Below, piece by piece: positions 1-64,000 of a stretch of DNA of 64,000 bases. The position numbers and the translations under genes were made by a program. How positions within the stretch are numbered: the stretch's first letter is position 1; every line of letters begins with the position of its first letter. Source of the DNA: Streptomyces fulvorobeus (lineage in GTDB: Bacteria; Actinomycetota; Actinomycetes; Streptomycetales; Streptomycetaceae); assembly GCF_013167895.1 (NCBI RefSeq), contig NZ_BLWC01000001.1:1674001-1738000 (forward strand). The letters run 5' to 3'. Under the pieces are notes generated by a model. That model was given only the letters and a program-made list of their open reading frames with translations, made no database searches and was not told the origin of the DNA.

Positions 1-1402
1 GCCAGAGCAGCATGATGACCGCTCCCGCCAGCAGCACTGCGCACGCGACCCGGAACGCCAGGGCGTAGCCCGCCGTGACGTCGGCCGCCGCGCCGGAGCC
101 GGCGGTACGGGACGCGGCGACGGTGGACAGGACGGCGAGGCCCAGCGCACCGCCCATCGTGCGTGAGGTGTTGACCAGCCCCGAGACGAGCCCGGCGTCC
201 TCCGGTTCGGCGCCCGAGGTGGCCAGGGTGGCCAGCGGGGTCGAGGCGAGGCCCGCTCCGCCCATCATCAGGATGCCGGGGAGGCAGATCGTGGTCAGGT
301 ACGAGCCGTCGATGCCCAGGGTGGACTGCCAGCCGAATCCCGCCGCGGTGACCAGGACGCCGATGACCGCCAGGCACTTCGCGCCCGTGCGGACCATGAT
401 CCGGGGGGCCAGCTTCGAGGCGAGGACGACGGCGGCGGACGTGGGTATCAGGGCGAGTCCGGCCTGGAGCGGGCTGTACCCGAGGACGCTCTGCGCGTAC
501 ACGGTGACGAAGTACCACATGGAGAACGTCGCGGACCCCATCAGCAGCATCGCCACGTTCGCCGACGACACCGCGCGCACGCCGAGGACCCGCAGGGGCA
601 TCAGCGGCGCCGCCGTCCGCGCCTCGACCAGTACGAACACGGCGAGCAGCGCCACTCCGGCGAGCAGGGGTACGAGAGTGGCGGCGGCCGTCCACCCCTC
701 GGCCTCCGTCTGGACGATCCCGTACGCGACCGTGGCGAGGCCCGCCGTGACGAGGAGCGCGCCGGGCAGGTCGACGCGGCGGCGGTCGCCCGCCCGGCCC
801 TCCACGAGCCGGAGGGTGGCGCCGACGAGGACGAGGGCGCCGATGGGCACGTTGATGAGCAGGACCCAGCGCCAGGAGAGGGCGTCGGTGAGCACGCCGC
901 CGATCAGACCGCCCGCCGCGCCGCCCCCCGCGCCGACCGCCATCCAGGTGCCGATCGCCCTGGTCCTCGCCGGGCCCTCGGGGACGGCGGCCGTGAGGAG
1001 GGTGAGGGTCGCCGGGGACAGCACGGCGGCGCCCAGGCCCTGGGCGGCGCGGGCCGCCAGCAACTGCCAGCCCTCCTGGGCGAGTCCACCGGCCAGGGAG
1101 GCCACCGTGAACACCCCGAGCCCTATGAGGAACATGCGCTTGCGGCCGTATATGTCCGCCGCCCGTCCCCCCAGTAGCATGAAACCGGCGAACGCGATCG
1201 CGTAGGCGTTGACGACCCACTGGAGCGCGGAGGCGCTCAGCGCCAGGTCGGTGCGCATGGACGGCAGCGCCACGTTGACGACGGAGACGTCGAGGACGAC
1301 GAGGAACTGGCCGGTGCAGGCTGCGAGCACCACCGCCCACGTACCGGAGGTTCTGCGGACGGGTATGTGCGTGGGTGTGGAGACGTCGGCCATGGGCGTC
1401 AT
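1..1402 (-). CDS. MFS drug exporter, DHA2-like (partial, 3' end outside window)
   Basis: The minus strand is open from an ATG at 1402 to the window edge, giving about 467 codons without a stop. The first membrane helix contains QFLVVLDVSVVNVALP, the helix 1 signature of DHA2-type drug/proton antiporters. A GRAADIYGRKR loop between helices 2 and 3 matches MFS motif A. The protein should sit in the cytoplasmic membrane and export small toxic molecules using the proton gradient; the substrate cannot be told. An in-frame ATG at 1393 is an alternative start, and neither has a strong ribosome site. It is divergent from the methyltransferase at 1677, with about 275 bp between them. Confidence 0.85.
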   Translation of the reverse strand, partial: MTPMADVSTPTHIPVRRTSGTWAVVLAACTGQFLVVLDVSVVNVALPSMRTDLALSASALQWVVNAYAIAFAGFMLLGGRAADIYGRKRMFLIGLGVFTVASLAGGLAQEGWQLLAARAAQGLGAAVLSPATLTLLTAAVPEGPARTRAIGTWMAVGAGGGAAGGLIGGVLTDALSWRWVLLINVPIGALVLVGATLRLVEGRAGDRRRVDLPGALLVTAGLATVAYGIVQTEAEGWTAAATLVPLLAGVALLAVFVLVEARTAAPLMPLRVLGVRAVSSANVAMLLMGSATFSMWYFVTVYAQSVLGYSPLQAGLALIPTSAAVVLASKLAPRIMVRTGAKCLAVIGVLVTAAGFGWQSTLGIDGSYLTTICLPGILMMGGAGLASTPLATLATSGAEPEDAGLVSGLVNTSRTMGGALGLAVLSTVAASRTAGSGAAADVTAGYALAFRVACAVLLAGAVIMLLW

Positions 1403-1676
1403 GGTCTCAGGTGATGAGTGGGCCGTACATCGGTTTGCGGGACCGAAACCGGACCGGGCCCGTCTCCTTCCGCCGCACGGCCAGGGGGGCCGGTCGTTCC
1501 GACGCGCTCCGCGTCCGTGTTCCGTGCGCCGGAGGCCAACGGGCTCATCACACACCGGGACGGGCCGGCCGCGCTCGCCGTGCCGGACACCCGCGCGGCC
1601 CCCGCCGTTCCGGCCGGTGGGGGCCTACGGCACGATGGGGCGCTCTCGATCACCTGATCACGCCAGGAGGAACGCC

Positions 1677-2372
1677 GTGGCCGCCGACCCCGCCGCCGAG
1701 TCCGCCACCCGATCCGCCCGGTCCGCCCGGCCCGCCCGGCCCGGGCCGGAGGTCCTCGCCGCGTTCGAGGCGGCCAAGGGCTTCATGCCGGTACGCGAGG
1801 GACTCGCCCTGTACGCGGCGGCCGCCGACGCCGCCGCCCTCGGACTGCCCCTGCTGGAGGTGGGCACCTACTGCGGGCGCTCCACCCTCCTGCTCGCGGA
1901 CGCCGCCCGGTCGGCGGGGGTCACGGCGCTCACCGTCGACCACCACCGGGGCAGCGAGGAGCAGCAGCCGGGCTGGGAGTACCACGACCCGACCGTCGTG
2001 GACCCCGAGGTCGGCCTCATGGACACGCTCCCCACCTTCCGCCGCACCCTGAGCAAGGCCGGTCTCGAGGAGCACGTGGTGGCGCTGGTCGGCAGGTCGC
2101 CGCAGGTCGCCGCCGTCTGGGGCGGGGCGCTCGGCCTCGTCTTCATCGACGGCGGCCACACCGACGAGCACGCGAGCGGCGACTACGAGGGGTGGGCTCC
2201 GCACGTCGCGGACGGCGGGCTCCTGGTGATCCACGACGTGTTCCCCGACCCGGCGGACGGCGGCCAGGCCCCGTACCGCGTCCACCAGCGGGCCCTGGCG
2301 TCCGGCGCGTTCACCGAGATCTCCGTGACGGACTCGCTGCGTGTCCTGCGGCGCACGGGGACGGGGATCTGA
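1677..2372 (+). CDS. class I SAM-dependent methyltransferase
   Basis: This is a 231-residue cytoplasmic protein. The GTG start follows AGGAGGA at good spacing. After an Ala/Arg/Pro-rich N-terminus, LEVGTYCGRSTLLLA (about residues 61-75) is the glycine-rich SAM-binding motif I of a Rossmann methyltransferase. LVFIDGGHTDEH and GGLLVIHDVFPD give the later acidic and strand motifs seen in O-methyltransferase-like Methyltransf_24 proteins. The acceptor substrate is unknown. The downstream lipoprotein gene begins 22 bp later, so the two may be cotranscribed. Confidence 0.8.
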   Translation: MAADPAAESATRSARSARPARPGPEVLAAFEAAKGFMPVREGLALYAAAADAAALGLPLLEVGTYCGRSTLLLADAARSAGVTALTVDHHRGSEEQQPGWEYHDPTVVDPEVGLMDTLPTFRRTLSKAGLEEHVVALVGRSPQVAAVWGGALGLVFIDGGHTDEHASGDYEGWAPHVADGGLLVIHDVFPDPADGGQAPYRVHQRALASGAFTEISVTDSLRVLRRTGTGI

Positions 2373-2394
2373 GCCGTCCGGATAGGCTCGCCGC

Positions 2395-3255
2395 GTGCCG
2401 TACCACGACAGCGTCTCCCCCGCCCGCCACGTCCGGCCCCGGCTCACCGCCGCCGCCCTGACCCTCCTGACCCTGACCGTCGCCGGGTGCGGAGGAGGCG
2501 CGGGCGCCGCGCACTCCCGCCCCGGCGGCGACGCGACACCCGCCCCTTCGGCACCGGCGTCCTCCGAGCCCTCCCCGGACGCGCCGCTCAGCGGCAGGAC
2601 CGTGGTGATCGACCCCGGGCACAACCCGCGCAACCGCGATCACACCCGCGAGATCAACACCACGGTGGACATCGGCACCGGCCGTAAGGAGTGCGACACC
2701 ACCGGGACCGCGACCGTCGCCGGTTACTCCGAGGCGCGGTTCACCCTCGACGTGTCGCACCGGCTGCGCACCCTGCTGGAGTCGCGGGGCGCGAAGGTCG
2801 TACTGACGCACGACGACGACCGCCCCTTCGGCCCGTGCATCGACGAGCGGGCCCGCATCGGCAACGAGGCGGAGGCCGACGCGGTCGTCTCCGTGCACGC
2901 GGACGGTTCCGCGGCCGGGAACCGCGGGTTCCACGTGATCGTCCCCGGCCGGGTATCCAGCGGGACCGCGGACACCACGAAGATCGTCGGGCCCTCGCGC
3001 GAACTCGGCACCCGTATCGCCGGCCTGTTCGGCCGTGCCACCGGAAGCGCCCCTTCCAACTACGTCGGTGACAGCACCGGTCTCGACACCCGCACGGATC
3101 TCGGCGGACTGAATCTGTCGGCCGTGCCGAAGGTGTTCGTCGAATGCGGCAACATGCGCGACCCCGAGGACGCGGCCCTGCTCACGAGCGCGCGGTGGCG
3201 CCAGAAGGCGGCTCAGGGCATCGCCGACGGCATCAGCGGCTATCTCAACGGGTAG
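2395..3255 (+). CDS. N-acetylmuramoyl-L-alanine amidase lipoprotein
   Basis: 286 residues from a GTG start. A hydrophobic N-terminus ends in the lipobox LTVAGC (Cys near residue 32), followed by a Gly/Ala/Pro/Ser linker, so the mature protein should be a lipoprotein outside the membrane. The catalytic part begins with TVVIDPGHN, the first zinc ligand motif of Amidase_3. VVSVHADG supplies a later His and KVFVECGNMRDPEDA the C-terminal Glu motif. The family cleaves the amide bond between MurNAc and the peptide stem. Length and motif order are normal. Confidence 0.88.
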   Translation: MPYHDSVSPARHVRPRLTAAALTLLTLTVAGCGGGAGAAHSRPGGDATPAPSAPASSEPSPDAPLSGRTVVIDPGHNPRNRDHTREINTTVDIGTGRKECDTTGTATVAGYSEARFTLDVSHRLRTLLESRGAKVVLTHDDDRPFGPCIDERARIGNEAEADAVVSVHADGSAAGNRGFHVIVPGRVSSGTADTTKIVGPSRELGTRIAGLFGRATGSAPSNYVGDSTGLDTRTDLGGLNLSAVPKVFVECGNMRDPEDAALLTSARWRQKAAQGIADGISGYLNG

Positions 3256-3430
3256 ACCCGCGTAGGAATCGGGCGGATAACAGTCCGAGGTCCGGGGCGG
3301 GGCCCAACCCGGCCGGGCAGACGATAGATTCATCCGTACGATGGGGAGCCACCCCGAGCTTCGCGCCGTACCCGCCCAACCGGCGGCAGCGACGACCACC
3401 CCGACGAGACGACCGACTAAGGACCTTCAC

Positions 3431-4291
3431 GTGAATATCCGCTCCCTCACTCGAGGCGACGGCGTGGTGATCGGAGCAGCGGTGGTGCTGTTCATCGCCT
3501 CCTTCCTCGACCTCTCCGGCTTCGACTGCCCCGCGGGCGTCAACTGCTCCAGCTTCGAGAGCCCGAACGCCTGGGACTCGCTCTCGCTTCTGATGAGCAT
3601 CTTCCTGGCCGGTGTCATCGGCGCGGCGCTGGTGATCGTGGGCCGTGCCATGCCGGGCCGCAAGGTCGTGGGACTGGACCTCGGTCAGTTCGGTGTCGCG
3701 TTCACCGTCTTCTCGCTGTGGACGGCGTTCTGGACGATCATCGACGCCGACGACGCGGGTGCCGGCCTGATCCTCGGCCTGCTCGGGGCCCTGATCCTGG
3801 CGGCCGCCGCGATCGCCACCCCGATGGTCCCGGCCCTCAAGGCTCCGCTGACGGGCGCCCCGCGCCCGGCCTCGCCGCAGGGTGTGCAGGCGCCGTTCGG
3901 TGCGCAGCAGCAGCCCGGTCAGGGCTACGGCTACCCCGGCGGCCAGCAGCCCTACGGCGCGCAGCCCGGTCAGCCCCAGCCGTACGGCGCGCAGCAGCAG
4001 CCGGGTCAGGCCGACCCGGCCCAGGCGCAGGCGGTTCAGTCCCAGCAGCCCCCGCAGGCACGAGGACCGCAGGACGGCGGAGCGCCGGCCGGTGACTTCA
4101 ACCCGTTCTGGTTCGCCGTGCCGGTGGCCCGTCCGCTGTACGGCGAGGACGGTTCGCCCAACCCGATCGCCGAACTGGCGCCTGGCACCTGGTATCTCGC
4201 GGTCGAGCAGCACGGTCCCGGCCTCGTCGCCCAGACGCAGGACGGCCGTCGCGGAGTCCTCCAGGACACCACGGGCATCCAGCGCGGCTGA
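3431..4291 (+). CDS. four-helix membrane protein with Gln/Pro/Gly-rich tail
   Basis: 286 residues from GTG 3431. That start is preferred because the frame upstream of it is low-complexity Pro/Thr sequence. The first ~135 residues hold about four hydrophobic segments (for example VVIGAAVVLFIASFLDL). Next is a repetitive Gln/Pro/Gly/Tyr region with repeats such as QPYGAQPGQPQ, then a short hydrophilic C-terminal domain. The layout resembles mycobacterial DUF5336 antigens, a resemblance from memory only. No enzymatic motif is visible. It is followed by a GC-rich hairpin, so the transcript probably ends after this gene. Confidence 0.7.
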   Translation: MNIRSLTRGDGVVIGAAVVLFIASFLDLSGFDCPAGVNCSSFESPNAWDSLSLLMSIFLAGVIGAALVIVGRAMPGRKVVGLDLGQFGVAFTVFSLWTAFWTIIDADDAGAGLILGLLGALILAAAAIATPMVPALKAPLTGAPRPASPQGVQAPFGAQQQPGQGYGYPGGQQPYGAQPGQPQPYGAQQQPGQADPAQAQAVQSQQPPQARGPQDGGAPAGDFNPFWFAVPVARPLYGEDGSPNPIAELAPGTWYLAVEQHGPGLVAQTQDGRRGVLQDTTGIQRG

Positions 4292-4309
4292 TCCCCCGCA
4301 CGCACGTCG

Positions 4310-4338
4310 CGGCCCCTCGCCCTGCCGGGCGGGGGCCG
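4310..4338 (+). terminator. GC-rich hairpin terminator
   Basis: CGGCCCC(T)CGCCC pairs with GGGCG(G)GGGCCG across a 4-nt loop, about 20 bp after the preceding stop. It is followed by a short T-containing stretch (GGGGTTTCG). This is a probable Rho-independent terminator, possibly also acting as a hairpin for upstream readthrough. Confidence 0.55.
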
Positions 4339-4378
4339 TTCGGGGTTTCGCCCGCCGTAAAACGGCAATCTGCTATCC

Positions 4379-4672
4379 ATGTCTCCCAGATCAGGTACAG
4401 GAAGCTCTACCGCCGCACGCGTCATAGCCGTCGTGGCCGACATCATGGCCTTCATCATCGGCTTGTGGATTCTCATGTACCTGCTCGACGCCAACCAGGC
4501 CAACGGCCTGGTCGAGTTCGTCCGGGACTCCGCCCGCTGGCTGGCCGGCTGGTCGCACGACCTGTTCACCTTCGACGAGGAGTGGGCACGGGTCGTCGCC
4601 GGTTACGGCCTCGCCGCCGTCGTCTACCTCTTCATCGGCCACGCCGTGGCCGGCCGCGTCCGCCGTTCCTGA
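4379..4672 (+). CDS. small two-helix membrane protein
   Basis: 97 residues from an ATG start. Two hydrophobic helices are visible, about residues 13-38 (VIAVVADIMAFIIGLWILMY) and 73-90 (GYGLAAVVYLFIGHAVAG), joined by a hydrophilic loop rich in Asp and Trp. No known motif is recognised. It is convergent with the frameshifted toroid protein at 4719-5791, whose uncorrected frame would run antisense across this gene. Confidence 0.65.
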   Translation: MSPRSGTGSSTAARVIAVVADIMAFIIGLWILMYLLDANQANGLVEFVRDSARWLAGWSHDLFTFDEEWARVVAGYGLAAVVYLFIGHAVAGRVRRS

Positions 4673-4718
4673 CCGGCGGCCCCCTTCGCGGTGAGCACGC
4701 GGCGGGCGGTCCGCCCGC

Positions 4719-5791
4719 TCAGCGGCAGCAGTCCGGCTCCAGTCCGCCCGGGAGGCGCTCGCCCCCGAAGACCGCGGTGGTCGCCTCGTCCCCCCGAGGG
4801 CGGCCACCGCGAGCAGCAGGGAACCCGCCGTCCAGGTGGTGAGCTCCTCCGGCCAGAAGGCGCGGTTCCCCTCGAAGACGTACCCCGTCCAGTACAGGCC
4901 CCCGGCGGCCCGTAGGTGCTGGACGGACTGGAGGATCTCCAGGGCCCGGTCGGACTCCCCCATCACCCAGAGCGCCAGGGCCAGTTCGCAGCTCTCGCCG
5001 CCGGTGACCCACGGGTTGGGCAGGACGCACCGCACACCGAGTCCGGGTACCACGAACCGGTCCCAGCCGTCGTCTATCCGCTTCAGCGCGGCGGGGCCGG
5101 TGACCGCGCCGCCGAGGACCGGGTAGTACCAGTCCATCGAGTAGTGGCCCTTGTCGAGGAAGCGTTCCGGGTGTTCGCGGATCGCGTGTGCGAGCGCTCC
5201 GGTCGCCAACTCCCAGTCGGGCTGCGGCTCTTCGCGTTCCTCCGCGAGGGCGAGCGCGCAGCGCAGCGCGTGGTGGATGGAGGAGGAGCCGGTCAGCAGG
5301 GCGTCGGTGACGGCGGTGCCGTCCGGCTCCCGCTTCCAGCCGATCTGGCCGCCGGGCTGCTGGAGCCGCAGGACGAACTCGACCGCGGCGTGGACCGTCG
5401 GCCACATCCGGTCGAGGAACGCGTCGTCGCCGGTGGCCAGGTAGTGGTGCCAGACGCCGACGGCCACGTACGCGCAGAAGTTGGTCTCGCGGCTGCGGTC
5501 GGTCGGCTGCTCCGGGTCGCCGTCGTGGTAGGCGGCGTACCAGGAACCGTCCTCGTTCTGATGGCGGGCCAGCCAGGCGTAGGCGCGTTCGGCCGCCTCG
5601 TGCTCACCGGAGGCGTCGAGCGCCATGGCGGCCTCGGTGTGGTCCCACGGGTCCAGGTGGTGGCCGCGGAACCAGGGCAGGGCCCCGTCCTCGCGCTGGA
5701 CGGCGCGCAGCGCCGCGACGGTCTCGGCGGCCTGGCCGGCGGTGAGGACGCCGGGCAGTACGAGGTGTTCCGTCCGCTCGGGAGTGCTCAC
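4719..5791 (-). CDS. prenyltransferase/terpenoid-cyclase-like toroid protein (frameshifted)
   Basis: The GTG start overlaps the stop of the methyltransferase gene (GTGA), so the pair should be translationally coupled. The body is an alpha/alpha toroid protein with repeated motifs such as QREDGALPWF, HQNEDGSWYAAY, VLRLQQPGGQIGW and RAAGGLYWTGY, as in squalene-hopene-cyclase-related and prenyltransferase-beta repeats. The frame fails at a run of six C (plus strand 4790-4795). With seven, it reads LGGDEATTAVFGGERLP and stops at 4719, giving 357 residues. As written, the frame runs antisense through the neighbouring small gene. No DxDD cyclase motif was seen, so catalysis is unproven. It belongs to a conserved glycosyltransferase/methyltransferase operon. 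Confidence 0.72.
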
Positions 5792-6528
5792 GCCTGGGCC
5801 CTGGGCAGGTGCGGCTTCGTCGCGTACGCCACGAAGCTCTTGCCGACGACGGGGTTGAGCAGCTGCTCCGCGACCCGGGTGACGGCGGGCTTCTTCATGA
5901 TGTCCCAGACCAGCAGCTTGTGGTACGCCCGCACCGGCAGGGCCGCGTCCTCGCCGTCGCGGCCCACCCCGAACGCGCACTTCAGCCACCAGTACGGGCT
6001 GTGGAGCGCGTGCGCGTGGTGGGTGCCGTACGGCTTGAGGCCGGCCTCGCGCATCCTGCGGAGCAGTTCGTCGGCCTTGTAGATGCGGATGTGGCCGCCC
6101 TCGACCTCGTGGTAGGCGTCGGAGAGCGACCAGCAGATCTTCTCGGGGCCGTAGCGCGGCACGGTGACCGCTATCCGGCCGCCGGGCCGCAGCACGCGGA
6201 CCATCTCGGCGAGCACTCCCTTGTCGTCGGGGATGTGCTCCATCACCTCGGAGATGATCACGACGTCGAAGGAGTCGTCGGGGAAGGGCAGGTTGAGGGC
6301 GTCGCCCTCCATCGCGGTGGCGGTGGCGCCCTGGGGGGCCTCACCGGCCTCCTTCATCGCGGCGAACCACCTGGCGACCTCGCGGATCTCCTCGGCGTTC
6401 CGGTCGAGTGCCACGACCTGGGCGCCGCGGCGGTAGCACTCGAAGGCGTGCCGGCCTGCACCGCAGCCCAGGTCGAGCACTCGGTCGCCTGGGGCGAGCG
6501 GGAAGCGGGTGAAGTCGACGGTCAGCAC
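5788..6528 (-). CDS. class I SAM-dependent methyltransferase (glycosyltransferase operon)
   Basis: 246 residues from GTG 6528. RVLDLGCGAGRHAFE (about residues 17-31) is a textbook SAM-binding motif I. FDVVIISEVMEHIPD and VRVLRPGGRIAVTVP follow in the order of Methyltransf_11 proteins. A C-terminal region rich in Tyr/Trp/His (SPYWWLKCAFG) may bind a lipid or isoprenoid partner; this is inference. It lies between the glycosyltransferase (49 bp upstream) and the toroid protein (overlapping GTGA), so the three are probably one transcript and act on one substrate. Confidence 0.82.
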   Translation of the reverse strand: MLTVDFTRFPLAPGDRVLDLGCGAGRHAFECYRRGAQVVALDRNAEEIREVARWFAAMKEAGEAPQGATATAMEGDALNLPFPDDSFDVVIISEVMEHIPDDKGVLAEMVRVLRPGGRIAVTVPRYGPEKICWSLSDAYHEVEGGHIRIYKADELLRRMREAGLKPYGTHHAHALHSPYWWLKCAFGVGRDGEDAALPVRAYHKLLVWDIMKKPAVTRVAEQLLNPVVGKSFVAYATKPHLPRAQA

Positions 6529-6577
6529 GAGGGCCTGCCTTCGAGGTCGGAGGTACGGGTTCCGTGGGCGGCGGCGG

Positions 6578-7887
6578 TCACCTGCGGGCACCCCGGGAGA
6601 CGATCGCCTGACGGTACAGCTCGGCCGTGCCGAGGGCCGCCCTGGCCCAGGTGAAGCGGGCGAGCACCCGTTCGCGGCCGGCCGCGCCGAGGCGGGCCCG
6701 CAGTTCCGGGTCGCCGAACAGCCGGCCGAGGGCGACGGCCAGCGCGCCGGCGTCGCCCGGCGGCACCGCGAGGCAGGTCTCCCCGTCCGGGCCCGTGACC
6801 TCGGGGATCGCACCGCCGGTCGTCGCGACGAGCGGGGTGCCGGTGGCCATCGCCTCGGCCGCGGGGAGGGAGAAGCCCTCGTACAGCGAGGGGACACAGG
6901 CGATCTGGGCGCTGCGCACCAGGTCGACCAGGTCGGTGTCGCTTATGCCCTTGACGAACCGGACGGCGTCCTGGAGCGCGTACCGCTCGATGGCCTGGGC
7001 GACGGGGCCGTCCTCGGCCCGCCTGCCGACGACCACGAGGTGGGCCGAGGGGTTCTCGGTGCGGAGCTTGGCCAGTGCCTCAACCAGGTGGACGAGGCCC
7101 TTGAGCGGGACGTCGGCGCTGGACGTGGTGACGATCCGGCCGGGCACCTCGGCGACGGACGGATCGGGCGACCAGAGGTCGGTGTCGGCCCGATGTGCAC
7201 CACACCGATCCGGTCCCGGCGTACGCCGAGGTGTTCGACGATCTCCTGCTGGGAGGAGCCGGAGACGGTGAGGACGGACGGCAGGCGGCGGGCGACCCGC
7301 TTCTGCATACGGGTGAAGGCGTACCAGCGGCGTACGGAGGCGCGGCGGCGCCTGCTGCCCGCGGCGTCCAGGTCGAGCTGCCGGTCGACGGTGATGGGGT
7401 GGTGGATCGTGGTGACGAGCGGGGCTCCGAGGTCGCCGAGCAGGCCGTACCCGAGGGTCTGGTTGTCGTGGATGACGTCGAAGTCGCCGCGCCGGGCCAG
7501 GAGGTGGCGCCGGGCCCGCAGGCTGAAGGTGAGCGGTTCGGGGAAGCCGCCGGTCCACATGGTGGCGACCTCGGCGAGGTCGATCCAGTCGCGGAACTCG
7601 CCGCGCCCCGGGGTGCGGAACGGGTCTGACTGGCGGTACAGGTCCAGGCTCGGCAGCTCGGTGAGCGGGACACCCTCGTCGAGCACCGGGTAGGGCTGGG
7701 CGCCGATCACTTCGACGCGGTGGCCGAGGCGGGCCAGTTCGCGGCCGAGATGGCGTACGTAGACGCCCTGGCCGCCGCAGAAGGGGTTGCCCTTGTAGGT
7801 GAGGAGCGCGATGCGCAACGGCCGGTCGTCGGCGGCGGGTGCCGCGGTGCCCGCCCGGGGGCCCGTCTCTACGGCCTCAGCGGTCAC
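6578..7887 (-). CDS. GT4-type glycosyltransferase (frameshifted)
   Basis: The GTG at 7887 is chosen because AAGGGAG lies 6 nt upstream; an in-frame GTG at 7905 has none. The N-terminal half carries ALLTYKGNPFCGGQGVYV, the donor/acceptor loop of GT-B glycosyltransferases. The frame breaks after VVHIG at a run of three C (plus 7189-7191). One more base gives HIGADTDLWSPDP and continues to 6578 for 436 residues. The second half holds PSLYEGFSLPAAEAMATGTP, the EX7E nucleotide-sugar motif of family GT4. It is the first gene of the operon and is divergent from a KstR-like regulator. The sugar and acceptor are unknown. Confidence 0.82.
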
Positions 7888-7941
7888 TCTCGGCTCCCTT
7901 CTCACTGCGTGTTCGCCGGAGCGTAACCGCTCACGCTAATC

Positions 7942-7955
7942 TAGAACAAGTTTCA
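7942..7955. promoter_or_regulatory. KstR-type operator (TnnAACnnGTTnnA)
   Basis: TAGAACAAGTTTCA fits every fixed position of the KstR box known from mycobacteria. It lies between the glycosyltransferase operon (starts 7887, minus) and the KstR-like regulator (starts 8116, plus), where one site could control both directions. The assignment rests on the motif match plus the adjacent regulator. Confidence 0.7.
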
Positions 7956-8115
7956 GACCGGATCGTTCGACGAGCATCGAATCTACCGGCAGGTAGCGTC
8001 GGCGTGACCGCCGGATCAGGTGATTCGCGCCACGGCGGGCGCCCTGGCATGCGGTGCGCGCCCGCAAACCCGCTCCCCGGTAGCGGTCGCGGACGGAAGC
8101 CATGGACGGGGACAC

Positions 8116-8736
8116 ATGACAGCGGAAGCCAGACCCGCATCGCCTCCTCTGACGGAACGTCAGGAGGCCCGCCGCCGCCGCATCCTCCACGCCACCGCCC
8201 AGCTGGCGGGCAGGGGCGGGTTCGAGGCCGTGCAGATGCGTGAGGTCGCCGAGGCCGCCGGGGTGGCCCTGGGCACGCTCTACCGCTACTTCCCCTCCAA
8301 GATCCATCTGCTCGTCGCCACCATGCAGGACCAGCTCCAGCACCTGCACGGCACGCTCCGCGACCACCCTCCGACCGGGGAGAGCGCCGCCGACCGGGTC
8401 GCCGAGACCCTGATGCGGGCCTTCCGGGCGCTCCAGCGGGAGCCCTGCCTCGCCGACGCCATGGTGCGGGCGCTGACCTTCGCCGACCGCGGCGTGAGCA
8501 CCGAGGTGGACGCCGTCTCGCGGCTCACGACGAAGATCGTGCTGGACGCGACGGGGCTGGAGCACCCGACGCCGCAACAGCTGTCGGCGGTCCGGGTCAT
8601 CGAGCACACCTGGCACTCCGCGCTGATCACCTGGCTGTCCGGGCGGGCCTCGATCAGCCAGGTGCGGACCGACATCGAGACGGTGTGCAGGCTGATCGAG
8701 CTGCCGGACACGGAAGCCGGTCCCCCGCGGGACTGA
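8116..8736 (+). CDS. kstR: TetR-family regulator, KstR-like
   Basis: 206 residues from ATG 8116. The N-terminal helix-turn-helix is classical TetR: MREVAEAAGVALGTLYRYFP (about residues 43-62). The remainder keeps a ligand-domain pattern (REPCLADAMVRALTFAD, HTWHSALITWLSGR) that I recognise from actinobacterial KstR homologues. In mycobacteria KstR represses sterol and lipid catabolism genes and is released by CoA thioesters. A perfect KstR-type operator lies 160 bp upstream, which supports autoregulation. No sterol-degradation genes lie nearby, so the ligand and regulon here may differ. Confidence 0.72.
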   Translation: MTAEARPASPPLTERQEARRRRILHATAQLAGRGGFEAVQMREVAEAAGVALGTLYRYFPSKIHLLVATMQDQLQHLHGTLRDHPPTGESAADRVAETLMRAFRALQREPCLADAMVRALTFADRGVSTEVDAVSRLTTKIVLDATGLEHPTPQQLSAVRVIEHTWHSALITWLSGRASISQVRTDIETVCRLIELPDTEAGPPRD

Positions 8737-8874
8737 GCGGGCCCCGGCCCGTGCCCATGTCGGGCACCCACATGGGGACCCGGCGAGGTGAGGGCTCCTG
8801 CACCATATCGACGGCGCCGCGGTGTTCGTAGGTTCGGCCGACATCACCCGAACCACGCCGAGGAGCCGGTCATC

Positions 8875-10110
8875 ATGCGCCGTCGCAGAGCCGTAGGCAC
8901 CGTCCAGCACAGATTCCTGACCGCAGCAGCCCTCGGCACCGCCGCACTGCTCCTGGCGGGATGCGCGGCCGCCGGGCAGGCCGGCGGGTCCGACTCCGCG
9001 GGCGGCAAGGACGACGCCGTCAAGGTGGGCCTGGTCTACTCGCGGACGGGGCTGCTCGCCGCCTACGGCAAGCAGTACCGCGACGGCTTCATGGCGGGGC
9101 TCGACCACGCCACCAAGGGCACCCGCAAGGCAGGCGGCCACCGCATCGAGGTGACCGAGCAGGACGACGCGGGAGACCCCGGCAAGGCGGTCTCCGCCGC
9201 GAAGAACCTGATCGGCAAGGGCTACAAGGTGCTGGCCGGCACCACCGACTCCGGCGTCGCCCTCCAGATGGCCCCGCTCGCCGCCCAGAACAAGGTGCTG
9301 TACGTCAGCGGCCCGGCCGCCACCGACGCGGTGACCGGGGTCAACGCCTACACCTTCCGGTCGGGCCGGCAGTCCTACCAGGACATCCTGACCGCGGGCA
9401 CGATGCTCGGCGACGCCAAGGACAAGAAGGTCACGGTGCTGGCCCAGGACTCCACCTTCGGCCAGGCCAACGTCACCGCCGTCGAGGCGGTCCTGGGGGG
9501 CAGGGGCGCGGAGGTCGGCTCGGTGCTGGCGCCGCCCGGGGCGACGGACCTGACTCCGTTCGCCCGGCAGGTGAAGGCCGCGGGGACCGATCTGGTCTTC
9601 GTCGCCTGGGCCGGCTCCACCGCCCCCGCCCTGTGGACGGCGCTGGACCAGCAGGGTGTGCTGGACGCGGGGAAGGTCGTCACGGGGCTGGCCGGGACGG
9701 CCTCGTACCCGGTCTTCGGAGCGGCCGGTTCCAAGGTGTCGTTCCTGGCGCACTACTTCCCCGGAGCGGGCGGCGGCAACCCGGTGGAGCAGGCCATGCT
9801 CGACGCGGTCGAGAAGGCGGGCGGCGCCCCCGACCTGTTCACCCCGGACGGCTTCACCGCCGCCCAGATGATCGTGCGTGCCGTGGAGGAGGGCGGCGCC
9901 ACCGACACCGCCGCGATGGCGAAGGCCCTGGAGGGCTGGACCTTCGACGGGGTGAAGGGCAGGACGCAGGTCCGCGCCGAGGACCACGCCCTGATACAGC
10001 CGATGTTCGTGGCGCGGCTGGAGGGCGAGGGCACGGGCGCCGTCCCGGAGCTGGTGAGCACCCAGCCGATGGACGCGGTGGCGCCGCCGGTCACCCCCTC
10101 GGCGGGCTGA
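8875..10110 (+). CDS. ABC transporter substrate-binding lipoprotein (LivK-like)
   Basis: 411 residues from ATG 8875, with GAGGAG upstream. The lipobox LLLAGC ends a signal peptide (Cys about residue 31), so the protein should be anchored outside the membrane. The mature part is a type I periplasmic-binding fold: VKVGLVYSRTGLLAAYGKQY at the start, then DDAGDPGKAVSAAKNLI, and a late segment around YFPGAGGGNP. It is the first gene of a five-gene branched-chain-amino-acid/amide-type import operon. The ligand is probably an amino acid, amide or short-chain acid, but cannot be read from sequence. Confidence 0.85.
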   Translation: MRRRRAVGTVQHRFLTAAALGTAALLLAGCAAAGQAGGSDSAGGKDDAVKVGLVYSRTGLLAAYGKQYRDGFMAGLDHATKGTRKAGGHRIEVTEQDDAGDPGKAVSAAKNLIGKGYKVLAGTTDSGVALQMAPLAAQNKVLYVSGPAATDAVTGVNAYTFRSGRQSYQDILTAGTMLGDAKDKKVTVLAQDSTFGQANVTAVEAVLGGRGAEVGSVLAPPGATDLTPFARQVKAAGTDLVFVAWAGSTAPALWTALDQQGVLDAGKVVTGLAGTASYPVFGAAGSKVSFLAHYFPGAGGGNPVEQAMLDAVEKAGGAPDLFTPDGFTAAQMIVRAVEEGGATDTAAMAKALEGWTFDGVKGRTQVRAEDHALIQPMFVARLEGEGTGAVPELVSTQPMDAVAPPVTPSAG

Positions 10111-10113
10111 GCG

Positions 10114-10903
10114 ATGACGGCCACCGGCACCACCACGGAGCGCGGCGGACATCCGCGCGCCCCCGCCCCGTACTGGGCCTGGACGGGCTCGGCTGGAGCA
10201 TCGGCGGGGCGACCATCGTCGAGGACATCACCCTGAGCGTCCGCGAGGGCGAGTTCCTGGCCTTCATCGGCCCCAACGGGGCGGGAAAGACCTCCCTGTT
10301 CAACCTGATCAGCGGAGTGACCACCCCACGGCCGGGACGCTCGCGCTGGACGGCGCGGACATCACGGCTGAGCCCGCGCACATCCGCGCGCGCCGCGGGA
10401 TCGGGCGTACGTTCCAGACGTCGAGCCTCTGGCCGGGGATGAGCGTCGCCGAGCACGTCCGGCTGGCCGCGCAGGCGGCGCGGGGCGGCTCGTACCGGCT
10501 GTGGCGGCGCGCGTCCCCCTACACCGCCGAGGTGCGCGCGGTGCTGGAGCGCACCGGGCTCGGGCACCGGGCGGAGACGGTGGCGGCCGAGCTGTCCCAC
10601 GGGGAGAAGCGCAAGCTCGAACTCGCGGTCCTGCTGGTCGGGGAGCCCCGGCTGATGCTGCTCGACGAGCCGATGGCGGGCGTCAGCGCCGAGGAGGTCC
10701 CCGCCCTCACCGAACTGATCCGCACCCTGCACCGCGACGAGGGCCGGACCGTCCTCATGGTCGAGCACCACATGGACGTCCTGCTGGGCCTCGCCGACCG
10801 GCTCGCCGTGATGCACCACGGACAGCTCCTCGCGCTGGACACCCCGCAGGCCGTGACCGCCGATCCGCTGGTCCAGCGGGCCTACCTCGGGGAGGGGCTG
10901 TGA
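10114..10903 (+). CDS. ABC transporter ATP-binding protein (LivG-like, two frameshifts)
   Basis: The reading frame moves twice by one missing base: in the C runs at about 10160-10169 and at 10324-10327. Restoring one base in each gives 263 residues, normal for LivG. Motifs then appear in order: Walker A GPNGAGKTS, a TFQTSSLW Q-loop region, the signature LSHGEKRKLE, and Walker B LMLLDEPMAG followed by VEHHMDV. It energises uptake with the neighbouring permeases. The stop overlaps the GTG of the next ATPase gene. Two lesions in one gene of an otherwise intact operon point to sequence error. Confidence 0.8.
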
Positions 10904-11676
10904 CACCGGACCCGGACGTCCTGCTCGCCGTACGGGACCTGCGGGTCCTGATCGGCGGTCGGCACATCCTGCACGGCGTGGACCTGGACGTGGCACGCCA
11001 CGGGGTGACCGCGCTCCTGGGCCGCAACGGCGCGGGGAAGACCACGACCGTGCGCGGCATCCTCGGCCTCGTGCCGCGCGCCGGCAGTGTGCTGCTCGAC
11101 GGCGAGGAGACCGTGGCGCTGCCCACCCACACGGTGGTCGGGCGGGGCATCGGGTACGCCCCCGAGGACCGTGGGATCTTCGCCGGCCTCACCGTCGCGG
11201 AGAACCTGCGGCTCGCCGAACGGCGCGGGGCGGGCGAGCCCGCGTACCCGCTCGTCCATGAACTCTTCCCCGAACTCAAGCAGCGCGCCCGCCAGTTGGC
11301 GGGAACACTGTCCGGCGGGCAGCAGCAGATGGTGGCCATCGGGCGCACCCTGCTCAACACCAACCGGCTCGTCATCGCCGACGAGCCCACCAAGGGCCTC
11401 GCGCCCCGGGTCGTCGCCGAGGTCGCCGGGGTGCTGGAGCGGGCCGCCGAGGCGGTGCCCGTGCTGCTCGTGGAGCAGAACCTCGCCGTCGTACGGCGGC
11501 TGGCCGGGACGTGTGTCGTCCTGGCCGACGGGCGCACCGCGCACCGGGGTCCGGCACAGGCGCTGCTGGACGACGCGGAGGCGGCCCGCAGGCTGCTGGG
11601 GGTCGGACACGGCCCGCCCGCCGCCGCCTCCCGGACCGCCCATGCCTCTTCCCCGACCGCGGAGGCGGATTCCTGA
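10900..11676 (+). CDS. ABC transporter ATP-binding protein (LivF-like)
   Basis: 258 residues; the GTG overlaps the previous stop. Walker A is GRNGAGKTT (about residues 43-51). A Q-loop-like YAPEDRGIFAGLTV is typical of LivF. The signature is [16 protein letters not shown], and Walker B, RLVIADEPTKGLAP, is followed by VEQNL (H-loop region altered to a Gln, which is common in LivF). An Ala/Ser-rich tail of about 20 residues extends the C-terminus. It pairs with the LivG-like subunit. Confidence 0.9.
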   Translation: MTPDPDVLLAVRDLRVLIGGRHILHGVDLDVARHGVTALLGRNGAGKTTTVRGILGLVPRAGSVLLDGEETVALPTHTVVGRGIGYAPEDRGIFAGLTVAENLRLAERRGAGEPAYPLVHELFPELKQRARQLAGTLSGGQQQMVAIGRTLLNTNRLVIADEPTKGLAPRVVAEVAGVLERAAEAVPVLLVEQNLAVVRRLAGTCVVLADGRTAHRGPAQALLDDAEAARRLLGVGHGPPAAASRTAHASSPTAEADS

Positions 11677-12562
11677 TGTCCACCATCGTTCTGCTCACCA
11701 TGACCGGGCTCGGTCTGGGGGCTCTCTACTTCCTGATCGCCTCGGGCCTCTCCCTGATCTTCGGCCTGATGGACGTGCTCAACTTCGCGCACGGGGCGCT
11801 GCTCTCCGTCGGCGCGTACGGCACCTGGTGGGCGGCGTCCGGGAACCTGCCCGGCGCGGGTCCCGGCGGCGCCGGTTTCGCCCTGGCCGTGCTGTTCGGT
11901 ACGGCGGTGGGCACCGTCGCCGCCGTCGTGCTCGAACTCGCCGTGGTCCGGCCGCTGTACACCCGGCCGCGTGAGCAGGTGCTCGCCACGGTCGGGGTGG
12001 GGCTCGCCGTCCCCGCGCTCCTCTCGGGGATCTGGGGCCGGACGCGCTGACGTTCCCGGGCCCCGAGGCCCTGTCGGGCACCTTCGGGCTGCTGGGCGCG
12101 CAGGTGCCCGTCAACCGGATCGTCCTGATCGCGGCGGCGGTCGTGGTCCTCGTGGCCCTGCGGCTGTTCCTCGGCAGAACCCGGCACGGCCTCGTCGTAC
12201 GGGCGGGGGTCGAGGACCGGGCGATGGTGACCGCGCTGGGCATCGACGTCCGCAGGGCGTTCACGCTCGTCTTCGCGATCGGCGGCTGCGTCGCCGCGCT
12301 CGGCGGGGCCCTGGGCGGGCTGTACTTCGGCTCGGTCGATCCCCGGCAGGGCACCTCGCTGCTGATCTTCGCCTTCGTGGTGGTGGTCACCGGCGGCATG
12401 GGTTCGGTGACCGGGGCCGCCGTGGCGGCCGTCGTCATCGGCCTGGTCCAGCAGTTCGCCAACTACTACACCGCAGCGGGCCTCGGCGACCTGGCCGTCG
12501 TCGTCCTGCTCGGCGCGCTGCTGCTCGTCCGGCCGCGCGGACTGACCGGGAGGCTCGCGTGA
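11676..12562 (+). CDS. branched-chain-type ABC permease (LivH-like, frameshifted)
   Basis: The ATG overlaps the LivF stop (TGATG). The first part shows LGLGALYFLIASGLSLIFGLMDVLNFAHGALL, here in two stretches, the LivH signature near helices 1-2. The frame closes after SGIWG at a G run (12034-12037). One more G gives WGPDALTFPGPEALSGTFG and the frame continues to 12562, for 295 residues. GLGRTRHGLVVRAG-like and GGMGSVTGA segments of BPD_transp_2 permeases appear in the second half. It should form the membrane channel with the LivM-like protein. Confidence 0.82.
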
Positions 12563-13695
12563 GTACCGCCACCGACACACACGACCGTACCGGCGGGGCG
12601 CCCGCCGCCCTGCCGCCGCGCCCGGCTGCCGGGACACCGGCCCGGGTGCTGCGCTGGTGGCCCGCAGCCGTGCTGCTCGCCCTGGTCGTCGCCCCGTTCA
12701 GCGCGCTGCCGCTGCCGGGGCTGCTCGACGGGCCGGTGGGCAGCCCCGGCTCGCTCCAGCTCCTCGCCACCTGCCTGCTGTTCGGCGCCCTGGCGACCGG
12801 CTACGACCTGCTGCTCGGCCGTACCGGGCTGCTGTCCTTCGGGCACGCCCTGTACTTCGCGGCGGGCAGCTACGCCACCAACATGTTCCTGCTGGAGGCG
12901 GGACTGCCGTTCGCGCTCGCGGCGGTGCTCGGACTCTGCTTCGGGATCGCGCTGGCCCTGGTGCTCGGTTCGGTGAGCCTGCGGGTCACCGGCATCGGGT
13001 TCTCCATGGTGACGCTCGCCTTCGCGCAGGCGGGCTCGATCCTCGTCTCCCGCAATCCGGGCGGTCTGACCGGCGGCGAGGAGGGCCGGGCGGCCCCCGC
13101 CGAGCTGCTGCCGGCCGGTCTCGTCGGGATCGGCAACACCGCGAACCTGTACTGGATCGCGCTGGCCTACCTCGTCCTCACCCTCGGTGTCGTCCGCTGG
13201 GCGGTCCGCTCCCCCACCGGCCGGGTCTGGGAGGGCATCAAGGAGAACGAGCGCAGGGTGGAGGTGCTGGGCCTGAAGCCGTACGGGTTCAAGCTGACGG
13301 CCTTCGTGCTCGCGGGAGCGCTGGCTGCGGTCGGCGGCCTCGTCCACCTGCTGCTCACCGGGGGCTCCACCCCGCAGACAACGACCTCCGACTTCACGCT
13401 GTCGCTGCTGGTGATGGTGGTCCTCGGCGGCTCGGGCACCCGGTGGGGTCCGATGGTCGGCGGCATCCTCTACACCTGGGCCGATCACCGGCTCGGCGAC
13501 CTCGCGGGGTCGGGAGCGGTCGCCGACCTCCCCGCCGTGCTGAGGGTGCCGCTGTCCCAGCCGCTGTTCCTGCTCGGCGTGGTGTTCGTGGCCGTGGTGC
13601 ACCTGCTGCCGGGCGGCCTCGCACGGCTCCCGTCCCGCCTGGGCGCGGGCCGCCGCGCCCAGCTCAACACCATTGAGGAAGGCCGCAGTTCATGA
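12559..13695 (+). CDS. branched-chain-type ABC permease (LivM-like)
   Basis: 378 residues; the GTG overlaps the LivH stop. A hydrophilic N-terminus of about 35 residues is followed by about eight to ten hydrophobic helices. DLLLGRTGLLSFGHALYFA is the LivM signature. The cytoplasmic coupling loop is seen as GRVWEGIKENERRVEVLGL, and the late segment MVVLGGSGTRWGPMVGG is family-typical. It ends overlapping the alpha/beta hydrolase start (ATGA), so the hydrolase is part of the same operon. Confidence 0.9.
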   Translation: MSTATDTHDRTGGAPAALPPRPAAGTPARVLRWWPAAVLLALVVAPFSALPLPGLLDGPVGSPGSLQLLATCLLFGALATGYDLLLGRTGLLSFGHALYFAAGSYATNMFLLEAGLPFALAAVLGLCFGIALALVLGSVSLRVTGIGFSMVTLAFAQAGSILVSRNPGGLTGGEEGRAAPAELLPAGLVGIGNTANLYWIALAYLVLTLGVVRWAVRSPTGRVWEGIKENERRVEVLGLKPYGFKLTAFVLAGALAAVGGLVHLLLTGGSTPQTTTSDFTLSLLVMVVLGGSGTRWGPMVGGILYTWADHRLGDLAGSGAVADLPAVLRVPLSQPLFLLGVVFVAVVHLLPGGLARLPSRLGAGRRAQLNTIEEGRSS

Positions 13696-14579
13696 CCACT
13701 GTCCCGTACGAGGAGACGCGGGTCCCCGTCACCGGGGGCCGTCTCACGGTCCTGCGCTGGCCGGCCCACGAGACCGGCGCCCCGGTGGTCGTGGCCCTGC
13801 ACGGCATCACGGCCAACGCCCTGTCCTGGGGGCGGGTGGCCCGGGCGCTGGCGGGCCGGGTCACGCTGGTCGCCCCGGACCTGCGCGGCCGGGCCGCCAG
13901 CGCCGGGCTGCCCGGCCCGTACGGGATCGCCGCCCACGCGGACGACGTGGCGGCCGTGGCCGGGTCGCTGGGCCAGGGCCGGGTGGTGCTCGCCGGTCAC
14001 TCGATGGGCGCGTTCGTGGCGGCGCTGGCCGCCGTACGGCACCCGGAGCGGTTCGGGCCCCTGCTGCTCGTCGACGGCGGGGTGGGTTTCCCCGCGCCCA
14101 CCGGCCTCTCCCCGGACGCGCTCCTGAGCGCCGTCATCGGACCGGCGATGGACCGGCTGTCGATGACGTTCGCCGACCGGGCCGCCTACCGGTCGTTCTG
14201 GCAGGCCCATCCCGCGTTCGCCGGTTCGTGGTCCCCCGAGGTGGAGGCGTACATCCAGCGTGACCTGACGGGCGAGGAACCGGTGCTGCGCTCCACCTGC
14301 CGGATCGAGGCGGTGCGCGCCGACGGCACCGGACTCTTCGCGCCCGATGTGCTGTCGGCGGTACGGAACCTGCCGGTGCCCGCGACCCTGCTGTGGGCCG
14401 AGCGAGGGCTCATGGACGAGCCCCAGGGCCTGTACGACGAGTCCCGGCTGAGGGCTGCGGCCCTGCCCGCGGAGGCGGTCCGTACGGTACGGATCGCGGA
14501 CGTCAACCACTACACGGTGCTGACGGGCGACAGAGGGGCGCAGGAGATCGCCCACCGTCTGCTGGCCGCCGCACGCTGA
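13692..14579 (+). CDS. alpha/beta hydrolase
   Basis: 295 residues, starting inside the last codons of the permease gene. VVALHGITANALSW carries the HG oxyanion motif and VLAGHSMGAFVAAL is the nucleophile elbow (Ser about residue 103). A late Asp precedes the C-terminal catalytic His, probably in ADVNHYTVL. No signal peptide is seen, so it acts in the cytosol. Because it is coupled to the importer, it may hydrolyse the imported ester or amide. That is inference; the family is too broad for a substrate call. Confidence 0.82.
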   Translation: MTTVPYEETRVPVTGGRLTVLRWPAHETGAPVVVALHGITANALSWGRVARALAGRVTLVAPDLRGRAASAGLPGPYGIAAHADDVAAVAGSLGQGRVVLAGHSMGAFVAALAAVRHPERFGPLLLVDGGVGFPAPTGLSPDALLSAVIGPAMDRLSMTFADRAAYRSFWQAHPAFAGSWSPEVEAYIQRDLTGEEPVLRSTCRIEAVRADGTGLFAPDVLSAVRNLPVPATLLWAERGLMDEPQGLYDESRLRAAALPAEAVRTVRIADVNHYTVLTGDRGAQEIAHRLLAAAR

Positions 14580-14612
14580 ACGGCGCGACGCCGCAGGCCG
14601 TGCCGGACGGCG

Positions 14613-16612
14613 TCACCGCTCCCGCCCGCCCCCCAGCAGGTGCAGCCGCAGGGCGAGTTGGAGCTCCAGCGCCCGGCCGGGTTCGTTCCAGTCCCGCCCC
14701 AGCAGCACCTGGATGCGGTCCAGCCGCTGCACCACCGTGTTGACGTGCACGTGCAGCTCGTCCTTGGCCCGTATCAGGCTGCCGCCCGCCCCGAAGTACG
14801 CGCCGAGCGTGCGCACCAGGTGCGTGCCGCGCCGCTCGTCGTACCGCAGCAGCGGGCCGAGCGTGGCCAGGACGAAGCCGTCGACGTCCTGCGCGTTGCC
14901 CAGCACCACACCGAGGAAGCCGAGCTCGTCCACACAGGCGCCCTCGCCGGTACGGCCGAGCACCCGCATCGCCCGCAGGCAGCGGGCCGCTTCCGCGTAC
15001 GCGGCGGCCAGTTCGCGCGGTCCGCCCGCCGGGCCGGCCGCCGCGACCGTGACGGGGCCTGGACGAGGTGGCCGAGCTGGGCTGCCGCCGCCCTGGCCAC
15101 CTCACCGGGTGACCGGCCGGCGCCCGTACCCGCGTCGGGGCCGTTTTGGTCGTGGTCAACCAGCAGCACGACCGCGCCCGCGTGTTCGGCGCTCACCCCG
15201 TGGATGTCCCCGCCGAACAGATACCGCAGCGCGGCGGCGCCCAGGCGCTCCCGGGCGGCGGACTCGGCGACCAGCAGCAGCCGGGGCCGGTCCAGGTCGA
15301 TGCCCAGCCGGCGGCCGCGCTCGGCCAGTCCGGCCGGGTCGCGTTCCGCGTCGCCCAGCAGGTCGCTGATCAGTTCGCCGCGAATCCGGTTCTCCGTCTC
15401 GGCCACCGTCCGGCGCAGCAGCAGGAGCAGCCCCGTGACGACGGCGGCGCGCTCGAACAGCCGGCGGTCGGAGTCGTCCAGCCGCCGGCGCTGGTGCAGC
15501 ACCAGGCTGGCCAGGAGTTCCTGGCCGGCGAGTACGGCGCAGATCCACCGTCCGTCGCGGTGGACGGCGCGTCCGCCGGCCCGGGACTCCTCGGCGGTGT
15601 CGGCCAGCCACTCCGCGTCCGGCCCGGCGGCGGAGGCGGCCGTCCCGTCGGGCCTGACTGCGGCGAGCGGGCGTCCGCCCGGGTCGTGGATGGTCAGCGG
15701 GCTGTCCAGCAGCCGGGCGACCGAGGTGGCGACGTCGGTGACGTCGCCGCCGCGCAGCACCAGGTCGGTGAGCCGGTCGTGGGCCTCCTCGGCACGCCGC
15801 ATGGCGGCGGAGTGCTCGCGCACGGCGGCGTTGGCCTCGGCCAGTTCGGCGTTGGCCTGGGCGAGCTCGGCGAGGGCCGCCCCGGTGTCGGCGAGGGCGC
15901 GGGCGGTGTCGATGGCGATGGCGGCGTGCGCGGCGAGGGAGCAGAGCAGGGCGACCTCGTCGGGGCTGAAGACGCGCGGGGAGCGGTCGGCGGCGAAGAG
16001 GACGCCGATGACCTTGCCCGTACCGCCCCGGCTCGATCCGAGCAGGAGGGGCACGCCGAGGATGGCGACGAGTCCCTCGGCCAGTACACCGGCGTTGATG
16101 TTGTCGGTGTGGCGGAAGCGGTCGTCGGTGCGGTAGTCGGGCGTCGCGTACGGGCTGGCGGTCTGCGCGACGAGTCCGCCGAGCCCTTCGCCGAGCTCCA
16201 GCCGCAGCCGTTGGAAGAGGACGGAGACGGAGCCGTCGGTCACCCGCATGTAGGTGTCCCCCGCCTCCTCGTCGGGGAGGGTGAGGTAGGCGGTGTCGGT
16301 GCCGAGCAGCATCCGGGCCCGCCGCACGATGGCCTTGAGCACGTCGTCCAGGTCGCGGGAGGCGGCCAGGTCGCCCGCCGTGTCGAAGAGGGCGGTGAGC
16401 TGGAGCTCCCTGCGGCGGTGCTGGCGCAGGGCGCCCCTGATGCGCAGGGCCGTGGCGACCGCCCCTTCCACCTCGGCCAGGTCCGCGGCGGGCACCCCGG
16501 CCGCTCTCGCCGCCGACGAGACGGCGCCGAGCGCCTCGGCGGGGGCGTCGTCGGCGAGCAGGGCGAGGAGGCGTCGCAGGTGGGGTGCGGCGGAGGGGGA
16601 CGGTTCAGTCAT
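14613..16612 (-). CDS. GAF-domain PucR-type transcriptional regulator (frameshifted)
   Basis: The N-terminal part from ATG 16612 reads as a GAF sensor (ELQLTALFDTAGDLAASRDL, then GVLFAADRSPRVFSPDEVAL). A short coiled coil follows, then a middle regulatory domain. The frame is lost after HLVQAP at a G run (plus 15054-15057). One more base restores the frame to 14613 and 666 residues. The C-terminus has the PucR helix-turn-helix ELHVHVNTVVQRLDRIQ. It probably regulates the 3-hydroxybutyrate dehydrogenase just upstream on the same strand and possibly the PHB depolymerase. The effector is unknown. Confidence 0.8.
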
Positions 16613-16724
16613 GGGCGGCCATCGTTCGTCGGAGGAGCACGGAAGAGCGGAGGAGCGCGGGGCGGGAGAGCAGGGGGCGGGGATGCGGGGAGGGCGGGAG
16701 AGCGGGGGCGGGGAGGGCCGTGCG

Positions 16725-17543
16725 TCAGTTGGCGGTCCAGCCGCCGTCCATGGAGAGCGAGGTGCCGGTGATGTGGCCGGTACGGGGGCCGCACAGCCAC
16801 AGGACGGCGTCGGCGACGTCCGCCGGTTCGATCAGGCTCTTGACGGCGCTGCGTTCCAGCATGACCTTCCCCACCACCTCCTCCTGCGAGATGCCGTGGG
16901 TGAGGGCCTGCGCCGCGATCTGGTTCTCGACCAGGGGCGTGCGCACGTACCCGGGGCTGACACAGTTGCTCGTCACCCCGTGCTCCGCCGCTTCGAGTGC
17001 GACCACCTTGCTGAGTCCTTCCAGTGCGTGCTTGGCCGTGACGTAGGCCGCTTTGTAGGGACTGGCGCGCAGTCCGTGGACGGAGGAGATGTTGACGACG
17101 CGCCCCCAGCCGCGTTCGTACATGCCGGGCAGGGTCCGGCGCAAGATGCGGAAGGGGGTCTCGACCATGACCCGCTGGATCAGCGTGAAGCGCTCGGGCG
17201 GGAAGGCGTGGACGGGGGCGATGTGCTGGAGCCCCGCGTTGTTGACCACGATGTCCACGTCGGCGGGCAGGGTCTCGACCACCTCGGGGTCGGAGAGGTC
17301 GACGACCCAGGCGGTCGCACCGAGCTCGCCGGCCAGGCGCTCGGCCGCCTCGGCCGACTTGTCGACGATGTGCACATGGGCGCCCGCCGCGGCGAGCGCC
17401 CGCGCGCAGGCCAGTCCGATGCCGCTCGCCGCACCGGTCACCAAGGCGGTACGCCCGGCCAGGGACCGGTCGGCGGACGAGGGCCCCGCACCGTCGGCGG
17501 GGGAGGGGGCGGGTTCGTGATCCGGTGTCCGGGAAGTCTGCAT
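16725..17543 (-). CDS. 3-hydroxybutyrate dehydrogenase (SDR family)
   Basis: 272 residues from ATG 17543; a GTG at 17552 is also possible. The Rossmann motif TGAASGIG (TGxxxGxG) follows a ~35-residue Pro/Ser-rich leader. NNAGLQHIAPVH is the NNAG motif with the His/Gln pattern typical of 3-hydroxybutyrate dehydrogenases. VVNISSVHGLRASPYKAAY carries the catalytic Ser and YxxxK (Y-V-T-A-K). It should oxidise 3-hydroxybutyrate to acetoacetate with NAD+. The divergent PHB depolymerase gene and the regulator downstream make a small polyhydroxybutyrate-use locus. Confidence 0.85.
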   Translation of the reverse strand: MQTSRTPDHEPAPSPADGAGPSSADRSLAGRTALVTGAASGIGLACARALAAAGAHVHIVDKSAEAAERLAGELGATAWVVDLSDPEVVETLPADVDIVVNNAGLQHIAPVHAFPPERFTLIQRVMVETPFRILRRTLPGMYERGWGRVVNISSVHGLRASPYKAAYVTAKHALEGLSKVVALEAAEHGVTSNCVSPGYVRTPLVENQIAAQALTHGISQEEVVGKVMLERSAVKSLIEPADVADAVLWLCGPRTGHITGTSLSMDGGWTAN

Positions 17544-17817
17544 GGCCGTCACGGTAAGGAGGTCGCCGCCCGCATCACACGGGGCTGGTGCACACACCCT
17601 CGTACCCGTACATGGTGGCGGCGTACATGGGGGGCGGTGACCGGCCGGCGCCCGGTGGTACGGGGCGGCGCGCCCCCCGGCGTACCCCTCTGACCTGCGC
17701 AAGGTCCGTGCCGCACACTCCCGGGCGGTGCCGGTGGCCGCGCGCCACATGGGCAGTCCGGGCCGCCGCTCATAGGTTCCGGCAGCAGTCCGCACGTCCG
17801 ATCAGGGAGGCCCCACC

Positions 17818-19302
17818 GTGCGCCCATCGATCCTTCGACGCCTGTTCCGGTGCGTCGTGACCACCGCCGTACTCGGCGTCCTGCCGGCCCTGCCCGCAAC
17901 CGCCGCCCCCGCCCTCGCTGCTGCCGCCGACACCCTGCACCAGGTGACCGGTTTCGGTTCCAACCCGGGCAACCTCCAGATGTTCGCGTACACCCCGGCG
18001 CACGTCCCGGCGGGCTCTCCGCTGGTGGTCGCCCTGCACGGCTGCACCCAGAGCGCGAACGCCTACCACACCAACTCCGGCTGGCCGAAGTTCGCCGACG
18101 CCTGGGGCTTCGACGTGGTGTACCCGCAGACCACGTCCGCCAACAACGCGCTCTCCTGCTTCAGCTGGTTCGACGCGGCGAAGAGCACGCGCGGCCGGGG
18201 TGAGGCCGCCTCGGTCGTGCAGATGGTCGAGTACGCCCAGCGCACGTACGGTTCCGACGGCCGCAGGGTGTACGTCACCGGGCTCTCGGCCGGCGGCGGC
18301 ATGACGGCCAATCTGCTCGCCGCCTATCCGGACGTGTTCGCGGGCGGCTCCGTGGCCGCGGGGCTGCCCGCCCAGTGCGCCACGAGCCAGGCCGCCGCCT
18401 CCGGCTGCCAGACGGGGCCGCAGAAGCTCACCCCGGCCCAGTGGGGCGACAAGGTCCGCGCCTCCTACCCGGGTTACGCGGGGCCGTGGCCCCGGGTGGC
18501 GATCTGGCAGGGCACCTCGGACTACACGGTCTACCCGGCCAACGCCACCGCGCTGCGCGACCAGTGGACCGACGTGTGGGGCGTCGGGCAGACCCCGGAC
18601 GGCACCAGCACCCTGCCGGGGAACACCACGCGTACCGTCTACCACGACGCCTCCGGGAAGCCCGCCGTCGAGACGTACTCCCTGGCCGGCATGGGTCACG
18701 GCCTCCCCGTGAACCCCGGGACGGGCGCCGCGCAGTGCGGGTCGACGGCCGCGTACTTCCTGAACACCGTCTGCTCGGCGTACCACACCGGTGTCTTCTG
18801 GGGACTGGACCGGGGCGCCCCGGGCGGCGGCGGGCTCCCCGCCCCCTCCGGTCTGCGTGTCACCGGTGTCACCTCCGACTCGGCCTCCCTGTCGTGGAGT
18901 CCGGTCGCCGGGGCCGCCTCCTACGTGGTCCACCGCGACGGTACGAAGACCGCCTCGACGGCCGGGGCCTCCTTCACCGACACGGGGCTGGCAGCCGGGG
19001 TCTCCTACCGCTACACCGTGGCGGCTGTCGACACCTCGGGCGCGGTCGGTGCCACCACGGCGGCGGTGACCGCGACCACCACGGGCGGGGCCACCGTCCG
19101 GTGCCACACCGCGAGCAACTACGCGCACGTGACGGCGGGCCGGGCGCGCACCTCGGGCGGCTATGTGTACGCGATCGGCTCCGGCCAGAACATGGGGCTC
19201 TACAACACCTTCGTCACCCACACGCTCAAGGAGTCACCGGCCGGGTACTTCGTGATCGCCGACTCCGGCTGTCAGGCCGGGTCGTCGGAGAAGTCCCCCT
19301 GA
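17818..19302 (+). CDS. secreted PHB depolymerase with fibronectin type III domain
   Basis: 494 residues from GTG 17818, with AGGGAGG upstream. A Sec signal peptide ends near ATAAPALAAA. The esterase domain (about 40-335) has VVALHGCTQSA (oxyanion), the lipase box GLSAGGGMTA with the catalytic Ser, and a final GMGHG His. This is an extracellular PHB depolymerase (esterase_phb). A fibronectin type III domain follows (about 345-430, PSGLRVTGVTSDSASLSW), then a C-terminal Cys-containing domain likely for polymer binding. The product 3-hydroxybutyrate would be used by the divergent dehydrogenase. The 3' end overlaps the convergent lipoprotein gene by about 30 bp. Confidence 0.88.
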   Translation: MRPSILRRLFRCVVTTAVLGVLPALPATAAPALAAAADTLHQVTGFGSNPGNLQMFAYTPAHVPAGSPLVVALHGCTQSANAYHTNSGWPKFADAWGFDVVYPQTTSANNALSCFSWFDAAKSTRGRGEAASVVQMVEYAQRTYGSDGRRVYVTGLSAGGGMTANLLAAYPDVFAGGSVAAGLPAQCATSQAAASGCQTGPQKLTPAQWGDKVRASYPGYAGPWPRVAIWQGTSDYTVYPANATALRDQWTDVWGVGQTPDGTSTLPGNTTRTVYHDASGKPAVETYSLAGMGHGLPVNPGTGAAQCGSTAAYFLNTVCSAYHTGVFWGLDRGAPGGGGLPAPSGLRVTGVTSDSASLSWSPVAGAASYVVHRDGTKTASTAGASFTDTGLAAGVSYRYTVAAVDTSGAVGATTAAVTATTTGGATVRCHTASNYAHVTAGRARTSGGYVYAIGSGQNMGLYNTFVTHTLKESPAGYFVIADSGCQAGSSEKSP

Positions 19303-19793
19303 ACCTCCTCCGGCAGCGCGCAGCCGTCCTTCACCGCGGTGAAGGAGACCGGATGCCGGTCGCCGAAGCCCTCCATCGCGAAGTGCCGGGCATACACGCT
19401 CCAACCCTGCTTGGTGAGGGCACGGAAGGTGACGTCCTGCTCGTCACGGCTGGTGGTGACCTTCCAGCCCAGCTTCCGCAGCCGCCCGACCGTGGCGGCG
19501 AACCCGCCCGCGGCGTCCGCCGCGGGCGCGTCCGCCAGCCACGGGGCCACGCAGTCGCGCCACTCCCCCTCGGGCATCCCGGCCATCGAGTCGTCACCGG
19601 CCGGGAGCCCTGACGCGTCCGCGGCGGCGCCCACCTCGTCGGCCACCGTCTCCTTGGTGAAGGGTGCGGCGGCCGTGGGCGACGGCGTCACCGCGCCTTC
19701 CCCGGCGCCGCCTCCGCCGAGGCCGCAGCCGGCGACGGCGGTCAGTACGGCGGTCCCCACCGCGGCGACGACCGCCGCTCTTCTCGTACCCAC
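19272..19793 (-). CDS. hypothetical lipoprotein
   Basis: 173 residues from GTG 19793. The start is chosen because it puts a short basic N-terminus (GTRRAAVV) directly before a hydrophobic stretch ending in the lipobox VAGC. The mature part is small and soluble, with one Cys pair (EWRDCVAPW and KDGCALPEE) and no family I recognise. It is convergent with and slightly overlaps the PHB depolymerase gene. The frame is open further upstream, but that region has no signal-peptide character. Confidence 0.65.
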   Translation of the reverse strand: MGTRRAAVVAAVGTAVLTAVAGCGLGGGGAGEGAVTPSPTAAAPFTKETVADEVGAAADASGLPAGDDSMAGMPEGEWRDCVAPWLADAPAADAAGGFAATVGRLRKLGWKVTTSRDEQDVTFRALTKQGWSVYARHFAMEGFGDRHPVSFTAVKDGCALPEEVQGDFSDDPA

Positions 19794-20059
19794 AGGTGGT
19801 GCCCCCGCCCGGCCGCCGTCCTCACGGGCGGGCGCCCGTGCGTTCTCCGCCGGAGTCTCGCACGGGCTCTGACCTGCCGGGAAGCCCCTTCTCACGGAAC
19901 GGATGACCGGGTGCCCCGCCCTGCTCACCGCACCCTTCGCACCCCTGGCACACCGCACCCGGCGGGCGGCCGGCCGTCACTCCCGTCGCCCGCGCTCCGG
20001 GTCGGTACACCTGGGCCGTCCGCCCGGGGGTGGCGCGGGGCGGGCCGGTAGAGTGAACG

Positions 20060-20240
20060 CGTCGTCATCATGCCCGTACAGGGGAAATCCGGTGCGACGC
20101 CGGCACCGACCACTTCCCCGGGCTCCCGGTTCCGGCGGTGGAGCCGGCATGCCCTGTACGCGGTCGTGACCGGCTCGCGCCACCGGAACCCCGGTGGCCG
20201 GCACCGTCGAGGTATACGGGGCCGGAGGCCGGTGCCTCAG
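20060..20240 (+). ncRNA. candidate cobalamin riboswitch
   Basis: The leader of the ECF operon contains GGGGAAATCCGGTGCGACGC followed by CGGCACCGACC. This fits the conserved core of cobalamin riboswitches (GGGAA, CCGGTGxGA, CCGG, CxGxCC). Further on, GTCGAGGTATACGGGG may be the degenerate counterpart of the 3' conserved strand, and it can pair with GCCCGTAC at about 20072. The B12 box is not canonical, so the boundaries are approximate. The position about 40-220 bp before the first gene suits control of the transporter by B12. Confidence 0.5.
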
Positions 20241-20281
20241 TGCGCCTGCGCCCGGTCCCCGCAGGAGAGGCCCAGCCAGCC

Positions 20282-21538
20282 ATGTCCGTACGCCGCAGCG
20301 CGGCCGCGCTCGCGACCACCGCCGTGCTCTGTGCCACCGCCGCTCCCGCCGCGGTCGCCGCCCCGAGCCCGTCGCCGTCCCCGACCACCGCACTGCCGCC
20401 CGGCCTGTACGGCACATCGGACCCGCAGTTCGACGGCGTCTGGCGCCAGTCGCTCGCCCTGCTCGCCCAGAAGATCGAGTACGTGACGCCGTCCACGAAG
20501 GCGGTGGACTGGCTGGCGGGGCAGCAGTGCGCGGACGGCGCGTTCCCCTCGTACCGCGACGCCACGGAGAACTGCACGCCGAAGACGGTGCGGGACACCA
20601 ACGCCAGCGCCGCCGCGGTGCAGGCGCTCGTCGAGCTCGACGTGCACCGGGAGACCGTCGACAGCGGGGTGCGCTGGCTGAAGTCCGTACAGAACGAGGA
20701 CGGCGGCTGGGGCTACAACCCGGGCAGCCCGAGCGACGCCAACTCCACCGCGATCGTGATCGGCGCGCTCTCCCGGGCGGGCCAGAAGCTCGGCGACATC
20801 ACCACGCTCGGCGGGAAGACGCCGTACGCGGCGCTCCAGACGTTCGCCATCCCGTGCGGCGGTGAGGGGGGCGGCGCCTTCGCGTACCAGCCGGACAAGA
20901 AGGGCGAGCTCGCCGCCAACGGGGACGCCACGGCGGCCGGTGTGCTCGGCGCGATGGGCAAGGGCCTGGCCGCGGGCGACTCCAACGCGGTGAAGGCCCC
21001 CGTCTGCCGGAAGGGCGCGGACCTCGGCCCCGAGGAGACCGCGCAGAACGGCGCGTACTACCTCGCGGGGGTGCTCGCCGAGCAGCCGTACCTGAACCTG
21101 CCGCCCATGCCGGGCGCCGAGGACACCGCGCCGCAGCCCGACTTCGGCAACACCGCAGACGCCGTCGTCGCGCTCGCCGCCTCCGGCCACAAGGACAAGG
21201 CGGCCGGAGCCGTGAAGTGGCTGGCGAAGAAGTCGAAGAACTGGGCGAAGCAGGGAGGGCCCGCCGCCACCGCGCAGCTGGTGCTCGCCGCGCACGCCAC
21301 CGGCACCGACGCCCGTGACTTCGGCGGGGTCGACCTCGTCGCGCAGCTCAACGCGACCGGCCCCGCCCCCGCCGCCACCGCCGCCCCCTCGCCGACGTTC
21401 ACCGGGCAGCAGCCGGTGAAGGACAGGAGCAGCGACGACGGCGGCATGGGTGTCTGGTGGCTCGTCGGCGTCGGCCTCGCCTTCGGCGCGGGGATCGGCT
21501 TCCTGCTCAGCAGCCGCCGGAAGAACCAGCAGCTGTGA
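20282..21538 (+). CDS. surface-anchored prenyltransferase/squalene-oxidase-repeat toroid protein
   Basis: 418 residues from ATG 20282. A Sec signal peptide ends around AAPAAVAAP. The middle contains toroid repeats: AVDWLAGQQCADGAFPSY, GVRWLKSVQNEDGGWGY and AVKWLAKKSKNWAKQGGPAA. A Pro/Thr linker leads to a C-terminal membrane helix (GVWWLVGVGLAFGAGIGFLL) and a basic tail, so it is exposed outside and anchored. Eukaryotic transcobalamin has a related alpha/alpha barrel. With an ECF importer and a B12-type leader next to it, a vitamin-capture role is a reasonable inference, not proven. Confidence 0.75.
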   Translation: MSVRRSAAALATTAVLCATAAPAAVAAPSPSPSPTTALPPGLYGTSDPQFDGVWRQSLALLAQKIEYVTPSTKAVDWLAGQQCADGAFPSYRDATENCTPKTVRDTNASAAAVQALVELDVHRETVDSGVRWLKSVQNEDGGWGYNPGSPSDANSTAIVIGALSRAGQKLGDITTLGGKTPYAALQTFAIPCGGEGGGAFAYQPDKKGELAANGDATAAGVLGAMGKGLAAGDSNAVKAPVCRKGADLGPEETAQNGAYYLAGVLAEQPYLNLPPMPGAEDTAPQPDFGNTADAVVALAASGHKDKAAGAVKWLAKKSKNWAKQGGPAATAQLVLAAHATGTDARDFGGVDLVAQLNATGPAPAATAAPSPTFTGQQPVKDRSSDDGGMGVWWLVGVGLAFGAGIGFLLSSRRKNQQL

Positions 21539-22221
21539 GGCGGGCGGGGGGCATCGCACGCGGCCGGTCCAGAGCCGCGGTCCCGCTGCTCGTCCTGGGC
21601 GCACTCCTGGCCGTGCTGGGCGCGGGGAGCGCGCAGGCGGCCGGGTACCGCTACTGGTCGTTCTGGGAGAGCGAGGGGAAGGACTGGACGTACGCCACCC
21701 AGGGCCCGTCCCTGACGAGGCCCGACGACGGTGCGGTGGAGGGGTTCCGCTTCTCCGTGAGCGAGGACTCCCAGGACTCCGCGCGACCGCGCGGCGCCCC
21801 GGACTTCGCACAGATCTGCGCGGGTACGCCGGCCCGGGACGGCATGAAGCGGATCGGTGTCGTCATCGATCCCGGGACCGCGGCGGACGCCCCGGCGGGC
21901 GAGACCCCGCCCGCCCCGCGCACCGCGTGCGCGCGGGTGGCGCGGGACGCGAGTGCGGCACAGGCGCTCGCGTCGGTGGCGACACCGCTGCGCTACAGCA
22001 GTGACGCGCTGCTGTGCGCGATCTCCGGCTACCCGGAGTCGGGCTGCGGGGAGCAGGTCGCGGGGGACTCCTCCGAGCCCGCCGCCACCGAGCCGATCGC
22101 GTCTTCGCCCGCCACCGGTGGCGACGAAGGCAGCGGTCCTTCGGCCGGTGTGCTCGTCGGCCTCGGCGCCGTCCTGCTGCTCGGTATCGCCGCCGTCCTC
22201 CAGGGCCGCCGGCGCCGATGA
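21535..22221 (+). CDS. SCO2322-family secreted membrane-anchored protein
   Basis: 228 residues; the GTG overlaps the upstream stop. The signal peptide ends near GSAQAAG. The mature domain begins GYRYWSFWESEGKDWTYATQ, a pattern I recognise from the SCO2322 family found beside actinobacterial ECF transporters. Cys residues (ICAG, TACARV, LLCAIS, GCGEQ) suggest two disulfides. A C-terminal helix (AGVLVGLGAVLLLGIAAVL) and Arg-rich tail anchor it. It probably works with the toroid protein as a substrate-capture pair for the importer. Confidence 0.75.
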   Translation: MRRAGGIARGRSRAAVPLLVLGALLAVLGAGSAQAAGYRYWSFWESEGKDWTYATQGPSLTRPDDGAVEGFRFSVSEDSQDSARPRGAPDFAQICAGTPARDGMKRIGVVIDPGTAADAPAGETPPAPRTACARVARDASAAQALASVATPLRYSSDALLCAISGYPESGCGEQVAGDSSEPAATEPIASSPATGGDEGSGPSAGVLVGLGAVLLLGIAAVLQGRRRR

Positions 22222-23363
22222 CCCGCTCCACCCGTGCCGCCCGGCTCCACCGTGCCCTGCGCGCGCCCGAGGCCACCCGCAGCAACGCGCTGCCGGCCGG
22301 GGCGTGGTGGCTGTGGGCGCTCGGCCTGGCCACCGCCGCCTCCCGGACGTCCAACCCGCTGCTGCTCGGGCTGCTGGTCGGCGTGGCGGGGTACGTGGTG
22401 GCCGCGCGGCGCACGGACGCGCCGTGGGCGCGTTCGTACGGGGCGTTCCTCAAGCTCGGGCTGTTCGTGGTGGCGGTCCGGCTGGTCTTCTCCGTCCTGC
22501 TCGGTTCGCCGGTTCCCGGTACGCACCCGCTGTTCACGCTGCCCGAGGTGCCGGTGCCCGACTGGGCGCGGGGCGTCAGGATCGGCGGCCGGGTCACGGG
22601 CGAGCAGGTGGTCTTCGCCCTGTACGACGGGGCGAGACTGGCCACCCTGCTGATCTGCGTGGGCGCGGCGAACTCGCTGGCCAACCCGGCCAGGCTGCTG
22701 AAGTCGCTGCCGGGCGCGCTCTACGAGGCGGGGGTCGCCGTCGTCGTGGCGATGACCTTCGCGCCGAACATGGTCGCCGACGTGGTGCGGCTGCGTACGG
22801 CCCGGCGGCTGCGGGGGCGGCCGACCGGCGGGATCAGGGCCGTCCTCCAGATCGGACTGCCGGTCCTGGAAGGCGCTCTGGAGCGGTCGGTCGCGGTGGC
22901 GGCCTCGATGGACGCGCGGGGATACGGGCGTACGGCGCAGGTGCCGCCCGCCGTCCGGCGCACCACGAACGTGCTCACGCTCGGCGGACTGCTGGGGGTG
23001 TGCGCCGGCACGTACGGGCTGCTCGCCGCGCAGGGCGCCCTGTACGGCCTGCCGCTGCTGGTCGTCGGCCTGGCCGCCGCGATGGCGGGGCTGCGGCTGG
23101 GCGGCCGCCGCTCGGTCCGCACCCGCTACCGGCCCGACCGGTGGGGGGCCAGGGCCTGGCTGGTGGCGTGCTCGGGCGCGGTGGTCGCCGCCGCGATGAT
23201 CTGGGCGGGAGCCGCCGGTCCGCGGGCGCTGCACCCGGGAGTCGTACCGCTGACCGCCCCGGTGCTGCCGCTGTGGCCCGCGGCCGCGGTCCTGATCGGG
23301 CTGCTGCCCGCGGCCGTGGCACCGCTGCCGCCCTCCCTCACAGGTTCCGAGGAGCAGTCATGA
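22218..23363 (+). CDS. ECF transporter T component (CbiQ/EcfT-like)
   Basis: 381 residues, with the ATG overlapping the previous stop. About six to eight hydrophobic helices are seen. The cytoplasmic coupling motif of EcfT appears as SMDARGYGR (about residues 230-238), following ALERSVAVAA. A second short Ala-Arg coupling segment (RTARRLRGRP) lies earlier. It transmits ATP hydrolysis from the fused ATPase to the S component. It is longer than most EcfT proteins owing to added C-terminal helices. Confidence 0.85.
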   Translation: MTRSTRAARLHRALRAPEATRSNALPAGAWWLWALGLATAASRTSNPLLLGLLVGVAGYVVAARRTDAPWARSYGAFLKLGLFVVAVRLVFSVLLGSPVPGTHPLFTLPEVPVPDWARGVRIGGRVTGEQVVFALYDGARLATLLICVGAANSLANPARLLKSLPGALYEAGVAVVVAMTFAPNMVADVVRLRTARRLRGRPTGGIRAVLQIGLPVLEGALERSVAVAASMDARGYGRTAQVPPAVRRTTNVLTLGGLLGVCAGTYGLLAAQGALYGLPLLVVGLAAAMAGLRLGGRRSVRTRYRPDRWGARAWLVACSGAVVAAAMIWAGAAGPRALHPGVVPLTAPVLPLWPAAAVLIGLLPAAVAPLPPSLTGSEEQS

Positions 23364-25118
23364 TCCGGTTCGAGCAGGTCTCGGTACGGTACGAGGGAAC
23401 GGACCGGCCCACCCTGTCCGGGATCGATCTGACCATTCCGGAGGGCGAGCTGGTCCTGCTCGTCGGCCCGTCCGGGGTCGGCAAGTCGACCCTGCTGGGC
23501 GCGGTGTCCGGGCTCGTACCGCACTTCACGGGCGGCACGCTGAGCGGCCGGGTCACGGTCGGCGGCCGGGACACCCGTACCCACAAACCGCGCGAACTCG
23601 CCGATCTGGTCGGCACGGTGGGGCAGGACCCGCTCGCGCACTTCGTCACCGACACCGTCGAGGACGAGCTCGCCTACGGCATGGAATCGCTGGGGCTCGC
23701 CCCGGACGTGATGCGGCGGCGGGTGGAGGAGACCCTGGACCTGCTGGGCCTGGCCGAGCTGCGCGACCGGCCCATCGCCACCCTGTCGGGCGGTCAGCAG
23801 CAGCGGGTCGCGATCGGCTCGGTGCTGACCTCGCACCCGAAGGTGCTGGTCCTGGACGAACCGACGTCCGCCCTGGACCCGGCGGCGGCCGAAGAGGTCC
23901 TGGCCGTGCTCCAGCGGCTCGTGCACGACCTGGGGACGACGGTCCTGATGGCGGAGCACCGCCTGGAACGGGTGGTGCAGTACGCGGACCAGGTCGTCCT
24001 GCTGCCCTCGCCGGGAGCGGCCCCGGTGACCGGCACCCCGCAGGAGGTGATGGCGCTCTCCCCGGTCCACCCGCCGGTGGTGGCACTGGGCCGCCTCGCG
24101 GGCTGGTCGCCGCTGCCCCTGTCCGTACGGGACGCGCGGCGCGGGGCGGGGGGCCTGCGGGCGAGACTGGCGGACGCGGCGGCCACTCTTGACGGGGCCT
24201 TTGCCCTGTCCCGGACGCGAGCGGCGGTCCCGGCCCCTCCCGCGTCCGGGGAGCGGGCTCCCGGACGGAGCACCGGTCGCGGGAAGGGGCGGGCAGGGGA
24301 ACAGTTCATCCGCCTCCTGCGCCGCCGCCCCTCCACCCCGCCCCCGGGCCCGGGAGCACCGACACCGCCAGAGCCACCCGCCTCGGCGTCCGCCGCGGCC
24401 GCACGGACGCCCTCCGCCGCATAGACCTCCGCATCACCCCCGGCGAGACCATCGCCCTCATGGGCCGCAACGGCGCCGGGAAGTCGACGCTCCTGGCCAC
24501 CCTCGTCGGCATGGTCGAACCGACGACGGGCACCGTCACGGTCGGCGGCCGCACCCCCGCGCCACCCGCCCCCGCGACCTGATACGCCAGGTCGGCCTGG
24601 TCCCGCAGGAACCGCGCGACCTGCTGTACGCGGACACCGTCGCCGGCGAGTGCGCGGCGGCGGACACCGACGCGGAGGCGGTCCCCGGCACGTGCCGGGC
24701 ACTGGTGGCCGAGCTCCTCCCGGGCATCCACGACCGCACCCACCCCCGGGACCTCTCCGAGGGCCAGCGCCTCGCGCTCGCCCTGGCGGTCGTCCTCACC
24801 GGGCGTCCCCCGCTCCTCCTCCTGGACGAGCCGACCCGGGGGCTGGACTACGCGGCCAAGGCCCGCCTGGTCGGCATCCTGCGCGCTCTCGCCGCCCAGG
24901 GGCACGCCATCGTCCTGGCGACGCACGACGTGGAGCTGGCGGCGGAACTGGCCCACCGGGTGGTGATCCTCGCGGACGGGGAGATCGTGGCGGACGGCCC
25001 CACGGCGGAGGTCGTCGTTTCCTCCCCCGCCTTCGCCCCGCAGACCGCGAAGATACTGGCGCCGCAGGCGTGGCTGACCGTCTCCCAGGTGCGCACCGCG
25101 CTGGAGGGAGCCCCGTGA
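23360..25118 (+). CDS. ECF transporter fused double ATPase (EcfA-EcfA', two frameshifts)
   Basis: The first ABC domain has Walker [10 protein letters not shown], signature [12 protein letters not shown] and Walker [13 protein letters not shown]. The frame is then lost twice, each time by one missing base: in the C/G runs at about 24336-24352 and at 24558-24572. Restoring them joins a second domain with Walker [10 protein letters not shown], a Q-loop VGLVPQEP, a signature [10 protein letters not shown] and Walker [13 protein letters not shown], for 586 residues. This is the usual fused actinobacterial arrangement. The signature of domain 2 is the degenerate LSEGQ. The stop overlaps the S-component start. 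Confidence 0.82.
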
Positions 25119-25945
25119 GCCGGCCCACCGCCCGCCGGTCCCGCCCGGTCCGCCTCGGCCCCAGGTCGGTCGCCGCACTGGTCCTCATCACCGCCATCGG
25201 GGTGGCGGCCTTCGCCTGGCCGCTCTTCGCCGACCCCTCGTTCGGCGTGGCCCACGAGAAGGACGCGCCCTGGCTGTTCGCGGCCCTGCTCCCCCTGCTC
25301 GTCGCCGTGGTGGTGGCGACCATCGCCGACTCCGGGATGGACGCGAAGGCGGTGGCCATGCTGGGGGTCCTCGCGGCGGTCGGCGCCGCGCTGCGCCCCC
25401 TGGGGGCGGGTACGGCGGGCCTGGAGCCGATGTTCTTCCTGATGGTGCTGAGCGGCCGGGTGCTGGGGCCCGGCTTCGGCTTCGTACTGGGTTCGGTGAC
25501 GATGTTCGCGTCCGCGCTGCTCACGGGCGGGGTGGGGCCGTGGATGCCGTTCCAGATGCTGGCGATGGCGTGGTTCACGATGGGCGCGGGTCTGCTGCCC
25601 GGCCAGGACCGGCTGCGGGGCCGCGCGGAGGTGCTGATGCTCGCGGTGTACGGGTGCGGGGCCGCGTTCGCGTACGGCACGGTGATGAACCTCTACGGGT
25701 GGACGATCGTGCCGCCCGCCGGCTCCGGTATCTCGTTCGTCCCCGGGGACCCGGTGCACGAGAACCTGGTGCGCTTCGTGGCGTACTGCGTGGCCACCTC
25801 GCTGGGCTGGGACCTGGGCCGGGCCGTACTCACCGTGGCGCTGACCCTCGCCGTGGGACCCACCCTGCTCAAGGCGCTGCGCCGGGCCACCCGCCGCGCG
25901 GCCTTCGAGGCCCAGGTCACGTTCGAGGCCCCCAGGGGCCTGTGA
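25115..25945 (+). CDS. ECF transporter S component
   Basis: 276 residues, with the GTG overlapping the ATPase stop. About six hydrophobic helices follow a basic N-terminus. The segment GPGFGFVLGSVTMFASALLT and the following GPWMPFQMLAMAW match the substrate-specific component (CbrT/DUF-type ECF S family). It should bind the vitamin on the outside. With the B12-type leader, cobalamin or a precursor is the favoured ligand. It ends the five-gene operon. Confidence 0.8.
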   Translation: MSRPTARRSRPVRLGPRSVAALVLITAIGVAAFAWPLFADPSFGVAHEKDAPWLFAALLPLLVAVVVATIADSGMDAKAVAMLGVLAAVGAALRPLGAGTAGLEPMFFLMVLSGRVLGPGFGFVLGSVTMFASALLTGGVGPWMPFQMLAMAWFTMGAGLLPGQDRLRGRAEVLMLAVYGCGAAFAYGTVMNLYGWTIVPPAGSGISFVPGDPVHENLVRFVAYCVATSLGWDLGRAVLTVALTLAVGPTLLKALRRATRRAAFEAQVTFEAPRGL

Positions 25946-26063
25946 GGGCCCAGCCGCGCCCGCCCCGGCCGGGGACCGGGCGGCGGACCGGCGCCGGGAC
26001 CCGGATCGAGTGGGGCGCCGACCACAGGGAGGACCGCTACGGCAGCCCGTGCGGCACCTGGGA

Positions 26064-28213
26064 CTACCGGCAGTCCGACGGCTGGTACCGGGTCACGCCC
26101 GGTCCGTCCTGTCCGACGGGTTCGGAGGGGGACGACTGCTCCGGCAGCTTGGGCGTGAGCCGCGGCGCCGGTTCCGGCGTGGGTGTCGGCTTCGGTTCCA
26201 GGGCCCGGGGCCCCGACAGGACGTACGTCAGGCCGAAGCCCAGGCCGACCACCACCGCTCCGCCGGCCGCGTCGAGCACCCAGTGGTTGCCGGTGGCGAC
26301 GATCGCGCAGACCGTGAACAGCGGATGCAGCAGGCCGAGCGCCTTCATCCACATCTTCGGCGCGAGCATCACGATGACCACCCCGCACCACAGCGACCAG
26401 CCGAAGTGCAGCGAGGGCATCGCCGCGTACTGGTTGGTCATCGACGTCAGCGTCCCGTAGTCCGGCTTCGCGAAGTCCTGCACGCCGTGGACGGTGTCGA
26501 TGAACCCGAGACCGGGCATCAGCCGCGGCGGGGCCAGCGGGTAGAGCCAGAAGCCGACGAGCGCGAGGACGGTGGCGAAGCCGATGGAGCTGCGGGCCCA
26601 CTGGTAGTCGGCGGGCCGCCGTACGTACAGCACGCCGAGGATCGCCAGCGGCACGATGAAGTGGAACGTCGAGTAGTAGTAGTCGAAGAACTCGCGCAGC
26701 CAGTTGATCTCCACGACCGCGTGGTTGGCCCAGTGCTCGATGTCGATGTGCAGCCACTGCTCGATGGAGTGGATCTGGCGGCCGTGCTCCTCGGCGGTGG
26801 GCCGTCCGGCCGTCGCCAGCAGCCGGACCTTCGCGTAGGCGGAGTAGACGACCCGGATGAGCAGGAGTTCCAGCAGCAGGTTGGGGCGGGTGAGCACCCG
26901 GCGCCAGAAGGGCAGCAGCGGCACCCGTCGCCAGCGTCCCGCGACCGGCCTGGCGTAGTCGGTGGGGACGGGGTCCTGCCAGTACGGCGATGAGCGCGGC
27001 AGGAACGGCGCGACGCACGCGGCGCCGAGGGCCGCGACCAGCAGGATGTTGTCCCGCAGGGGATCACGGCGCCGATGTTCGGCAGCAGCATCTTGCCCGG
27101 CAGCGTCAGCACCAGCAGGACGACGGCCGGCCAGACCAGCCGGTCGGACGCCCGCTTGCCGACACGGCCGACCACGGCGAGGAGCACCCAGAGCAGCTGG
27201 TGCTGCCAGGCGGTCGGCGAGACGGCGACGACGACACAGCCGGTGACCGCGACCGCGAGGAGCAGCTGGCCGTCCCGCGCGTACCGCACGGCACGCCGCA
27301 GTCCCAGGAAGCAGACGGCGGCGGCCACGGCCAGGAAGACCACGATCTCAAAGGGGCCTTCGAGTCCGAGCCGCAGGAGCGCGCCGTGCAGGGACTGGTT
27401 GGCCAGGCTGTCCGGCCGGTCGCCGAGCCCGGCGCCCGCGACGTGGTGCAGCCAGTACGCCCAGGAGTCGTGCGGCATCGCGGCCCAGGCCAGCGCGGTG
27501 CAGCCGGCGAAGGCGGCTGTGGCGGTCGCCGCGGCCCTGCGGCGGCCGGTGAGCCGGAGGAGGACGGCGAAGAGCAGGACGGCGGGCTGGAGAGCGGCGG
27601 CGAGGCCGATCAGCACGCCGGAGGTGCGTTCGCCCCGGGCCACGAACCAGCCGAGGAGGAGCAGCAGGACGGGCAGGATGCTTGTCTGGCCGAGGTGCAG
27701 CGCGTTGCGGACGGGCAGCGACACCATGAGCAGGGTGATGGCGACGGGGGCCGCGAGGAGCATCGTGCGGCGGCTCACCGGAACCGGCAGGGCACGTGCC
27801 GCGACGATGCCGAGTGCGGCGACGAGCAGCAGGGACCCGAAGGTCCACACGACGCCGAGCGCCTGTTCGGCCGAGGCCGTCAGCGGTTTGAGGACGAGCC
27901 CCGCGAAGGGTGATCCGGTGAAGCGCCCCGTGTCGTACAGCGAGCCCGTCACATGGAGGACGCCTTCGGAACCGGTCCAGGTCTCCAGGTCGGTGAGACG
28001 TTCCCCGGGCGGCTGCCGCAGCAGCGCCGCCATCTGCCGTACGGCGAGTGCCGCCACGATCAGCCAGAGCACCACGCGGGTCGCCCCTGCCGCCGTCTCC
28101 GAATCCGTCGTGTTCCCGGCCACGCCCCGCTCCGCATTCGCCACCCGCGCCGACCCTCCCACCGTTTCGTGCACGGTCCCCTCGACGCGGGGTGTGCGGA
28201 TGAAGCCTCTCAT
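26064..28213 (-). CDS. bifunctional glycosyltransferase 87 / phosphatase PAP2 membrane protein (frameshifted)
   Basis: Starting near ATG 28213 (start uncertain; in-frame ATG at 28234 and several GTG downstream), the first ~380 residues are a polytopic GT87 (DUF2029) mannosyltransferase-like domain with about ten helices. After LPNIGAVIP the frame breaks at a G run (plus 27059-27062). One more base continues through RDNILLVAALGAAC and PVPTDYARPV into a PAP2 domain, 716 residues in all. The PAP2 part has AMPSLHFGWSLW and GNHWVLDAAGG, the catalytic SxH and GxHxxxD motifs. It is probably involved in cell-envelope glycolipid synthesis. Without correction it would look like two separate genes. Confidence 0.8.
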
Positions 28214-28386
28214 TGCCTCATGAGCTGGACACAATCAACCTCCCGGCCATCTTCGGCCCCTGCGCGGGCCCGGTCGCCCGGCCGGTGAACAGGACGCCGG
28301 ATCGGCCCGGTGCGTTCCATCCGCCGCCTTTTCGGTGCCGCGGCGCCCCTCGTCCCCCTGAGCCGCCGGTCCGCCTCGTGCGCGGG

Positions 28387-30429
28387 TCAGGCCCGGTGGT
28401 CGCGTCGCGGTTCCGGCATGTGCGGACGGTCCTTGGTCGACCCGCTCACCTCCGCGGTCAGCTCCGCGACCAGATGGACCAGGTCGGTCGGCCGTTCCGG
28501 CCCCCACCAGTCGCCGAGCAGTTCCGCGAGCGAGTCCTCACGGGCCTGCGAGAGGCGGACCACGGCCTCGGCGCCCTTGTCGGTCAGGATCATCTGGAGT
28601 CCCTCACGGCGGGCCAGGCCGCGTTCCTCGACCTGGCGGGCCGCCTCGTTGATCACCCGCAGCGGTACGGGGGCGGTGTCGGCCAGCCTGGCGGGTTCGA
28701 CGGCGCCGTGCCGCTTGATGCGCAGCAGGAGCCAGCTGGCGGCGGGCAGCAGGTCGTACCCCGCCCGCGCGGTGATCCTGACGTAGATGTCGCGACGGCC
28801 CTCGCGGGTGGCGAGCACCGAGAGGGCGCGGGCGCACTCGTCGTACGAGGAGCGCTCGACCGGGTTGGAGGCGAGGGTCTGGCTGGTGTCGGGTGCCGTC
28901 ACCGAGCCGCGCAGCTTGTCCTCCCTGAGGAACCAGGCGAAGACGAAGGCGATCAGGACGACGGGGACCGCGTACAGGAAGACGTCGGTGATCGACGTGG
29001 AGTACGCGCTGAGGATCGACGGGCGCAGGTCCGCGGGGAGCGCGCCGATGGCACGCGGATCGGCGGCCAGCCGTTCGGCGTCGACGCCGGCAGGCAGTGA
29101 GCGGCCGGACAGGGCCGCGTCGAGTTTGCCGGTGAGCCGGTTGGTGAAGACGGTGCCGAAGATGGCCACACCGAACGAGGCGCCGATCGAGCGGAAGAAG
29201 GTGGCGCCCGAGGTGGCGACACCCAGGTCCTCGTAACCGACGGCGTTCTGCACGACCAGCACGAGGACCTGCATCACCAGTCCGAGACCCGCGCCGAACA
29301 CGAAGAAGAAGACGCTCATCTCCCAGGTGGAGCTGGTCTCGTCGAGCTGGTGGAGGAGCAGGAGACCGACCGCGGTCAGGGCGGTGCCCGCCACCGGGAA
29401 CACCTTCCAGCGGCCGGTGCGGCTGACCACCTGCCCCGAACCGGTCGAGGTGATGAGCATGCCGAACACCATCGGCAGCATGTGCACACCGGACATGGTC
29501 GGCGAGATGCCGTGCACCACCTGGAGGAACGTCGGCAGGTACGTCATCGCGCCGAACATGGCGAAGCCGACGATGAAGCTGATGACGGCGACGAGGGTGA
29601 AGGTACGGATGTGGAAGAGCTTCAGCGGCAGTACGGGTTCCGCGGCGCGCCGTTCGGCCGCGACGAACGCGGTCAGCAGGACCACGGCGAGGACGGCGAG
29701 GCCGATGATCTTCACCGAGCCCCAGGCCCAGGTCGTACCGCCGAGTGAGGCGACGAGCACGAGGCAGGTGGCGACGGAGGCGATGAGGAAGGTGCCGAGG
29801 TAGTCGATGGTGTGCTTGGTCCTGCGCACGGGGATGTGCAGGACGGCGGCGATGACCAGGAGGGCCACGACCCCGATCGGCAGGTTGATGTAGAAGACCC
29901 ATCGCCAGCTGAGGTGTTCGGTGAAGAAGCCGCCGAGCAGCGGTCCGAGGACGCTGGTCACTCCGAAGACCGCCCCGAAGAGGCCCTGGTACTTGCCGCG
30001 TTCGCGCGGCGGGACGATGTCCCCGACGATCGCCATGGACAGGACCATGAGTCCGCCGCCGCCGAGCCCCTGGAGGGCGCGGAAGCCGATCAGCTGCGGC
30101 ATGTTCTGGGCGATGCCGCAGAGGGCCGAGCCGATGAGGAAGATGACGATGGCCACCTGGAACAGCGTCTTGCGGCCGTACTGGTCTCCGAGCTTGCCCC
30201 AGAGCGGGGTGGCCGCGGTGGCCGCCAGCATGTAGGCGGTGACCACCCACGACAGGTGGTCCATGCCTCCGAGCTCGCTGACGATCGTCGGCAGGGCGGT
30301 GGCGACGATGGTCTGGTCGAGAGCGGCGAGCAGCATGCCGAGGAGCAGTGCCCCGATGGCGACGAGGACGGTACGTGTGGACCGCCCCTCGCCGGGGGCC
30401 AGGGGCGGTGGGCTCAGCTGCTGGGCCAT
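28387..30429 (-). CDS. DHA2-type MFS exporter with C-terminal winged-helix domain
   Basis: 680 residues from ATG 30429. The first ~530 residues are a 14-helix DHA2 drug transporter: [18 protein letters not shown] (motif D1), [12 protein letters not shown] (motif A) and [20 protein letters not shown] (motif C). A large extracytoplasmic loop precedes the last helix. The final ~130 residues are soluble: the [18 protein letters not shown] and [17 protein letters not shown] segments look like a MarR-type winged helix. Such C-terminal extensions occur in some actinobacterial exporters. Whether it binds DNA or only senses ligand is unknown. An 8-bp inverted repeat lies in the divergent promoter. Confidence 0.85.
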
Positions 30430-30523
30430 GAACGTCTCCTTGGGGTCCGCTTCTTCCCCATCCTGGCCTTTGCGCCCCGTTATGGCCTGCCGAGCGGCCT
30501 GACGGCGTTGGGCTTCCCCGTCG

Positions 30524-30545
30524 CTGCCTGCATAATCGCAGGCAG
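30524..30545. promoter_or_regulatory. 8-bp perfect inverted repeat in divergent promoter
   Basis: CTGCCTGC-ATAATC-GCAGGCAG is a perfect inverted repeat located 22 bp before the plus-strand ATG at 30568 and 95 bp before the minus-strand MFS gene. The central ATAATC could be a -10 element covered by a repressor. No dedicated regulator is adjacent, but the MFS C-terminal winged helix or a distant regulator could bind. Confidence 0.45.
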
Positions 30546-30567
30546 TTCGAAGGGGAGGGGACCCACC

Positions 30568-30852
30568 ATGACCGGAGATGTGTGCCCGGCGTGCGGTACG
30601 GAGCGCGGCCCGGAGCAGCCGGGGGGCGGTGCGGGACCGGACAGTCCGAGACCCGGCTGCGCCTGCGGAGACCGCACGGCGCAGCCGACCGCCGACCAGC
30701 AGCGTGCCGCCCGCTCGGCGGAGACGGCGGCGGAGGTCGCCGCGGCGGAGGACTTCGACCCGCTCCGCATCCGTCCGTACGTGACGCTGGGCGAGGCCGG
30801 CCCCGGCGCGGACCCGGAGCCGGCCGGAACACCCCCGGGGCCGCCGATGTGA
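30568..30852 (+). CDS. small Cys-rich zinc-ribbon-like protein
   Basis: 94 residues from ATG 30568, preceded by GGGGAGGGGA. The N-terminus has VCPACGTE and PGCACGD, a CxxC...CxC pattern suggesting a small zinc-binding ribbon. The rest is Ala/Glu/Pro-rich and ends [10 protein letters not shown] plus a disordered tail. The stop overlaps the GTG of the peptidoglycan-binding protein gene, so the two are coupled and may act together at the envelope. Confidence 0.7.
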
Positions 30853-31601
30853 CCATGCCGCTCCCCCTGGGCGTTCCAGCGGCCCGCCCGCTGCCGGAGC
30901 CCGGGACACCCGATGCGGCCAGACGGCGGACCGTCGCCGGGTACGGGGTGGACGACGACCCCGTACAGCCGCGCCGTCGCCGGCCGTTCGCGGCCATCGC
31001 GGTGGGGGCGGCCGTGGCCGCGGTCGTCGCTACGGCCGCCTTCGCCGGAGGGCTGTTCACCGCGGCGGACACGGACATGGAGGCGCTGCCCTCCGCCCCG
31101 GTGAGCGCGCAGGAGTCCAGCAGCGAGCCGGCGAACGCCGTGTCGGAGTCCCCGCCGGCCTCCGCCTCCGCGTCGCCCTCCGCCTCCGCCACGCCCTCCA
31201 CGTCCGCCTCGCCGTCCGCGTCACCGTCCGTCTCGGCGTCACCTTCGAAGAGCGCGAAGGCTTCCCGTTCCGCGTCGGCCACCACGTCCGTCACCACGGC
31301 CCCCGCCCCCTCTTCGGCGAGCGCGCCGGCGCCCGAAGCGTCCACGGCGCCGCCGCCCGCCCCGGACGGCGCGACGCTGCGACCGGGTGACAGCGGGAGC
31401 GGGGTCGTCGAGCTCCAGCGGCGCCTGCGGGAGGTCTGGCTCTACCACGGGCCCCACGACGGCGTGTACTCCGACCAGGTCAGGGACTCCGTGGCGGTCT
31501 TCCAGTCGTACCGGGCCGTCCAGGACGACCCCCGGGGCGTCTACGGGCCGAACACCCGGCGGGCGCTGGAGGCGGAGACGTCAGGCCGGGGCCGGAACTG
31601 A
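30849..31601 (+). CDS. membrane-anchored peptidoglycan-binding protein
   Basis: 250 residues from GTG 30849, overlapping the previous stop; ATG 30855 is an alternative. A cytoplasmic N-terminus with RRRRP is followed by one membrane helix ([20 protein letters not shown]). Next is a long Ser/Ala/Pro linker of repeated ASPSAS-like units that would span the wall. The C-terminal ~75 residues are a PG_binding_1 domain: [17 protein letters not shown] and [12 protein letters not shown]. Confidence 0.85.
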
Positions 31602-31785
31602 GACGGGTGCCGGATTCGCGTTCTGCGGCCGCTTTTTGTATCGTGGAGGAACAAAGTAGCCTCCGCCTGTTCACCCTGACCGGCGGGCGGGGGCTGCTTG
31701 TTCGCGTTCCGCCCTGCCCGCACAGTTCCCCACCCGCGTCCCGCACCGCGTGGTTCGCACCTCCCCCGCGCTCTGGAGCCTGCCG

Positions 31786-32445
31786 ATGTCGGCCACCGTC
31801 CTCACAGCCCGCGCCCTCCTCCTGGACATGGATGGCACCCTCGTGAACTCCGACGCGGTGGTCGAGCGCTGCTGGACCCGCTGGGCGCTGCGGCAGGGGC
31901 TGGACCCGGCGGCCGTCCTCAAGGTGGTCCACGGGCGCCAGGGGTACGCCACGATGGCGGTCCTGCTCCCGGAGCGCCCCATGGAGCAGAACCACGCGGA
32001 GAACCGCGAGCTGCTCGCCGAGGAGACCGCGGACGTCGACGGCGTCGTGCCGGTCGGCGGCGCCCCCGCCTTCATGGCCTCGATCGCCGGCCTCCCGCAC
32101 GCCCTGGTGACCTCGGCCGACGAGGCGCTCGCCCAGGCCCGGATGACGGCCGCGGCGCTGCCGATGCCGGCTGTCCGCGTCACCGCCGAGCAGGTCGGCG
32201 CCAGCAAGCCGGACCCGGAGGGCTTCCTCAAGGGAGCGGCCGAGCTGGGCTTCGACGCGGCGGACTGCGTCGTCTTCGAGGACTCGGAGGCCGGTATCAC
32301 GGCGGGCCGCGCGGCGGGCATGCGCGTCGTGGGCGTCGGCCCGCGCGCCGCGGCGCTCTCTCCCGACGCCCATGTCGAGGACCTGACGCAGCTCCGGGTG
32401 GAGACGGCCGCCGACGGCTCGGTCCTCCTGCACATCGGAGCCTGA
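31786..32445 (+). CDS. HAD-superfamily sugar-phosphatase-like hydrolase
   Basis: 219 residues from ATG 31786. Motif I is LLLDMDGTLVNS (nucleophile and acid/base Asp). Motif II is the Thr/Ser in PHALVTSAD, motif III the Lys in GASKPDPEGFL, and motif IV FEDSEAGITAGRAAGM. The small cap between motifs I and II places it in subfamily IA, close to 2-deoxyglucose-6-phosphate and glycerol-phosphate phosphatases. It is cytosolic. No operon partner. Confidence 0.88.
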   Translation: MSATVLTARALLLDMDGTLVNSDAVVERCWTRWALRQGLDPAAVLKVVHGRQGYATMAVLLPERPMEQNHAENRELLAEETADVDGVVPVGGAPAFMASIAGLPHALVTSADEALAQARMTAAALPMPAVRVTAEQVGASKPDPEGFLKGAAELGFDAADCVVFEDSEAGITAGRAAGMRVVGVGPRAAALSPDAHVEDLTQLRVETAADGSVLLHIGA

Positions 32446-32504
32446 CCGCCCCGGCCGTCCCGCGCCGAGCCGTACCTAACGGCACCGGACGGCACCGGAC
32501 GGCC

Positions 32505-33269
32505 TCAGACGGCAGGCGGGACGGCGTCCGGCGGCGGATCACGGTGGATCAGTCCGCGCGCGACCAGTTCCAGCACCAGCGCGACGGCCACCGCCTGCAC
32601 CGCCATCAGAGCCACCAGGACGAACAGCTGCACGGCGCCCGCCTCCACCGGTGAGGCGCCGCCCAGCAGCATGCCCACGAACGCCCCGGGCAGCGTGACC
32701 AGCCCCACCGTCCTGGTCTGATCCAGCCCCGGAAGCAGCGCGTCGGCGGCCACCGGGCGGGCGAGCTCAAGCCGTGCATCCCGGTCCAGCAGCCCCAGCG
32801 CCAGCCCCGCCTCGACCTCGCCGTGCCGCACCGCGAGCTCGTCCAGCGCACGCCGCCCGCCGAGCACGGTCGCGGTGAGGGCACCGCCGACGAGAATGCC
32901 CGTGACCGGGATCAGGGCGATGCCCCGGAGCGGGACGAGGCCGGTCAGCAGCAGCGCGGCGACGACGGGGGCGACGGCGGCACCGATCGGCAGGGCGGCC
33001 CACCGCCAGGTGCGGTTGCCGGTGATCCGGCGCCCCGCGGTCCACACGGCGACGGCGAACATCAGCGCCACGAAGCCGAGCAGGGGCGCGAGCGCGTGGA
33101 CCACCCAGCCGATGAGCGCGGAGACGGCGGCCAGCTGGACCGCCGCCCGTACCCCGGCCACGACGATCTCCCGGGAGCGGCCGAGCGAGGCCCACGCGGC
33201 CACAGCGGCCGCGAGCGCCAGGAGCACGGCGAGGACGACCCCGAGCGTCACGTTCACCGGAAGCAGCAC
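32505..33269 (-). CDS. FetB/UPF0014-family ABC permease
   Basis: 254 residues with about seven hydrophobic helices. The segment IPVTGILVGGALTATVLGGRRALDEL (seen here in two halves) and TVGLVTLPGAFVGMLLGGASP are the conserved FetB-family blocks. In E. coli FetB works with the ATPase FetA in metal export. No ATPase gene is adjacent here, so the partner must be encoded elsewhere. Start at 33269 has a leading MLLPVNVTLG that runs directly into helix 1. Confidence 0.82.
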   Translation of the reverse strand: MLLPVNVTLGVVLAVLLALAAAVAAWASLGRSREIVVAGVRAAVQLAAVSALIGWVVHALAPLLGFVALMFAVAVWTAGRRITGNRTWRWAALPIGAAVAPVVAALLLTGLVPLRGIALIPVTGILVGGALTATVLGGRRALDELAVRHGEVEAGLALGLLDRDARLELARPVAADALLPGLDQTRTVGLVTLPGAFVGMLLGGASPVEAGAVQLFVLVALMAVQAVAVALVLELVARGLIHRDPPPDAVPPAV

Positions 33270-33493
33270 GCGGCCACCTTAGAACCGCACCCGCCCCCCC
33301 GCCGTGCCCTCAACACCCCTTTCGCGCCCGGTCGCAGATCGTGCATCAGGCGCTCCCGTACGACCTCTTGATGTGACGTGCGCATGTCGTCACCCTGTTA
33401 CCTGGCGCCCACCCCACGGCAACCCGGCGCCGCCACGCTGGCCGGGCCCCGCAGTCGCCCCGCCAGAAGCCCCCCCACGTCAAGGGAGTTCGC

Positions 33494-34138
33494 ATGCCAG
33501 GTATCTACGCGCGTCGCTTCGCGGTCGTCGCCGCATCCGCCGCCTTCGCCGCCACCGCCGGTCTTCTCGGCGCCCCGGCCGCCCAGGCCGCCATGCCCAC
33601 CCCGGTCACCGCGTCCACCGCACGCACCTACCTCACCCAGCTCACCGTGCGGACCGAGGGGTCGTCGAGCGGCTACAGCCGCGAGGCGTTCCCGCACTGG
33701 ACCACCCAGTCGGGCGCCTGCAACACGCGCGAAGTGGTCCTCAAGCGGGACGGCAGCAACGTCCAGCAGGACTCCGGCTGCGCGGCCGTCAGCGGCAGCT
33801 GGTACTCGCAGTACGACGGAGCCACCTGGACGGCGGCCTCCGACATCGACATCGACCACATGGTCCCGCTCGCCGAGGCATGGCGCTCCGGCGCGAGCAG
33901 CTGGTCCACGTCCCAGCGCCAGTCGTTCGCCAACGACCTGACACGCCCGCAGCTGATCGCGGTCACGGACGACGTCAACCAGTCCAAGAGCGACCAGGAC
34001 CCCGGGGAGTGGCTGCCCCCGCGCACCGCCTACCGCTGCACGTACGCACGCGCCTGGGTGCACGTGAAGCACCACTACGGCCTGAGCGTCGACACCACGG
34101 AGAAGAGCGCGCTCCAGTCCGTCCTCAACGCCTGCTGA
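33494..34138 (+). CDS. secreted HNH nuclease (DUF1524/GmrSD C-terminal type)
   Basis: 214 residues with AAGGGAG upstream. A Sec signal peptide ends at AAQAAM. The catalytic segment IDIDHMVPLAEAW holds the HNH first His, and ANDLTRPQLIAVTDDVNQSK and a late Trp/Arg/Cys region complete the DUF1524 fold. Two Cys pairs suggest disulfides. These small secreted proteins are annotated in Streptomyces as extracellular nucleases, likely used to scavenge DNA. A long palindrome follows the stop. Confidence 0.85.
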   Translation: MPGIYARRFAVVAASAAFAATAGLLGAPAAQAAMPTPVTASTARTYLTQLTVRTEGSSSGYSREAFPHWTTQSGACNTREVVLKRDGSNVQQDSGCAAVSGSWYSQYDGATWTAASDIDIDHMVPLAEAWRSGASSWSTSQRQSFANDLTRPQLIAVTDDVNQSKSDQDPGEWLPPRTAYRCTYARAWVHVKHHYGLSVDTTEKSALQSVLNAC

Positions 34139-34203
34139 GCACTCCCCCGCCCACCGGCCGTTCCGCCCGGCACGAAAATCCGCCGGGCGGGACCCGCCCG
34201 TTC

Positions 34204-34235
34204 GCCTCCTTCGTTCCGTACGGTACGAAGGAGGC
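34204..34235. terminator. 32-bp near-perfect palindrome, probable terminator
   Basis: The sequence from GCCTCCTTCGT to ACGAAGGAGGC is self-complementary over 32 nt with only two facing T-T mismatches and a core CCGTACGG. It lies 65 bp after the nuclease stop and 30 bp before the PhoD-like start. It could terminate the nuclease transcript or act as an operator for the next gene. Confidence 0.5.
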
Positions 34236-34264
34236 CATCTGTCACGGCGAGACGAGGGGGCGGC

Positions 34265-35950
34265 ATGGCCGGCTTGCGACTGGGACCACTGCTGCGGTAC
34301 ATCGACTGGGAGTCGGCTTCGTCGGCGACCGTCTGGATCGAGGCCGACCGTCCGTGCACGGTGGACGTCCGGTGCGCGGACGGGGCCTCCGGCTCGTCAC
34401 CGACCTTCTCGGTCGCCGGGCACCACTACGCGCTGGTGGTCGTGACGGGCCTGACGCCGGGCACCACGACGGCGTACGAGGTCCTGCTCGGCGGCAGGCA
34501 CGTGTGGCCGCCGGAGGACTCGCGCTTCCCCGACAGCACGATCACCACACCGCCGCTCGCCTCCCGGGACGCTCCGGTGCCGGTCCGGATCGCCTTCGGC
34601 TCCTGCCGCTGGGCGGCCCCGCCCGCCAGCGACGACGACCCCGCGGGCCCGGACGCCCTGGACACGCTCGCCGCCCGCCTGGCCGCCGACCCCGGCGCCC
34701 CGCGGCCCGACGCGCTGCTCCTGCTCGGCGACCAGGTGTACGCGGACGAGACCTCGCCGGCGACCCGGCGCAGGCTCGCCGCCCGCCGGGACATCAGTGA
34801 GCCGCCGGGGGCCGAGGTCGCGGACTACGAGGAGTACACCTACCTCTACGACGAGTCCTGGCGGGACCCGGAGGTGCGCTGGCTGCTCTCCACGGTCCCC
34901 AGCTCCATGATCTTCGACGATCACGACGTGATCGACGACTGGAACACCAGCGGCGCCTGGCTGGCCGAGATCCGCTCCACCCCCTGGTGGCACGAGCGGA
35001 TCGTCAGCGGGCTGATGTCCTACTGGGTCTACCAGCACCTGGGCAACCTCTCCCCCGCCGCCCTGGCAGCCGACCCGCTCTACGCGGCGGTCCGCGCCCA
35101 GCCGGACGGCACCGAGCTCCTGCGCCGGTTCGCGGCCGATACCGCCGTCGAGCCGAGCCGCGCCCGCTGGAGCTACCGGCGCGATTTCGGCCGAGTCCGG
35201 GTGCTGATGGTGGACTCCCGGGCCGCCCGGGTCCTCGACGAACAGGAGCGCTCGATGCTGAGCGACGAGGAGGCCGCCTGGATGCGCCGGCAGGCCCTCG
35301 CCGACCCGGAGACGTACGACCACCTCCTGATCGGTACGTCGCTGCCGTGGCTCCTGCCGCCCCTCGTCCACGAGGCGGAGAACTGGAACGCCGCGCTGTG
35401 CCAGGGCGAGCGCGGCGGCCCCGACGGGCGCTGGGCGCGCTTCGGCGAGAAGCTCCGGCGCGGCGCCGACCTGGAACACTGGGCGGCTTTTCCCGATTCG
35501 TTCCGGCGGTTGACGGAGCTGTTGAGGGAGGTGGGGAGCGGAACGGACGCACCGGCGACGGTATGTGTGCTGTCGGGCGATGTGCATCACGCGTACATCG
35601 CGGAGCCCGAGTGGCCGGCGTCCACCCCCGGCGGGGTTCCCACGGCCCACATCGTGCAGCTGACCTGCTCACCTCTGCACAACTCGATCCCGCGCACCCT
35701 GCGGATCGGCTTCCGTTTCGGCTGGAGCCGGGCGGGCCGGTGGCTCGGCGGGCTGCTGGCGCGCCACGGGCGGTCGGGGCCGCCGCCGGTGCGCTGGGAG
35801 AAGAGCGGTGGACCGTGGTTCGGCAATCAGCTGATGACGCTGACGCTGCATGGCCGGAAAGCTGCGCTGACCTTGGTGCAGGCCACGGGGAAGTCGCGGG
35901 AGGCGCAGTTCGAGACCGTGCTCGACCGGGATCTGACCGTCGGTGAATGA
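34265..35950 (+). CDS. PhoD-like metallophosphatase (alkaline phosphatase D family)
   Basis: 561 residues with no signal peptide, so unlike secreted PhoD this one is probably cytosolic. A fibronectin-like N-terminal ~95 residues (TVWIEADRPCTVDVRCADG) precedes the metallophosphatase domain. Metal-ligand segments are RIAFGSCRWA, LLLGDQVYADE, MIFDDHDVIDDWN and VLSGDVHHAY. A C-terminal Trp/Arg-rich portion is typical of the DUF7800/PhoD-like subgroup. Substrate unknown; phosphodiesters are likely. Confidence 0.85.
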   Translation: MAGLRLGPLLRYIDWESASSATVWIEADRPCTVDVRCADGASGSSPTFSVAGHHYALVVVTGLTPGTTTAYEVLLGGRHVWPPEDSRFPDSTITTPPLASRDAPVPVRIAFGSCRWAAPPASDDDPAGPDALDTLAARLAADPGAPRPDALLLLGDQVYADETSPATRRRLAARRDISEPPGAEVADYEEYTYLYDESWRDPEVRWLLSTVPSSMIFDDHDVIDDWNTSGAWLAEIRSTPWWHERIVSGLMSYWVYQHLGNLSPAALAADPLYAAVRAQPDGTELLRRFAADTAVEPSRARWSYRRDFGRVRVLMVDSRAARVLDEQERSMLSDEEAAWMRRQALADPETYDHLLIGTSLPWLLPPLVHEAENWNAALCQGERGGPDGRWARFGEKLRRGADLEHWAAFPDSFRRLTELLREVGSGTDAPATVCVLSGDVHHAYIAEPEWPASTPGGVPTAHIVQLTCSPLHNSIPRTLRIGFRFGWSRAGRWLGGLLARHGRSGPPPVRWEKSGGPWFGNQLMTLTLHGRKAALTLVQATGKSREAQFETVLDRDLTVGE

Positions 35951-35976
35951 GTGAATTCCAGCCAGACCACAGAATG

Positions 35977-36010
35977 TTGAACTTGCAAGCAACTCCGGGG
36001 TTTGTTAGGT
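35977..36010 (+). promoter_or_regulatory. candidate promoter/operator of doxX-like gene
   Basis: The gap before the DoxX gene is unusually A+T-rich. It holds TTGAAC (35977-35982) and TTTGTTAGGT (36001-36010) about 18 bp apart, a plausible -35/-10 pair. A perfect 8-bp palindrome CTTGCAAG overlaps the spacer, where a MarR- or TetR-type regulator could bind. Confidence 0.4.
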
Positions 36011-36069
36011 CTTAGGCGCTCGATCGGCAATCGGCGCACGTCCCCCACAGACCGAAGGAGCCCTTCCCC

Positions 36070-36513
36070 ATGTCCCTACGCCTCGATCAGGGCCGCCCGT
36101 ACGCGCTGGCGGCGTTCCGCGTCGTCGTCGGCTTCCTCTTCGCCTGCCGCGGCGCCGCGTCACTCTTCGGAGTGCTCGGCGGCGACAGCGTCTCCACCGC
36201 GACCTGGCCCGGCTGGTACGCCGCGGTGATCCAGCTCGTCGGCGGCATCCTGGTGGTGCTCGGCCTCGGTACCCGGATCGCGGCCTTCGTCGCATCCGGT
36301 TCCATGGCGTACGCGTACTTCACGACGCACCAGGGTGAGGCCCTGTTCCCCCTCCAGAACGGCGGCGAACTCTCCGCGATGTTCTGCTGGGCCTTTTTCC
36401 TGCTCGTCTTCACCGGTCCCGGCGCCCTCGCCGCCGACGCGCTCCACCCGCGCGGTGGCTCCGCACAGGACGCCGGGCACCCGCGCGAGAAGGCGGCGGC
36501 CGTCACGGCCTGA
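36070..36513 (+). CDS. DoxX-family membrane protein
   Basis: 147 residues. RPYALAAFRVVVGFLFACRG starts helix 1. About four helices follow, with the family block YAAVIQLVGGILVVLGLGTR and SMAYAYFTTHQGEALFP. DoxX proteins are small quinone/redox-linked membrane proteins; in actinobacteria some work with SodA and a Sse rhodanese. A Cu/Zn-SOD-like protein is encoded convergently just downstream, which may be coincidental. Confidence 0.88.
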   Translation: MSLRLDQGRPYALAAFRVVVGFLFACRGAASLFGVLGGDSVSTATWPGWYAAVIQLVGGILVVLGLGTRIAAFVASGSMAYAYFTTHQGEALFPLQNGGELSAMFCWAFFLLVFTGPGALAADALHPRGGSAQDAGHPREKAAAVTA

Positions 36514-36524
36514 CCGTCTCTCCT

Positions 36525-36576
36525 GCCGAGGCGCGTCCGGCTCCCCGCCGCTCCGGGGAGCCGGACGCGCCTCGGC
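36525..36576. terminator. bidirectional terminator with 22-bp perfect stem
   Basis: A 22-bp arm (36525-36546, starting GCCGAGGCGCG) is perfectly complementary to 36555-36576 across an 8-nt loop. It sits between the convergent DoxX and SOD-like genes, 12 bp after one stop and 41 bp after the other. No U-tract follows, as is common for Streptomyces terminators. Confidence 0.8.
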
Positions 36577-36616
36577 GTAGGGGACGGGCGGTACCGGCCC
36601 GGCCCGCGAACCGGGC

Positions 36617-37273
36617 TCACACCCTCCCGTAGAGCCCGTACCCGCTGCCAGGCCCGTGCGCAGTGGGTGGCGTGTACGACCCGAACCGCACGGTGAAGCA
36701 CGCCAGCCGGTCGCCCGCGCCGCCCTGCTCGTCGTGGATGACCACCGACCGCGCGCCTCCCGCCCTGAAGTTCCAGGTCTGCCTGGCCTGCGCGGAACCG
36801 TTGCCCTTCGCGTCCGTCGTGAAGTCGAGCCACACCTCGTTGGCCGGGTCGGCCTGGGCGTCGGCCCGGTGCTGGTAGTGCGGTCCGGCCGCCTCCGGGT
36901 CGGCGCCGCAGGGGGAGGTGTGCACATGCATGCCGTAGGCGTGGCTCGGGAGCAGCCCGCGCAGCCGGGCGCCCACGACCGTTCCCGATCCGGTCGACTG
37001 CTGGGCGATCTCGATCCGGGCCGCCGCCGGGACACGCTTCGTGTCGTACGTGATCGCGCTTGAGGCGATGAACGCGTTGGGCGGCGCGAAGGACGCCTGC
37101 GACCGCGACCAGAACCCGCCGCCGGAGCCGACATTGCTCCCGGCACCGGTGTCACCGCCGGTGTCACCGCCCACTGCGCCGCCGACACCACCGGCCATCA
37201 TCACGAGAACCGCGGCTCCCGCCACCGCCGCCGCCGCCCGCCCGGCCCGTACGGATGTCCCTGCTGCCACCAT
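36617..37273 (-). CDS. secreted Cu/Zn superoxide dismutase-like protein
   Basis: 218 residues from ATG 37273, with GGGAG upstream. An N-terminal hydrophobic segment (AAVAGAAVLVMMAGGVGG) is a signal peptide or anchor. The Cu/Zn-SOD fold shows YGMHVHTSPCG (two metal His and the disulfide Cys), GPHYQHR, VVIHDEQGG (metal His) and CFTV (second Cys). One or more zinc-loop ligands look altered: DPANEVWLD replaces the usual GDLGN. It may therefore bind Cu only or lack full dismutase activity. The family clearly matches; the activity is less sure. Confidence 0.78.
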   Translation of the reverse strand: MVAAGTSVRAGRAAAAVAGAAVLVMMAGGVGGAVGGDTGGDTGAGSNVGSGGGFWSRSQASFAPPNAFIASSAITYDTKRVPAAARIEIAQQSTGSGTVVGARLRGLLPSHAYGMHVHTSPCGADPEAAGPHYQHRADAQADPANEVWLDFTTDAKGNGSAQARQTWNFRAGGARSVVIHDEQGGAGDRLACFTVRFGSYTPPTAHGPGSGYGLYGRV

Positions 37274-37431
37274 GTCCTGCTCCCTGCTCTCGTCGACCCC
37301 CCTGCCGATGCCGTTACGCACCCTCCCCGAAGTGCACATGAGCTGCACGACATCACCGACCCGAGGTGATGTCCAGGTGAATCGCGGGCGTACGCTGTAC
37401 AGCTGGCGTCGACACGAATCAGGGAGTAGCA

Positions 37432-38088
37432 GTGCTTGAGAGTGTCGGCGCGCTGACCGGCAGCCCATGGATCTACGCGGTGGTCGCCCTCTCGGTGCTC
37501 CTGGACGTCTTCCTGCCCGTGCTCCCCAGCGGGGTCCTGGTGATCATGGCGGCCGCGGCCGCTGCCGCGGGCTCGACCACGGTCGCCGGCGCGGCGGACG
37601 AAGCGACGCGGCAGGTGCCCTCCCTTCTCGTCCTGATCCTCTGCGCGGCCACCGCATCGGTACTCGGTGATCTCGTCGCCTACCGCCTCGCGTGGCGCGG
37701 CGGCGACCGGCTGGACCGGGCCATCGCCCGCTCGCGCCGCCTCACCACCGCGCAGGCACGTCTCGGCACGGCGCTCAGCCGCGGCGGGGGCGCGCTCGTC
37801 GTCATCGCCCGGTTCGCACCGGCCGGCCGTTCCGTGGTCTCGCTCGGCGCGGGCGCCGCACACCGGACGGTGCTGGAGTTCCTGCCGTGGTCGGCCCTGG
37901 CCGGCGTCGCCTGGGCCGGCTACAGCGTGGGGCTCGGCTACTTCGGCGGTCAGTGGATGGGCGCGACCTGGCTGGGCACAGCGGTCTCCGTCCTCAGCCT
38001 CTTCCTGGTGGGCGCCCTGGCGGCACTCGTCGTCCGCCGCCCCTCGGCAGCCGCGGACTCCCCGGCCCCGGCGGTCACCGCCGTCTGA
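37432..38088 (+). CDS. DedA/VTT-domain membrane protein
   Basis: 218 residues from GTG 37432. SPWIYAVVALSVLLDVFLPVLPSG at the start and the RFAPAGRSVVSLGAGAAH block with its membrane-re-entrant arginine are DedA/VTT hallmarks, as is the GYSVGLGYFGG segment. These proteins act as lipid scramblases/transporters (for example for undecaprenyl phosphate) driven by proton motive force. Divergent from the SOD-like gene with about 160 bp between. Confidence 0.85.
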   Translation: MLESVGALTGSPWIYAVVALSVLLDVFLPVLPSGVLVIMAAAAAAAGSTTVAGAADEATRQVPSLLVLILCAATASVLGDLVAYRLAWRGGDRLDRAIARSRRLTTAQARLGTALSRGGGALVVIARFAPAGRSVVSLGAGAAHRTVLEFLPWSALAGVAWAGYSVGLGYFGGQWMGATWLGTAVSVLSLFLVGALAALVVRRPSAAADSPAPAVTAV

Positions 38089-38114
38089 CGGCAGGGCCCG
38101 GCCCCGCCCCCTCC

Positions 38115-38339
38115 TCAGCCCGTCTTGGCGGCCCCTCGTATCTCCAGGCTGTCCAGCAGCCGGTGAGTGGCCCCGGTGATCTCCTCGACGGCTCGCTCGA
38201 AGGCTTCACGGTTGTGCGCGGCGGGCGCACGGAAGCCGGAGACCTTGCGTACGTACTGGAGGGCGGCGGCGCGCATGTCCTCCTCGGTCGCCACATCGGG
38301 GAGGGCGGGCGGACGGAGCGTCTTGATGCTTCGGCACAT
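38115..38339 (-). CDS. DUF2277-family small protein
   Basis: 74 residues from ATG 38339. MCRSIKTLRPP is the invariant N-terminus of the DUF2277 family. It is followed by the helical block AALQYVRKVSGFRAPA and AVEEITGATHRLLDSL. The function of the family is not known. In-frame codons upstream are not needed and lack the family pattern. Convergent with the DedA gene, 26 bp apart. Confidence 0.88.
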   Translation of the reverse strand: MCRSIKTLRPPALPDVATEEDMRAAALQYVRKVSGFRAPAAHNREAFERAVEEITGATHRLLDSLEIRGAAKTG

Positions 38340-38489
38340 GGGTCCAGTGTGTACCGGACCACTGACAACGGCAGGGCGGTCGGCCCCGCCGGGCCGCCGG
38401 GTTCTCGACCAGGTGGTGGTCGGGGCGTCGTCCATGGTCACCGACGAGAACGCCTTGACCGGCGGTGGTTCCCCGGGAGCGGGTATCCC

Positions 38490-38525
38490 CGGCCGAGGCG
38501 GCCGTATCGCACACCGCCTCGGCCG
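38490..38525 (-). terminator. 12-bp perfect-stem hairpin terminator
   Basis: CGGCCGAGGCGG and CCGCCTCGGCCG flank a 12-nt loop, 31 bp downstream of the stop of the minus-strand membrane protein gene at 38557. It fits a Rho-independent-type structure without a U-tract. Confidence 0.65.
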
Positions 38526-38556
38526 TGAGGAGCCCGCCGCGTGTTCCGCTGTGTTG

Positions 38557-38994
38557 TCAGAGGGCCGACTTGGAGCGGTAGGTGCACAGGGCCCAGATCA
38601 CGAAGACGTCGACGGCGATCGAGACGACGGCCCAGACGGGCTGGTACGGCAGCCAGATGAAGTTGGCGATGATGCTGAGCGAGGCCAGCCCGACGCCCAC
38701 TCCGCGGGCCCAGTCGGCTCCCTTCAGGATGCCCCACCCCACGACCAGCAGGATCACACCCAGAATCAGGTGGATCCAGCCCCAGGTGGTCGTGTTGAAC
38801 TCGAAGACGTAGTTGTTCACACGGGCGTACACGTCGTCGGCGGCGATGCCCGCGATGCCCTTGACCACGGAGAGGAAACCGTCCACGAGGAGCAGGACCC
38901 CGGCGAACATCGTTCCCCCGGCAGCCCATGCGCTGCCGCTGTCGCCGACATCGGCTCGCCGCGCGTTGCCGGGCGTGGGTGCTGACTGTGACAT
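38557..38994 (-). CDS. DUF7144-family four-helix membrane protein
   Basis: 145 residues. Four hydrophobic helices are visible: GGTMFAGVLLLVDGFLSVVK, WGWIHLILGVILLVVGW, GVGVGLASLSIIANFIWLP and VWAVVSIAVDVFVIWAL. The block DDVYARVNNYVFEFNTT between helices 1 and 2 is typical of the family, abundant in Streptomyces and often induced by stress. No catalytic residues. Monocistronic, with a hairpin after its stop. Confidence 0.82.
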   Translation of the reverse strand: MSQSAPTPGNARRADVGDSGSAWAAGGTMFAGVLLLVDGFLSVVKGIAGIAADDVYARVNNYVFEFNTTTWGWIHLILGVILLVVGWGILKGADWARGVGVGLASLSIIANFIWLPYQPVWAVVSIAVDVFVIWALCTYRSKSAL

Positions 38995-39201
38995 GAGGAC
39001 TCCTTTGCCGCGCCGGCCCCGACGGCCTTGCGGATCTGTCCTGCGCTGATGGGTCTGCGGCGATGTCCGTCCTGCGGTGCGTGACGCCCCTCAGGTGGGG
39101 TCCCGCCGCATGTCCGAGCCTGCGCGCCCCTCGTCCGCCCGGCCACCCGGCGGCACCCGAATGGGTGAGTCCACGCGGCGCGGCGTGGTGCACCGGCCGG
39201 T

Positions 39202-39417
39202 TCAGCTCCAGGTGTCGCGATCTCCACCGCGCCACTCGATCAGCTCGGGCTGGTCGAGATCGATCTCCTGGGCACCCGCGGCGAGCCCGGCCCGCCTCAG
39301 GAACGACGCCACGTCACCGCGCCCGTGCGCGAGCCCCACGATCCGCCCCCGCACGGTCACTCGCCGCCCTCCGGTGGCCGAGGGCGGGTACACGATCACG
39401 GGCGGATGACCGGACAT
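39202..39417 (-). CDS. small conserved hypothetical protein
   Basis: 71 residues if started at ATG 39417; an upstream in-frame ATG at 39513 would add 32 low-complexity residues. It reads PPVIVYPPSATGGRRVTVRG, then GLAHGRGDVASFLRRAGL and a final acidic segment EIDLDQPELIEWRGG. The balanced composition supports a real protein. I recognise no domain. Confidence 0.55.
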   Translation of the reverse strand: MSGHPPVIVYPPSATGGRRVTVRGRIVGLAHGRGDVASFLRRAGLAAGAQEIDLDQPELIEWRGGDRDTWS

Positions 39418-39528
39418 GTCCTCACGATGTCCCTCGCCCGGCCGCGACGCATCCCGGGCAGGCGGCCGCGCGGGGACCGGCCGTCCTGGCGCGGGTATCG
39501 CCGTCACCGTCAAGAGCGCGCCCCTCCA

Positions 39529-39543
39529 TACCCCGTAGGGGTA
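39529..39543. promoter_or_regulatory. CsoR/CstR-type operator candidate
   Basis: TACCCCGTAGGGGTA is a 6-bp perfect inverted repeat with a 3-nt centre, preceded by A. It resembles the ATACCCC...GGGGTAT boxes bound by copper- or persulfide-sensing CsoR/CstR regulators. It lies 104 bp upstream of the small zinc-ribbon gene at 39647 and could also affect the divergent gene at 39417. Confidence 0.5.
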
Positions 39544-39646
39544 GAGATCCGGCCACTTCGGCCCACGGACGGCTCAACCGGGGGCACGCTCCCTACGGTC
39601 GGCGGAATTCCAGCGGCACACGTCCCACCATGAAGGAGGAACCGAC

Positions 39647-39784
39647 ATGCGGTGTGGCAAATGCGGCGGCCGGATGAGTGAGAACGCCGGCGGCTGGTGG
39701 ACCTGCTGGGGCTGCGGCAACAGTCAGCCCTCGTATGCCGCAGTCCACCGGACGCCCCGGGTGCGCCGCCGGTTGCGGGCGTGA
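39647..39784 (+). CDS. 45-residue zinc-ribbon protein
   Basis: A small gene with an excellent ribosome site (GAAGGAGGAA, 6 nt before ATG 39647). The protein starts MRCGKCGGRM and continues WWTCWGCGNSQ, giving two CxxC knuckles 20 residues apart, a complete zinc ribbon. A basic C-terminus (RVRRRLRA) could bind nucleic acid. Because it is preceded by a CsoR-type box, it may respond to metal or sulfur stress. Confidence 0.7.
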   Translation: MRCGKCGGRMSENAGGWWTCWGCGNSQPSYAAVHRTPRVRRRLRA

Positions 39785-39855
39785 CGCACCTGGAGCGGGA
39801 GGATCACCGAGCGGCGGCCGGACACCGTCCCGGCCACCCGGTGATCCCTCGTGGA

Positions 39856-40101
39856 TCAGGAGCTCTCGGTGAAGAGAACGGACCAGGCGTAGCCGCTCAG
39901 ATTGTCGTGCGGAACCCGCCGCACCTCCTTGACCTGGCAACCGTCGTGGGCGTACTTGAGTGCGAACCTGTCGAGACGTTCCGCGTCGGACAGTTCTTCC
40001 ATGGAGAGCGGCGCTCCGATGACCAGGTCTTCGTGGAGGACTGCGCCAGTTGCGGAACCGTCTGAGCAGACCGAGCAGTGATGCGTTCTGGGTAGGGCCA
40101 T
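39856..40101 (-). CDS. small Cys-containing hypothetical protein
   Basis: 81 residues from ATG 40101. The N-terminus PRTHHCSVCSDG has a CxxC pair. The body is acidic: SMEELSDAERLDRFALKYA. It has a KEVRRVPHDNLSGYAWSVLF ending. No recognised domain. It follows the XRE-cupin regulator gene (94 bp apart, same strand), so they may share a transcript. Confidence 0.6.
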   Translation of the reverse strand: MALPRTHHCSVCSDGSATGAVLHEDLVIGAPLSMEELSDAERLDRFALKYAHDGCQVKEVRRVPHDNLSGYAWSVLFTESS

Positions 40102-40195
40102 ATCTTCAGTGTGCGCCAGTCCCGGCCGCCGCGGAGCCACCGGGCCCCCGCTCCGGCGTGCGCGGCCCCGGAACGGTCCGCCCGCGCACGCCTCC

Positions 40196-40795
40196 TCACC
40201 GCCCCGCCGCCTCCTCCACGGCGGGCCGGGCGCGGACGACAGCCTGGTCGCCCCTCGGTCCGAACAGGTGCAGGATCTCCACGGCGCTCGCACCCGCGGG
40301 GCCGAACCAGTGCGGCTGCCCGGTGTCGAACTCGGCCAGCTCCCCAGGGCGCAGCAGGTACTCGGCGTCACCGAGGAGGAGGCGCAGCTCGCCCGCGAGG
40401 ACGTACAGCCACTCGTAGCCGTCATGGGTCACCAGCTTCGGTTCGCGGGGCGCAAGCACCTGCTTGAACACCTGCACGCGCCCCGGGTACTGCGTCAGGG
40501 GTACGAGCGTGCTGCCGTGCGCCTTGCGCACGGGCGCGAGATGCACCCGCGGGTCGCCGCTCGCCGGTGCGGCGACCAGTTGGTCGAGGGCGACGCGGTG
40601 CTCGCGTGCCAGCGGGATGAGCAGGTCGAGGGTCGGGCGGCGTCTGCCCGACTCCAGACGCGACAGGGTGCTCACGGAGATCCCGGTCACCGCCGCGAGG
40701 GCGTCCAGCGTGAGCCCGCGGTCGCGGCGCAGCGCACGCAGCCGGGGTCCGATGCCACTCAGTATCCGTGCCAGTTCAGTGTCCACGTCCTCCAT
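40196..40795 (-). CDS. XRE-family regulator with C-terminal cupin sensor
   Basis: 199 residues from ATG 40795. The N-terminal helix-turn-helix is LTLDALAAVTGISVSTLSRL (about residues 29-48). The C-terminal ~110 residues are a cupin: HDGYEWLYVLAGELRLLLG and the second motif PGELAEFDTGQPHWFGP. Members of this family control exporters or catabolic genes after binding small ligands. Its own start codon sits at the edge of a 19-bp operator-like palindrome shared with the divergent MFS gene, so autorepression and exporter control are likely. Confidence 0.88.
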   Translation of the reverse strand: MEDVDTELARILSGIGPRLRALRRDRGLTLDALAAVTGISVSTLSRLESGRRRPTLDLLIPLAREHRVALDQLVAAPASGDPRVHLAPVRKAHGSTLVPLTQYPGRVQVFKQVLAPREPKLVTHDGYEWLYVLAGELRLLLGDAEYLLRPGELAEFDTGQPHWFGPAGASAVEILHLFGPRGDQAVVRARPAVEEAAGR

Positions 40796-40813
40796 TTTGC
40801 GGTCTCCGCAAAA
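40795..40813. promoter_or_regulatory. perfect palindromic operator between XRE-cupin and MFS genes
   Basis: TTTTGCGG-TCT-CCGCAAAA is an 8-bp perfect inverted repeat with a 3-nt spacer. It starts on the last base of the regulator's start codon complement and lies 97 bp before the MFS start. Such spacing suits a site where a dimeric XRE regulator blocks its own gene and the divergent promoter. Confidence 0.7.
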
Positions 40814-40909
40814 ATACTGGGCCGCTGCCGCCGTACGGCCGGACTCTTGCCCTGCACGTGACCTCCCGCCACGTGACTTCCGACCGCGACTTCGACCGTG
40901 AGGCAACCC

Positions 40910-42328
40910 GTGACGACGCCCACTCCAACCGCCCCGCCCCCTCTGAGCGCGCGCAGGCGCCGGACGGTGCTGGCCGTCTGCTGCCTGAGCATGTTCCTGG
41001 TGGGCCTGGACACCACCATCGTCAACGTGGGTCTGCCCGCGATCGGGCGCGGCCTGGGGGTCGGGACCCATGGTCTGGAGTGGACCGTGGACGCGTACAC
41101 CCTCGTCCTGGCCGGCCTGCTGATCTCCTCCGGCGCGCTGGCGGACCGGTTCGGGCGCCGGCGGGTGTTCCGGATCGGCCTGGTCCTCTTCGGCGTGGCC
41201 TCGCTGGCCTGCGCACTCGCCCCTTCGCTGGGCACACTCGTCGCGGCCCGCGCCGTCCAGGGGATCGGCGCCTCGATGCTCAGTCCGGTGGCCCTCGCGA
41301 TCGTGGTGAGCGCGATACCCGACCCGAGGGAGCGAGCGCGGGCGATCGGCGTATGGGCATCGGTCTTCGGCCTGAGCATGGCCGCGGGCCCTGTCACCGG
41401 TGGCTTCCTCATCGAGGCGCTGGGCTGGCGGTCCATGTTCTGGATCAACGCACCGGTCGTCGTGGCCGCCCTCGTACTCACCGCCCTGTTCGTACCGGAG
41501 TCCCGCGCACGGCGGGCACAACGCCTGGACCTCCCGGGTCAGGTGCTGCTCTCCCTGGCCATCGGAGTCTCGGTCGGTACGCTCATCGAGGGCCCGCGCG
41601 TCGGCTGGACGTCCCCGGTGGCGCTCGCGATGTACGCGTCCACCGCGGCGGTGACGTTCGCCTTCGTACACGTCGAGTCCCGCCGGCAGGAACCGCTGAT
41701 CGACCCCCGCCTCTTCCGCAACCCGGCCTTCACCAGCGCGGTCCTGGCCGCGGTGGCGGTCTTCGTGGCCCTGAACGTCGCGCTCCTGCTGAACACCCTC
41801 TATCTGCAGCAGACCCGCGACTGGTCACCGCTGGCCGCCGGAACGGCCACCCTGCCCATGGCGTTCGGAGCGACGGTCTGCGCTCCCTGGTCGGGCCGCC
41901 TGGTAGGCCGCACCGGACCACGCCTGCCGCTCGCCCTGGCCGGCGGCTTCCTCACGGCGGGCGGGCTCATCCTGACCGGACTCGAACAGGACACGAGCGT
42001 GCTGCTGCTCCTGCTCTCCTACCTGCTGATCGGCATCGGCTTCGGCTTCGCGAACGCCCCGATCACCAACACGGCGATCAGCGCCCTCCCACCCGCCCGG
42101 GCGGCCGTGGCTGGCGGGATCACCTCTTCCGCCCGCCAGTTCGGCGCCGCTCTGGGCATCGCCCTCGCCGGCGCCCTGGTAGCGACCACCGCCCCGGACC
42201 ACCTCGCCCACGCCTCCCGCCCGGGCTGGGCCCTGGTCGCGGCCTGCGGGACCCTGCTGCTGCTCCTCGCCCACGCCGCCCGCCCGAAGAAGCGCCTCAC
42301 TCACTCGGCGCCCGCACCAGCGAAGTGA
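40910..42328 (+). CDS. DHA2-type MFS drug exporter
   Basis: 472 residues from GTG 40910, which has GAGG 7 nt upstream; an in-frame GTG at 40898 would add four residues. Fourteen hydrophobic helices are expected. FLVGLDTTIVNVGLPAIG is motif D1, ALADRFGRRRVFRIG motif A, and GPVTGGFLIEALGWRSMFWI motif C of DHA2. It should expel drugs or dyes by proton antiport, controlled by the divergent XRE-cupin protein through the shared operator. Confidence 0.9.
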   Translation: MTTPTPTAPPPLSARRRRTVLAVCCLSMFLVGLDTTIVNVGLPAIGRGLGVGTHGLEWTVDAYTLVLAGLLISSGALADRFGRRRVFRIGLVLFGVASLACALAPSLGTLVAARAVQGIGASMLSPVALAIVVSAIPDPRERARAIGVWASVFGLSMAAGPVTGGFLIEALGWRSMFWINAPVVVAALVLTALFVPESRARRAQRLDLPGQVLLSLAIGVSVGTLIEGPRVGWTSPVALAMYASTAAVTFAFVHVESRRQEPLIDPRLFRNPAFTSAVLAAVAVFVALNVALLLNTLYLQQTRDWSPLAAGTATLPMAFGATVCAPWSGRLVGRTGPRLPLALAGGFLTAGGLILTGLEQDTSVLLLLLSYLLIGIGFGFANAPITNTAISALPPARAAVAGGITSSARQFGAALGIALAGALVATTAPDHLAHASRPGWALVAACGTLLLLLAHAARPKKRLTHSAPAPAK

Positions 42329-42354
42329 GCGCGGCCGGCTGAGGAACGGCGGCG

Positions 42355-42579
42355 TCAGGCGGGCCGGGGCACGATGCTCAGCGCGCGGTAGTCGTAGCCG
42401 TCCTGCTTGAAGCCAGGCGCTTCCCACCTGAGGTCTACCTGCTGCCCGGGGGTCAGCGTGCGGAACCCCGCCATCTCCAGGGTGGAGTAGTGCCCCCAGC
42501 ACCCGCCGGGGGTCTCAGGGGAGTCGAGCACTCCCCACCCTTCCTCATCGCGCCACTCGCGGACAGTCGCCGTCACCAT
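42355..42579 (-). CDS. small cold-shock-domain-like protein
   Basis: 74 residues from ATG 42579. The start TATVREWRDEEGWGVLDSPE mirrors the KWFNxxKGFG beta-strand of cold-shock domains, although the RNP aromatic residues are only partly kept (WGVL, GHYS). The C-terminal strands TPGQQVDLRWEAPGFKQDGY fit the fold. It could bind single-stranded nucleic acid. Convergent with the MFS exporter, 26 bp apart. Confidence 0.7.
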   Translation of the reverse strand: MVTATVREWRDEEGWGVLDSPETPGGCWGHYSTLEMAGFRTLTPGQQVDLRWEAPGFKQDGYDYRALSIVPRPA

Positions 42580-42735
42580 GGCTGGAATCCTAGGGCTGTT
42601 GGCCGACGGTTTCGGGCGCTCGAACCGCTCCCATGGGCTCTCCTCGCACCGTCGCATCGCGGTCTTGTGGACGTGACTGGCAGAGGCCAGACTCATGAGT
42701 CACCAGCAAGATGGTCCACGACATCGAGGAGAGTC

Positions 42736-43176
42736 ATGCGGCGTTTACCTTCGGCGCTGTTCGGTGCCGCAATTCTGGCCCTAGGGGCATGGGCCTCTCC
42801 GGCTGCCGCGTCCTCCCCTCAGGCTGCGGAAGATCTGTCCCCCGCGCGGACGACAGTCAATGAGCAGAAGTGCAGCGTCATCGGAACCGACTCCCGGCTA
42901 TGTCTGGCCTTGGTCAGTTCGACGTTCATCGGGCAGGCAACCGTCCACTACCCTCCGACGAACTGTGCCGGCTACCGTGTCTCCCTCATCGAGTGGTCCA
43001 CCGGCAGGCCGGTGGCATCCACCAGTCTCAGGCCCTGTAGCGAGACTCCCTCGAAACAGGTGACCGCCGACGCCTCGCGCTTCGCACAGCTGACGGCATA
43101 CGCGGAGTTCGTGATGTACAACAGCGCCGGCGCCCAGATCTACTACGGTTCCACCCCTCCGATCACCTACCCCTGA
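42736..43176 (+). CDS. small secreted hypothetical protein
   Basis: 146 residues from ATG 42736, with GAGGAGAG upstream. A Sec signal peptide ends at SPAAASS. Four Cys (QKCSVIG, SRLCLAL, PTNCAGY, LRPCSET) suggest two disulfides. The rest is a beta-rich extracellular domain with no recognised family. It is the last chromosomal gene before the integrated element, whose attL begins about 35 bp after its stop. Confidence 0.65.
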   Translation: MRRLPSALFGAAILALGAWASPAAASSPQAAEDLSPARTTVNEQKCSVIGTDSRLCLALVSSTFIGQATVHYPPTNCAGYRVSLIEWSTGRPVASTSLRPCSETPSKQVTADASRFAQLTAYAEFVMYNSAGAQIYYGSTPPITYP

Positions 43177-43211
43177 ACGCGTGGGTGACGGGCGGGAGCG
43201 TCCCGTTGGTC

Positions 43212-43308
43212 TCAGAAGTGGATGTCGAAGGCCCCCAGCCATGATCGGCTGGGGCCTTCGTACTGGTGGGCGCGGACGGTTTCGAACCGCCGACATCTGC
43301 TTTGTAAG
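43212..43308. repeat. left direct repeat / attL of the AICE (tRNA-Val 3' fragment plus terminator)
   Basis: Two parts are duplicated at 56534-56631. Positions 43263-43308 (46 bp) are identical to the 3' half of tRNA-Val, from CCA to the anticodon loop, and form the att core. Positions 43212-43262 carry a hairpin (43227-43259) homologous to the tRNA terminator on the right but with changes on both arms. There is no 5' half of a tRNA here, so this is the displaced chromosomal tRNA end. Confidence 0.88.
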
Positions 43309-43417
43309 TTCGGCCGGAGGTGGTCAAGGACCCTGGCGGGCCCGGCCGCGACTGCCGTCCATGGCTCTCCGGGGCTGCCGTTGTGCACCGACGTTGATGT
43401 CGGCCATGGATGTCAGC

Positions 43418-44482
43418 TCACGGGTTCGGCATCTGCTCGTCGGCTGCCCTGCGCGGTCGCGTCAAAGCCGCTGCGGCGCGCCTGTCGTCAGCGTGCTTCT
43501 GCTCTATCGAGGCTCGCAACTCCGCAGGGGTCGGCCATGGCGCGCGCCGGTGGATCATGCGGTGACAGTTGGCGCAGATGAGGGCGAGATCGCTGAGCTT
43601 GGTGCGGCCCTCCCCCGCTACATGGAGCGGAAGGACGTGATGGCACTCGATGTACCCGGCACCGCGATCCCCGTAGATCTTCTCGAAGTCGAAGCCGCAC
43701 GCCTCACAAGCGAGCTGTCCGCCACGCTGAAGAACAGAAGCGATCTTCTTCTTACGCAGGCTCTTGTTCCGTTCACGCGCCCGGTGCCGCCGCATGAGCA
43801 GCCGCCCCTCCGGCGCGCTGTAGTCGTCGCCGAACTCCTCGTCCTCGGTCGGCGCGAAGGACTGCAATTCGCCAGTCGTGATCCCCTGACGGATCAGCCG
43901 CGCGGCCTCGGTCATCTCCTGCGGCCGGGCAAGGAACTCATGCAACACAGCGACATCCAGCACGCCACCGTTGGTGGGCTTCCCCCGATACTCGGGGTGG
44001 CGAGTGGCGATGTCGAACGTCTTACGGGCGACGCCGTTGGAGTTGCGGAACTTCTCGTTGCGGTCCGCCTCCGCGTGGATGGGCAGCAACTGGAGGAGGG
44101 CAGACAGCTCCACCACTCGGCCGTCCTCGGCGTCCAACCCCTTCCATCCGTTCTGCATCACAAGGTGGCAGGCAAGGATGATCTCGTCGCGAGCCCAGTC
44201 CGGGTTCTTGATGGCCTTGACCTCGAAGCCAACCCGCTTGAGCCACGCCGCGGCATGATCCTTGCCCCCGCTGAACTCGTCCGGCGTGAGGGCCCGCCCC
44301 TGATCCCACTTGTGGGCCACCCCGGCGACGGCCTTGGAGTCGTACTCCTGGCCCTCGTGAACCAGCACGTAGGACCGCGCCTCCCCGAAGCCGTACTTCG
44401 TCAGGAAGGCTTCACGCCCCAACTCGTCATGCTCCGCCAGGACCTTGAGCACGGACTTTCGCGTGATCGCTCCTCTTCGCAT
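43418..44482 (-). CDS. ScoMcrA-like HNH endonuclease (putative type IV restriction enzyme)
   Basis: 354 residues from ATG 44482. The N-terminus ITRKSVLKVLAEHDELGREA, then GEARSYVLVHEGQEYDSKAV, is the head domain first seen in ScoMcrA of S. coelicolor, an enzyme that cuts modified (methylated or phosphorothioated) DNA. The middle WARDEIILACHLVMQNGWKG to FRNSNGVARKTFDIAT is a DNA-binding module common to McrA-like HNH nucleases. The C-terminal HNH has CEACGFDFEK, GYIECHHVLPLHV and LICANCHRMIHR: zinc CxxC pairs plus catalytic His-Asn-His. The SRA and sulfur-binding domains of ScoMcrA (about 630 residues) appear absent. Likely a defence cargo gene. Confidence 0.82.
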   Translation of the reverse strand: MRRGAITRKSVLKVLAEHDELGREAFLTKYGFGEARSYVLVHEGQEYDSKAVAGVAHKWDQGRALTPDEFSGGKDHAAAWLKRVGFEVKAIKNPDWARDEIILACHLVMQNGWKGLDAEDGRVVELSALLQLLPIHAEADRNEKFRNSNGVARKTFDIATRHPEYRGKPTNGGVLDVAVLHEFLARPQEMTEAARLIRQGITTGELQSFAPTEDEEFGDDYSAPEGRLLMRRHRARERNKSLRKKKIASVLQRGGQLACEACGFDFEKIYGDRGAGYIECHHVLPLHVAGEGRTKLSDLALICANCHRMIHRRAPWPTPAELRASIEQKHADDRRAAAALTRPRRAADEQMPNP

Positions 44483-44573
44483 AGGAAGATCGTAGGGCCG
44501 GGTACTGACAACACCCTCGGCGTCCGACAGGCGCATCGTAGTGGCGTACGGCATCTTCGTCTGGAAGCGACAG

Positions 44574-44741
44574 CTACCTCTTACAGTGTTGGCAGGCTGC
44601 CAGGCATTGCTCCTTGGCCTTGTCCTCGGCCATCGACTCCTGGCCCATGTAAGTGTGCTGTTTCCCGTTAAGCGACGGGCAGTCAACATCACTGTGGTAC
44701 TTGGAGCGGTACTCCCCGATGCGTACGTAGACAGCGCTCAT
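44574..44741 (-). CDS. 55-residue Cys/His protein next to the HNH nuclease
   Basis: ATG 44741 follows AGAGGAA. The protein reads SAVYVRIGEYRSKYHSD, then DCPSLNG, and ends EQCLAACQHCKR. The pattern YH-x(4)-C-P ... A-x(2)-C-x(2)-C resembles the short zinc-binding tail on many micrococcal-nuclease-like proteins, where an Ada-type knob contacts DNA. It is on the same strand, 92 bp upstream of the HNH endonuclease gene, so they may form one operon. Too short for most gene callers; the good ribosome site and stable motif support it. Confidence 0.62.
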   Translation of the reverse strand: MSAVYVRIGEYRSKYHSDVDCPSLNGKQHTYMGQESMAEDKAKEQCLAACQHCKR

Positions 44742-45116
44742 AGGGTTCCTCTACTGGCTGCGTCAGCGTCATGGATTCAGCCCACGGCAAGAAACACCCC
44801 ATCTTGCCTGACGTCCATCCCTAGAGGGAAGCCCGTGGAGTCAGGGACCTGTGACCTGCAGTGTCGCCGCTGGCGGCCGGGCTCAACTGTCACCGCCTGG
44901 CGCTGTTGGTCGGCCTCGGGGATCGTCGGACGGCCCAGGGACGGCCCAGGCCGTTTTGCCGTTCTCGCGCTCACCTTGGCTCACAACCCTTCTGACGTCG
45001 AGCCACGTGGGCACTCCGTGCCAAGATTCCAGGCACTTGATGCCAATTTCCTCTAAAGTGCATCATTTCAGGTAGATCCGACTCTACGATACGCACACCC
45101 TGAGAGGAGGGCGTGC
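44742..45116. other. intergenic region between divergent cargo genes
   Basis: 375 bp with no convincing gene on either strand. It is divergent-promoter space for the 55-residue protein (minus) and the DUF6414-like gene (plus). It contains a GGGCAC...GTGCC inverted pair around 45009-45022 and a short direct repeat GACGGCCCAGG at about 44930-44950. A good ribosome site (GAGAGGAGG) ends it. The last 60 bp are A+T-rich. Confidence 0.5.
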
Positions 45117-46109
45117 ATGATTCTGCGCGAGTTCTTGTACGTGGACACTGACAAAGTCAGGGCAATGCTGGCTCAGCTTGACGGCGGCATTGCGGAGGAA
45201 TCGAGAGAGACCGAACGCAAGGAGAAAAGGACGACTCTCGGGCCGCGTGTTGCTGGCCAATATTTTCAAGGCACTGGAAGCGAAACGTACACCAATAAAT
45301 CCCTTGGTGACGCCTTGTTTCCGACGCTCGAAGACGCTTTGGAGTCAGAATCGCTACTCCGGGACGTCTCCGAAGAGGTATCCGACCCACAGCAATGGAG
45401 TTCTGGCGAATTGAGGAGGGCGCTACCTCCGGGGTCATTGATCAGAATCACCGCCATGGGCTCCCTATTTGACACTCGCTATGCAGCCTCAGCGTTTTCC
45501 GCCTTTGGCTCCGTCGTGATGGGGCTCAACGATCTTGGTTATATGCAAACCGTCAAGCCTGCGATTCAGGGCAAATCCAGGCAAGGGCAACAGGGGCGGA
45601 CACCTAAGCAGAAAACGGCAGACGGGCCCGTTGCGCTTGAGGACTCAATTCCAGACTTTCCTGATATCGGAGGCGCTGACGGGAAAACCCTGAGAGCGTT
45701 CGTAAAGGTCTCCAAGGGAGTTTTCGCTCCTGGCCTCCACGTGAACCTCACTCCGGTAGAGGGCGTCCTCATCAACTCACGCCTGCAGGAGGGGCGTCAG
45801 TACCTGGACAGTGAATCCGACATCCTGTTCGCCCGATATGGGACAGAGCGACAGGAGTGGACCGTGGTAGGCAGCATTGGAAGCTACGGAACAGAGGAGA
45901 CCTCTCTCCCCAATATGGAATTCCATAATGCGGATGGCACGGTGAACCGCGCGAAGTTCGCAGATTCCATGAATGCCCAGATGCGAAATCTCGGCCGCCT
46001 TGGCTTCATTGACCTTCCGCAGCAGCCAGGGTTTTCGCTCATCCCATTCGCCGTTTATCGGTCAATCCCCCGCAGCGACGCCGTGGCGGTTACCAGACGG
46101 CACGAGTAG
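45117..46109 (+). CDS. DUF6414-like protein (low-G+C cargo gene)
   Basis: 330 residues from ATG 45117, preceded by GAGAGGAGG. The N-terminus LREFLYVDTDKVRAMLAQLD followed by GGIAEE recalls DUF6414 proteins (recognised from memory). No signal peptide, membrane helix or catalytic motif was seen. A central hydrophilic linker rich in Gln/Lys/Gly (around 150-170) separates two folded parts. Codon use is far less GC-biased (roughly 55% G+C) than the surrounding genes, showing recent transfer. It is followed by a long structured inverted repeat and a NERD gene. Confidence 0.68.
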   Translation: MILREFLYVDTDKVRAMLAQLDGGIAEESRETERKEKRTTLGPRVAGQYFQGTGSETYTNKSLGDALFPTLEDALESESLLRDVSEEVSDPQQWSSGELRRALPPGSLIRITAMGSLFDTRYAASAFSAFGSVVMGLNDLGYMQTVKPAIQGKSRQGQQGRTPKQKTADGPVALEDSIPDFPDIGGADGKTLRAFVKVSKGVFAPGLHVNLTPVEGVLINSRLQEGRQYLDSESDILFARYGTERQEWTVVGSIGSYGTEETSLPNMEFHNADGTVNRAKFADSMNAQMRNLGRLGFIDLPQQPGFSLIPFAVYRSIPRSDAVAVTRRHE

Positions 46110-46680
46110 TTGCCCGTGGATTCCGGAGGCTTCCCGCACACCTCTGGAAACACGACCCAGATAGCCCACCACTCACCCCGGCTCCCATCCCGTCCGCCTT
46201 CGACCCACACACCGTGGAGCGGTCGTGGTTCAGGGCGTCAAGGTGGAGCGCGCCACTGTACGAACGACCTTGACGCCCTGGGCCGCGACTGCTCGGCTCT
46301 GCCTGGGTCGAAGGTGGTCGGGATGGGAGCCCCACGACGCTCGCCACGAATCCGCCGGCACTCGCGAACGGCGCCCCTCCCATCCCGGAGTCTGAGCGCC
46401 CCCGCCGGAGGCATCTCGTGAAGCCGCGGGCTTGGTTCTCGTCTCATGCCCCACGGGCCTATCCACTGTGGGCGCGCGTCGGCGGCGGCAGCGCCGAGCG
46501 GGCCGAAGGCAGGAGCGCGGGCGCAGCCAGAGCCGGGAAGCGCGCCCGGCGGAGCGGAGCGCAGCCGGGTGCCTTGATGAGGTAGAGAAACCTGTAACAA
46601 CCCTGCAAGGCTCGACAGCTAGGCGACCTTGTGGCGTTGGGTTCGCTCCTGCTCCCATGGGGGCCTGGTGTACCTGATCG
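46110..46680. other. 571-bp non-coding region with structured repeats
   Basis: No convincing gene is seen. It holds a 64-nt-arm inverted repeat (46181-46330) and a third copy of its outermost motif CTCCCATCCCG at 46378-46388. Further on is a G+C-patterned block (about 46468-46575) with repeated GCGGAGC and GCGCAGCC units, of a kind seen near accessory genes of Streptomyces plasmids. The NERD gene's promoter should lie at its right end. Confidence 0.6.
46181..46330 (+). repeat. long inverted repeat with 64-nt arms, candidate structured RNA
   Basis: The arms 46181-46244 and 46267-46330 align without gaps, 52 of 64 positions pairing exactly across a 22-nt loop. Of the 12 non-Watson-Crick positions, six (46196, 46215, 46221, 46226, 46229, 46230) are G-U or U-G wobbles if the plus strand is transcribed, and only one if the minus strand is. 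That strand bias suggests selection for an RNA hairpin on the plus strand between the DUF6414-like and NERD genes. It could also be an old duplicated operator; its role is unknown. Confidence 0.6.
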
Positions 46681-46692
46681 ATGGGGGCGAGC

Positions 46693-47532
46693 ATGGTTGC
46701 GTTACGGGTGTCGGAGTGGAAGCGGCACGGTCTGGATCGGCTCTACGTGAACGCACCCGATGGCAAAGCTGTTGCGTGGTTCGACAGGCGCACGGGACAC
46801 ATTGAGATCGTTGACGAGAGGCTGCGACCGCAGATCTTGGAAGCCTTGACCCCGTACATGATCCGGTCGGCCGCTTCGGCTAGTGGTGCTGCATCGACGC
46901 TGCGGACTCCCCCACCCTCCGACTACGACCTAGCTTCACGTCGTCCTGGCCAGGCGTTGAGAGACAAGATCAGGGCAGATTGCCCGAGCCTGATCCAACG
47001 CTCTCTCGCGTGGGCGTTGCGTCGCCCCGAGAATGCCTCCTGGAGGACAGGACTACGTGGCGAACTCATAGTCAGTCGCGAACTGACACGACTCCGTCGG
47101 CACGGCTGGCGCGCACTGCACTCCATACCGCTGTCCCCAACATGGGATATCGATCATCTGCTCATTGGGCCTGGCGGAGTCTTCTCAATCAACACGAAGC
47201 ACCACCGGGACAAGACCGTATGGGTCGGTGACCATGTCGCCCGGATCAATCACGGGGAGGGTCGGCCCTACCCTCGTAGCAGTCGGCGTGAGGCTGCCGT
47301 CGTGAGGAGAGTACTCGATCGCGAGTGCAGGTTCGCAGTCGAAGTGAACCCCGTGCTTGTCTTCGTCAAGCCAGCCAAACTTACCGTGCAACCCTCATTG
47401 CAAGACGTACGGGCCATCGAGAATCGACAACTGGCCACACTGGGTCCTCTGACTGGTGTCTTAAGTCCGGAGCAAGTCGACGCTGTGTATGCCGTGGCTC
47501 GCGATCAGCGTTCCTGGACTGGCGCAGTCTGA
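46693..47532 (+). CDS. NERD-domain nuclease-related protein
   Basis: 279 residues from ATG 46693, chosen because GGGGGCGAG lies just upstream; an in-frame ATG at 46681 has no site. The first ~100 residues are a basic Trp/Arg domain (SEWKRHGLDRLYVNAPDGKA). The NERD domain starts at GLRGELIVSRELTRL, then WDIDHLLIGPGGVFSINTK. These are the E...D...N-x-K residues of restriction-endonuclease-like folds (the usual ExK becomes NTK here). NERD proteins are linked to DNA processing and appear in plasmid and defence contexts. Confidence 0.75.
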   Translation: MVALRVSEWKRHGLDRLYVNAPDGKAVAWFDRRTGHIEIVDERLRPQILEALTPYMIRSAASASGAASTLRTPPPSDYDLASRRPGQALRDKIRADCPSLIQRSLAWALRRPENASWRTGLRGELIVSRELTRLRRHGWRALHSIPLSPTWDIDHLLIGPGGVFSINTKHHRDKTVWVGDHVARINHGEGRPYPRSSRREAAVVRRVLDRECRFAVEVNPVLVFVKPAKLTVQPSLQDVRAIENRQLATLGPLTGVLSPEQVDAVYAVARDQRSWTGAV

Positions 47533-47569
47533 TGCAACGCCTCCCAGCATGACTCCTGATGGGGCCGCG

Positions 47570-48226
47570 TCAGCCAGAAGGGATGAGTCGGCTCGTGAAC
47601 CCTGCTAGACACAGGCGCTCATACGCTTCCAGCACGTTTTCCGGTACTGGTTCGTGAATCATGAACCCCTGGGTCGGATAGATGAGCAACCGCTGGAGTG
47701 CGCCCACAAGCATGTCAATCACCAGACGGGCGTCCCCGATCGAGTCCACGTACTCGCTCAGCGACATTGGAGACGACGCGCTGACGATCTCGACCTCGGG
47801 CCAGAGCTTGCGTGCCGTGGCGTAAGCACGCCTTTCCTCGTAGGGCTTGCTGATCAGCAGAACGCTCGACACCTCGACCCGGGCCTCTTCGAGCACAGCC
47901 TTAGAGAAGCGGATGTTCTCGCCGGTGTTGCGCGCCTTCGGCTCAACGAGCACGGCAGATGAGGGAACACCCAGCTCCAGGGCTCTTTCTCGGTAGTGGA
48001 CCGCTTCGCCGCGCGGCATGCGCTCCCGAGTCGTGGGGCTGCTCGCTCCGGTGAACAAGAGCAGTGGAACTACGCCCTTGTGGTATGCGGCAACCGCTGC
48101 GTCTGCCACACCTAGGTCGTGGCTTCCCAGCCCGATCGCAACCGAGCACGGACGAAGCGCGTGCCCCATCTGGTGGTAGTCCCACAGGACCCGCGTATCG
48201 CCCCACACCTGTTCTGAGATCATCAC
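47570..48226 (-). CDS. YdcF-family (DUF218) protein
   Basis: 218 residues; GTG 48226 overlaps the stop of the GntR gene, and ATG 48223 is an alternative. SVAIGLGSHDLGVADAAVAAY and LLLFTGASSPTT lead into GEAVHYRERALELGVPSSAV, with a late VEPKARNTGENI. This order is the DUF218 Rossmann-like fold that binds SAM or nucleotides in known members. It is a constant neighbour of the GntR repressor in many Streptomyces AICEs and may modify or transmit its signal. That role is inference. Confidence 0.8.
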   Translation of the reverse strand: MMISEQVWGDTRVLWDYHQMGHALRPCSVAIGLGSHDLGVADAAVAAYHKGVVPLLLFTGASSPTTRERMPRGEAVHYRERALELGVPSSAVLVEPKARNTGENIRFSKAVLEEARVEVSSVLLISKPYEERRAYATARKLWPEVEIVSASSPMSLSEYVDSIGDARLVIDMLVGALQRLLIYPTQGFMIHEPVPENVLEAYERLCLAGFTSRLIPSG

Positions 48227-49014
48227 TCCGCTTCCGCTTTCCTCGCTGAGTCCGGGACCTTGAAGTCGTATTCCCAGGCGAAGCGCGAGGCTGCGTGTAC
48301 ACCGATGGCGAACTCCACCACGGTGCCATCGGCTGTGTAGGTGGTTCGATGCAGCTCGACAACGGGTTCGCCCGGCGGTAGCTGCAAGGTCTTCACCTCG
48401 CCTGAGGTAGCAGCGCGGGCGAAGATCGCTTCCTTCATGTGGTCGATCTCGTACCCCGCGTCGTAGAGCACACGGAACCCACCGCCCCGGCCGGCCGGGC
48501 CAGGTGTCGGATCGACCAAACGAGTGCCTTCGACGTGCTCAGGCCGGTAGTAGCTGGTCAAGGTGTGCGTCGGCTGCTCACCTTCCTTCACCAACCGCGC
48601 TCGGGCGTAGACCTCCGCTCCCTCTGAGAGACCGTGTGCTGCCGCCACGGAAGGCGGGGCCTCAACAAGACTCACCGTCTGCGTCTGTTCATTGCGCCGA
48701 TAGGTGCGTCCGGATGCCACGCGGTCCGCGATGAACGCCACCTCGTCACCGTCACGCCACTTGGCCTTGTCGTACCGGGCGATACCCAACCGCTTGAGCG
48801 GTACCTGCTGGCGTACCACCGTGCCGTGTCCTCGGGATGACGTGACCAGACCTTCGGCTTCAAGAGCCTTGTAGGCGGCGTGGACCGTGGACTTAGAGCC
48901 CTCACCAGCGTCAACCAAGTCCCGAATATGCGGGAGCCGCGCGCCCGGACCGTACTCACCTGCCTTGATCTGATTAGCCAGCTTGTCTGCCAGCTCTCGC
49001 CACTTGGGCGTCAT
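48223..49014 (-). CDS. GntR-family repressor, KorSA-like (UTRA domain)
   Basis: 263 residues from ATG 49014. WRELADKLANQIKAGEYGPG, then RDLVDAGEGSKSTVHAAYKALEAEGLV (here in two parts), gives the GntR winged helix. A UTRA ligand domain follows: HTLTSYYRPEHVEGTRLVD and VVELHRTTYTADGTVVEFAI. In pSAM2 the related KorSA represses Pra and its own gene, keeping the element integrated. Three operator-like repeats in the 158-bp gap to the divergent transfer genes fit that role. Confidence 0.85.
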   Translation of the reverse strand: MTPKWRELADKLANQIKAGEYGPGARLPHIRDLVDAGEGSKSTVHAAYKALEAEGLVTSSRGHGTVVRQQVPLKRLGIARYDKAKWRDGDEVAFIADRVASGRTYRRNEQTQTVSLVEAPPSVAAAHGLSEGAEVYARARLVKEGEQPTHTLTSYYRPEHVEGTRLVDPTPGPAGRGGGFRVLYDAGYEIDHMKEAIFARAATSGEVKTLQLPPGEPVVELHRTTYTADGTVVEFAIGVHAASRFAWEYDFKVPDSARKAEAE

Positions 49015-49047
49015 CCCGAACTCCTCACGTCGGAGCTAAGTCAAACA

Positions 49048-49125
49048 CAGTCCCAGGACTGTTGACAGTCCCAGGACTGCGGTCCATAGTCTTGCTTAGC
49101 GGTTCGCAGTCCCAGGACAGCGAAC
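49048..49125. promoter_or_regulatory. GntR/KorSA-type operator cluster (three repeats)
   Basis: CAGTCCCAGGACTG occurs at 49048-49061 and again at 49066-49079. A third related copy, TTCGCAGTCCCAGGACAGCG, lies at 49103-49122 with outer TTCGC/GCGAA symmetry. Each is an inverted CAGTCC/GGACTG with a 2-nt centre. They lie between the GntR gene and the SCO3933-family gene. Confidence 0.75.
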
Positions 49126-49172
49126 GTTGAGGGCCCTCTTTGGGCTGCTCCACTCAATCCAGGGAGTATCAG

Positions 49173-49505
49173 ATGCCGTCCTTCAAGATCGATGTTTCGA
49201 GCGCTGTCGTGTTCGTGGCGACGCCTCCGACGCCGAAGCTCGTGAGCAAGCAGACCGGTGAGATCGCGATCGACCGGGAGACCGGTGCCCCGCTCGCGAC
49301 GGTGGGTCTGCTGGTCGCGGACGAGGGAGAGGGCAACCTGTACCAGGTGACCGTGCCGAACACGGGCGTCCCGGAGAACCTGGCCCCCGGCACCCCGGTC
49401 ACGGTGATCGGCCTCAAGGCCCGGGACTGGGAGAACACGTTCAACGGCCAGACCCGCCACGGGATCAGCTTCCGCGCGGTCGCTGTGACCCCGCTGGGGG
49501 CCTGA
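49173..49505 (+). CDS. SCO3933-family AICE regulatory protein
   Basis: 110 residues from ATG 49173, with AGGGAG upstream. MPSFKIDVSSAVVFVATP and EIAIDRETGAPLATVGLLV match the SCO3933 family of small proteins that always precede the FtsK-like gene in Streptomyces AICEs. Their exact role is undefined. It is the first gene controlled by the operator cluster and ends 2 bp before the transfer ATPase gene. Confidence 0.78.
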   Translation: MPSFKIDVSSAVVFVATPPTPKLVSKQTGEIAIDRETGAPLATVGLLVADEGEGNLYQVTVPNTGVPENLAPGTPVTVIGLKARDWENTFNGQTRHGISFRAVAVTPLGA

Positions 49506-49507
49506 TC

Positions 49508-50857
49508 ATGTCCGACCTGTCCACGGTGATCGAGGTGGCGGGGGCCTTATCGGCCGCCGGTGGCCTCGGCTACGCGAAGGCCCGGTCCCCGCGGGTGTTC
49601 TGGTCGCTGGTCGGCGCACCGGTCGCCCGGGTCCGGTTCACGGTGACGTACCGGGCGACGATGGATGTGTGCGGGCTGACGGTCCAGCCGTCCCGCCTGC
49701 GGGCGTTCATGGTCCGCAACGTGGCCCGCCAGGAAGTCCAGCCCGTTCCCCCGCAGGTCCGCCGGGTCCGCTACTCCTCGACCGGGATGCGGGCGACGCT
49801 TCGCCTTCCGGCCGGTCTGGAGCCTGCTGACGTGTCCGCCGCTTCCGAGCGTCTGCGGCACGCCTGGGGCGTCCACTCGGTGCACGTGGTCGAGGTGAAG
49901 CCGGGGTTCGTGGAACTGCGGATGACCGGCTACGACGTTCTGCGCCGCGTGAAGATGCCCCGCCGCCTCCCCCGCAACGTCACCGCCGGTCCGCTGGTCG
50001 TCCCCGTTGCTCTGCGGGAGGACGGCACGGCGTTCGTCCGGGACTATCAGAAGGTCCCGCACGCCCTGACGGTGGGGGCGAACCAGTCGGGCAAGTCGAT
50101 GTATCAGCGCAACCTCATCTCCGGTCTGGCCAAGCTCCCCGTCGGTCTGGTCGGGATCGACTGCAAGCGGGGTGTCGAACAGGGCGGGTACGCGCCCCGC
50201 CTCTCCGCCCTGGCGGTCACTCCGGATGAGGCGGACGGGCTGCTGGAAGCCCTCGTGGGGGAGATGGAAGAGCGCTTCGACCTCCTCAGCGACCACGGCG
50301 TCTCGGACCTGTGGGGTCTGCCTGCCGCGGTGCGGCCGGTGCCGCTGGTGGTCCTGGTCGATGAAGTCGCGGAACTGTTCCTCGTCGCTGCGAAGAAGGA
50401 TGAGGAGCGGCGGGACCGGATGGTGATGCGGATGATCCGGCTCGCGCAGATGGCCCGTGCAGTGGGGATCTTCCTGGAGGTGTGCGGGCAGCGTTTCGGC
50501 TCCGACCTCGGCAAGGGCGCGACCGCCCTGCGGGCTCAGCTCACGGGCCGTGTGGTGCACCGGGTCAACGACAAGCAGACCGCTGAAATGGCCCTCGGGG
50601 ACATTGCCCCCGAAGCGGTCTTCGCCGCGACCACTATCCCCCCGGACCGTCCCGGTGTCGCCGTGGCTGGGGACTCCTCCGGTGGCTGGTCCCGTATCCG
50701 CACCCCCGCCATGACTCCGGCCGAAGCGGTCGCGGTCTGCCGGGAGTACGCGCACCTCACCCCGCACCTTGCCGCTCTGGCACCGTTCCGGCCGGCCGTT
50801 TCCGCCGCCCCGGCCCCGGGCTCACCGCTCCTCAAGCCTCGCCCGGCAACCAGCTAA
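49508..50857 (+). CDS. FtsK/SpoIIIE-type transfer ATPase (TraB/TraSA-like)
   Basis: 449 residues from ATG 49508. After a ~190-residue N-terminal part, Walker A is GANQSGKSM, followed by GLVGIDCKRGVEQGGY. Walker B is PLVVLVDEVAEL. The segment CGQRFGSDLGKGATALRAQL and TGRVVHRVNDKQTAEM are FtsK/SpoIIIE family motifs. In pSAM2 and related elements this single protein pumps double-stranded DNA between hyphae. A C-terminal Pro/Ala tail may hold the winged-helix recognition part, but none is obvious. Confidence 0.88.
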   Translation: MSDLSTVIEVAGALSAAGGLGYAKARSPRVFWSLVGAPVARVRFTVTYRATMDVCGLTVQPSRLRAFMVRNVARQEVQPVPPQVRRVRYSSTGMRATLRLPAGLEPADVSAASERLRHAWGVHSVHVVEVKPGFVELRMTGYDVLRRVKMPRRLPRNVTAGPLVVPVALREDGTAFVRDYQKVPHALTVGANQSGKSMYQRNLISGLAKLPVGLVGIDCKRGVEQGGYAPRLSALAVTPDEADGLLEALVGEMEERFDLLSDHGVSDLWGLPAAVRPVPLVVLVDEVAELFLVAAKKDEERRDRMVMRMIRLAQMARAVGIFLEVCGQRFGSDLGKGATALRAQLTGRVVHRVNDKQTAEMALGDIAPEAVFAATTIPPDRPGVAVAGDSSGGWSRIRTPAMTPAEAVAVCREYAHLTPHLAALAPFRPAVSAAPAPGSPLLKPRPATS

Positions 50858-50944
50858 CTCACCACCTCGTACGGCTAGTTGGCGTGACTGTCTCGCGCCC
50901 GGTCCCTACCCCGCCCATGCCCGGAACCGGAAGGAATCCCCGCC

Positions 50945-51142
50945 ATGGCCACCCAACGGACCACCACCAAGACCCCGAAGAGCCCCGTCCCCGTCCCGGT
51001 CGAACCGGCTTCGTGTCAGCCGTGCGGCGGGTCCGGGATGGTCCCCGTCACGGTGCGGGTTGGTCGCAAGCGCCGCCCGGTCGGCCAGCAGGACGGGCTC
51101 TGCCTCAACTGCCTCGGCTCCGGCACCGACCCCGACGCCTGA
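50945..51142 (+). CDS. small DnaJ-type zinc-finger protein of the AICE
   Basis: 65 residues from ATG 50945. CQPCGGSGMV and CLNCLGSGTD are CxxCxGxG knuckles, half of a DnaJ-like zinc finger. A basic Thr/Lys-rich N-terminus precedes them. Such small proteins are common in the transfer region of Streptomyces AICEs; their function is unknown. Confidence 0.72.
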   Translation: MATQRTTTKTPKSPVPVPVEPASCQPCGGSGMVPVTVRVGRKRRPVGQQDGLCLNCLGSGTDPDA

Positions 51143-51221
51143 CCCCCTTCGCCTCGGTGCCGGGCGGTGAACCCGTATCCCGCCCGGCCCCGGCCCCGCC
51201 CCTTCGAAAGGAGGTGAACCC

Positions 51222-51908
51222 GTGTCCCGCATCCGAATCGACGCCGTACTCGTCCAGGCCGTCATCGCCGGTGCCCTGTCCTTCGCCCACCTGCACGACC
51301 TGGCCGCAGCCGCCGGGCAGGACGGCTGGAAAGCCTGGGCCTACCCGGTCAGCGTTGATCTGCTCCTTGTCGCCGCCTGGCGCCGTATGCGCACCACCGC
51401 GGACAACCGTGCTGCCTGGGCCTGGTTCGTCATCGCTCTCGCCGCATCGCTGGGCGCGAACGTCGCCACCGCCGGACTCCTCGACCTCGGTGACGTTCCC
51501 GCCTGGCTGCGCATCCTCGTCGCCGGATGGCCAGCCCTCGCCTTCCTCGGCGGAACCCTCCTCGTCCACAGCCCCGCCGCCGCGCCCACTGAGCCCCAGC
51601 CCGTCACGGCGGCAACGCTGCCCGCCCCTTCCGAACCCGAACCGGCCCCAGACGTGACAGTGGAGCGGACGCCCGAACCGGCCCCCGAACTTCCTCCCGC
51701 GCCTGCTCCTGAGGAAGCCGCGGCACCTGCTCCGGCTCCGGTGTCCGCTCCGGCCGCGGCCGTTCCTCCGGCCCTTCTGGATCACGCCCGGAAGCTCGCC
51801 GACACCCACCAGGCCACCACCGGCAGCCGGATCGACTCCGCCACCCTGCGCGCCCGCCTCGGTGTCCCCGCACCCCTCGCCGACGCCATCACCGCCCAAC
51901 TCACCTAA
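51222..51908 (+). CDS. DUF2637 (Spd-like) membrane protein
   Basis: 228 residues from GTG 51222, with AAAGGAGGTGAA 5 nt upstream. About four helices (VQAVIAGALSFAHLHDLAAA, YPVSVDLLLVAAWRRM, WFVIALAASLGANVATAGLL and LRILVAGWPALAFLGGTLLV) are followed by a Pro/Ala-rich linker of ~60 residues and a short helical C-terminal domain. This is the usual DUF2637 arrangement found in spread (Spd) genes that distribute the element within mycelium. Confidence 0.82.
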   Translation: MSRIRIDAVLVQAVIAGALSFAHLHDLAAAAGQDGWKAWAYPVSVDLLLVAAWRRMRTTADNRAAWAWFVIALAASLGANVATAGLLDLGDVPAWLRILVAGWPALAFLGGTLLVHSPAAAPTEPQPVTAATLPAPSEPEPAPDVTVERTPEPAPELPPAPAPEEAAAPAPAPVSAPAAAVPPALLDHARKLADTHQATTGSRIDSATLRARLGVPAPLADAITAQLT

Positions 51909-51928
51909 TCAATAAGGAGGTTCATGTC

Positions 51929-52117
51929 ATGGCGCGCCCGAATCGTTTCACCAACGTGCTCCGCGTCGGCCCCGTTCAGGTCGGCACCCACCACGACGGC
52001 CGCGGCCGGACCAAGCACACCGCCGCCTGCACCGCCCCCGGCTGCAACTTCTCCGCCGACTACCTCAACCGCTCCGCCGCCGAACTCGCCGCCCGCACCC
52101 ACCGCTGCAACCCCTGA
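51929..52117 (+). CDS. mobile-element transfer protein (small, Cys/His)
   Basis: 62 residues from ATG 51929, with AAGGAGG upstream. ARPNRFTNVLRVGPVQVGTH leads to HTAACTAPGCNFSADYLNRS and a final THRCNP. The Cys/His pattern (C-x4-C ... H-x-C) suggests a zinc knuckle. This short family is fixed between DUF2637 and SpdD genes of AICEs. An ATG at 51924 is in another frame and not used. Confidence 0.8.
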   Translation: MARPNRFTNVLRVGPVQVGTHHDGRGRTKHTAACTAPGCNFSADYLNRSAAELAARTHRCNP

Positions 52118-52131
52118 CAGGAGGCCCACCC

Positions 52132-52473
52132 GTGTTCACCCCGAAGATCCCGCCCCCGGACACCGCCCCCACCCCGGCAACGTCCCTCGTCCAGCCGCTC
52201 ACCGGCATCACTCACACCCCGGCCTGCACCTGCCACCACAACCCCAGCGTCGCCCCGGTTCCGGCGCCCGTTCCGGCCGCTCCGGTCTCCCGGCCGGCCG
52301 TTCAGCTCACCCCGGGCTCGCTCCTCGTCGCCGCCGCGGGCGGGACCGCCATGGTCCTGATCATCGGCACGGTCCTGGTCTCGATGCTCCTCGCGACCGC
52401 GATCACCGCCGCCTCGGTCGCGATCTGCGCGGTCGTCCTGCGCTCGCTGCTCAACCGCCCGCACAACCGCTAA
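52132..52473 (+). CDS. SpdD-like spread protein
   Basis: 113 residues from GTG 52132. A Pro-rich N-terminus with HTPACTCHHNPSVAPV is followed by one long hydrophobic stretch (GTAMVLIIGTVLVSMLLATA, continuing ITAASVAIC) and a basic end. SpdD-family proteins take part in spreading of Streptomyces plasmids within the recipient. Position in the spd cluster supports the call. Confidence 0.75.
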   Translation: MFTPKIPPPDTAPTPATSLVQPLTGITHTPACTCHHNPSVAPVPAPVPAAPVSRPAVQLTPGSLLVAAAGGTAMVLIIGTVLVSMLLATAITAASVAICAVVLRSLLNRPHNR

Positions 52474-52564
52474 CAGCCCCCGGGGCGGCATCTACCGCCA
52501 AGTTTCCGCCGCCCCGGGCGCCCACCACTTCCAGATCCAACGGACCCGAAAGGGAAATCCCATC

Positions 52565-52801
52565 ATGCCCCAGCACACCCCGCCCCGGCCGATCTGCGGC
52601 CACTGCGACGGCTTCCCCACCGTCACCATCACCACCGGCACCCGCACCCCCGACGGGCAGCGCCAGACCATCACCGCCCACTGCCCCGCCTGCCGCGGCA
52701 CCGGCCACACGACCCCGCCCGTGCCCACACCCGGATCGGGGCCTGAGCGCCATGGCCGACCTGACCCCCACCCCGGACCGCCCCGGCCTCCACGTCAGTA
52801 A
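52565..52801 (+). CDS. small zinc-finger-like AICE protein
   Basis: 78 residues from ATG 52565. ICGHCDGFPTVTI and HCPACRGTGHTTP give two CxxC(x)G knuckles, similar to the 65-residue protein at 50945. The C-terminus is Pro/His-rich and overlaps the next small gene by 50 bp in another frame. Role unknown. Confidence 0.6.
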   Translation: MPQHTPPRPICGHCDGFPTVTITTGTRTPDGQRQTITAHCPACRGTGHTTPPVPTPGSGPERHGRPDPHPGPPRPPRQ

Positions 52802-52952
52802 GCCCTCCCCGAATGCCCCGCCCACCGGCTCGGCGGTCTGCCACTGCGGCGCCACCGCGACCGCCACGGGCGATGCCCAGGTCAAGGCCCTGGTCGAGGG
52901 CTACACCAGCAACCACGGCCCCGCCCACCACCGGACGGAGGCCCGGCGATGA
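52752..52952 (+). CDS. small conserved AICE protein
   Basis: 66 residues from ATG 52752, inside the previous gene's 3' end. It reads PDRPGLHVSKPSPNAPPTG, then AVCHCGATATATGDAQVKAL and a final HGPAHHRTEARR. One CxC pair. The stop overlaps the next ATG (ATGA), implying coupling to the PAPS-reductase-fold gene. I recognise the family only as an AICE companion. Confidence 0.6.
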   Translation: MADLTPTPDRPGLHVSKPSPNAPPTGSAVCHCGATATATGDAQVKALVEGYTSNHGPAHHRTEARR

Positions 52953-53767
52953 CCAGCACGCAGAGTCCGTTGCGGGCCTTCAGCTTCGGCGGTGGCTGGC
53001 AGTCCATGGCCGCCCTCGTCCTCGCCGCACAGGGACGCATCGACTTCGACACCTTCCTGTTCGCCAACGTCGGCGACGACAGCGAGAACCCCGACACCAT
53101 CACCTACGTCCGCGACTACGCCCAGCCCTTCGCCGCCGCCCACAACCTGAAGCTCATCGAACTGGAACGCCACCTCCGCGGCGGCCAGACCGAGACCATT
53201 CGCCAGCGCATCATCAACAGCAACGGCAGCCGCCAGACGATCCCCGTCTTCCTCTCCAACGGCAAACCCGGCGGCCGCGCCTGCACCTACGACTTCAAGA
53301 TCCTCGTCACCGGAAAGTGGCTCAAGGCCAACGGCGCAACACCCCAGAACCCCGCCACCGTCGCCATGGGCATCAGCCTCGATGAGATCGGCCGCGCCAA
53401 CGCAGGCAAGGCCATGCCCTACGAGCGGCTGACCTACCCGCTGCTGGACTTGAAGATTCGGCGGGCGGACTGCCCGCGCATCATCCGCACGGCCGGACTG
53501 CCCGTGCCCCCGAAGTCCTCCTGCGACTTCTGCCCCATGCGCAAGATCCCCGAATGGCAGGCCATGCGGGAGAAGAACCCCGCCCGGTTCGAGCGGGCCT
53601 GCCAGGTCGAAGAGACCATCAACCACCACCTCGCCGCCAAGGGCAAGCGCCCTGTCTACCTCACCCGCACCGGACGGCCCCTGCGCCACCTCTTCAAGGG
53701 CGGCGATCAGCTCCCCTTGTTCGACACCGACAACGAGGGCTGCGACAACGGGTGGTGCACCACATGA
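52949..53767 (+). CDS. PAPS reductase/ATP-pyrophosphatase-fold protein of the AICE
   Basis: 272 residues; the ATG overlaps the previous stop. FSFGGGWQSMAALVLA is a PP-loop-type nucleotide site (degenerate SGGxxS). FLFANVGDDSENPDTITYVR and GRACTYDFKI follow, and SSCDFCPMRKIPEWQAM has a CxxC near the end. This resembles PAPS reductase, QueC, TtcA and DndC proteins, which use ATP to activate sulfur or nucleotide chemistry. The gene sits directly upstream of the replication initiator. A nucleic-acid modification role is possible but not shown. Confidence 0.7.
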   Translation: MTSTQSPLRAFSFGGGWQSMAALVLAAQGRIDFDTFLFANVGDDSENPDTITYVRDYAQPFAAAHNLKLIELERHLRGGQTETIRQRIINSNGSRQTIPVFLSNGKPGGRACTYDFKILVTGKWLKANGATPQNPATVAMGISLDEIGRANAGKAMPYERLTYPLLDLKIRRADCPRIIRTAGLPVPPKSSCDFCPMRKIPEWQAMREKNPARFERACQVEETINHHLAAKGKRPVYLTRTGRPLRHLFKGGDQLPLFDTDNEGCDNGWCTT

Positions 53768-55176
53768 CCCACACCGCCACCACGGCGGGCCTGGACCCGG
53801 CCACCCTGGGCGATCTGCTCCGGGTGGTCGGGGCTCCCGGCTTCGACCGCCTCACCGAACAGCTCCGCCGCACCGGCGGCTGCTTCCAGCCCATCCACCT
53901 CACCGGCGCCACCAAGACCATCGACAGGGCAACCGGCACCCTGCTGCACCACTACTCGACAGACACCGAGCCCGGGGGACGGTTACGGATCGCCTGCGGC
54001 AACCGCCGTGCCTCCCGCTGCCCCGCCTGCGCCTGGACCTACGCAGGCGACACCTACCACCTCATCCGAGCCGGACTCACCGGCGACCCCGACAAGGGCA
54101 CCCCGACTACGATCCGGGATCACCCGCGGGTCTTCGCGACCTTGACGGCCCCGTCGTTCGGCCCGGTCCACAACCGGCCCGGCAACCGGCCCTGCCGCTG
54201 CGGCACCCGGCACGCGGAGGACGCCCCGGAGCTGGGCACACCGCTCGACCCGGACACCTACGACTACGCGGGGGCGGTGCTGTGGAACAACCACGCCTCC
54301 GACCTCTGGCGCTACTTCACGATCTACCTCCGCCGCGAAATCGCGAAGCGAGCCGGACTCACCCAGAAAGCCGCCCGCGAACAGTCCAAAGTCTCCTTCG
54401 GCAAGGTCGCGGAGTACCAGAAGCGCGGGGCCGTCCACTTCCACGCGGTCATCCGCTTCGACGGACCCGACGGCCCGGACACCCCGCCCCCGGCCTGGGC
54501 CACCCTCGACCTGCTGGACGACGCGATCCGCGCCGCCGCCGCCCGGGTTGAAGTAGTCGTGCCGGCCAACCCGGAAGCCGGGGTCAACGAGGGGTGGACG
54601 TTGCGGTGGGGCACGCAGCTCGACGTGCAGCCCATCGGCGCGTTCGGCAACGGTGAGGATCTGACCGAACAGGCCGTGGCCTCGTACGTCGCGAAGTACG
54701 CCACCAAGGCGGCCGAGACGACCGGCACCGTGGACCACCGGGTCGGCAACAAGGAAGCCCTCGTCCTCCTCGACGTGCCCGAGCACCCGCGGCGGCTGAT
54801 TGAAGCGTGCCTGGACCTGCACCACGCCTACCCCGAGCGCAAGCTCCGCGACTGGGCCCACATGCTCGGCTTCCGCGGCCACTTCTCCACCAAATCCCGC
54901 GCCTACTCCACCACCCTCGGCGCCCTCCGCCAGGTCCGCGCCGACTACCGCGCCGCCGAACAACGCGCCGCCCTCGGCCTCCCCGACCCCGACGACCACC
55001 CGGAGGCCACCACGCTCACGCTCGCGCACTGGGCCTACGCCGGGAACGGCCACACCCCCGGCGAATCCTGGCTCGCCGCCAACATCCACCGCGACATCCA
55101 GCACAACCGCGAAACCGCCCGCGAACACCGCGCCGAACTGCAAGACCAACTCGCTCTGGAAGGAGCCGCATCGTGA
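53764..55176 (+). CDS. RepSA-like replication initiator
   Basis: 470 residues; the ATG overlaps the previous stop. Cys-rich N-terminal region (CGNRRASRCPACAWTYAGDT, then CRCGTRHAED) is a zinc-type module of RepSA. RGAVHFHAVIRFDG carries the HxH motif of HUH-like rolling-circle initiators, and EQAVASYVAKYATKAAE holds the Tyr motif. It should nick an origin and start rolling-circle replication after excision. The origin is probably within or near this gene, as in pSAM2, but I cannot locate it. Confidence 0.85.
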   Translation: MTHTATTAGLDPATLGDLLRVVGAPGFDRLTEQLRRTGGCFQPIHLTGATKTIDRATGTLLHHYSTDTEPGGRLRIACGNRRASRCPACAWTYAGDTYHLIRAGLTGDPDKGTPTTIRDHPRVFATLTAPSFGPVHNRPGNRPCRCGTRHAEDAPELGTPLDPDTYDYAGAVLWNNHASDLWRYFTIYLRREIAKRAGLTQKAAREQSKVSFGKVAEYQKRGAVHFHAVIRFDGPDGPDTPPPAWATLDLLDDAIRAAAARVEVVVPANPEAGVNEGWTLRWGTQLDVQPIGAFGNGEDLTEQAVASYVAKYATKAAETTGTVDHRVGNKEALVLLDVPEHPRRLIEACLDLHHAYPERKLRDWAHMLGFRGHFSTKSRAYSTTLGALRQVRADYRAAEQRAALGLPDPDDHPEATTLTLAHWAYAGNGHTPGESWLAANIHRDIQHNRETAREHRAELQDQLALEGAAS

Positions 55177-55361
55177 CCACCGCCACCGCCGAACTCCTCA
55201 CCGTGCCTGAGGTCATGGCGCGGCTGAAGCTCGGACGCTCCACCGTCTACGACCTGATCCGCTCCCGCCGACTGGTCTCCATCACCATCGGCCGGGCCCG
55301 GCGCATCCCCGCCGACGCCGTACGGGACTTCATCGTCAACGAGATCGAGGAAGCCGCCTGA
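55173..55361 (+). CDS. excisionase (XisSA-like helix-turn-helix)
   Basis: 62 residues; the GTG overlaps the RepSA stop. LLTVPEVMARLKLGRSTVYD and LVSITIGRARRIPADAV form a MerR/excisionase winged helix. It binds near the att sites and directs Int to excise the element. Its stop overlaps the int start (TGATG), the standard xis-int arrangement. Confidence 0.88.
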   Translation: MTTATAELLTVPEVMARLKLGRSTVYDLIRSRRLVSITIGRARRIPADAVRDFIVNEIEEAA

Positions 55362-56518
55362 TGCCTCCCCAGCGCAAGCGCAACCCCAACGGCGCGGGCA
55401 CCATCACCAAGCGCAAGGACGGCCGCTATCAAGCCGCGGTATACGTGCTCCAGCCGGACGGCACCCGGGCCCGCAAGTTCGCCTACGGCAAGACCTGGGC
55501 CGAGTGCGACGCCAAGCGCCGTGACCTGCTCGCCAAGGTGGACCAGGGCGTACCCGTGCCCACGCGGTCGGCCAAGCTCGCCGAGTGGCTGCCCTACTGG
55601 CTGGAGAACATCATCAAGCCGCGCCGCAAGCGCACGACCTACGCGAAGTACGAGACGCACATCCGCCTCTACCTCGTGCCCATGCTCGGCTCGAAGCGCC
55701 TCGAATCGTTGAGCGTCGCTGACGTCCGGCGCTTCCTGGTCCGGCTGGAGCAGCAGACCACCGCGGCGACCGCCAAGGAGTCCCACCGCGTCCTGCGTAC
55801 GGCGCTGACGGCTGCGTGCCGGGAGGAACTCGTCATGCGGAACGTGGCGACCCTCGTGGAACCGCCCTCCGCAGTGGCTCGGGATCTCTCCCCCTGGTCG
55901 TTGGACGAGACCCTGTCCTTCCTCACCGCCGCCCGGAAGGACCCGCTCTACGCAGCCTTCGTGCTCGCCATCGCGCTCGGCTTCCGCCGTGGGGAGATCG
56001 TGGGCCTTCGATGGGAGAACGTGGACCTCGACAAGCGGGAGATCCGGGTCCGCACTCAGCGGCAGCGTGTCCGCGGTGAGGCGTACGAGGACGATCCCAA
56101 GGGGCGTCGCAGGAAGCAGACGCTTCCCCTGCCCGCCCTGTGCGTGGCCCCGCTCCGCTGGGAACGTCTAAGGCAAGCGGCCCTGCGTGAGGCTGCCGGT
56201 GATCAGTGGGAGGAGACCGGCTACGTCTTCACCACCCGCTCCGGCCGGCCGATTGAGCCGCGCAACCTGTACCGCTCGTTCACCCGGGTCGCTGGCACCG
56301 CAGGGCTTCGCGTCATCCGGCTGCACGATGCCCGCCACGGCTGCGCGACCCTGCTCACCGCCGCTGGCGTCCCGCCCCGTGTCGTGATGGAAATCCTCGG
56401 GCACAGTCAGATCGCAGTGACGATGAACATCTATGCCCACGTCGTCCAGGACACGCAGCGCGAGGCCGTGAGTCACCTCGACCGGATGTTGAAGCGGCAG
56501 CGTCCCGACCGTGGGTGA
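55361..56518 (+). CDS. int: site-specific tyrosine integrase
   Basis: 385 residues from ATG 55361. An N-terminal arm-binding region with GAGTITKRKDGRYQAAVYVL is followed by a SAM-like core-binding domain (about 70-150). The catalytic domain shows FRRGEIVGLRW (Arg I), a Lys region, RLHDARHGCATLLTAAG (HxxR) and LGHSQIAVTMNIYAHV (His and nucleophile Tyr). All catalytic residues are present. It lies 68 bp from attR and should recombine the tRNA-Val att sites. Confidence 0.93.
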   Translation: MPPQRKRNPNGAGTITKRKDGRYQAAVYVLQPDGTRARKFAYGKTWAECDAKRRDLLAKVDQGVPVPTRSAKLAEWLPYWLENIIKPRRKRTTYAKYETHIRLYLVPMLGSKRLESLSVADVRRFLVRLEQQTTAATAKESHRVLRTALTAACREELVMRNVATLVEPPSAVARDLSPWSLDETLSFLTAARKDPLYAAFVLAIALGFRRGEIVGLRWENVDLDKREIRVRTQRQRVRGEAYEDDPKGRRRKQTLPLPALCVAPLRWERLRQAALREAAGDQWEETGYVFTTRSGRPIEPRNLYRSFTRVAGTAGLRVIRLHDARHGCATLLTAAGVPPRVVMEILGHSQIAVTMNIYAHVVQDTQREAVSHLDRMLKRQRPDRG

Positions 56519-56533
56519 CCGCGCCCGTTGATG

Positions 56534-56631
56534 TCAGAAGTGGATGTCAAAGACCCCCAGCCATGATCGGCTGGGGGTCTTTGTGCTGGTGGGCGCGGAC
56601 GGTTTCGAACCGCCGACATCTGCTTTGTAAG
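56534..56631. repeat. right direct repeat / attR of the AICE
   Basis: Homologous to 43212-43308. The 46-bp core 56586-56631 is identical and covers the 3' half of the tRNA; the flanking hairpin differs by paired substitutions and one indel. The intact tRNA gene on this side keeps its own chromosomal 5' half and takes its 3' end from the element. Confidence 0.88.
56549..56582 (-). terminator. terminator of tRNA-Val (and convergent int)
   Basis: AAAGACCCCCAGCC pairs perfectly with GGCTGGGGGTCTTT over 14 bp around a 6-nt loop. On the minus strand it ends in TCTTTG just after the tRNA 3' end, and on the plus strand it follows the integrase stop. The copy at 43227-43259 is its displaced chromosomal counterpart. 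Confidence 0.8.
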
Positions 56632-56661
56632 AGCAGCGCTCTACCCCTGAGCTACGCACCC
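56587..56661 (-). tRNA. tRNA-Val(UAC), CCA encoded
   Basis: 75 nt on the minus strand fold as a normal cloverleaf: acceptor GGGTGCG/CGCGCCC (one G-U), D-arm GCTC/GAGC, anticodon stem CTGCT/AGCAG with loop CTTACAA, and T-arm GGCGG/CCGTC with TTCGAAA loop. The anticodon is UAC. Discriminator A plus CCA is encoded. The 3' 46 nt match attL, so the element uses this tRNA as its integration site and preserves it. Confidence 0.93.
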
Positions 56662-56869
56662 GTGGATGAGGCAACAGGTTACATGGCTCACGGGCCCCCA
56701 CCGCAAACCGGTTCCCGTCCTCACCATGCCGCGCCGTCCCGTAGCCGTAGCCCTGGCCGTGCGGGGGATACCCCCACCCCCAGGACGGTAGCCGTCCGGA
56801 TGCCCTCCCCGGGGTGGCGGTGCATACGGTGAGGGCACATCGGCGGCACTACCTGGGGGACCCACCACC

Positions 56870-57646
56870 ATGACCTTGCGTACGCGCACACTCACCGGCG
56901 CTCTCGGCGTCAGCGGTGGGGTTCTCGTCCTCCTCACCGTTCTCAGTGGGTGCGGGAGCACCGATGTCGACGACGCTCCTGCCGAGCGGAAGTCGTTCGC
57001 CCTCAGCGGTAAGGCGCTGACCATCGATTCCGAGAACTCCACCGTGGAACTGGTGCCCGCCGACGTGCGGCAGGTGGAGGTGACGCGGCGGTTCGACGGG
57101 TGGGTCGTGCTGGGGAGCGGGCCCGAGGCCGTCTGGGAGATGGACGGCGGGGTCCTGCGCCTTGAGGTGAAGTGCGAGGCGATGATCAGTGACTGCGCCG
57201 CGCACCACCGGGTGAGGGTGCCGCGTGGCGTGGCCGTGGCCGTGCGGGGGGACAACGGGAAGGTCACCGCCTCCGGGTTCGATACGCGGCTCGATCTCAC
57301 GTCCCACAACGGCGGGGTCGTGGTGCGGGACTCCAGCGGTCCGTTGAAGCTGGGGAGTGACAACGGCGCTGTCGTCGCCGAGCGGATCTCCGCGGCCTCG
57401 GTGAACGCCCACTCGGACAACGGTTCCGTCCGGCTGGAGTTCACCGGCGTACCGACGCTGGTCGAGACCGTCAGCGACAACGGCAGCATCTTCGTCGAGC
57501 TGCCCGGGGGCGAGGAGGCGTACGCCGTGAACGCCGAGGCCGTCCACGGCGACGTCTCCGTGAAGGTGCCCCGTCGCGAGGACAGCCCCCACGTGGTGAG
57601 GGCGCGCAGCGACAACGGCGAAATCACCGTCCGAAGCGCGAACTAA
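56870..57646 (+). CDS. DUF4097 lipoprotein
   Basis: 258 residues. A signal peptide ends in the lipobox VLSGC (Cys about residue 28). The mature part is a beta-helix of repeated short strands such as DNGKVTASGFDTRLDLTSHN, SDNGAVVAERISAASV and SDNGSVRLEF: the DNG repeats of the DUF4097 adhesin-like family. It should be exposed outside the membrane. The family is thought to be involved in envelope stress sensing or adhesion; its activity is unknown. First chromosomal gene after the element. Confidence 0.85.
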   Translation: MTLRTRTLTGALGVSGGVLVLLTVLSGCGSTDVDDAPAERKSFALSGKALTIDSENSTVELVPADVRQVEVTRRFDGWVVLGSGPEAVWEMDGGVLRLEVKCEAMISDCAAHHRVRVPRGVAVAVRGDNGKVTASGFDTRLDLTSHNGGVVVRDSSGPLKLGSDNGAVVAERISAASVNAHSDNGSVRLEFTGVPTLVETVSDNGSIFVELPGGEEAYAVNAEAVHGDVSVKVPRREDSPHVVRARSDNGEITVRSAN

Positions 57647-57716
57647 CCGACCCGTGCGTTCGTCCTACCTGGTGGGAGAATGAACCGGGCGGGGCGAAAC
57701 GGCACGGGAGAGGGAT

Positions 57717-59107
57717 GTGACGGCGACACACGCGCGGCCGCAGTCGGGAGCGGGTGGGAGTTCCGTCGTCCTGGACGTCCTGGCACTGATGCTGCTCCCG
57801 GTTCCCCTGCTGGTCGCCGCGTTGCCCGCGGCCTTCGCCGGCGGGGGTACGCGGCGCTGGTTCGGGGGCGTGGTGGTGGGAATGAGCGGGCGGAGGCCCA
57901 GGCGGCGAAGGATGCCGCCGCGGCCGCGTTCTACGAGCTCGACACCGCTCAGCGCGATCTGCTGATCTCCGTCGAGACGATCACGGCCGTGGACAGCTCG
58001 CCCCGTGCCCGTCAGGCCGTCGACGACTTCGCCGCGCTGGGGCGGCGGATCGACGAGGTGAGCCACACGTACATCACCGCCGTCGACGCGCACGACCTCG
58101 ACCGGCACGATCTGGAGCCCTCCGTCGCCGCCCACGCGCTGACGGAGCTGACGAAGGCCAAGGACGAGCTCCTACGGGTCAAGGGCGAGCTCGACCGGTA
58201 CGCGCGAGGGCTCGGGCCGCTGCTGGGCAGCGCCGAGACGCAGCTCGCCCGGCTGGCACCCGCCGTGGAGCGCGCACGGCAGGCACTGCTCGGCGCAAGC
58301 AACGCACTCGATGCCGTACGGGCGTCCGGAATGCGCGCCGACGACCTCGCCGCGCGGCTCGCGGCCCTCGCGCCCGAGCTGACGCGGCTCAACCAGGGCG
58401 CCGGCCGGCACGGCGTTCCGGAGACCCTGCAACGGGCCGACCAGGTGCTACGGGATGCCGAGGCCCTGCGGGCGGAGGCGGAGCGGCTGCCGGAGCGGGC
58501 CGCGGAGATCGACCGGCGTCTGGTGTCGCTCCGTACCCGCGCCCAGGCGCTGACGACACGCACGGGCTCGGTCGAGCCGGTCCTGAGCGAGCTGCGGCGC
58601 CGGTTCTCGGCCGCGTGCTGGCAGGACCTCCAGCCCGTTCACGACCAGGCCGTGGTGCACATCCGGCAGGCCGAGGAGAAGCTCGCGGAGGCCGCGAGGG
58701 CGCGCGACGAGCAGCGCTGGGCCGATGCGACGACGCGGCTGAGCACGGTGCGCGCCCTGCTGAACGCGACCGACGAGGCCGTTTCCGCGCCCGGTGACCG
58801 CTTGCAGCGGCTGGACGCGGTGGCCAAGGACCCGCAGCAGGAGATCCAGCGGACCCGTTTCGCGATCCGGGACGCCCAGCGCCTCGCGATGGCCGGCCGC
58901 CACACCCCCGACCCGCGCCATGCCAGGCCGCTGGACGACGCCGTCTCACGGCTGGACCGGGCCGTCGCGGGGCTGGAGGGGCGTCACCCCGACTACTGGC
59001 ACTTCCTGACCGAGACCGAAGCGGTACGCCGGTCGGTGGCGCGCGTGGTCTCCGGCATCCGCGAGGAGCGCGGCGCCGGAGCGGGCACGGCGGGCGCCGG
59101 GAGCTGA
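57717..59107 (+). CDS. membrane-anchored coiled-coil protein (frameshifted)
   Basis: GTG 57717 starts a hydrophobic N-terminus (VVLDVLALMLLPVPLLVAAL). The frame shifts after FGGVVV at a G run (57878-57880). One more base joins GNERAEAQAAKDAAAAAFYE and the rest, 463 residues. The body is nearly all helix with high Ala/Leu/Arg/Glu content and heptads, for example AETQLARLAPAVERARQALL and LRAEAERLPERAAEIDRRLV. It is likely a cytoplasmic coiled coil anchored by one helix. Similar proteins of Streptomyces are unannotated (TPM-domain-free). Confidence 0.7.
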
Positions 59108-59315
59108 GGGACCGCGGTGCGGGCCGGGGGGCGGCCCATTGCGGGGCCACCAGGAAGGTGATGGGGGCACGGAGCTGGATGGCCCGCGAGGGCTACGAGG
59201 GGCTGAAGGCGCGGGAGCCGGGCCGCTCTCCCCCGCGCACGTTTGTCCTCGGTCGGCCGTGGGTCGATCCTGGAGGTGTGGGCAGGCCGGTCCGCCGCTT
59301 TCGCAGGAGGTTCCC

Positions 59316-59900
59316 ATGGCCCTTCACGTCCCCCGTCTGCGGCAAGCGCCGCCCGCGTCGCCGGGCCGGCGCGGCGGCAGCGTGCGGCTCGACGAGCATC
59401 TGCCGGTAGATCACCGGCTCAGCCAGGTCTACCGGGTCGGTGCCGGGCTCACCGGGCTCGTCCTGCTCGTCTTCGGCGTTCTCGGTCTCATCGACAAGAT
59501 CGGTTTCTTCGACACCGGCGGCGACACCGTGGCGGGCCTCAGCACCAACGGCGCGCTCAGCGTCCTGTCCCTCTGCGTCGGGCTGATCCTCTTCGCGGGA
59601 ATGGTGATCGGCGGCAACGCCGCATCCACGGTCAACATGGTCCTGGGGATCGCGTTCATCCTGAGCGGGTTCGTCAACCTCGCTCTGCTCGACTCCGGCT
59701 TCAACTTCCTCGCGTTCCGCATCCAGAACGTGCTGTTCAGCTTCGCCGTAGGTCTGATGCTGATGTTCTTCGGGATGTACGGACGCGTCAGCGGCCGTCT
59801 TCCGCACGACAATCCGTACTGGCGGGCCCGCCACCCCGAGCAGGCCGCGCGCGAAGCGGGGCGCCGCAGGGTTCCCCGTATGCCCGAGGTCCGGCGGTAA
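59316..59900 (+). CDS. DUF4383-family membrane protein
   Basis: 194 residues from ATG 59316, with AGGAGG upstream. Four hydrophobic helices: VGAGLTGLVLLVFGVLGLID, LSVLSLCVGLILFAGMVIGG, VNMVLGIAFILSGFVNLALL and NVLFSFAVGLMLMFFGMYGR. The family block NGALSVLSLCVG and the DNPYWRARHPEQAAREAG tail are typical of DUF4383. Function unknown. Confidence 0.85.
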   Translation: MALHVPRLRQAPPASPGRRGGSVRLDEHLPVDHRLSQVYRVGAGLTGLVLLVFGVLGLIDKIGFFDTGGDTVAGLSTNGALSVLSLCVGLILFAGMVIGGNAASTVNMVLGIAFILSGFVNLALLDSGFNFLAFRIQNVLFSFAVGLMLMFFGMYGRVSGRLPHDNPYWRARHPEQAAREAGRRRVPRMPEVRR

Positions 59901-60105
59901 GGGCTGTCCCGTCATCCCTGGTGGATCAGCGCGCGGCGTCGCGTGCGGTGCATCGCGAGGCGGAGGAACGTCCGCATACTGGGGGTATTCGGGCGTTCGG
60001 ACAGCGCGACGAGGTGCCGTAGCGGTCGTCGTGCGCCCGCCGGGGACTGCGGGACAGCCCTGAGGGGGCGTGGTGGATGCGGCCCTCGGGCTCTACCCTG
60101 GGTCC

Positions 60106-60333
60106 ATGCCTCGCTATGAGTACCGCTGCCGCCCTTGCGGAGACACGTTCGAAGTCAGCCGTCCGATGGCGGAGTCCTCCGCTCCCGCTCCCTGCCCCGC
60201 CGGGCACGAGGACACCGTGAAGCTGCTCTCCACCGTCGCCGTGGGCGGCGCCCCGTCCGCCGCGCCTGCGCCCGCGCCGGCCGGTGGCGGGGACGGCGGG
60301 GGCGGCTGCTGCGGGGGCGGCTGCTGCGGCTGA
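60106..60333 (+). CDS. FmdB-type zinc ribbon protein
   Basis: 75 residues from ATG 60106. MPRYEYRCRPCGDTFEVSRP opens the FmdB family with a CxxC knuckle. The second pair is CPAGH and VKLLSTVAV follows. The C-terminus is a Gly/Cys tail (GGGCCGGGCCG) as in the family. It may be a zinc-dependent regulator. It is convergent with the Ter-associated operon. Confidence 0.85.
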   Translation: MPRYEYRCRPCGDTFEVSRPMAESSAPAPCPAGHEDTVKLLSTVAVGGAPSAAPAPAPAGGGDGGGGCCGGGCCG

Positions 60334-60362
60334 CCGGCGCGGGACGGGCGGCACACGGCTTC

Positions 60363-61217
60363 TCAGCGCGGCCGGTGGGCCCGGTTCACGCCCTTCCGCC
60401 GCTCCGCCCCCGCGGCTCCGATGAAGCGGCGCAGGATCTCCTCCCCTGCCGCCACGCCCGTCTCGCCCAGCACCTCGACGTTCGGGGCGGTCCAGCCGCT
60501 GTCGGCCAGTTCCCCGTGGCCGGGGCGCCAGGACCGGTCCGCCGCGAGCAGCAGGTCCGCGTCGAGGAGGGAGTCGCCGGCGGCGAGCGTCAGTGAGGCG
60601 CCGCAGCGGCGTGCGACCTCGTTCATCGCCGCGCTCTTGGTGAGCGGTTTCGGTACGGCGTAGATCTTGCGGCCCTGGAGCGAGACGGTCCAGCCCCGGC
60701 CGTCCGCCCAGTCCGCCAGCTCCTTGACCCACCCGTCGGGCAGCAACGAGCGCTCGACGACGAGATACGCGAAGAGGTCCTCGGCGATCCGTTCCTTCAG
60801 GAGCCAGGCGGGATCCGCGGCGGCGACGAGGTGGGCCCTGACCTCGGCGAGGGAGGCGCACTCGTCGCCGAGCCTGGCCGCGACCCGCCGCTGCCAGTCG
60901 GGGTCGGAGACCCCGTCGACCAGGATGTGTCCCCCGTTGGCGCAGATCGCGTACCGCGCGGGAGGGCCGGGGAGATGGATGCGGTGGTACTGCTCGCGGG
61001 TGCGGGTGGTGGTGGGCACGAAGACCGTGCTGCCGCCCAGCGCTTCGAGCAGCGCCCCGGCCGTCTCCGTGACGTAGGACAGCGGCTTGTGACCGTAGAT
61101 CTCGACGCAGAGCAGCCGGGGCGCCTGCGCGTCCGGCATGGGCAGGTCGAGCGCCGCTGCCGAGTAGATGAGGGTGCGGTCGAGGTCGCTGGCCACCAGC
61201 GTCACCTGGGTACTCAC
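60363..61217 (-). CDS. HAD hydrolase of the Ter-associated operon
   Basis: 284 residues; GTG 61217 overlaps the stop of the phosphoribosyltransferase/StiP gene. ASDLDRTLIYS is HAD motif I, the Lys motif is in VPKPLTKSAAMNEVARRCGA, and LTLAAGDSLLDADLLLAAD is motif IV. The large cap domain lies after motif II, as in sucrose-6-phosphate-phosphatase-like (Cof-type) enzymes. Fixed partner of StiP/PRTase proteins in stress (Ter) clusters. Confidence 0.82.
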   Translation of the reverse strand: MSTQVTLVASDLDRTLIYSAAALDLPMPDAQAPRLLCVEIYGHKPLSYVTETAGALLEALGGSTVFVPTTTRTREQYHRIHLPGPPARYAICANGGHILVDGVSDPDWQRRVAARLGDECASLAEVRAHLVAAADPAWLLKERIAEDLFAYLVVERSLLPDGWVKELADWADGRGWTVSLQGRKIYAVPKPLTKSAAMNEVARRCGASLTLAAGDSLLDADLLLAADRSWRPGHGELADSGWTAPNVEVLGETGVAAGEEILRRFIGAAGAERRKGVNRAHRPR

Positions 61218-63670
61218 TTGCCCGTCACCGCCTTGCCGTCCGCGCCGGTGGCACCCCGGGTGAACCGCGGGTGGATCAGCCCCACGCAGGTGTACGGGAG
61301 GTCGTCCACCTCCTCGACCGGTACGCCGCGCTGTTCCGCGAGCAGGCGTACGTGGGCGAGGTCGGCGTCGGCCCCGCGCTTGGCGAGGATCTTCCAGGGG
61401 ACGCGGCGCAACAGGACGCGGGTGGTCTCCCCGACGCCCGGCTTGACGAGGTTGACGTCGTGGATGCCGTACTCCTCGCTGATCCTCTCGACGGCTGCCC
61501 AGCCCTCCCAGGTGGGGGCGCGGTCGGCCGCGAGGAGTTCCTTGACGTCGGCGTCGACCGCGTCCTCGACGTCGCCGAAGCGGTCCGCGACGGTGTCGAC
61601 GAAGTGGCCGGAGACATCGGTGCCTGCGAGCTCCCGGTAGAACTTGGCCCCGTGGAAGTCGTCCGGGCCGACCAGGTCGGCGCGCAGGACCGTACGGGAG
61701 ACGAGGCCCGAGACGGTGGAGTTGAGGCAGGCGGAGGGGATGAGGAAGTCCTCCCGGGTGCCGTAGGTCCGGACGCAGCCGCCGGGGTCCGCCAGGACCG
61801 CGATCTCCGGGTCGAAGCCCTCGAACTCCGCCAGGGCGGCGGCCAGTTCCCTGGTGATGGCGCCCTTGCCCGTCCAGCCGTCGACGAAGACGACGTCCGC
61901 CGGGTCGTGGTGGGCCGCCAGCCAGCGCAGGGCGTTGGCGTCGATGCCCCGGCCGCGCACGATGGAGACGGCGTAGTGCGGCAGGTCGAGCCCGTGGCGG
62001 TACTGCGCCCAGCGGCGCATCAGCACGCCCACGGGAGTGCCGGCGCGGGCGAGGGAGACCAGGACGGGGCGGGGGGACCGTTCGGCGAGGACGGTCTCGG
62101 TGACGGTGCCCACGGCCCGGGCCACCCGGGCGGCCGAGCTGTCGAGCGCGGCCTGGAAGAGGTCCTGGTACTGCGGGGTCGGCTGGTACTCGACGGGGAG
62201 CGACTCGGCGTAGTGCGCGCCACCGCTCTGTATCGCCTCCTCCCGCTCCTCGGTGGGTGCCTCGAGCTCGGTGCCGGCGAGGTCCTGGAGGAGCCAGCCG
62301 ACGTCGTCCGCCGCGTAGGAGGAGAAGGCGGGGCCTCTGAGGGGCTCGGGCAGCATGGAGGGCTCCTGCCGTTCGGCGGCGCGGGGGGTGGCTGGGGCGC
62401 GGGGAGGGACGTACGAGGGGACCACGGCCAGCAGGACGTGACCGGTGTGCGCGGCCAGCCGGGCCAGCAGGCCGTCGGGGGCGTGCAGCGCGGGGGTGTC
62501 GGCGGTGGAGTCCACGACCGCCACGACGGCGTCGAATCCGGCGCCCGCCACGTTGTACGCGTACCGGTCGCCGGGTCCGTCCGCGGGGTCGTCGTGGGCC
62601 GGGAAGACCAGCCGGCTGCGTATCGCGTACCCGGGGTCGTCCAGGGCGAGGACCGGGGAGCGGGTCGTGGTGGAGTACCGCACCTCGGCGGTGGAGACCG
62701 CCTCCAGGACCGTACCGAGGCGGAGCGGGGCGTACATCAGCTCCTCGAATCCGAGGACGAGTACGCGCCGGGCGTCGCCCAGTGCCGCGTCGATCCGGGC
62801 CGCCATGCCCGGCAGGGCCGCTTCCAGGACCGCGCGGTGCGCCGGGGTGAAGCCGTGGCGTCCGCCGTCGGGGAGACCGGCGGGCCAGTCGAGCTCGACC
62901 CGGGTGGGGGCGGCCCCTGCGGACGCGCCGCCCGCCGGGCCGGACGCCGAAGCGGACGCCGCCGCCTCCTGGGCCGCCACCAGACTCTGACCGCGCTCCA
63001 GCACCCCCTTGGGCAGGAGCACCGTCCCGGCGCTCCTGGCCACCAGGTCGACGCGGGCGCCGATCTCGTCGGCGAACCCGGCCAGCCGCCCCCGGTCCGC
63101 CGCCGAGCGCATGTCCGCCAGCGCCACGATGACGTACCGCTCGCGGGGATACAGCTCGTGCAGGGCGCGGATGGTGTTGAGCACGGTGTTGCCCGTGGAG
63201 AACTCGTCGTCGACCAGCACCAGCGGCGCCCCGGAGGGCGCGGGCGAGAGCAGGTCCGGGTCCTCGGGCAGCAGCAAATGCGAGGTGGCGTGCGAGTGCG
63301 CCTCCTCGAAGCCGCCCGCACGGGCCACCCCCGCGACCGGGCGGCGTGTGGAGTGGAGGTACGGAGCCACGCCGAGCCCGTCCGCCACCGCGTGGCCGAG
63401 ACCGGTCGCGGTCTCCGCGTACCCGAGGACGACCGCGCGGCGGGCCTCGGCCTCACCGAGGAGGTCGCGCACCCGCTCCCCCAGTTCGAAGCCCGCCCCG
63501 TAGACCACCGAGGGCTTCTGGGGCACGTGCTTGCCCAGCACGTTCGACACGAGCAGGTGTGCCCGCTTGGGGTTGCGGCGCAGGGCGAGGCCCAGCAGCT
63601 CCCGCAGCTCCCTGTCGCCGACGAGTTCGACTCCCAGCCGCTCGGCGACCCAGCTGCCCGTCCACACCAC
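61214..63670 (-). CDS. phosphoribosyltransferase-cysteine protease StiP-like fusion
   Basis: 818 residues from GTG 63670. The N-terminal ~220 residues are a type I phosphoribosyltransferase: PLVLVDDEFSTGNTV (151-163) is the PRPP loop. A linker and a TRSP-like region follow (about 270-420). The C-terminal ~370 residues from PEPLRGPAFSSYAADDVGW match the StiP family, with VSLARAGTPVGVLMRRW and VVFVDGWTGKGAITREL as a second PRTase-like motif set. Such genes belong to the Ter-dependent biosynthetic module thought to make a modified nucleoside in tellurite/stress response. Confidence 0.82.
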   Translation of the reverse strand: MVWTGSWVAERLGVELVGDRELRELLGLALRRNPKRAHLLVSNVLGKHVPQKPSVVYGAGFELGERVRDLLGEAEARRAVVLGYAETATGLGHAVADGLGVAPYLHSTRRPVAGVARAGGFEEAHSHATSHLLLPEDPDLLSPAPSGAPLVLVDDEFSTGNTVLNTIRALHELYPRERYVIVALADMRSAADRGRLAGFADEIGARVDLVARSAGTVLLPKGVLERGQSLVAAQEAAASASASGPAGGASAGAAPTRVELDWPAGLPDGGRHGFTPAHRAVLEAALPGMAARIDAALGDARRVLVLGFEELMYAPLRLGTVLEAVSTAEVRYSTTTRSPVLALDDPGYAIRSRLVFPAHDDPADGPGDRYAYNVAGAGFDAVVAVVDSTADTPALHAPDGLLARLAAHTGHVLLAVVPSYVPPRAPATPRAAERQEPSMLPEPLRGPAFSSYAADDVGWLLQDLAGTELEAPTEEREEAIQSGGAHYAESLPVEYQPTPQYQDLFQAALDSSAARVARAVGTVTETVLAERSPRPVLVSLARAGTPVGVLMRRWAQYRHGLDLPHYAVSIVRGRGIDANALRWLAAHHDPADVVFVDGWTGKGAITRELAAALAEFEGFDPEIAVLADPGGCVRTYGTREDFLIPSACLNSTVSGLVSRTVLRADLVGPDDFHGAKFYRELAGTDVSGHFVDTVADRFGDVEDAVDADVKELLAADRAPTWEGWAAVERISEEYGIHDVNLVKPGVGETTRVLLRRVPWKILAKRGADADLAHVRLLAEQRGVPVEEVDDLPYTCVGLIHPRFTRGATGADGKAVTGK

Positions 63671-63715
63671 GTCTATGTCTCTTCCTTCGTCGCGCGCTCG
63701 CTCATCGATACGCGC

Positions 63716-64000
63716 TCACTCCGCCAGGCCCGCGGCCAGCAGCTCCACGAACCCGACGTCTTCCTTGGCCACACCGAAGACCTCGGCCCGCTGCACGGTG
63801 CGCTCGGCCCAGGCGCGGTGCGGCTTCACTTCGTTCATCTTGTTCGTGTACGCCGACCGCAGCACTCCGCCGCCCTCGCGCTCGGGCCGCAGGATGTCCT
63901 GGGCGTCGCTGAACTCCTCGTGGCTGACCACGGACAGCGCGTGCACGGGCATCACGTGGGACGGGTGGATGCAGGTCTTGCCGAGCAGCCCGTTGGCGCG
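63716..64000 (-). CDS. HpcH/HpaI aldolase/citrate lyase-like protein (partial, 5' end outside window)
   Basis: The C-terminal ~94 residues of a CitE-like protein. GKTCIHPSHVMPVHALSVV, then SHEEFSDAQDILRPEREGGG, is the metal-binding/late helix region. The start is outside the window. It precedes the phosphoribosyltransferase gene on the same strand by 45 bp, so the three genes form one operon, as found in Ter-linked clusters. An ATG at 63955 is internal and not the true start. Confidence 0.78.
   Translation of the reverse strand, partial: RANGLLGKTCIHPSHVMPVHALSVVSHEEFSDAQDILRPEREGGGVLRSAYTNKMNEVKPHRAWAERTVQRAEVFGVAKEDVGFVELLAAGLAE

Follow-up and report, generated by a model that had tools for sequence, protein, structure and literature searches.

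AICEs, a class of integrative and conjugative elements, are among the principal means by which Streptomyces exchange genes. They replicate as rolling circles and therefore need a route for second-strand synthesis. On the Streptomyces rolling-circle plasmid pIJ101, the single-strand origin (sso/sti) is placed downstream of rep and spdA2 in the portions of the reports consulted (PMC4170104; PMC11985553). Among integrative conjugative elements, the consulted part of a report on ICEBs1 of Bacillus subtilis describes sso1 as an orientation-specific sso composed of stem-loops, and states that sequence, structure and direct tests will have to be combined if the ssos of other ICEs are to be identified (PMC4595007). 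No report joining an AICE with an sso was found among the open-access papers searched. In this study, we propose that an intergenic element in an AICE of Streptomyces fulvorobeus very probably serves as the single-strand origin of that AICE, to which a giant hairpin of an exchangeable kind has been added, and that the surrounding genes are separate from it.

The window, which is the whole 64,000-nt stretch of DNA that was analysed, has a G+C content of mostly ~0.70-0.75. An earlier note on this DNA had described a lower-G+C island of about 4 kb at the edge of a mobile element. The dip is real (0.56-0.66), but its end was set too early, because the low values span 43-49 kb and continue over the YdcF and GntR genes to ~49 kb. 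The position at the edge of a mobile element was borne out by direct repeats at a tRNA-Val gene. The block, with its lower G+C, forms the left end of a RepSA-type AICE of 13.3 kb that lies between these tRNA att repeats. RepSA, a tyrosine integrase, Xis, an FtsK-type TraB and tRNA att repeats, the features by which a pSAM2-type AICE is recognized, are all present, as are the GntR and DUF2637 genes of such elements. Nothing essential differs from pSAM2-type AICEs and the cargo alone sets this one apart; the island thus represents the end at which a pSAM2-type AICE carries its cargo. The features of this AICE, in positions of the window, are as follows.

43251-43308, no strand: attL, repeating the 3' part of the tRNA gene in direct orientation (58 nt, 95% identical to 56574-56631)
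43418-44476, minus: McrA-like HNH nuclease, a candidate type IV restriction enzyme carried as cargo (PF01844 2.9e-9; PADLOC mREase_IV; PDB 5zmm, 6ghc)
44574-44741, minus: 55-aa Cys-rich ORF of uncertain status (ORF only, no family match)
45117-46109, plus: DUF6414 protein, carried by the AICE as cargo (PF19952 2.3e-34; relatives at AICEs)
46166-46599, plus: AICE replication element (giant hairpin and sti-type box), proposed single-strand origin (recurrence in AICEs, fixed strand and place)
46179-46331, plus: giant hairpin module, type 1 (model R1; compensatory changes; plus-strand fold preferred)
46467-46599, plus: conserved box common to pIJ101, pJV1 and pSN22, presumed sso/sti core (model R2, 87.5 bits)
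46681-47532, plus: NERD-domain protein, recurrent AICE accessory gene (PF08378 5.2e-14; same slot in loci L061, L071, L072 and L100)
47570-48226, minus: DUF218 (YdcF-like) protein, AICE gene (PF02698 3.9e-17)
48223-49014, minus: GntR/UTRA regulator in the KorSA position (PF07702 1e-20, PF00392 1.3e-14)
49508-50857, plus: FtsK/SpoIIIE-type transfer protein, TraB (PF01580 1.1e-28)
51222-51908, plus: DUF2637 (Spd-like) protein (PF10935 9.9e-24)
53764-55176, plus: RepSA rolling-circle initiator (NF041486 816.7 bits, cut-off 700; PF20199 1.3e-155)
55173-55361, plus: excisionase (TIGR01764 1.1e-10)
55361-56518, plus: tyrosine integrase (PF00589 8.7e-26)
56574-56631, no strand: attR, inside tRNA-Val (56587-56661, minus; repeat match and tRNA call)

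The element of ~430 nt is composed of two modules, the giant hairpin and a conserved 130-nt box, and it is the box that links it to classical plasmids. The box model R2 was built from 22 AICE-type copies, one of them the window copy, and no free plasmid; 14 of the 22 sequences came from the RepSA-ranked sample described below, each first found by BLASTN. R2 matched pIJ101 at 7266-7389 (-) (8.6e-19), pJV1 (1.4e-11) and pSN22 (2.3e-11). In pIJ101, rep and spdA2 lie upstream of the match on the same strand and traB lies downstream. This order fits the reported sti/sso position, the overlap of box and sti being judged by gene order. The three plasmids and the AICE share a conserved box of ~130 nt that has the orientation of rep and traB and is located between rep and the kor/tra genes. 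Taken alone, this box gave no better fold than shuffled sequences (z -0.2).

The earlier note had called the structured repeat an RNA hairpin. A hairpin far beyond chance is indeed present, with arms at 46180-46244 and 46267-46331 (65 nt, 82% complementary); the fold of 46181-46330 under DNA parameters has a z score of -11.8 (0/200 shuffles equally good) and that of 46110-46600 under RNA parameters a z score of -6.9. However, the hairpin is one part of a two-module element, which on the evidence is more likely to act as folded single-stranded DNA than as RNA. The hairpin scored 174.8 bits against its model R1 on the plus strand and 112.2 on the minus strand, and both-sided changes were present at 21 of 60 pairs. 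In all 58 distinct hairpin copies the plus strand was the more stable, by a mean of 8.8 kcal/mol. The strand displaced in rolling-circle replication is the rep-sense strand. Unlike giant hairpins occupy the same slot, directly 5' of the box, in AICEs. With thresholds (36 long-range pairs, z -4) that were set after earlier fold results had been seen, a giant hairpin was found 5' of the box in 23 of 31 AICE-type loci, with the plus strand favoured in 23/23, whereas none was found in seven free plasmids (pIJ101, pJV1, pSN22 and four others) or in 40 random stretches. This count omits three box hits, L219, L221 and L234, which either scored weakly or lay at the edge of a contig, and takes L108 as AICE-type, with no TraB or Rep found in its stretch. 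In the free plasmid L251, R1 gave a weak match of short length adjoining the box (E 9e-6).

The strand and place of the element were surveyed in 62 copies from 57 stretches, counting tblastn hits of at least 100 bits. The element lay on the strand of TraB in 35/35, of Rep in 38/38 and of Spd in 34/34 cases, and all these genes were downstream of it; Int was opposite to it in 1/33. For 20 of the 62 copies, the stretch contained no hit to TraB, Rep or Spd that reached 100 bits, and there are therefore copies outside recognisable AICEs. A second sample consisted of 45 loci (even ranks 2-90) from a ranking by RepSA and not by the element. Of these loci, 35 contained the box, eight by BLASTN and 27 of the remaining 37 by R2, and every one of the 27 R2-found boxes was on the Rep strand; it was not found in the other 10 loci, some of which are cut by contig ends. 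These locus counts are not probabilities, since related copies are not independent.

These observations, namely the box homology, the fixed strand and place, and the strand-specific fold, are the basis of the proposal. RepSA would drive rolling-circle replication of the excised AICE circle, and the displaced strand would carry the plus strand of the element and then fold. From the plasmid homologues we infer that the giant hairpin and the sti-type box could let host enzymes prime the second strand. Classical Streptomyces plasmids have the box alone; in AICEs a giant hairpin, which may be any of several dissimilar kinds, generally precedes it directly on the 5' side. Compared by description with the consulted part of the ICEBs1 report (PMC4595007), sso1 has three stem-loops, whereas the AICE has a single hairpin of ~150 nt and a box; AICEs also differ from ICEBs1 in that they transfer by an FtsK-type TraB. 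The locus thus offers an sso candidate with a defined strand, defined boundaries and a classical plasmid homologue for comparison. It also raises the question of why integrating elements add a giant hairpin that is missing from the free plasmids examined. Frpo of F is a single-stranded-DNA promoter. The giant hairpin might likewise act as a further single-strand signal, peculiar to AICEs and additional to the plasmid sso, such as a promoter of this kind or a dock for an AICE protein, which we consider unlikely. As a promoter it would fire only while the displaced strand is exposed, switching on the next gene (NERD). Several unlike hairpin types would on this reading perform a common function in one slot.

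The HNH, DUF6414 and NERD genes named in the earlier note are all present. The HNH gene looks restriction-like from its sequence. The N-terminal 86 residues of its product match ScoMcrA (PDB 5zmm, 4.7e-23) and its HNH part matches EcoKMcrA (PDB 6ghc, 5.6e-6); PADLOC mREase_IV likewise matched residues 3-88 (1.4e-24) and the HNH part (2.7e-7). The protein therefore carries both the N-terminal and the HNH regions of McrA proteins, which are type IV restriction enzymes. It differs from ScoMcrA in length (352 aa here, 561 aa there) and from both enzymes in its middle region, as residues ~90-245 had no match, to a modified-base or sulfur-binding domain or otherwise, in Pfam, PADLOC or PDB searches. 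The gene start was taken by eye near 44476 because the longer ORF (to 44692) overlaps the Cys-rich ORF. The latter, which the earlier note had counted as a protein, exists as an ORF, but no homologue was found among the fetched loci except overlapping copies of its own place. DUF6414 had no match among PDB sequences, no relative in a scan of viral contigs and no mention by name in the open-access literature searched; a structure predicted from eight sequences was unusable (mean pLDDT 41.6). HNH and DUF6414 may be defence genes. Both the McrA-like HNH gene and DUF6414 are exchangeable cargo separate from the element, and DUF6414 is a recurrent AICE passenger. In the AICEs examined, the stretch from attL to the element is a landmark that holds exchangeable cargo, restriction- and CBASS-like genes included.

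The earlier note had regarded the edge cargo as a typical anti-phage site and DUF6414, hairpin and NERD as a set. Cargo does lie at the end of the mobile element and includes the McrA-like gene, but it does not form a single system. That DUF6414, the hairpin as RNA, NERD and HNH together constitute one new anti-phage or anti-plasmid system seems to us extremely improbable. The spacing has some appeal, as 57 nt separate the DUF6414 stop from the element in the window, the distance in L053 being ~50 nt, and some part of the element was found at six of nine other DUF6414 loci (L053, L107, L108, L109, L112, L157; not found at L110, L111, L113). This co-occurrence is explained by residence in the same kind of AICE, because in many element-bearing AICEs no DUF6414 was found; the box is also present in plasmids of ~10 genes. 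DUF6414 was found in 4 of 150 genomes of the genus as against 126 of 150 for the element, a count that includes short weak matches. Proteins encoded beside DUF6414 match PADLOC models (CBASS cyclase with 4TM/2TM effectors, type I/III R-M, C5 methyltransferase), although they were chosen by eye at 4 of 27 loci and without a control. The note would have given up the set if its genes never co-occurred elsewhere, and by this rule the link to NERD fails: eight further loci encoding a close relative of DUF6414 (L053, L107-L113) yielded no NERD. NERD starts 74-103 nt downstream of the element in five AICEs, that of the window and those at L061, L071, L072 and L100, and no DUF6414 was found in the latter four. 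NERD is an AICE accessory gene, often beginning directly after the element.

The strand data also bear on whether the element is instead a MITE-like or other selfish repeat hitch-hiking in AICEs. The genome of the window has three full copies, one left-half copy and a right-half match, some copies are paired directly 2-5 kb apart, and the 20 copies away from AICE genes would suit a selfish repeat. Nevertheless, the strand is fixed relative to Rep and TraB rather than taking either orientation as in MITEs, a homologous box lies in the same gene-order position in free plasmids, and unlike hairpins fill the same slot; we regard a selfish repeat as highly unlikely. An integron-like cassette, considered for the many and partly neighbouring copies, was dropped with the MITE on the strand result. 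There is similarly little chance that the element works as a structured RNA, such as an antisense RNA or a regulator acting in replication. The fold is strand-specific and the predicted pairs include 243 G.T against 5 A.C, but this count is biased because the folding program allows G-U, and it was replaced by the comparison of strand stability. Moreover, the upstream space for a promoter is not conserved (mean information 0.04-0.12 bits/base at -80 to -11 in 49 copies), no Rfam family reached its gathering score (best mir-4776, 38.3 bits against 97), and plasmids carry the box as conserved DNA where their sso is reported. The sub-threshold Rfam matches were miRNA models, which fit any long hairpin. 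The element also lies ~2 kb upstream of TraB, and one report states that a clt had not been described for pSAM2 (PMC9513070), so that a clt, the TraB binding site for double-stranded transfer, might be sought here. However, double-stranded transfer needs no strand-specific fold and the box matches plasmids at the reported sso position, which leaves a clt scarcely credible beside the single-strand origin.

Outside the genus, the strand of the element agreed in seven of eight loci with Rep, TraB or Spd hits, which were mostly weak; the Rep hits at hairpin loci there are too weak to settle most of them. At L193, the complete AICE closest to the element runs on the opposite strand. Of the 20 hairpin loci from outside the genus, only 3 had a detected box, and the Micromonospora AICE pMR2 has a weak box match (R2, E 0.0034).

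The AICE of the window, a self-transferring element of the pSAM2/RepSA type, lies between direct repeats (43251-43308 and 56574-56631, 95% identity over 58 nt) at a tRNA-Val gene. It encodes RepSA (NF041486, 816.7 bits; cut-off 700), Xis, a tyrosine integrase, DUF2637 and an FtsK-type TraB. Its left, cargo end has a G+C content of 0.56-0.66 against about 0.72, and the genes run in this order:

HNH protein gene (-)
small Cys-rich ORF (-)
DUF6414 gene (+)
46166-46599, approximate (+), intergenic element: type-1 giant hairpin (46179-46331) and right-hand box (46467-46599)
NERD gene (+)
YdcF/DUF218 gene (-)
GntR regulator gene (-)

The earlier note had proposed an island here whose genes and hairpin formed one set. 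The island is real as the low-G+C cargo end of the AICE, and so is the hairpin, but the single linked set dissolved into independent modules. A search for relatives of the window's DUF6414 protein was positive in 4 of 150 genomes, with one partial and one weak match among them, and named genomes contributed 7 loci. Across the phylum the Pfam family is present in 24 of 396 genomes, compared with 1 of 14 controls. In three fetched stretches that are AICEs (L107, L109 and L112), the position and orientation of DUF6414 are as in the window. Of 9 other DUF6414 loci, 6 had part of the element; NERD was found at none of 8 other tested DUF6414 loci. NERD adjoins the element in L061, L071, L072 and L100 (74-103 nt), lies 2 kb away in L085, and was also matched in L213 and L216. 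In L072, L073 and L084, the element has an HNH relative 2.4-3.2 kb upstream on the opposite strand. In an AICE of Streptomyces alfalfae (L109:5957-7589), a CBASS-like pair, a CD-NTase (PADLOC Cyclase, 9.7e-46) and a 4TM effector (5.1e-23), directly precedes DUF6414. We read DUF6414 as a solitary cargo gene, perhaps for defence, and hold this only tentatively. In L154:307-6711, a CBASS cyclase, a 2TM effector and a type III methyltransferase are neighbours of a DUF6414 gene that looks broken. Elsewhere in the window AICE, a 272-aa ORF (52949-53767, +) appears PAPS-reductase/DndC-like by eye; it matched no Pfam family and had a tblastn match at another AICE (L059).

The element itself is a dispersed repeat. 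A 581-nt query around the hairpin had matches in 126 of 150 genomes of the genus (E <=0.001; up to 12 per genome, many partial or weak), and full copies span about window 46166 to 46590-46599. The genome of origin holds three full copies plus a left-half and a right-half match, the remaining rows of its match table being short matches or antisense matches of the palindrome. A weak match to R1, the model of the type-1 hairpin, at window 36517-36585 (22.7 bits, E 0.005) is probably due to chance.

AICE genes were sought by tblastn in stretches around 55 genus copies or copy clusters, pMR2 and the window; since these stretches were picked for the element, the 62 copies are uninformative on the share of AICEs that carry it. 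At a threshold of 100 bits, TraB was found for 35 copies, Rep for 38 and Spd for 34, in every case downstream and on the element's strand. Int was on this strand in 32 of 33 cases, and the GntR regulator was mixed (9 and 9). All of TraB, Rep and Spd were absent within the stretch for 20 of the 62 copies (e.g. L074, L080, L092 and L095), which are either AICE remnants or a different carrier of the element. Among them is pMR2; its record has a replication initiator and an FtsK protein annotated on the element's strand.

A sample independent of the element came from a RepSA search of 61 genomes, in which even ranks 2 to 90 gave 45 loci (8 already in hand). The box was present at 35 of them, 8 by BLASTN and 27 of 37 by R2, its model (E 0.01); BLASTN had already revealed part of the element at 20 of these 37. 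The type-1 hairpin is less general than the box, since R1 detected it at only 13 of the 45 loci. The box lay on the Rep strand in all 27 loci detected by R2. It was not found by BLASTN or R2 at 10 of the 45; contig ends truncate some of these.

The sequences behind R2 are 22 AICE-type copies, and the model matched pIJ101 at 7266-7389 (-) with 8.6e-19. Further matches were to pJV1, pSN22, pTSC2 and another three small circular plasmids. When the pIJ101 stretch served as BLASTN query, 32 plasmid records matched, of which 28 were from Streptomyces. In pIJ101, whose rep product is 95% identical to pSN22 Rep, rep and a 135-aa spdA2 frame lie upstream of the box on the same strand and traB lies downstream. 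By gene order (rep, box, GntR on the opposite strand, traB) pJV1 and pSN22 are like pIJ101. Passages of a 2025 paper (PMC11985553) describe sti as the site at which the second strand is synthesised and locate it downstream of rep; those of another paper (PMC4170104) locate sso/sti after rep and spdA2. From its sequence the AICE box is predicted to be the plasmid sso (single-strand origin) locus, its coincidence with sti in pIJ101 being judged by gene order. The classical conjugative plasmid pJV1 also carries a gene annotated as 'Pycsar system effector family protein' (1778-2221).

The box alone folded no better than shuffles (z -0.2). In the type-1 hairpin, both-side changes occurred in 21 of 60 pairs among 34 aligned copies and few pairs were broken. 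With DNA parameters the + strand fold was the stabler in all 58 distinct copies, by a mean of 8.8 kcal/mol. Because the upstream bases -80 to -11 are unconserved (0.04-0.12 bits), there is no space for a common promoter, and this, together with the plasmid homology, favours single-stranded DNA over an RNA. Where an AICE has the box and lacks the type-1 hairpin, another giant hairpin often lies immediately 5' of the box; two further sequence types were seen, related to each other and sharing with the window nothing but the box. By a rule of at least 36 long-range pairs and z <=-4, thresholds chosen after preliminary fold results, a giant hairpin was present at 23 of 31 AICE-type loci, all 23 favouring the + strand, versus 0 of 7 free plasmids (Fisher 5e-4), and at 0 of 40 random stretches. 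A short, weak match to R1 was seen in one free plasmid (L251). In our preferred reading, the hairpin is the variable part of what would be the AICE single-strand origin.

Outside the genus, a scan of 246 genomes of the class (103 genera) gave R1 matches in 28 genomes and 11 genera. Eight of 20 fetched loci had a Rep, TraB or Spd match, mostly weak, and the strand agreed in seven; the sole mismatch is a hairpin copy adjoining a complete AICE of opposite orientation (L193:3114-9910). The box was detected at just 3 of the 20 loci, so Streptomyces is the only genus in which the two-module reading has good support.

Two arrangements of repeated units were also seen. In the genome of origin, a pair of directly repeated elements, spaced 4.3 kb apart, delimits a cargo interval (L048:5995-10760; C1 3771994-3776760), and a 314-aa protein encoded between them weakly matches type IV restriction model PDLC03662 (6.3e-7). 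In the 27,773-bp circular record NZ_CP071873.1 (L254), an AICE-like unit of about 10.4 kb is present about 2.7 times, as seen from repeated protein accessions, which represents either a multimeric circle or an assembly artefact.
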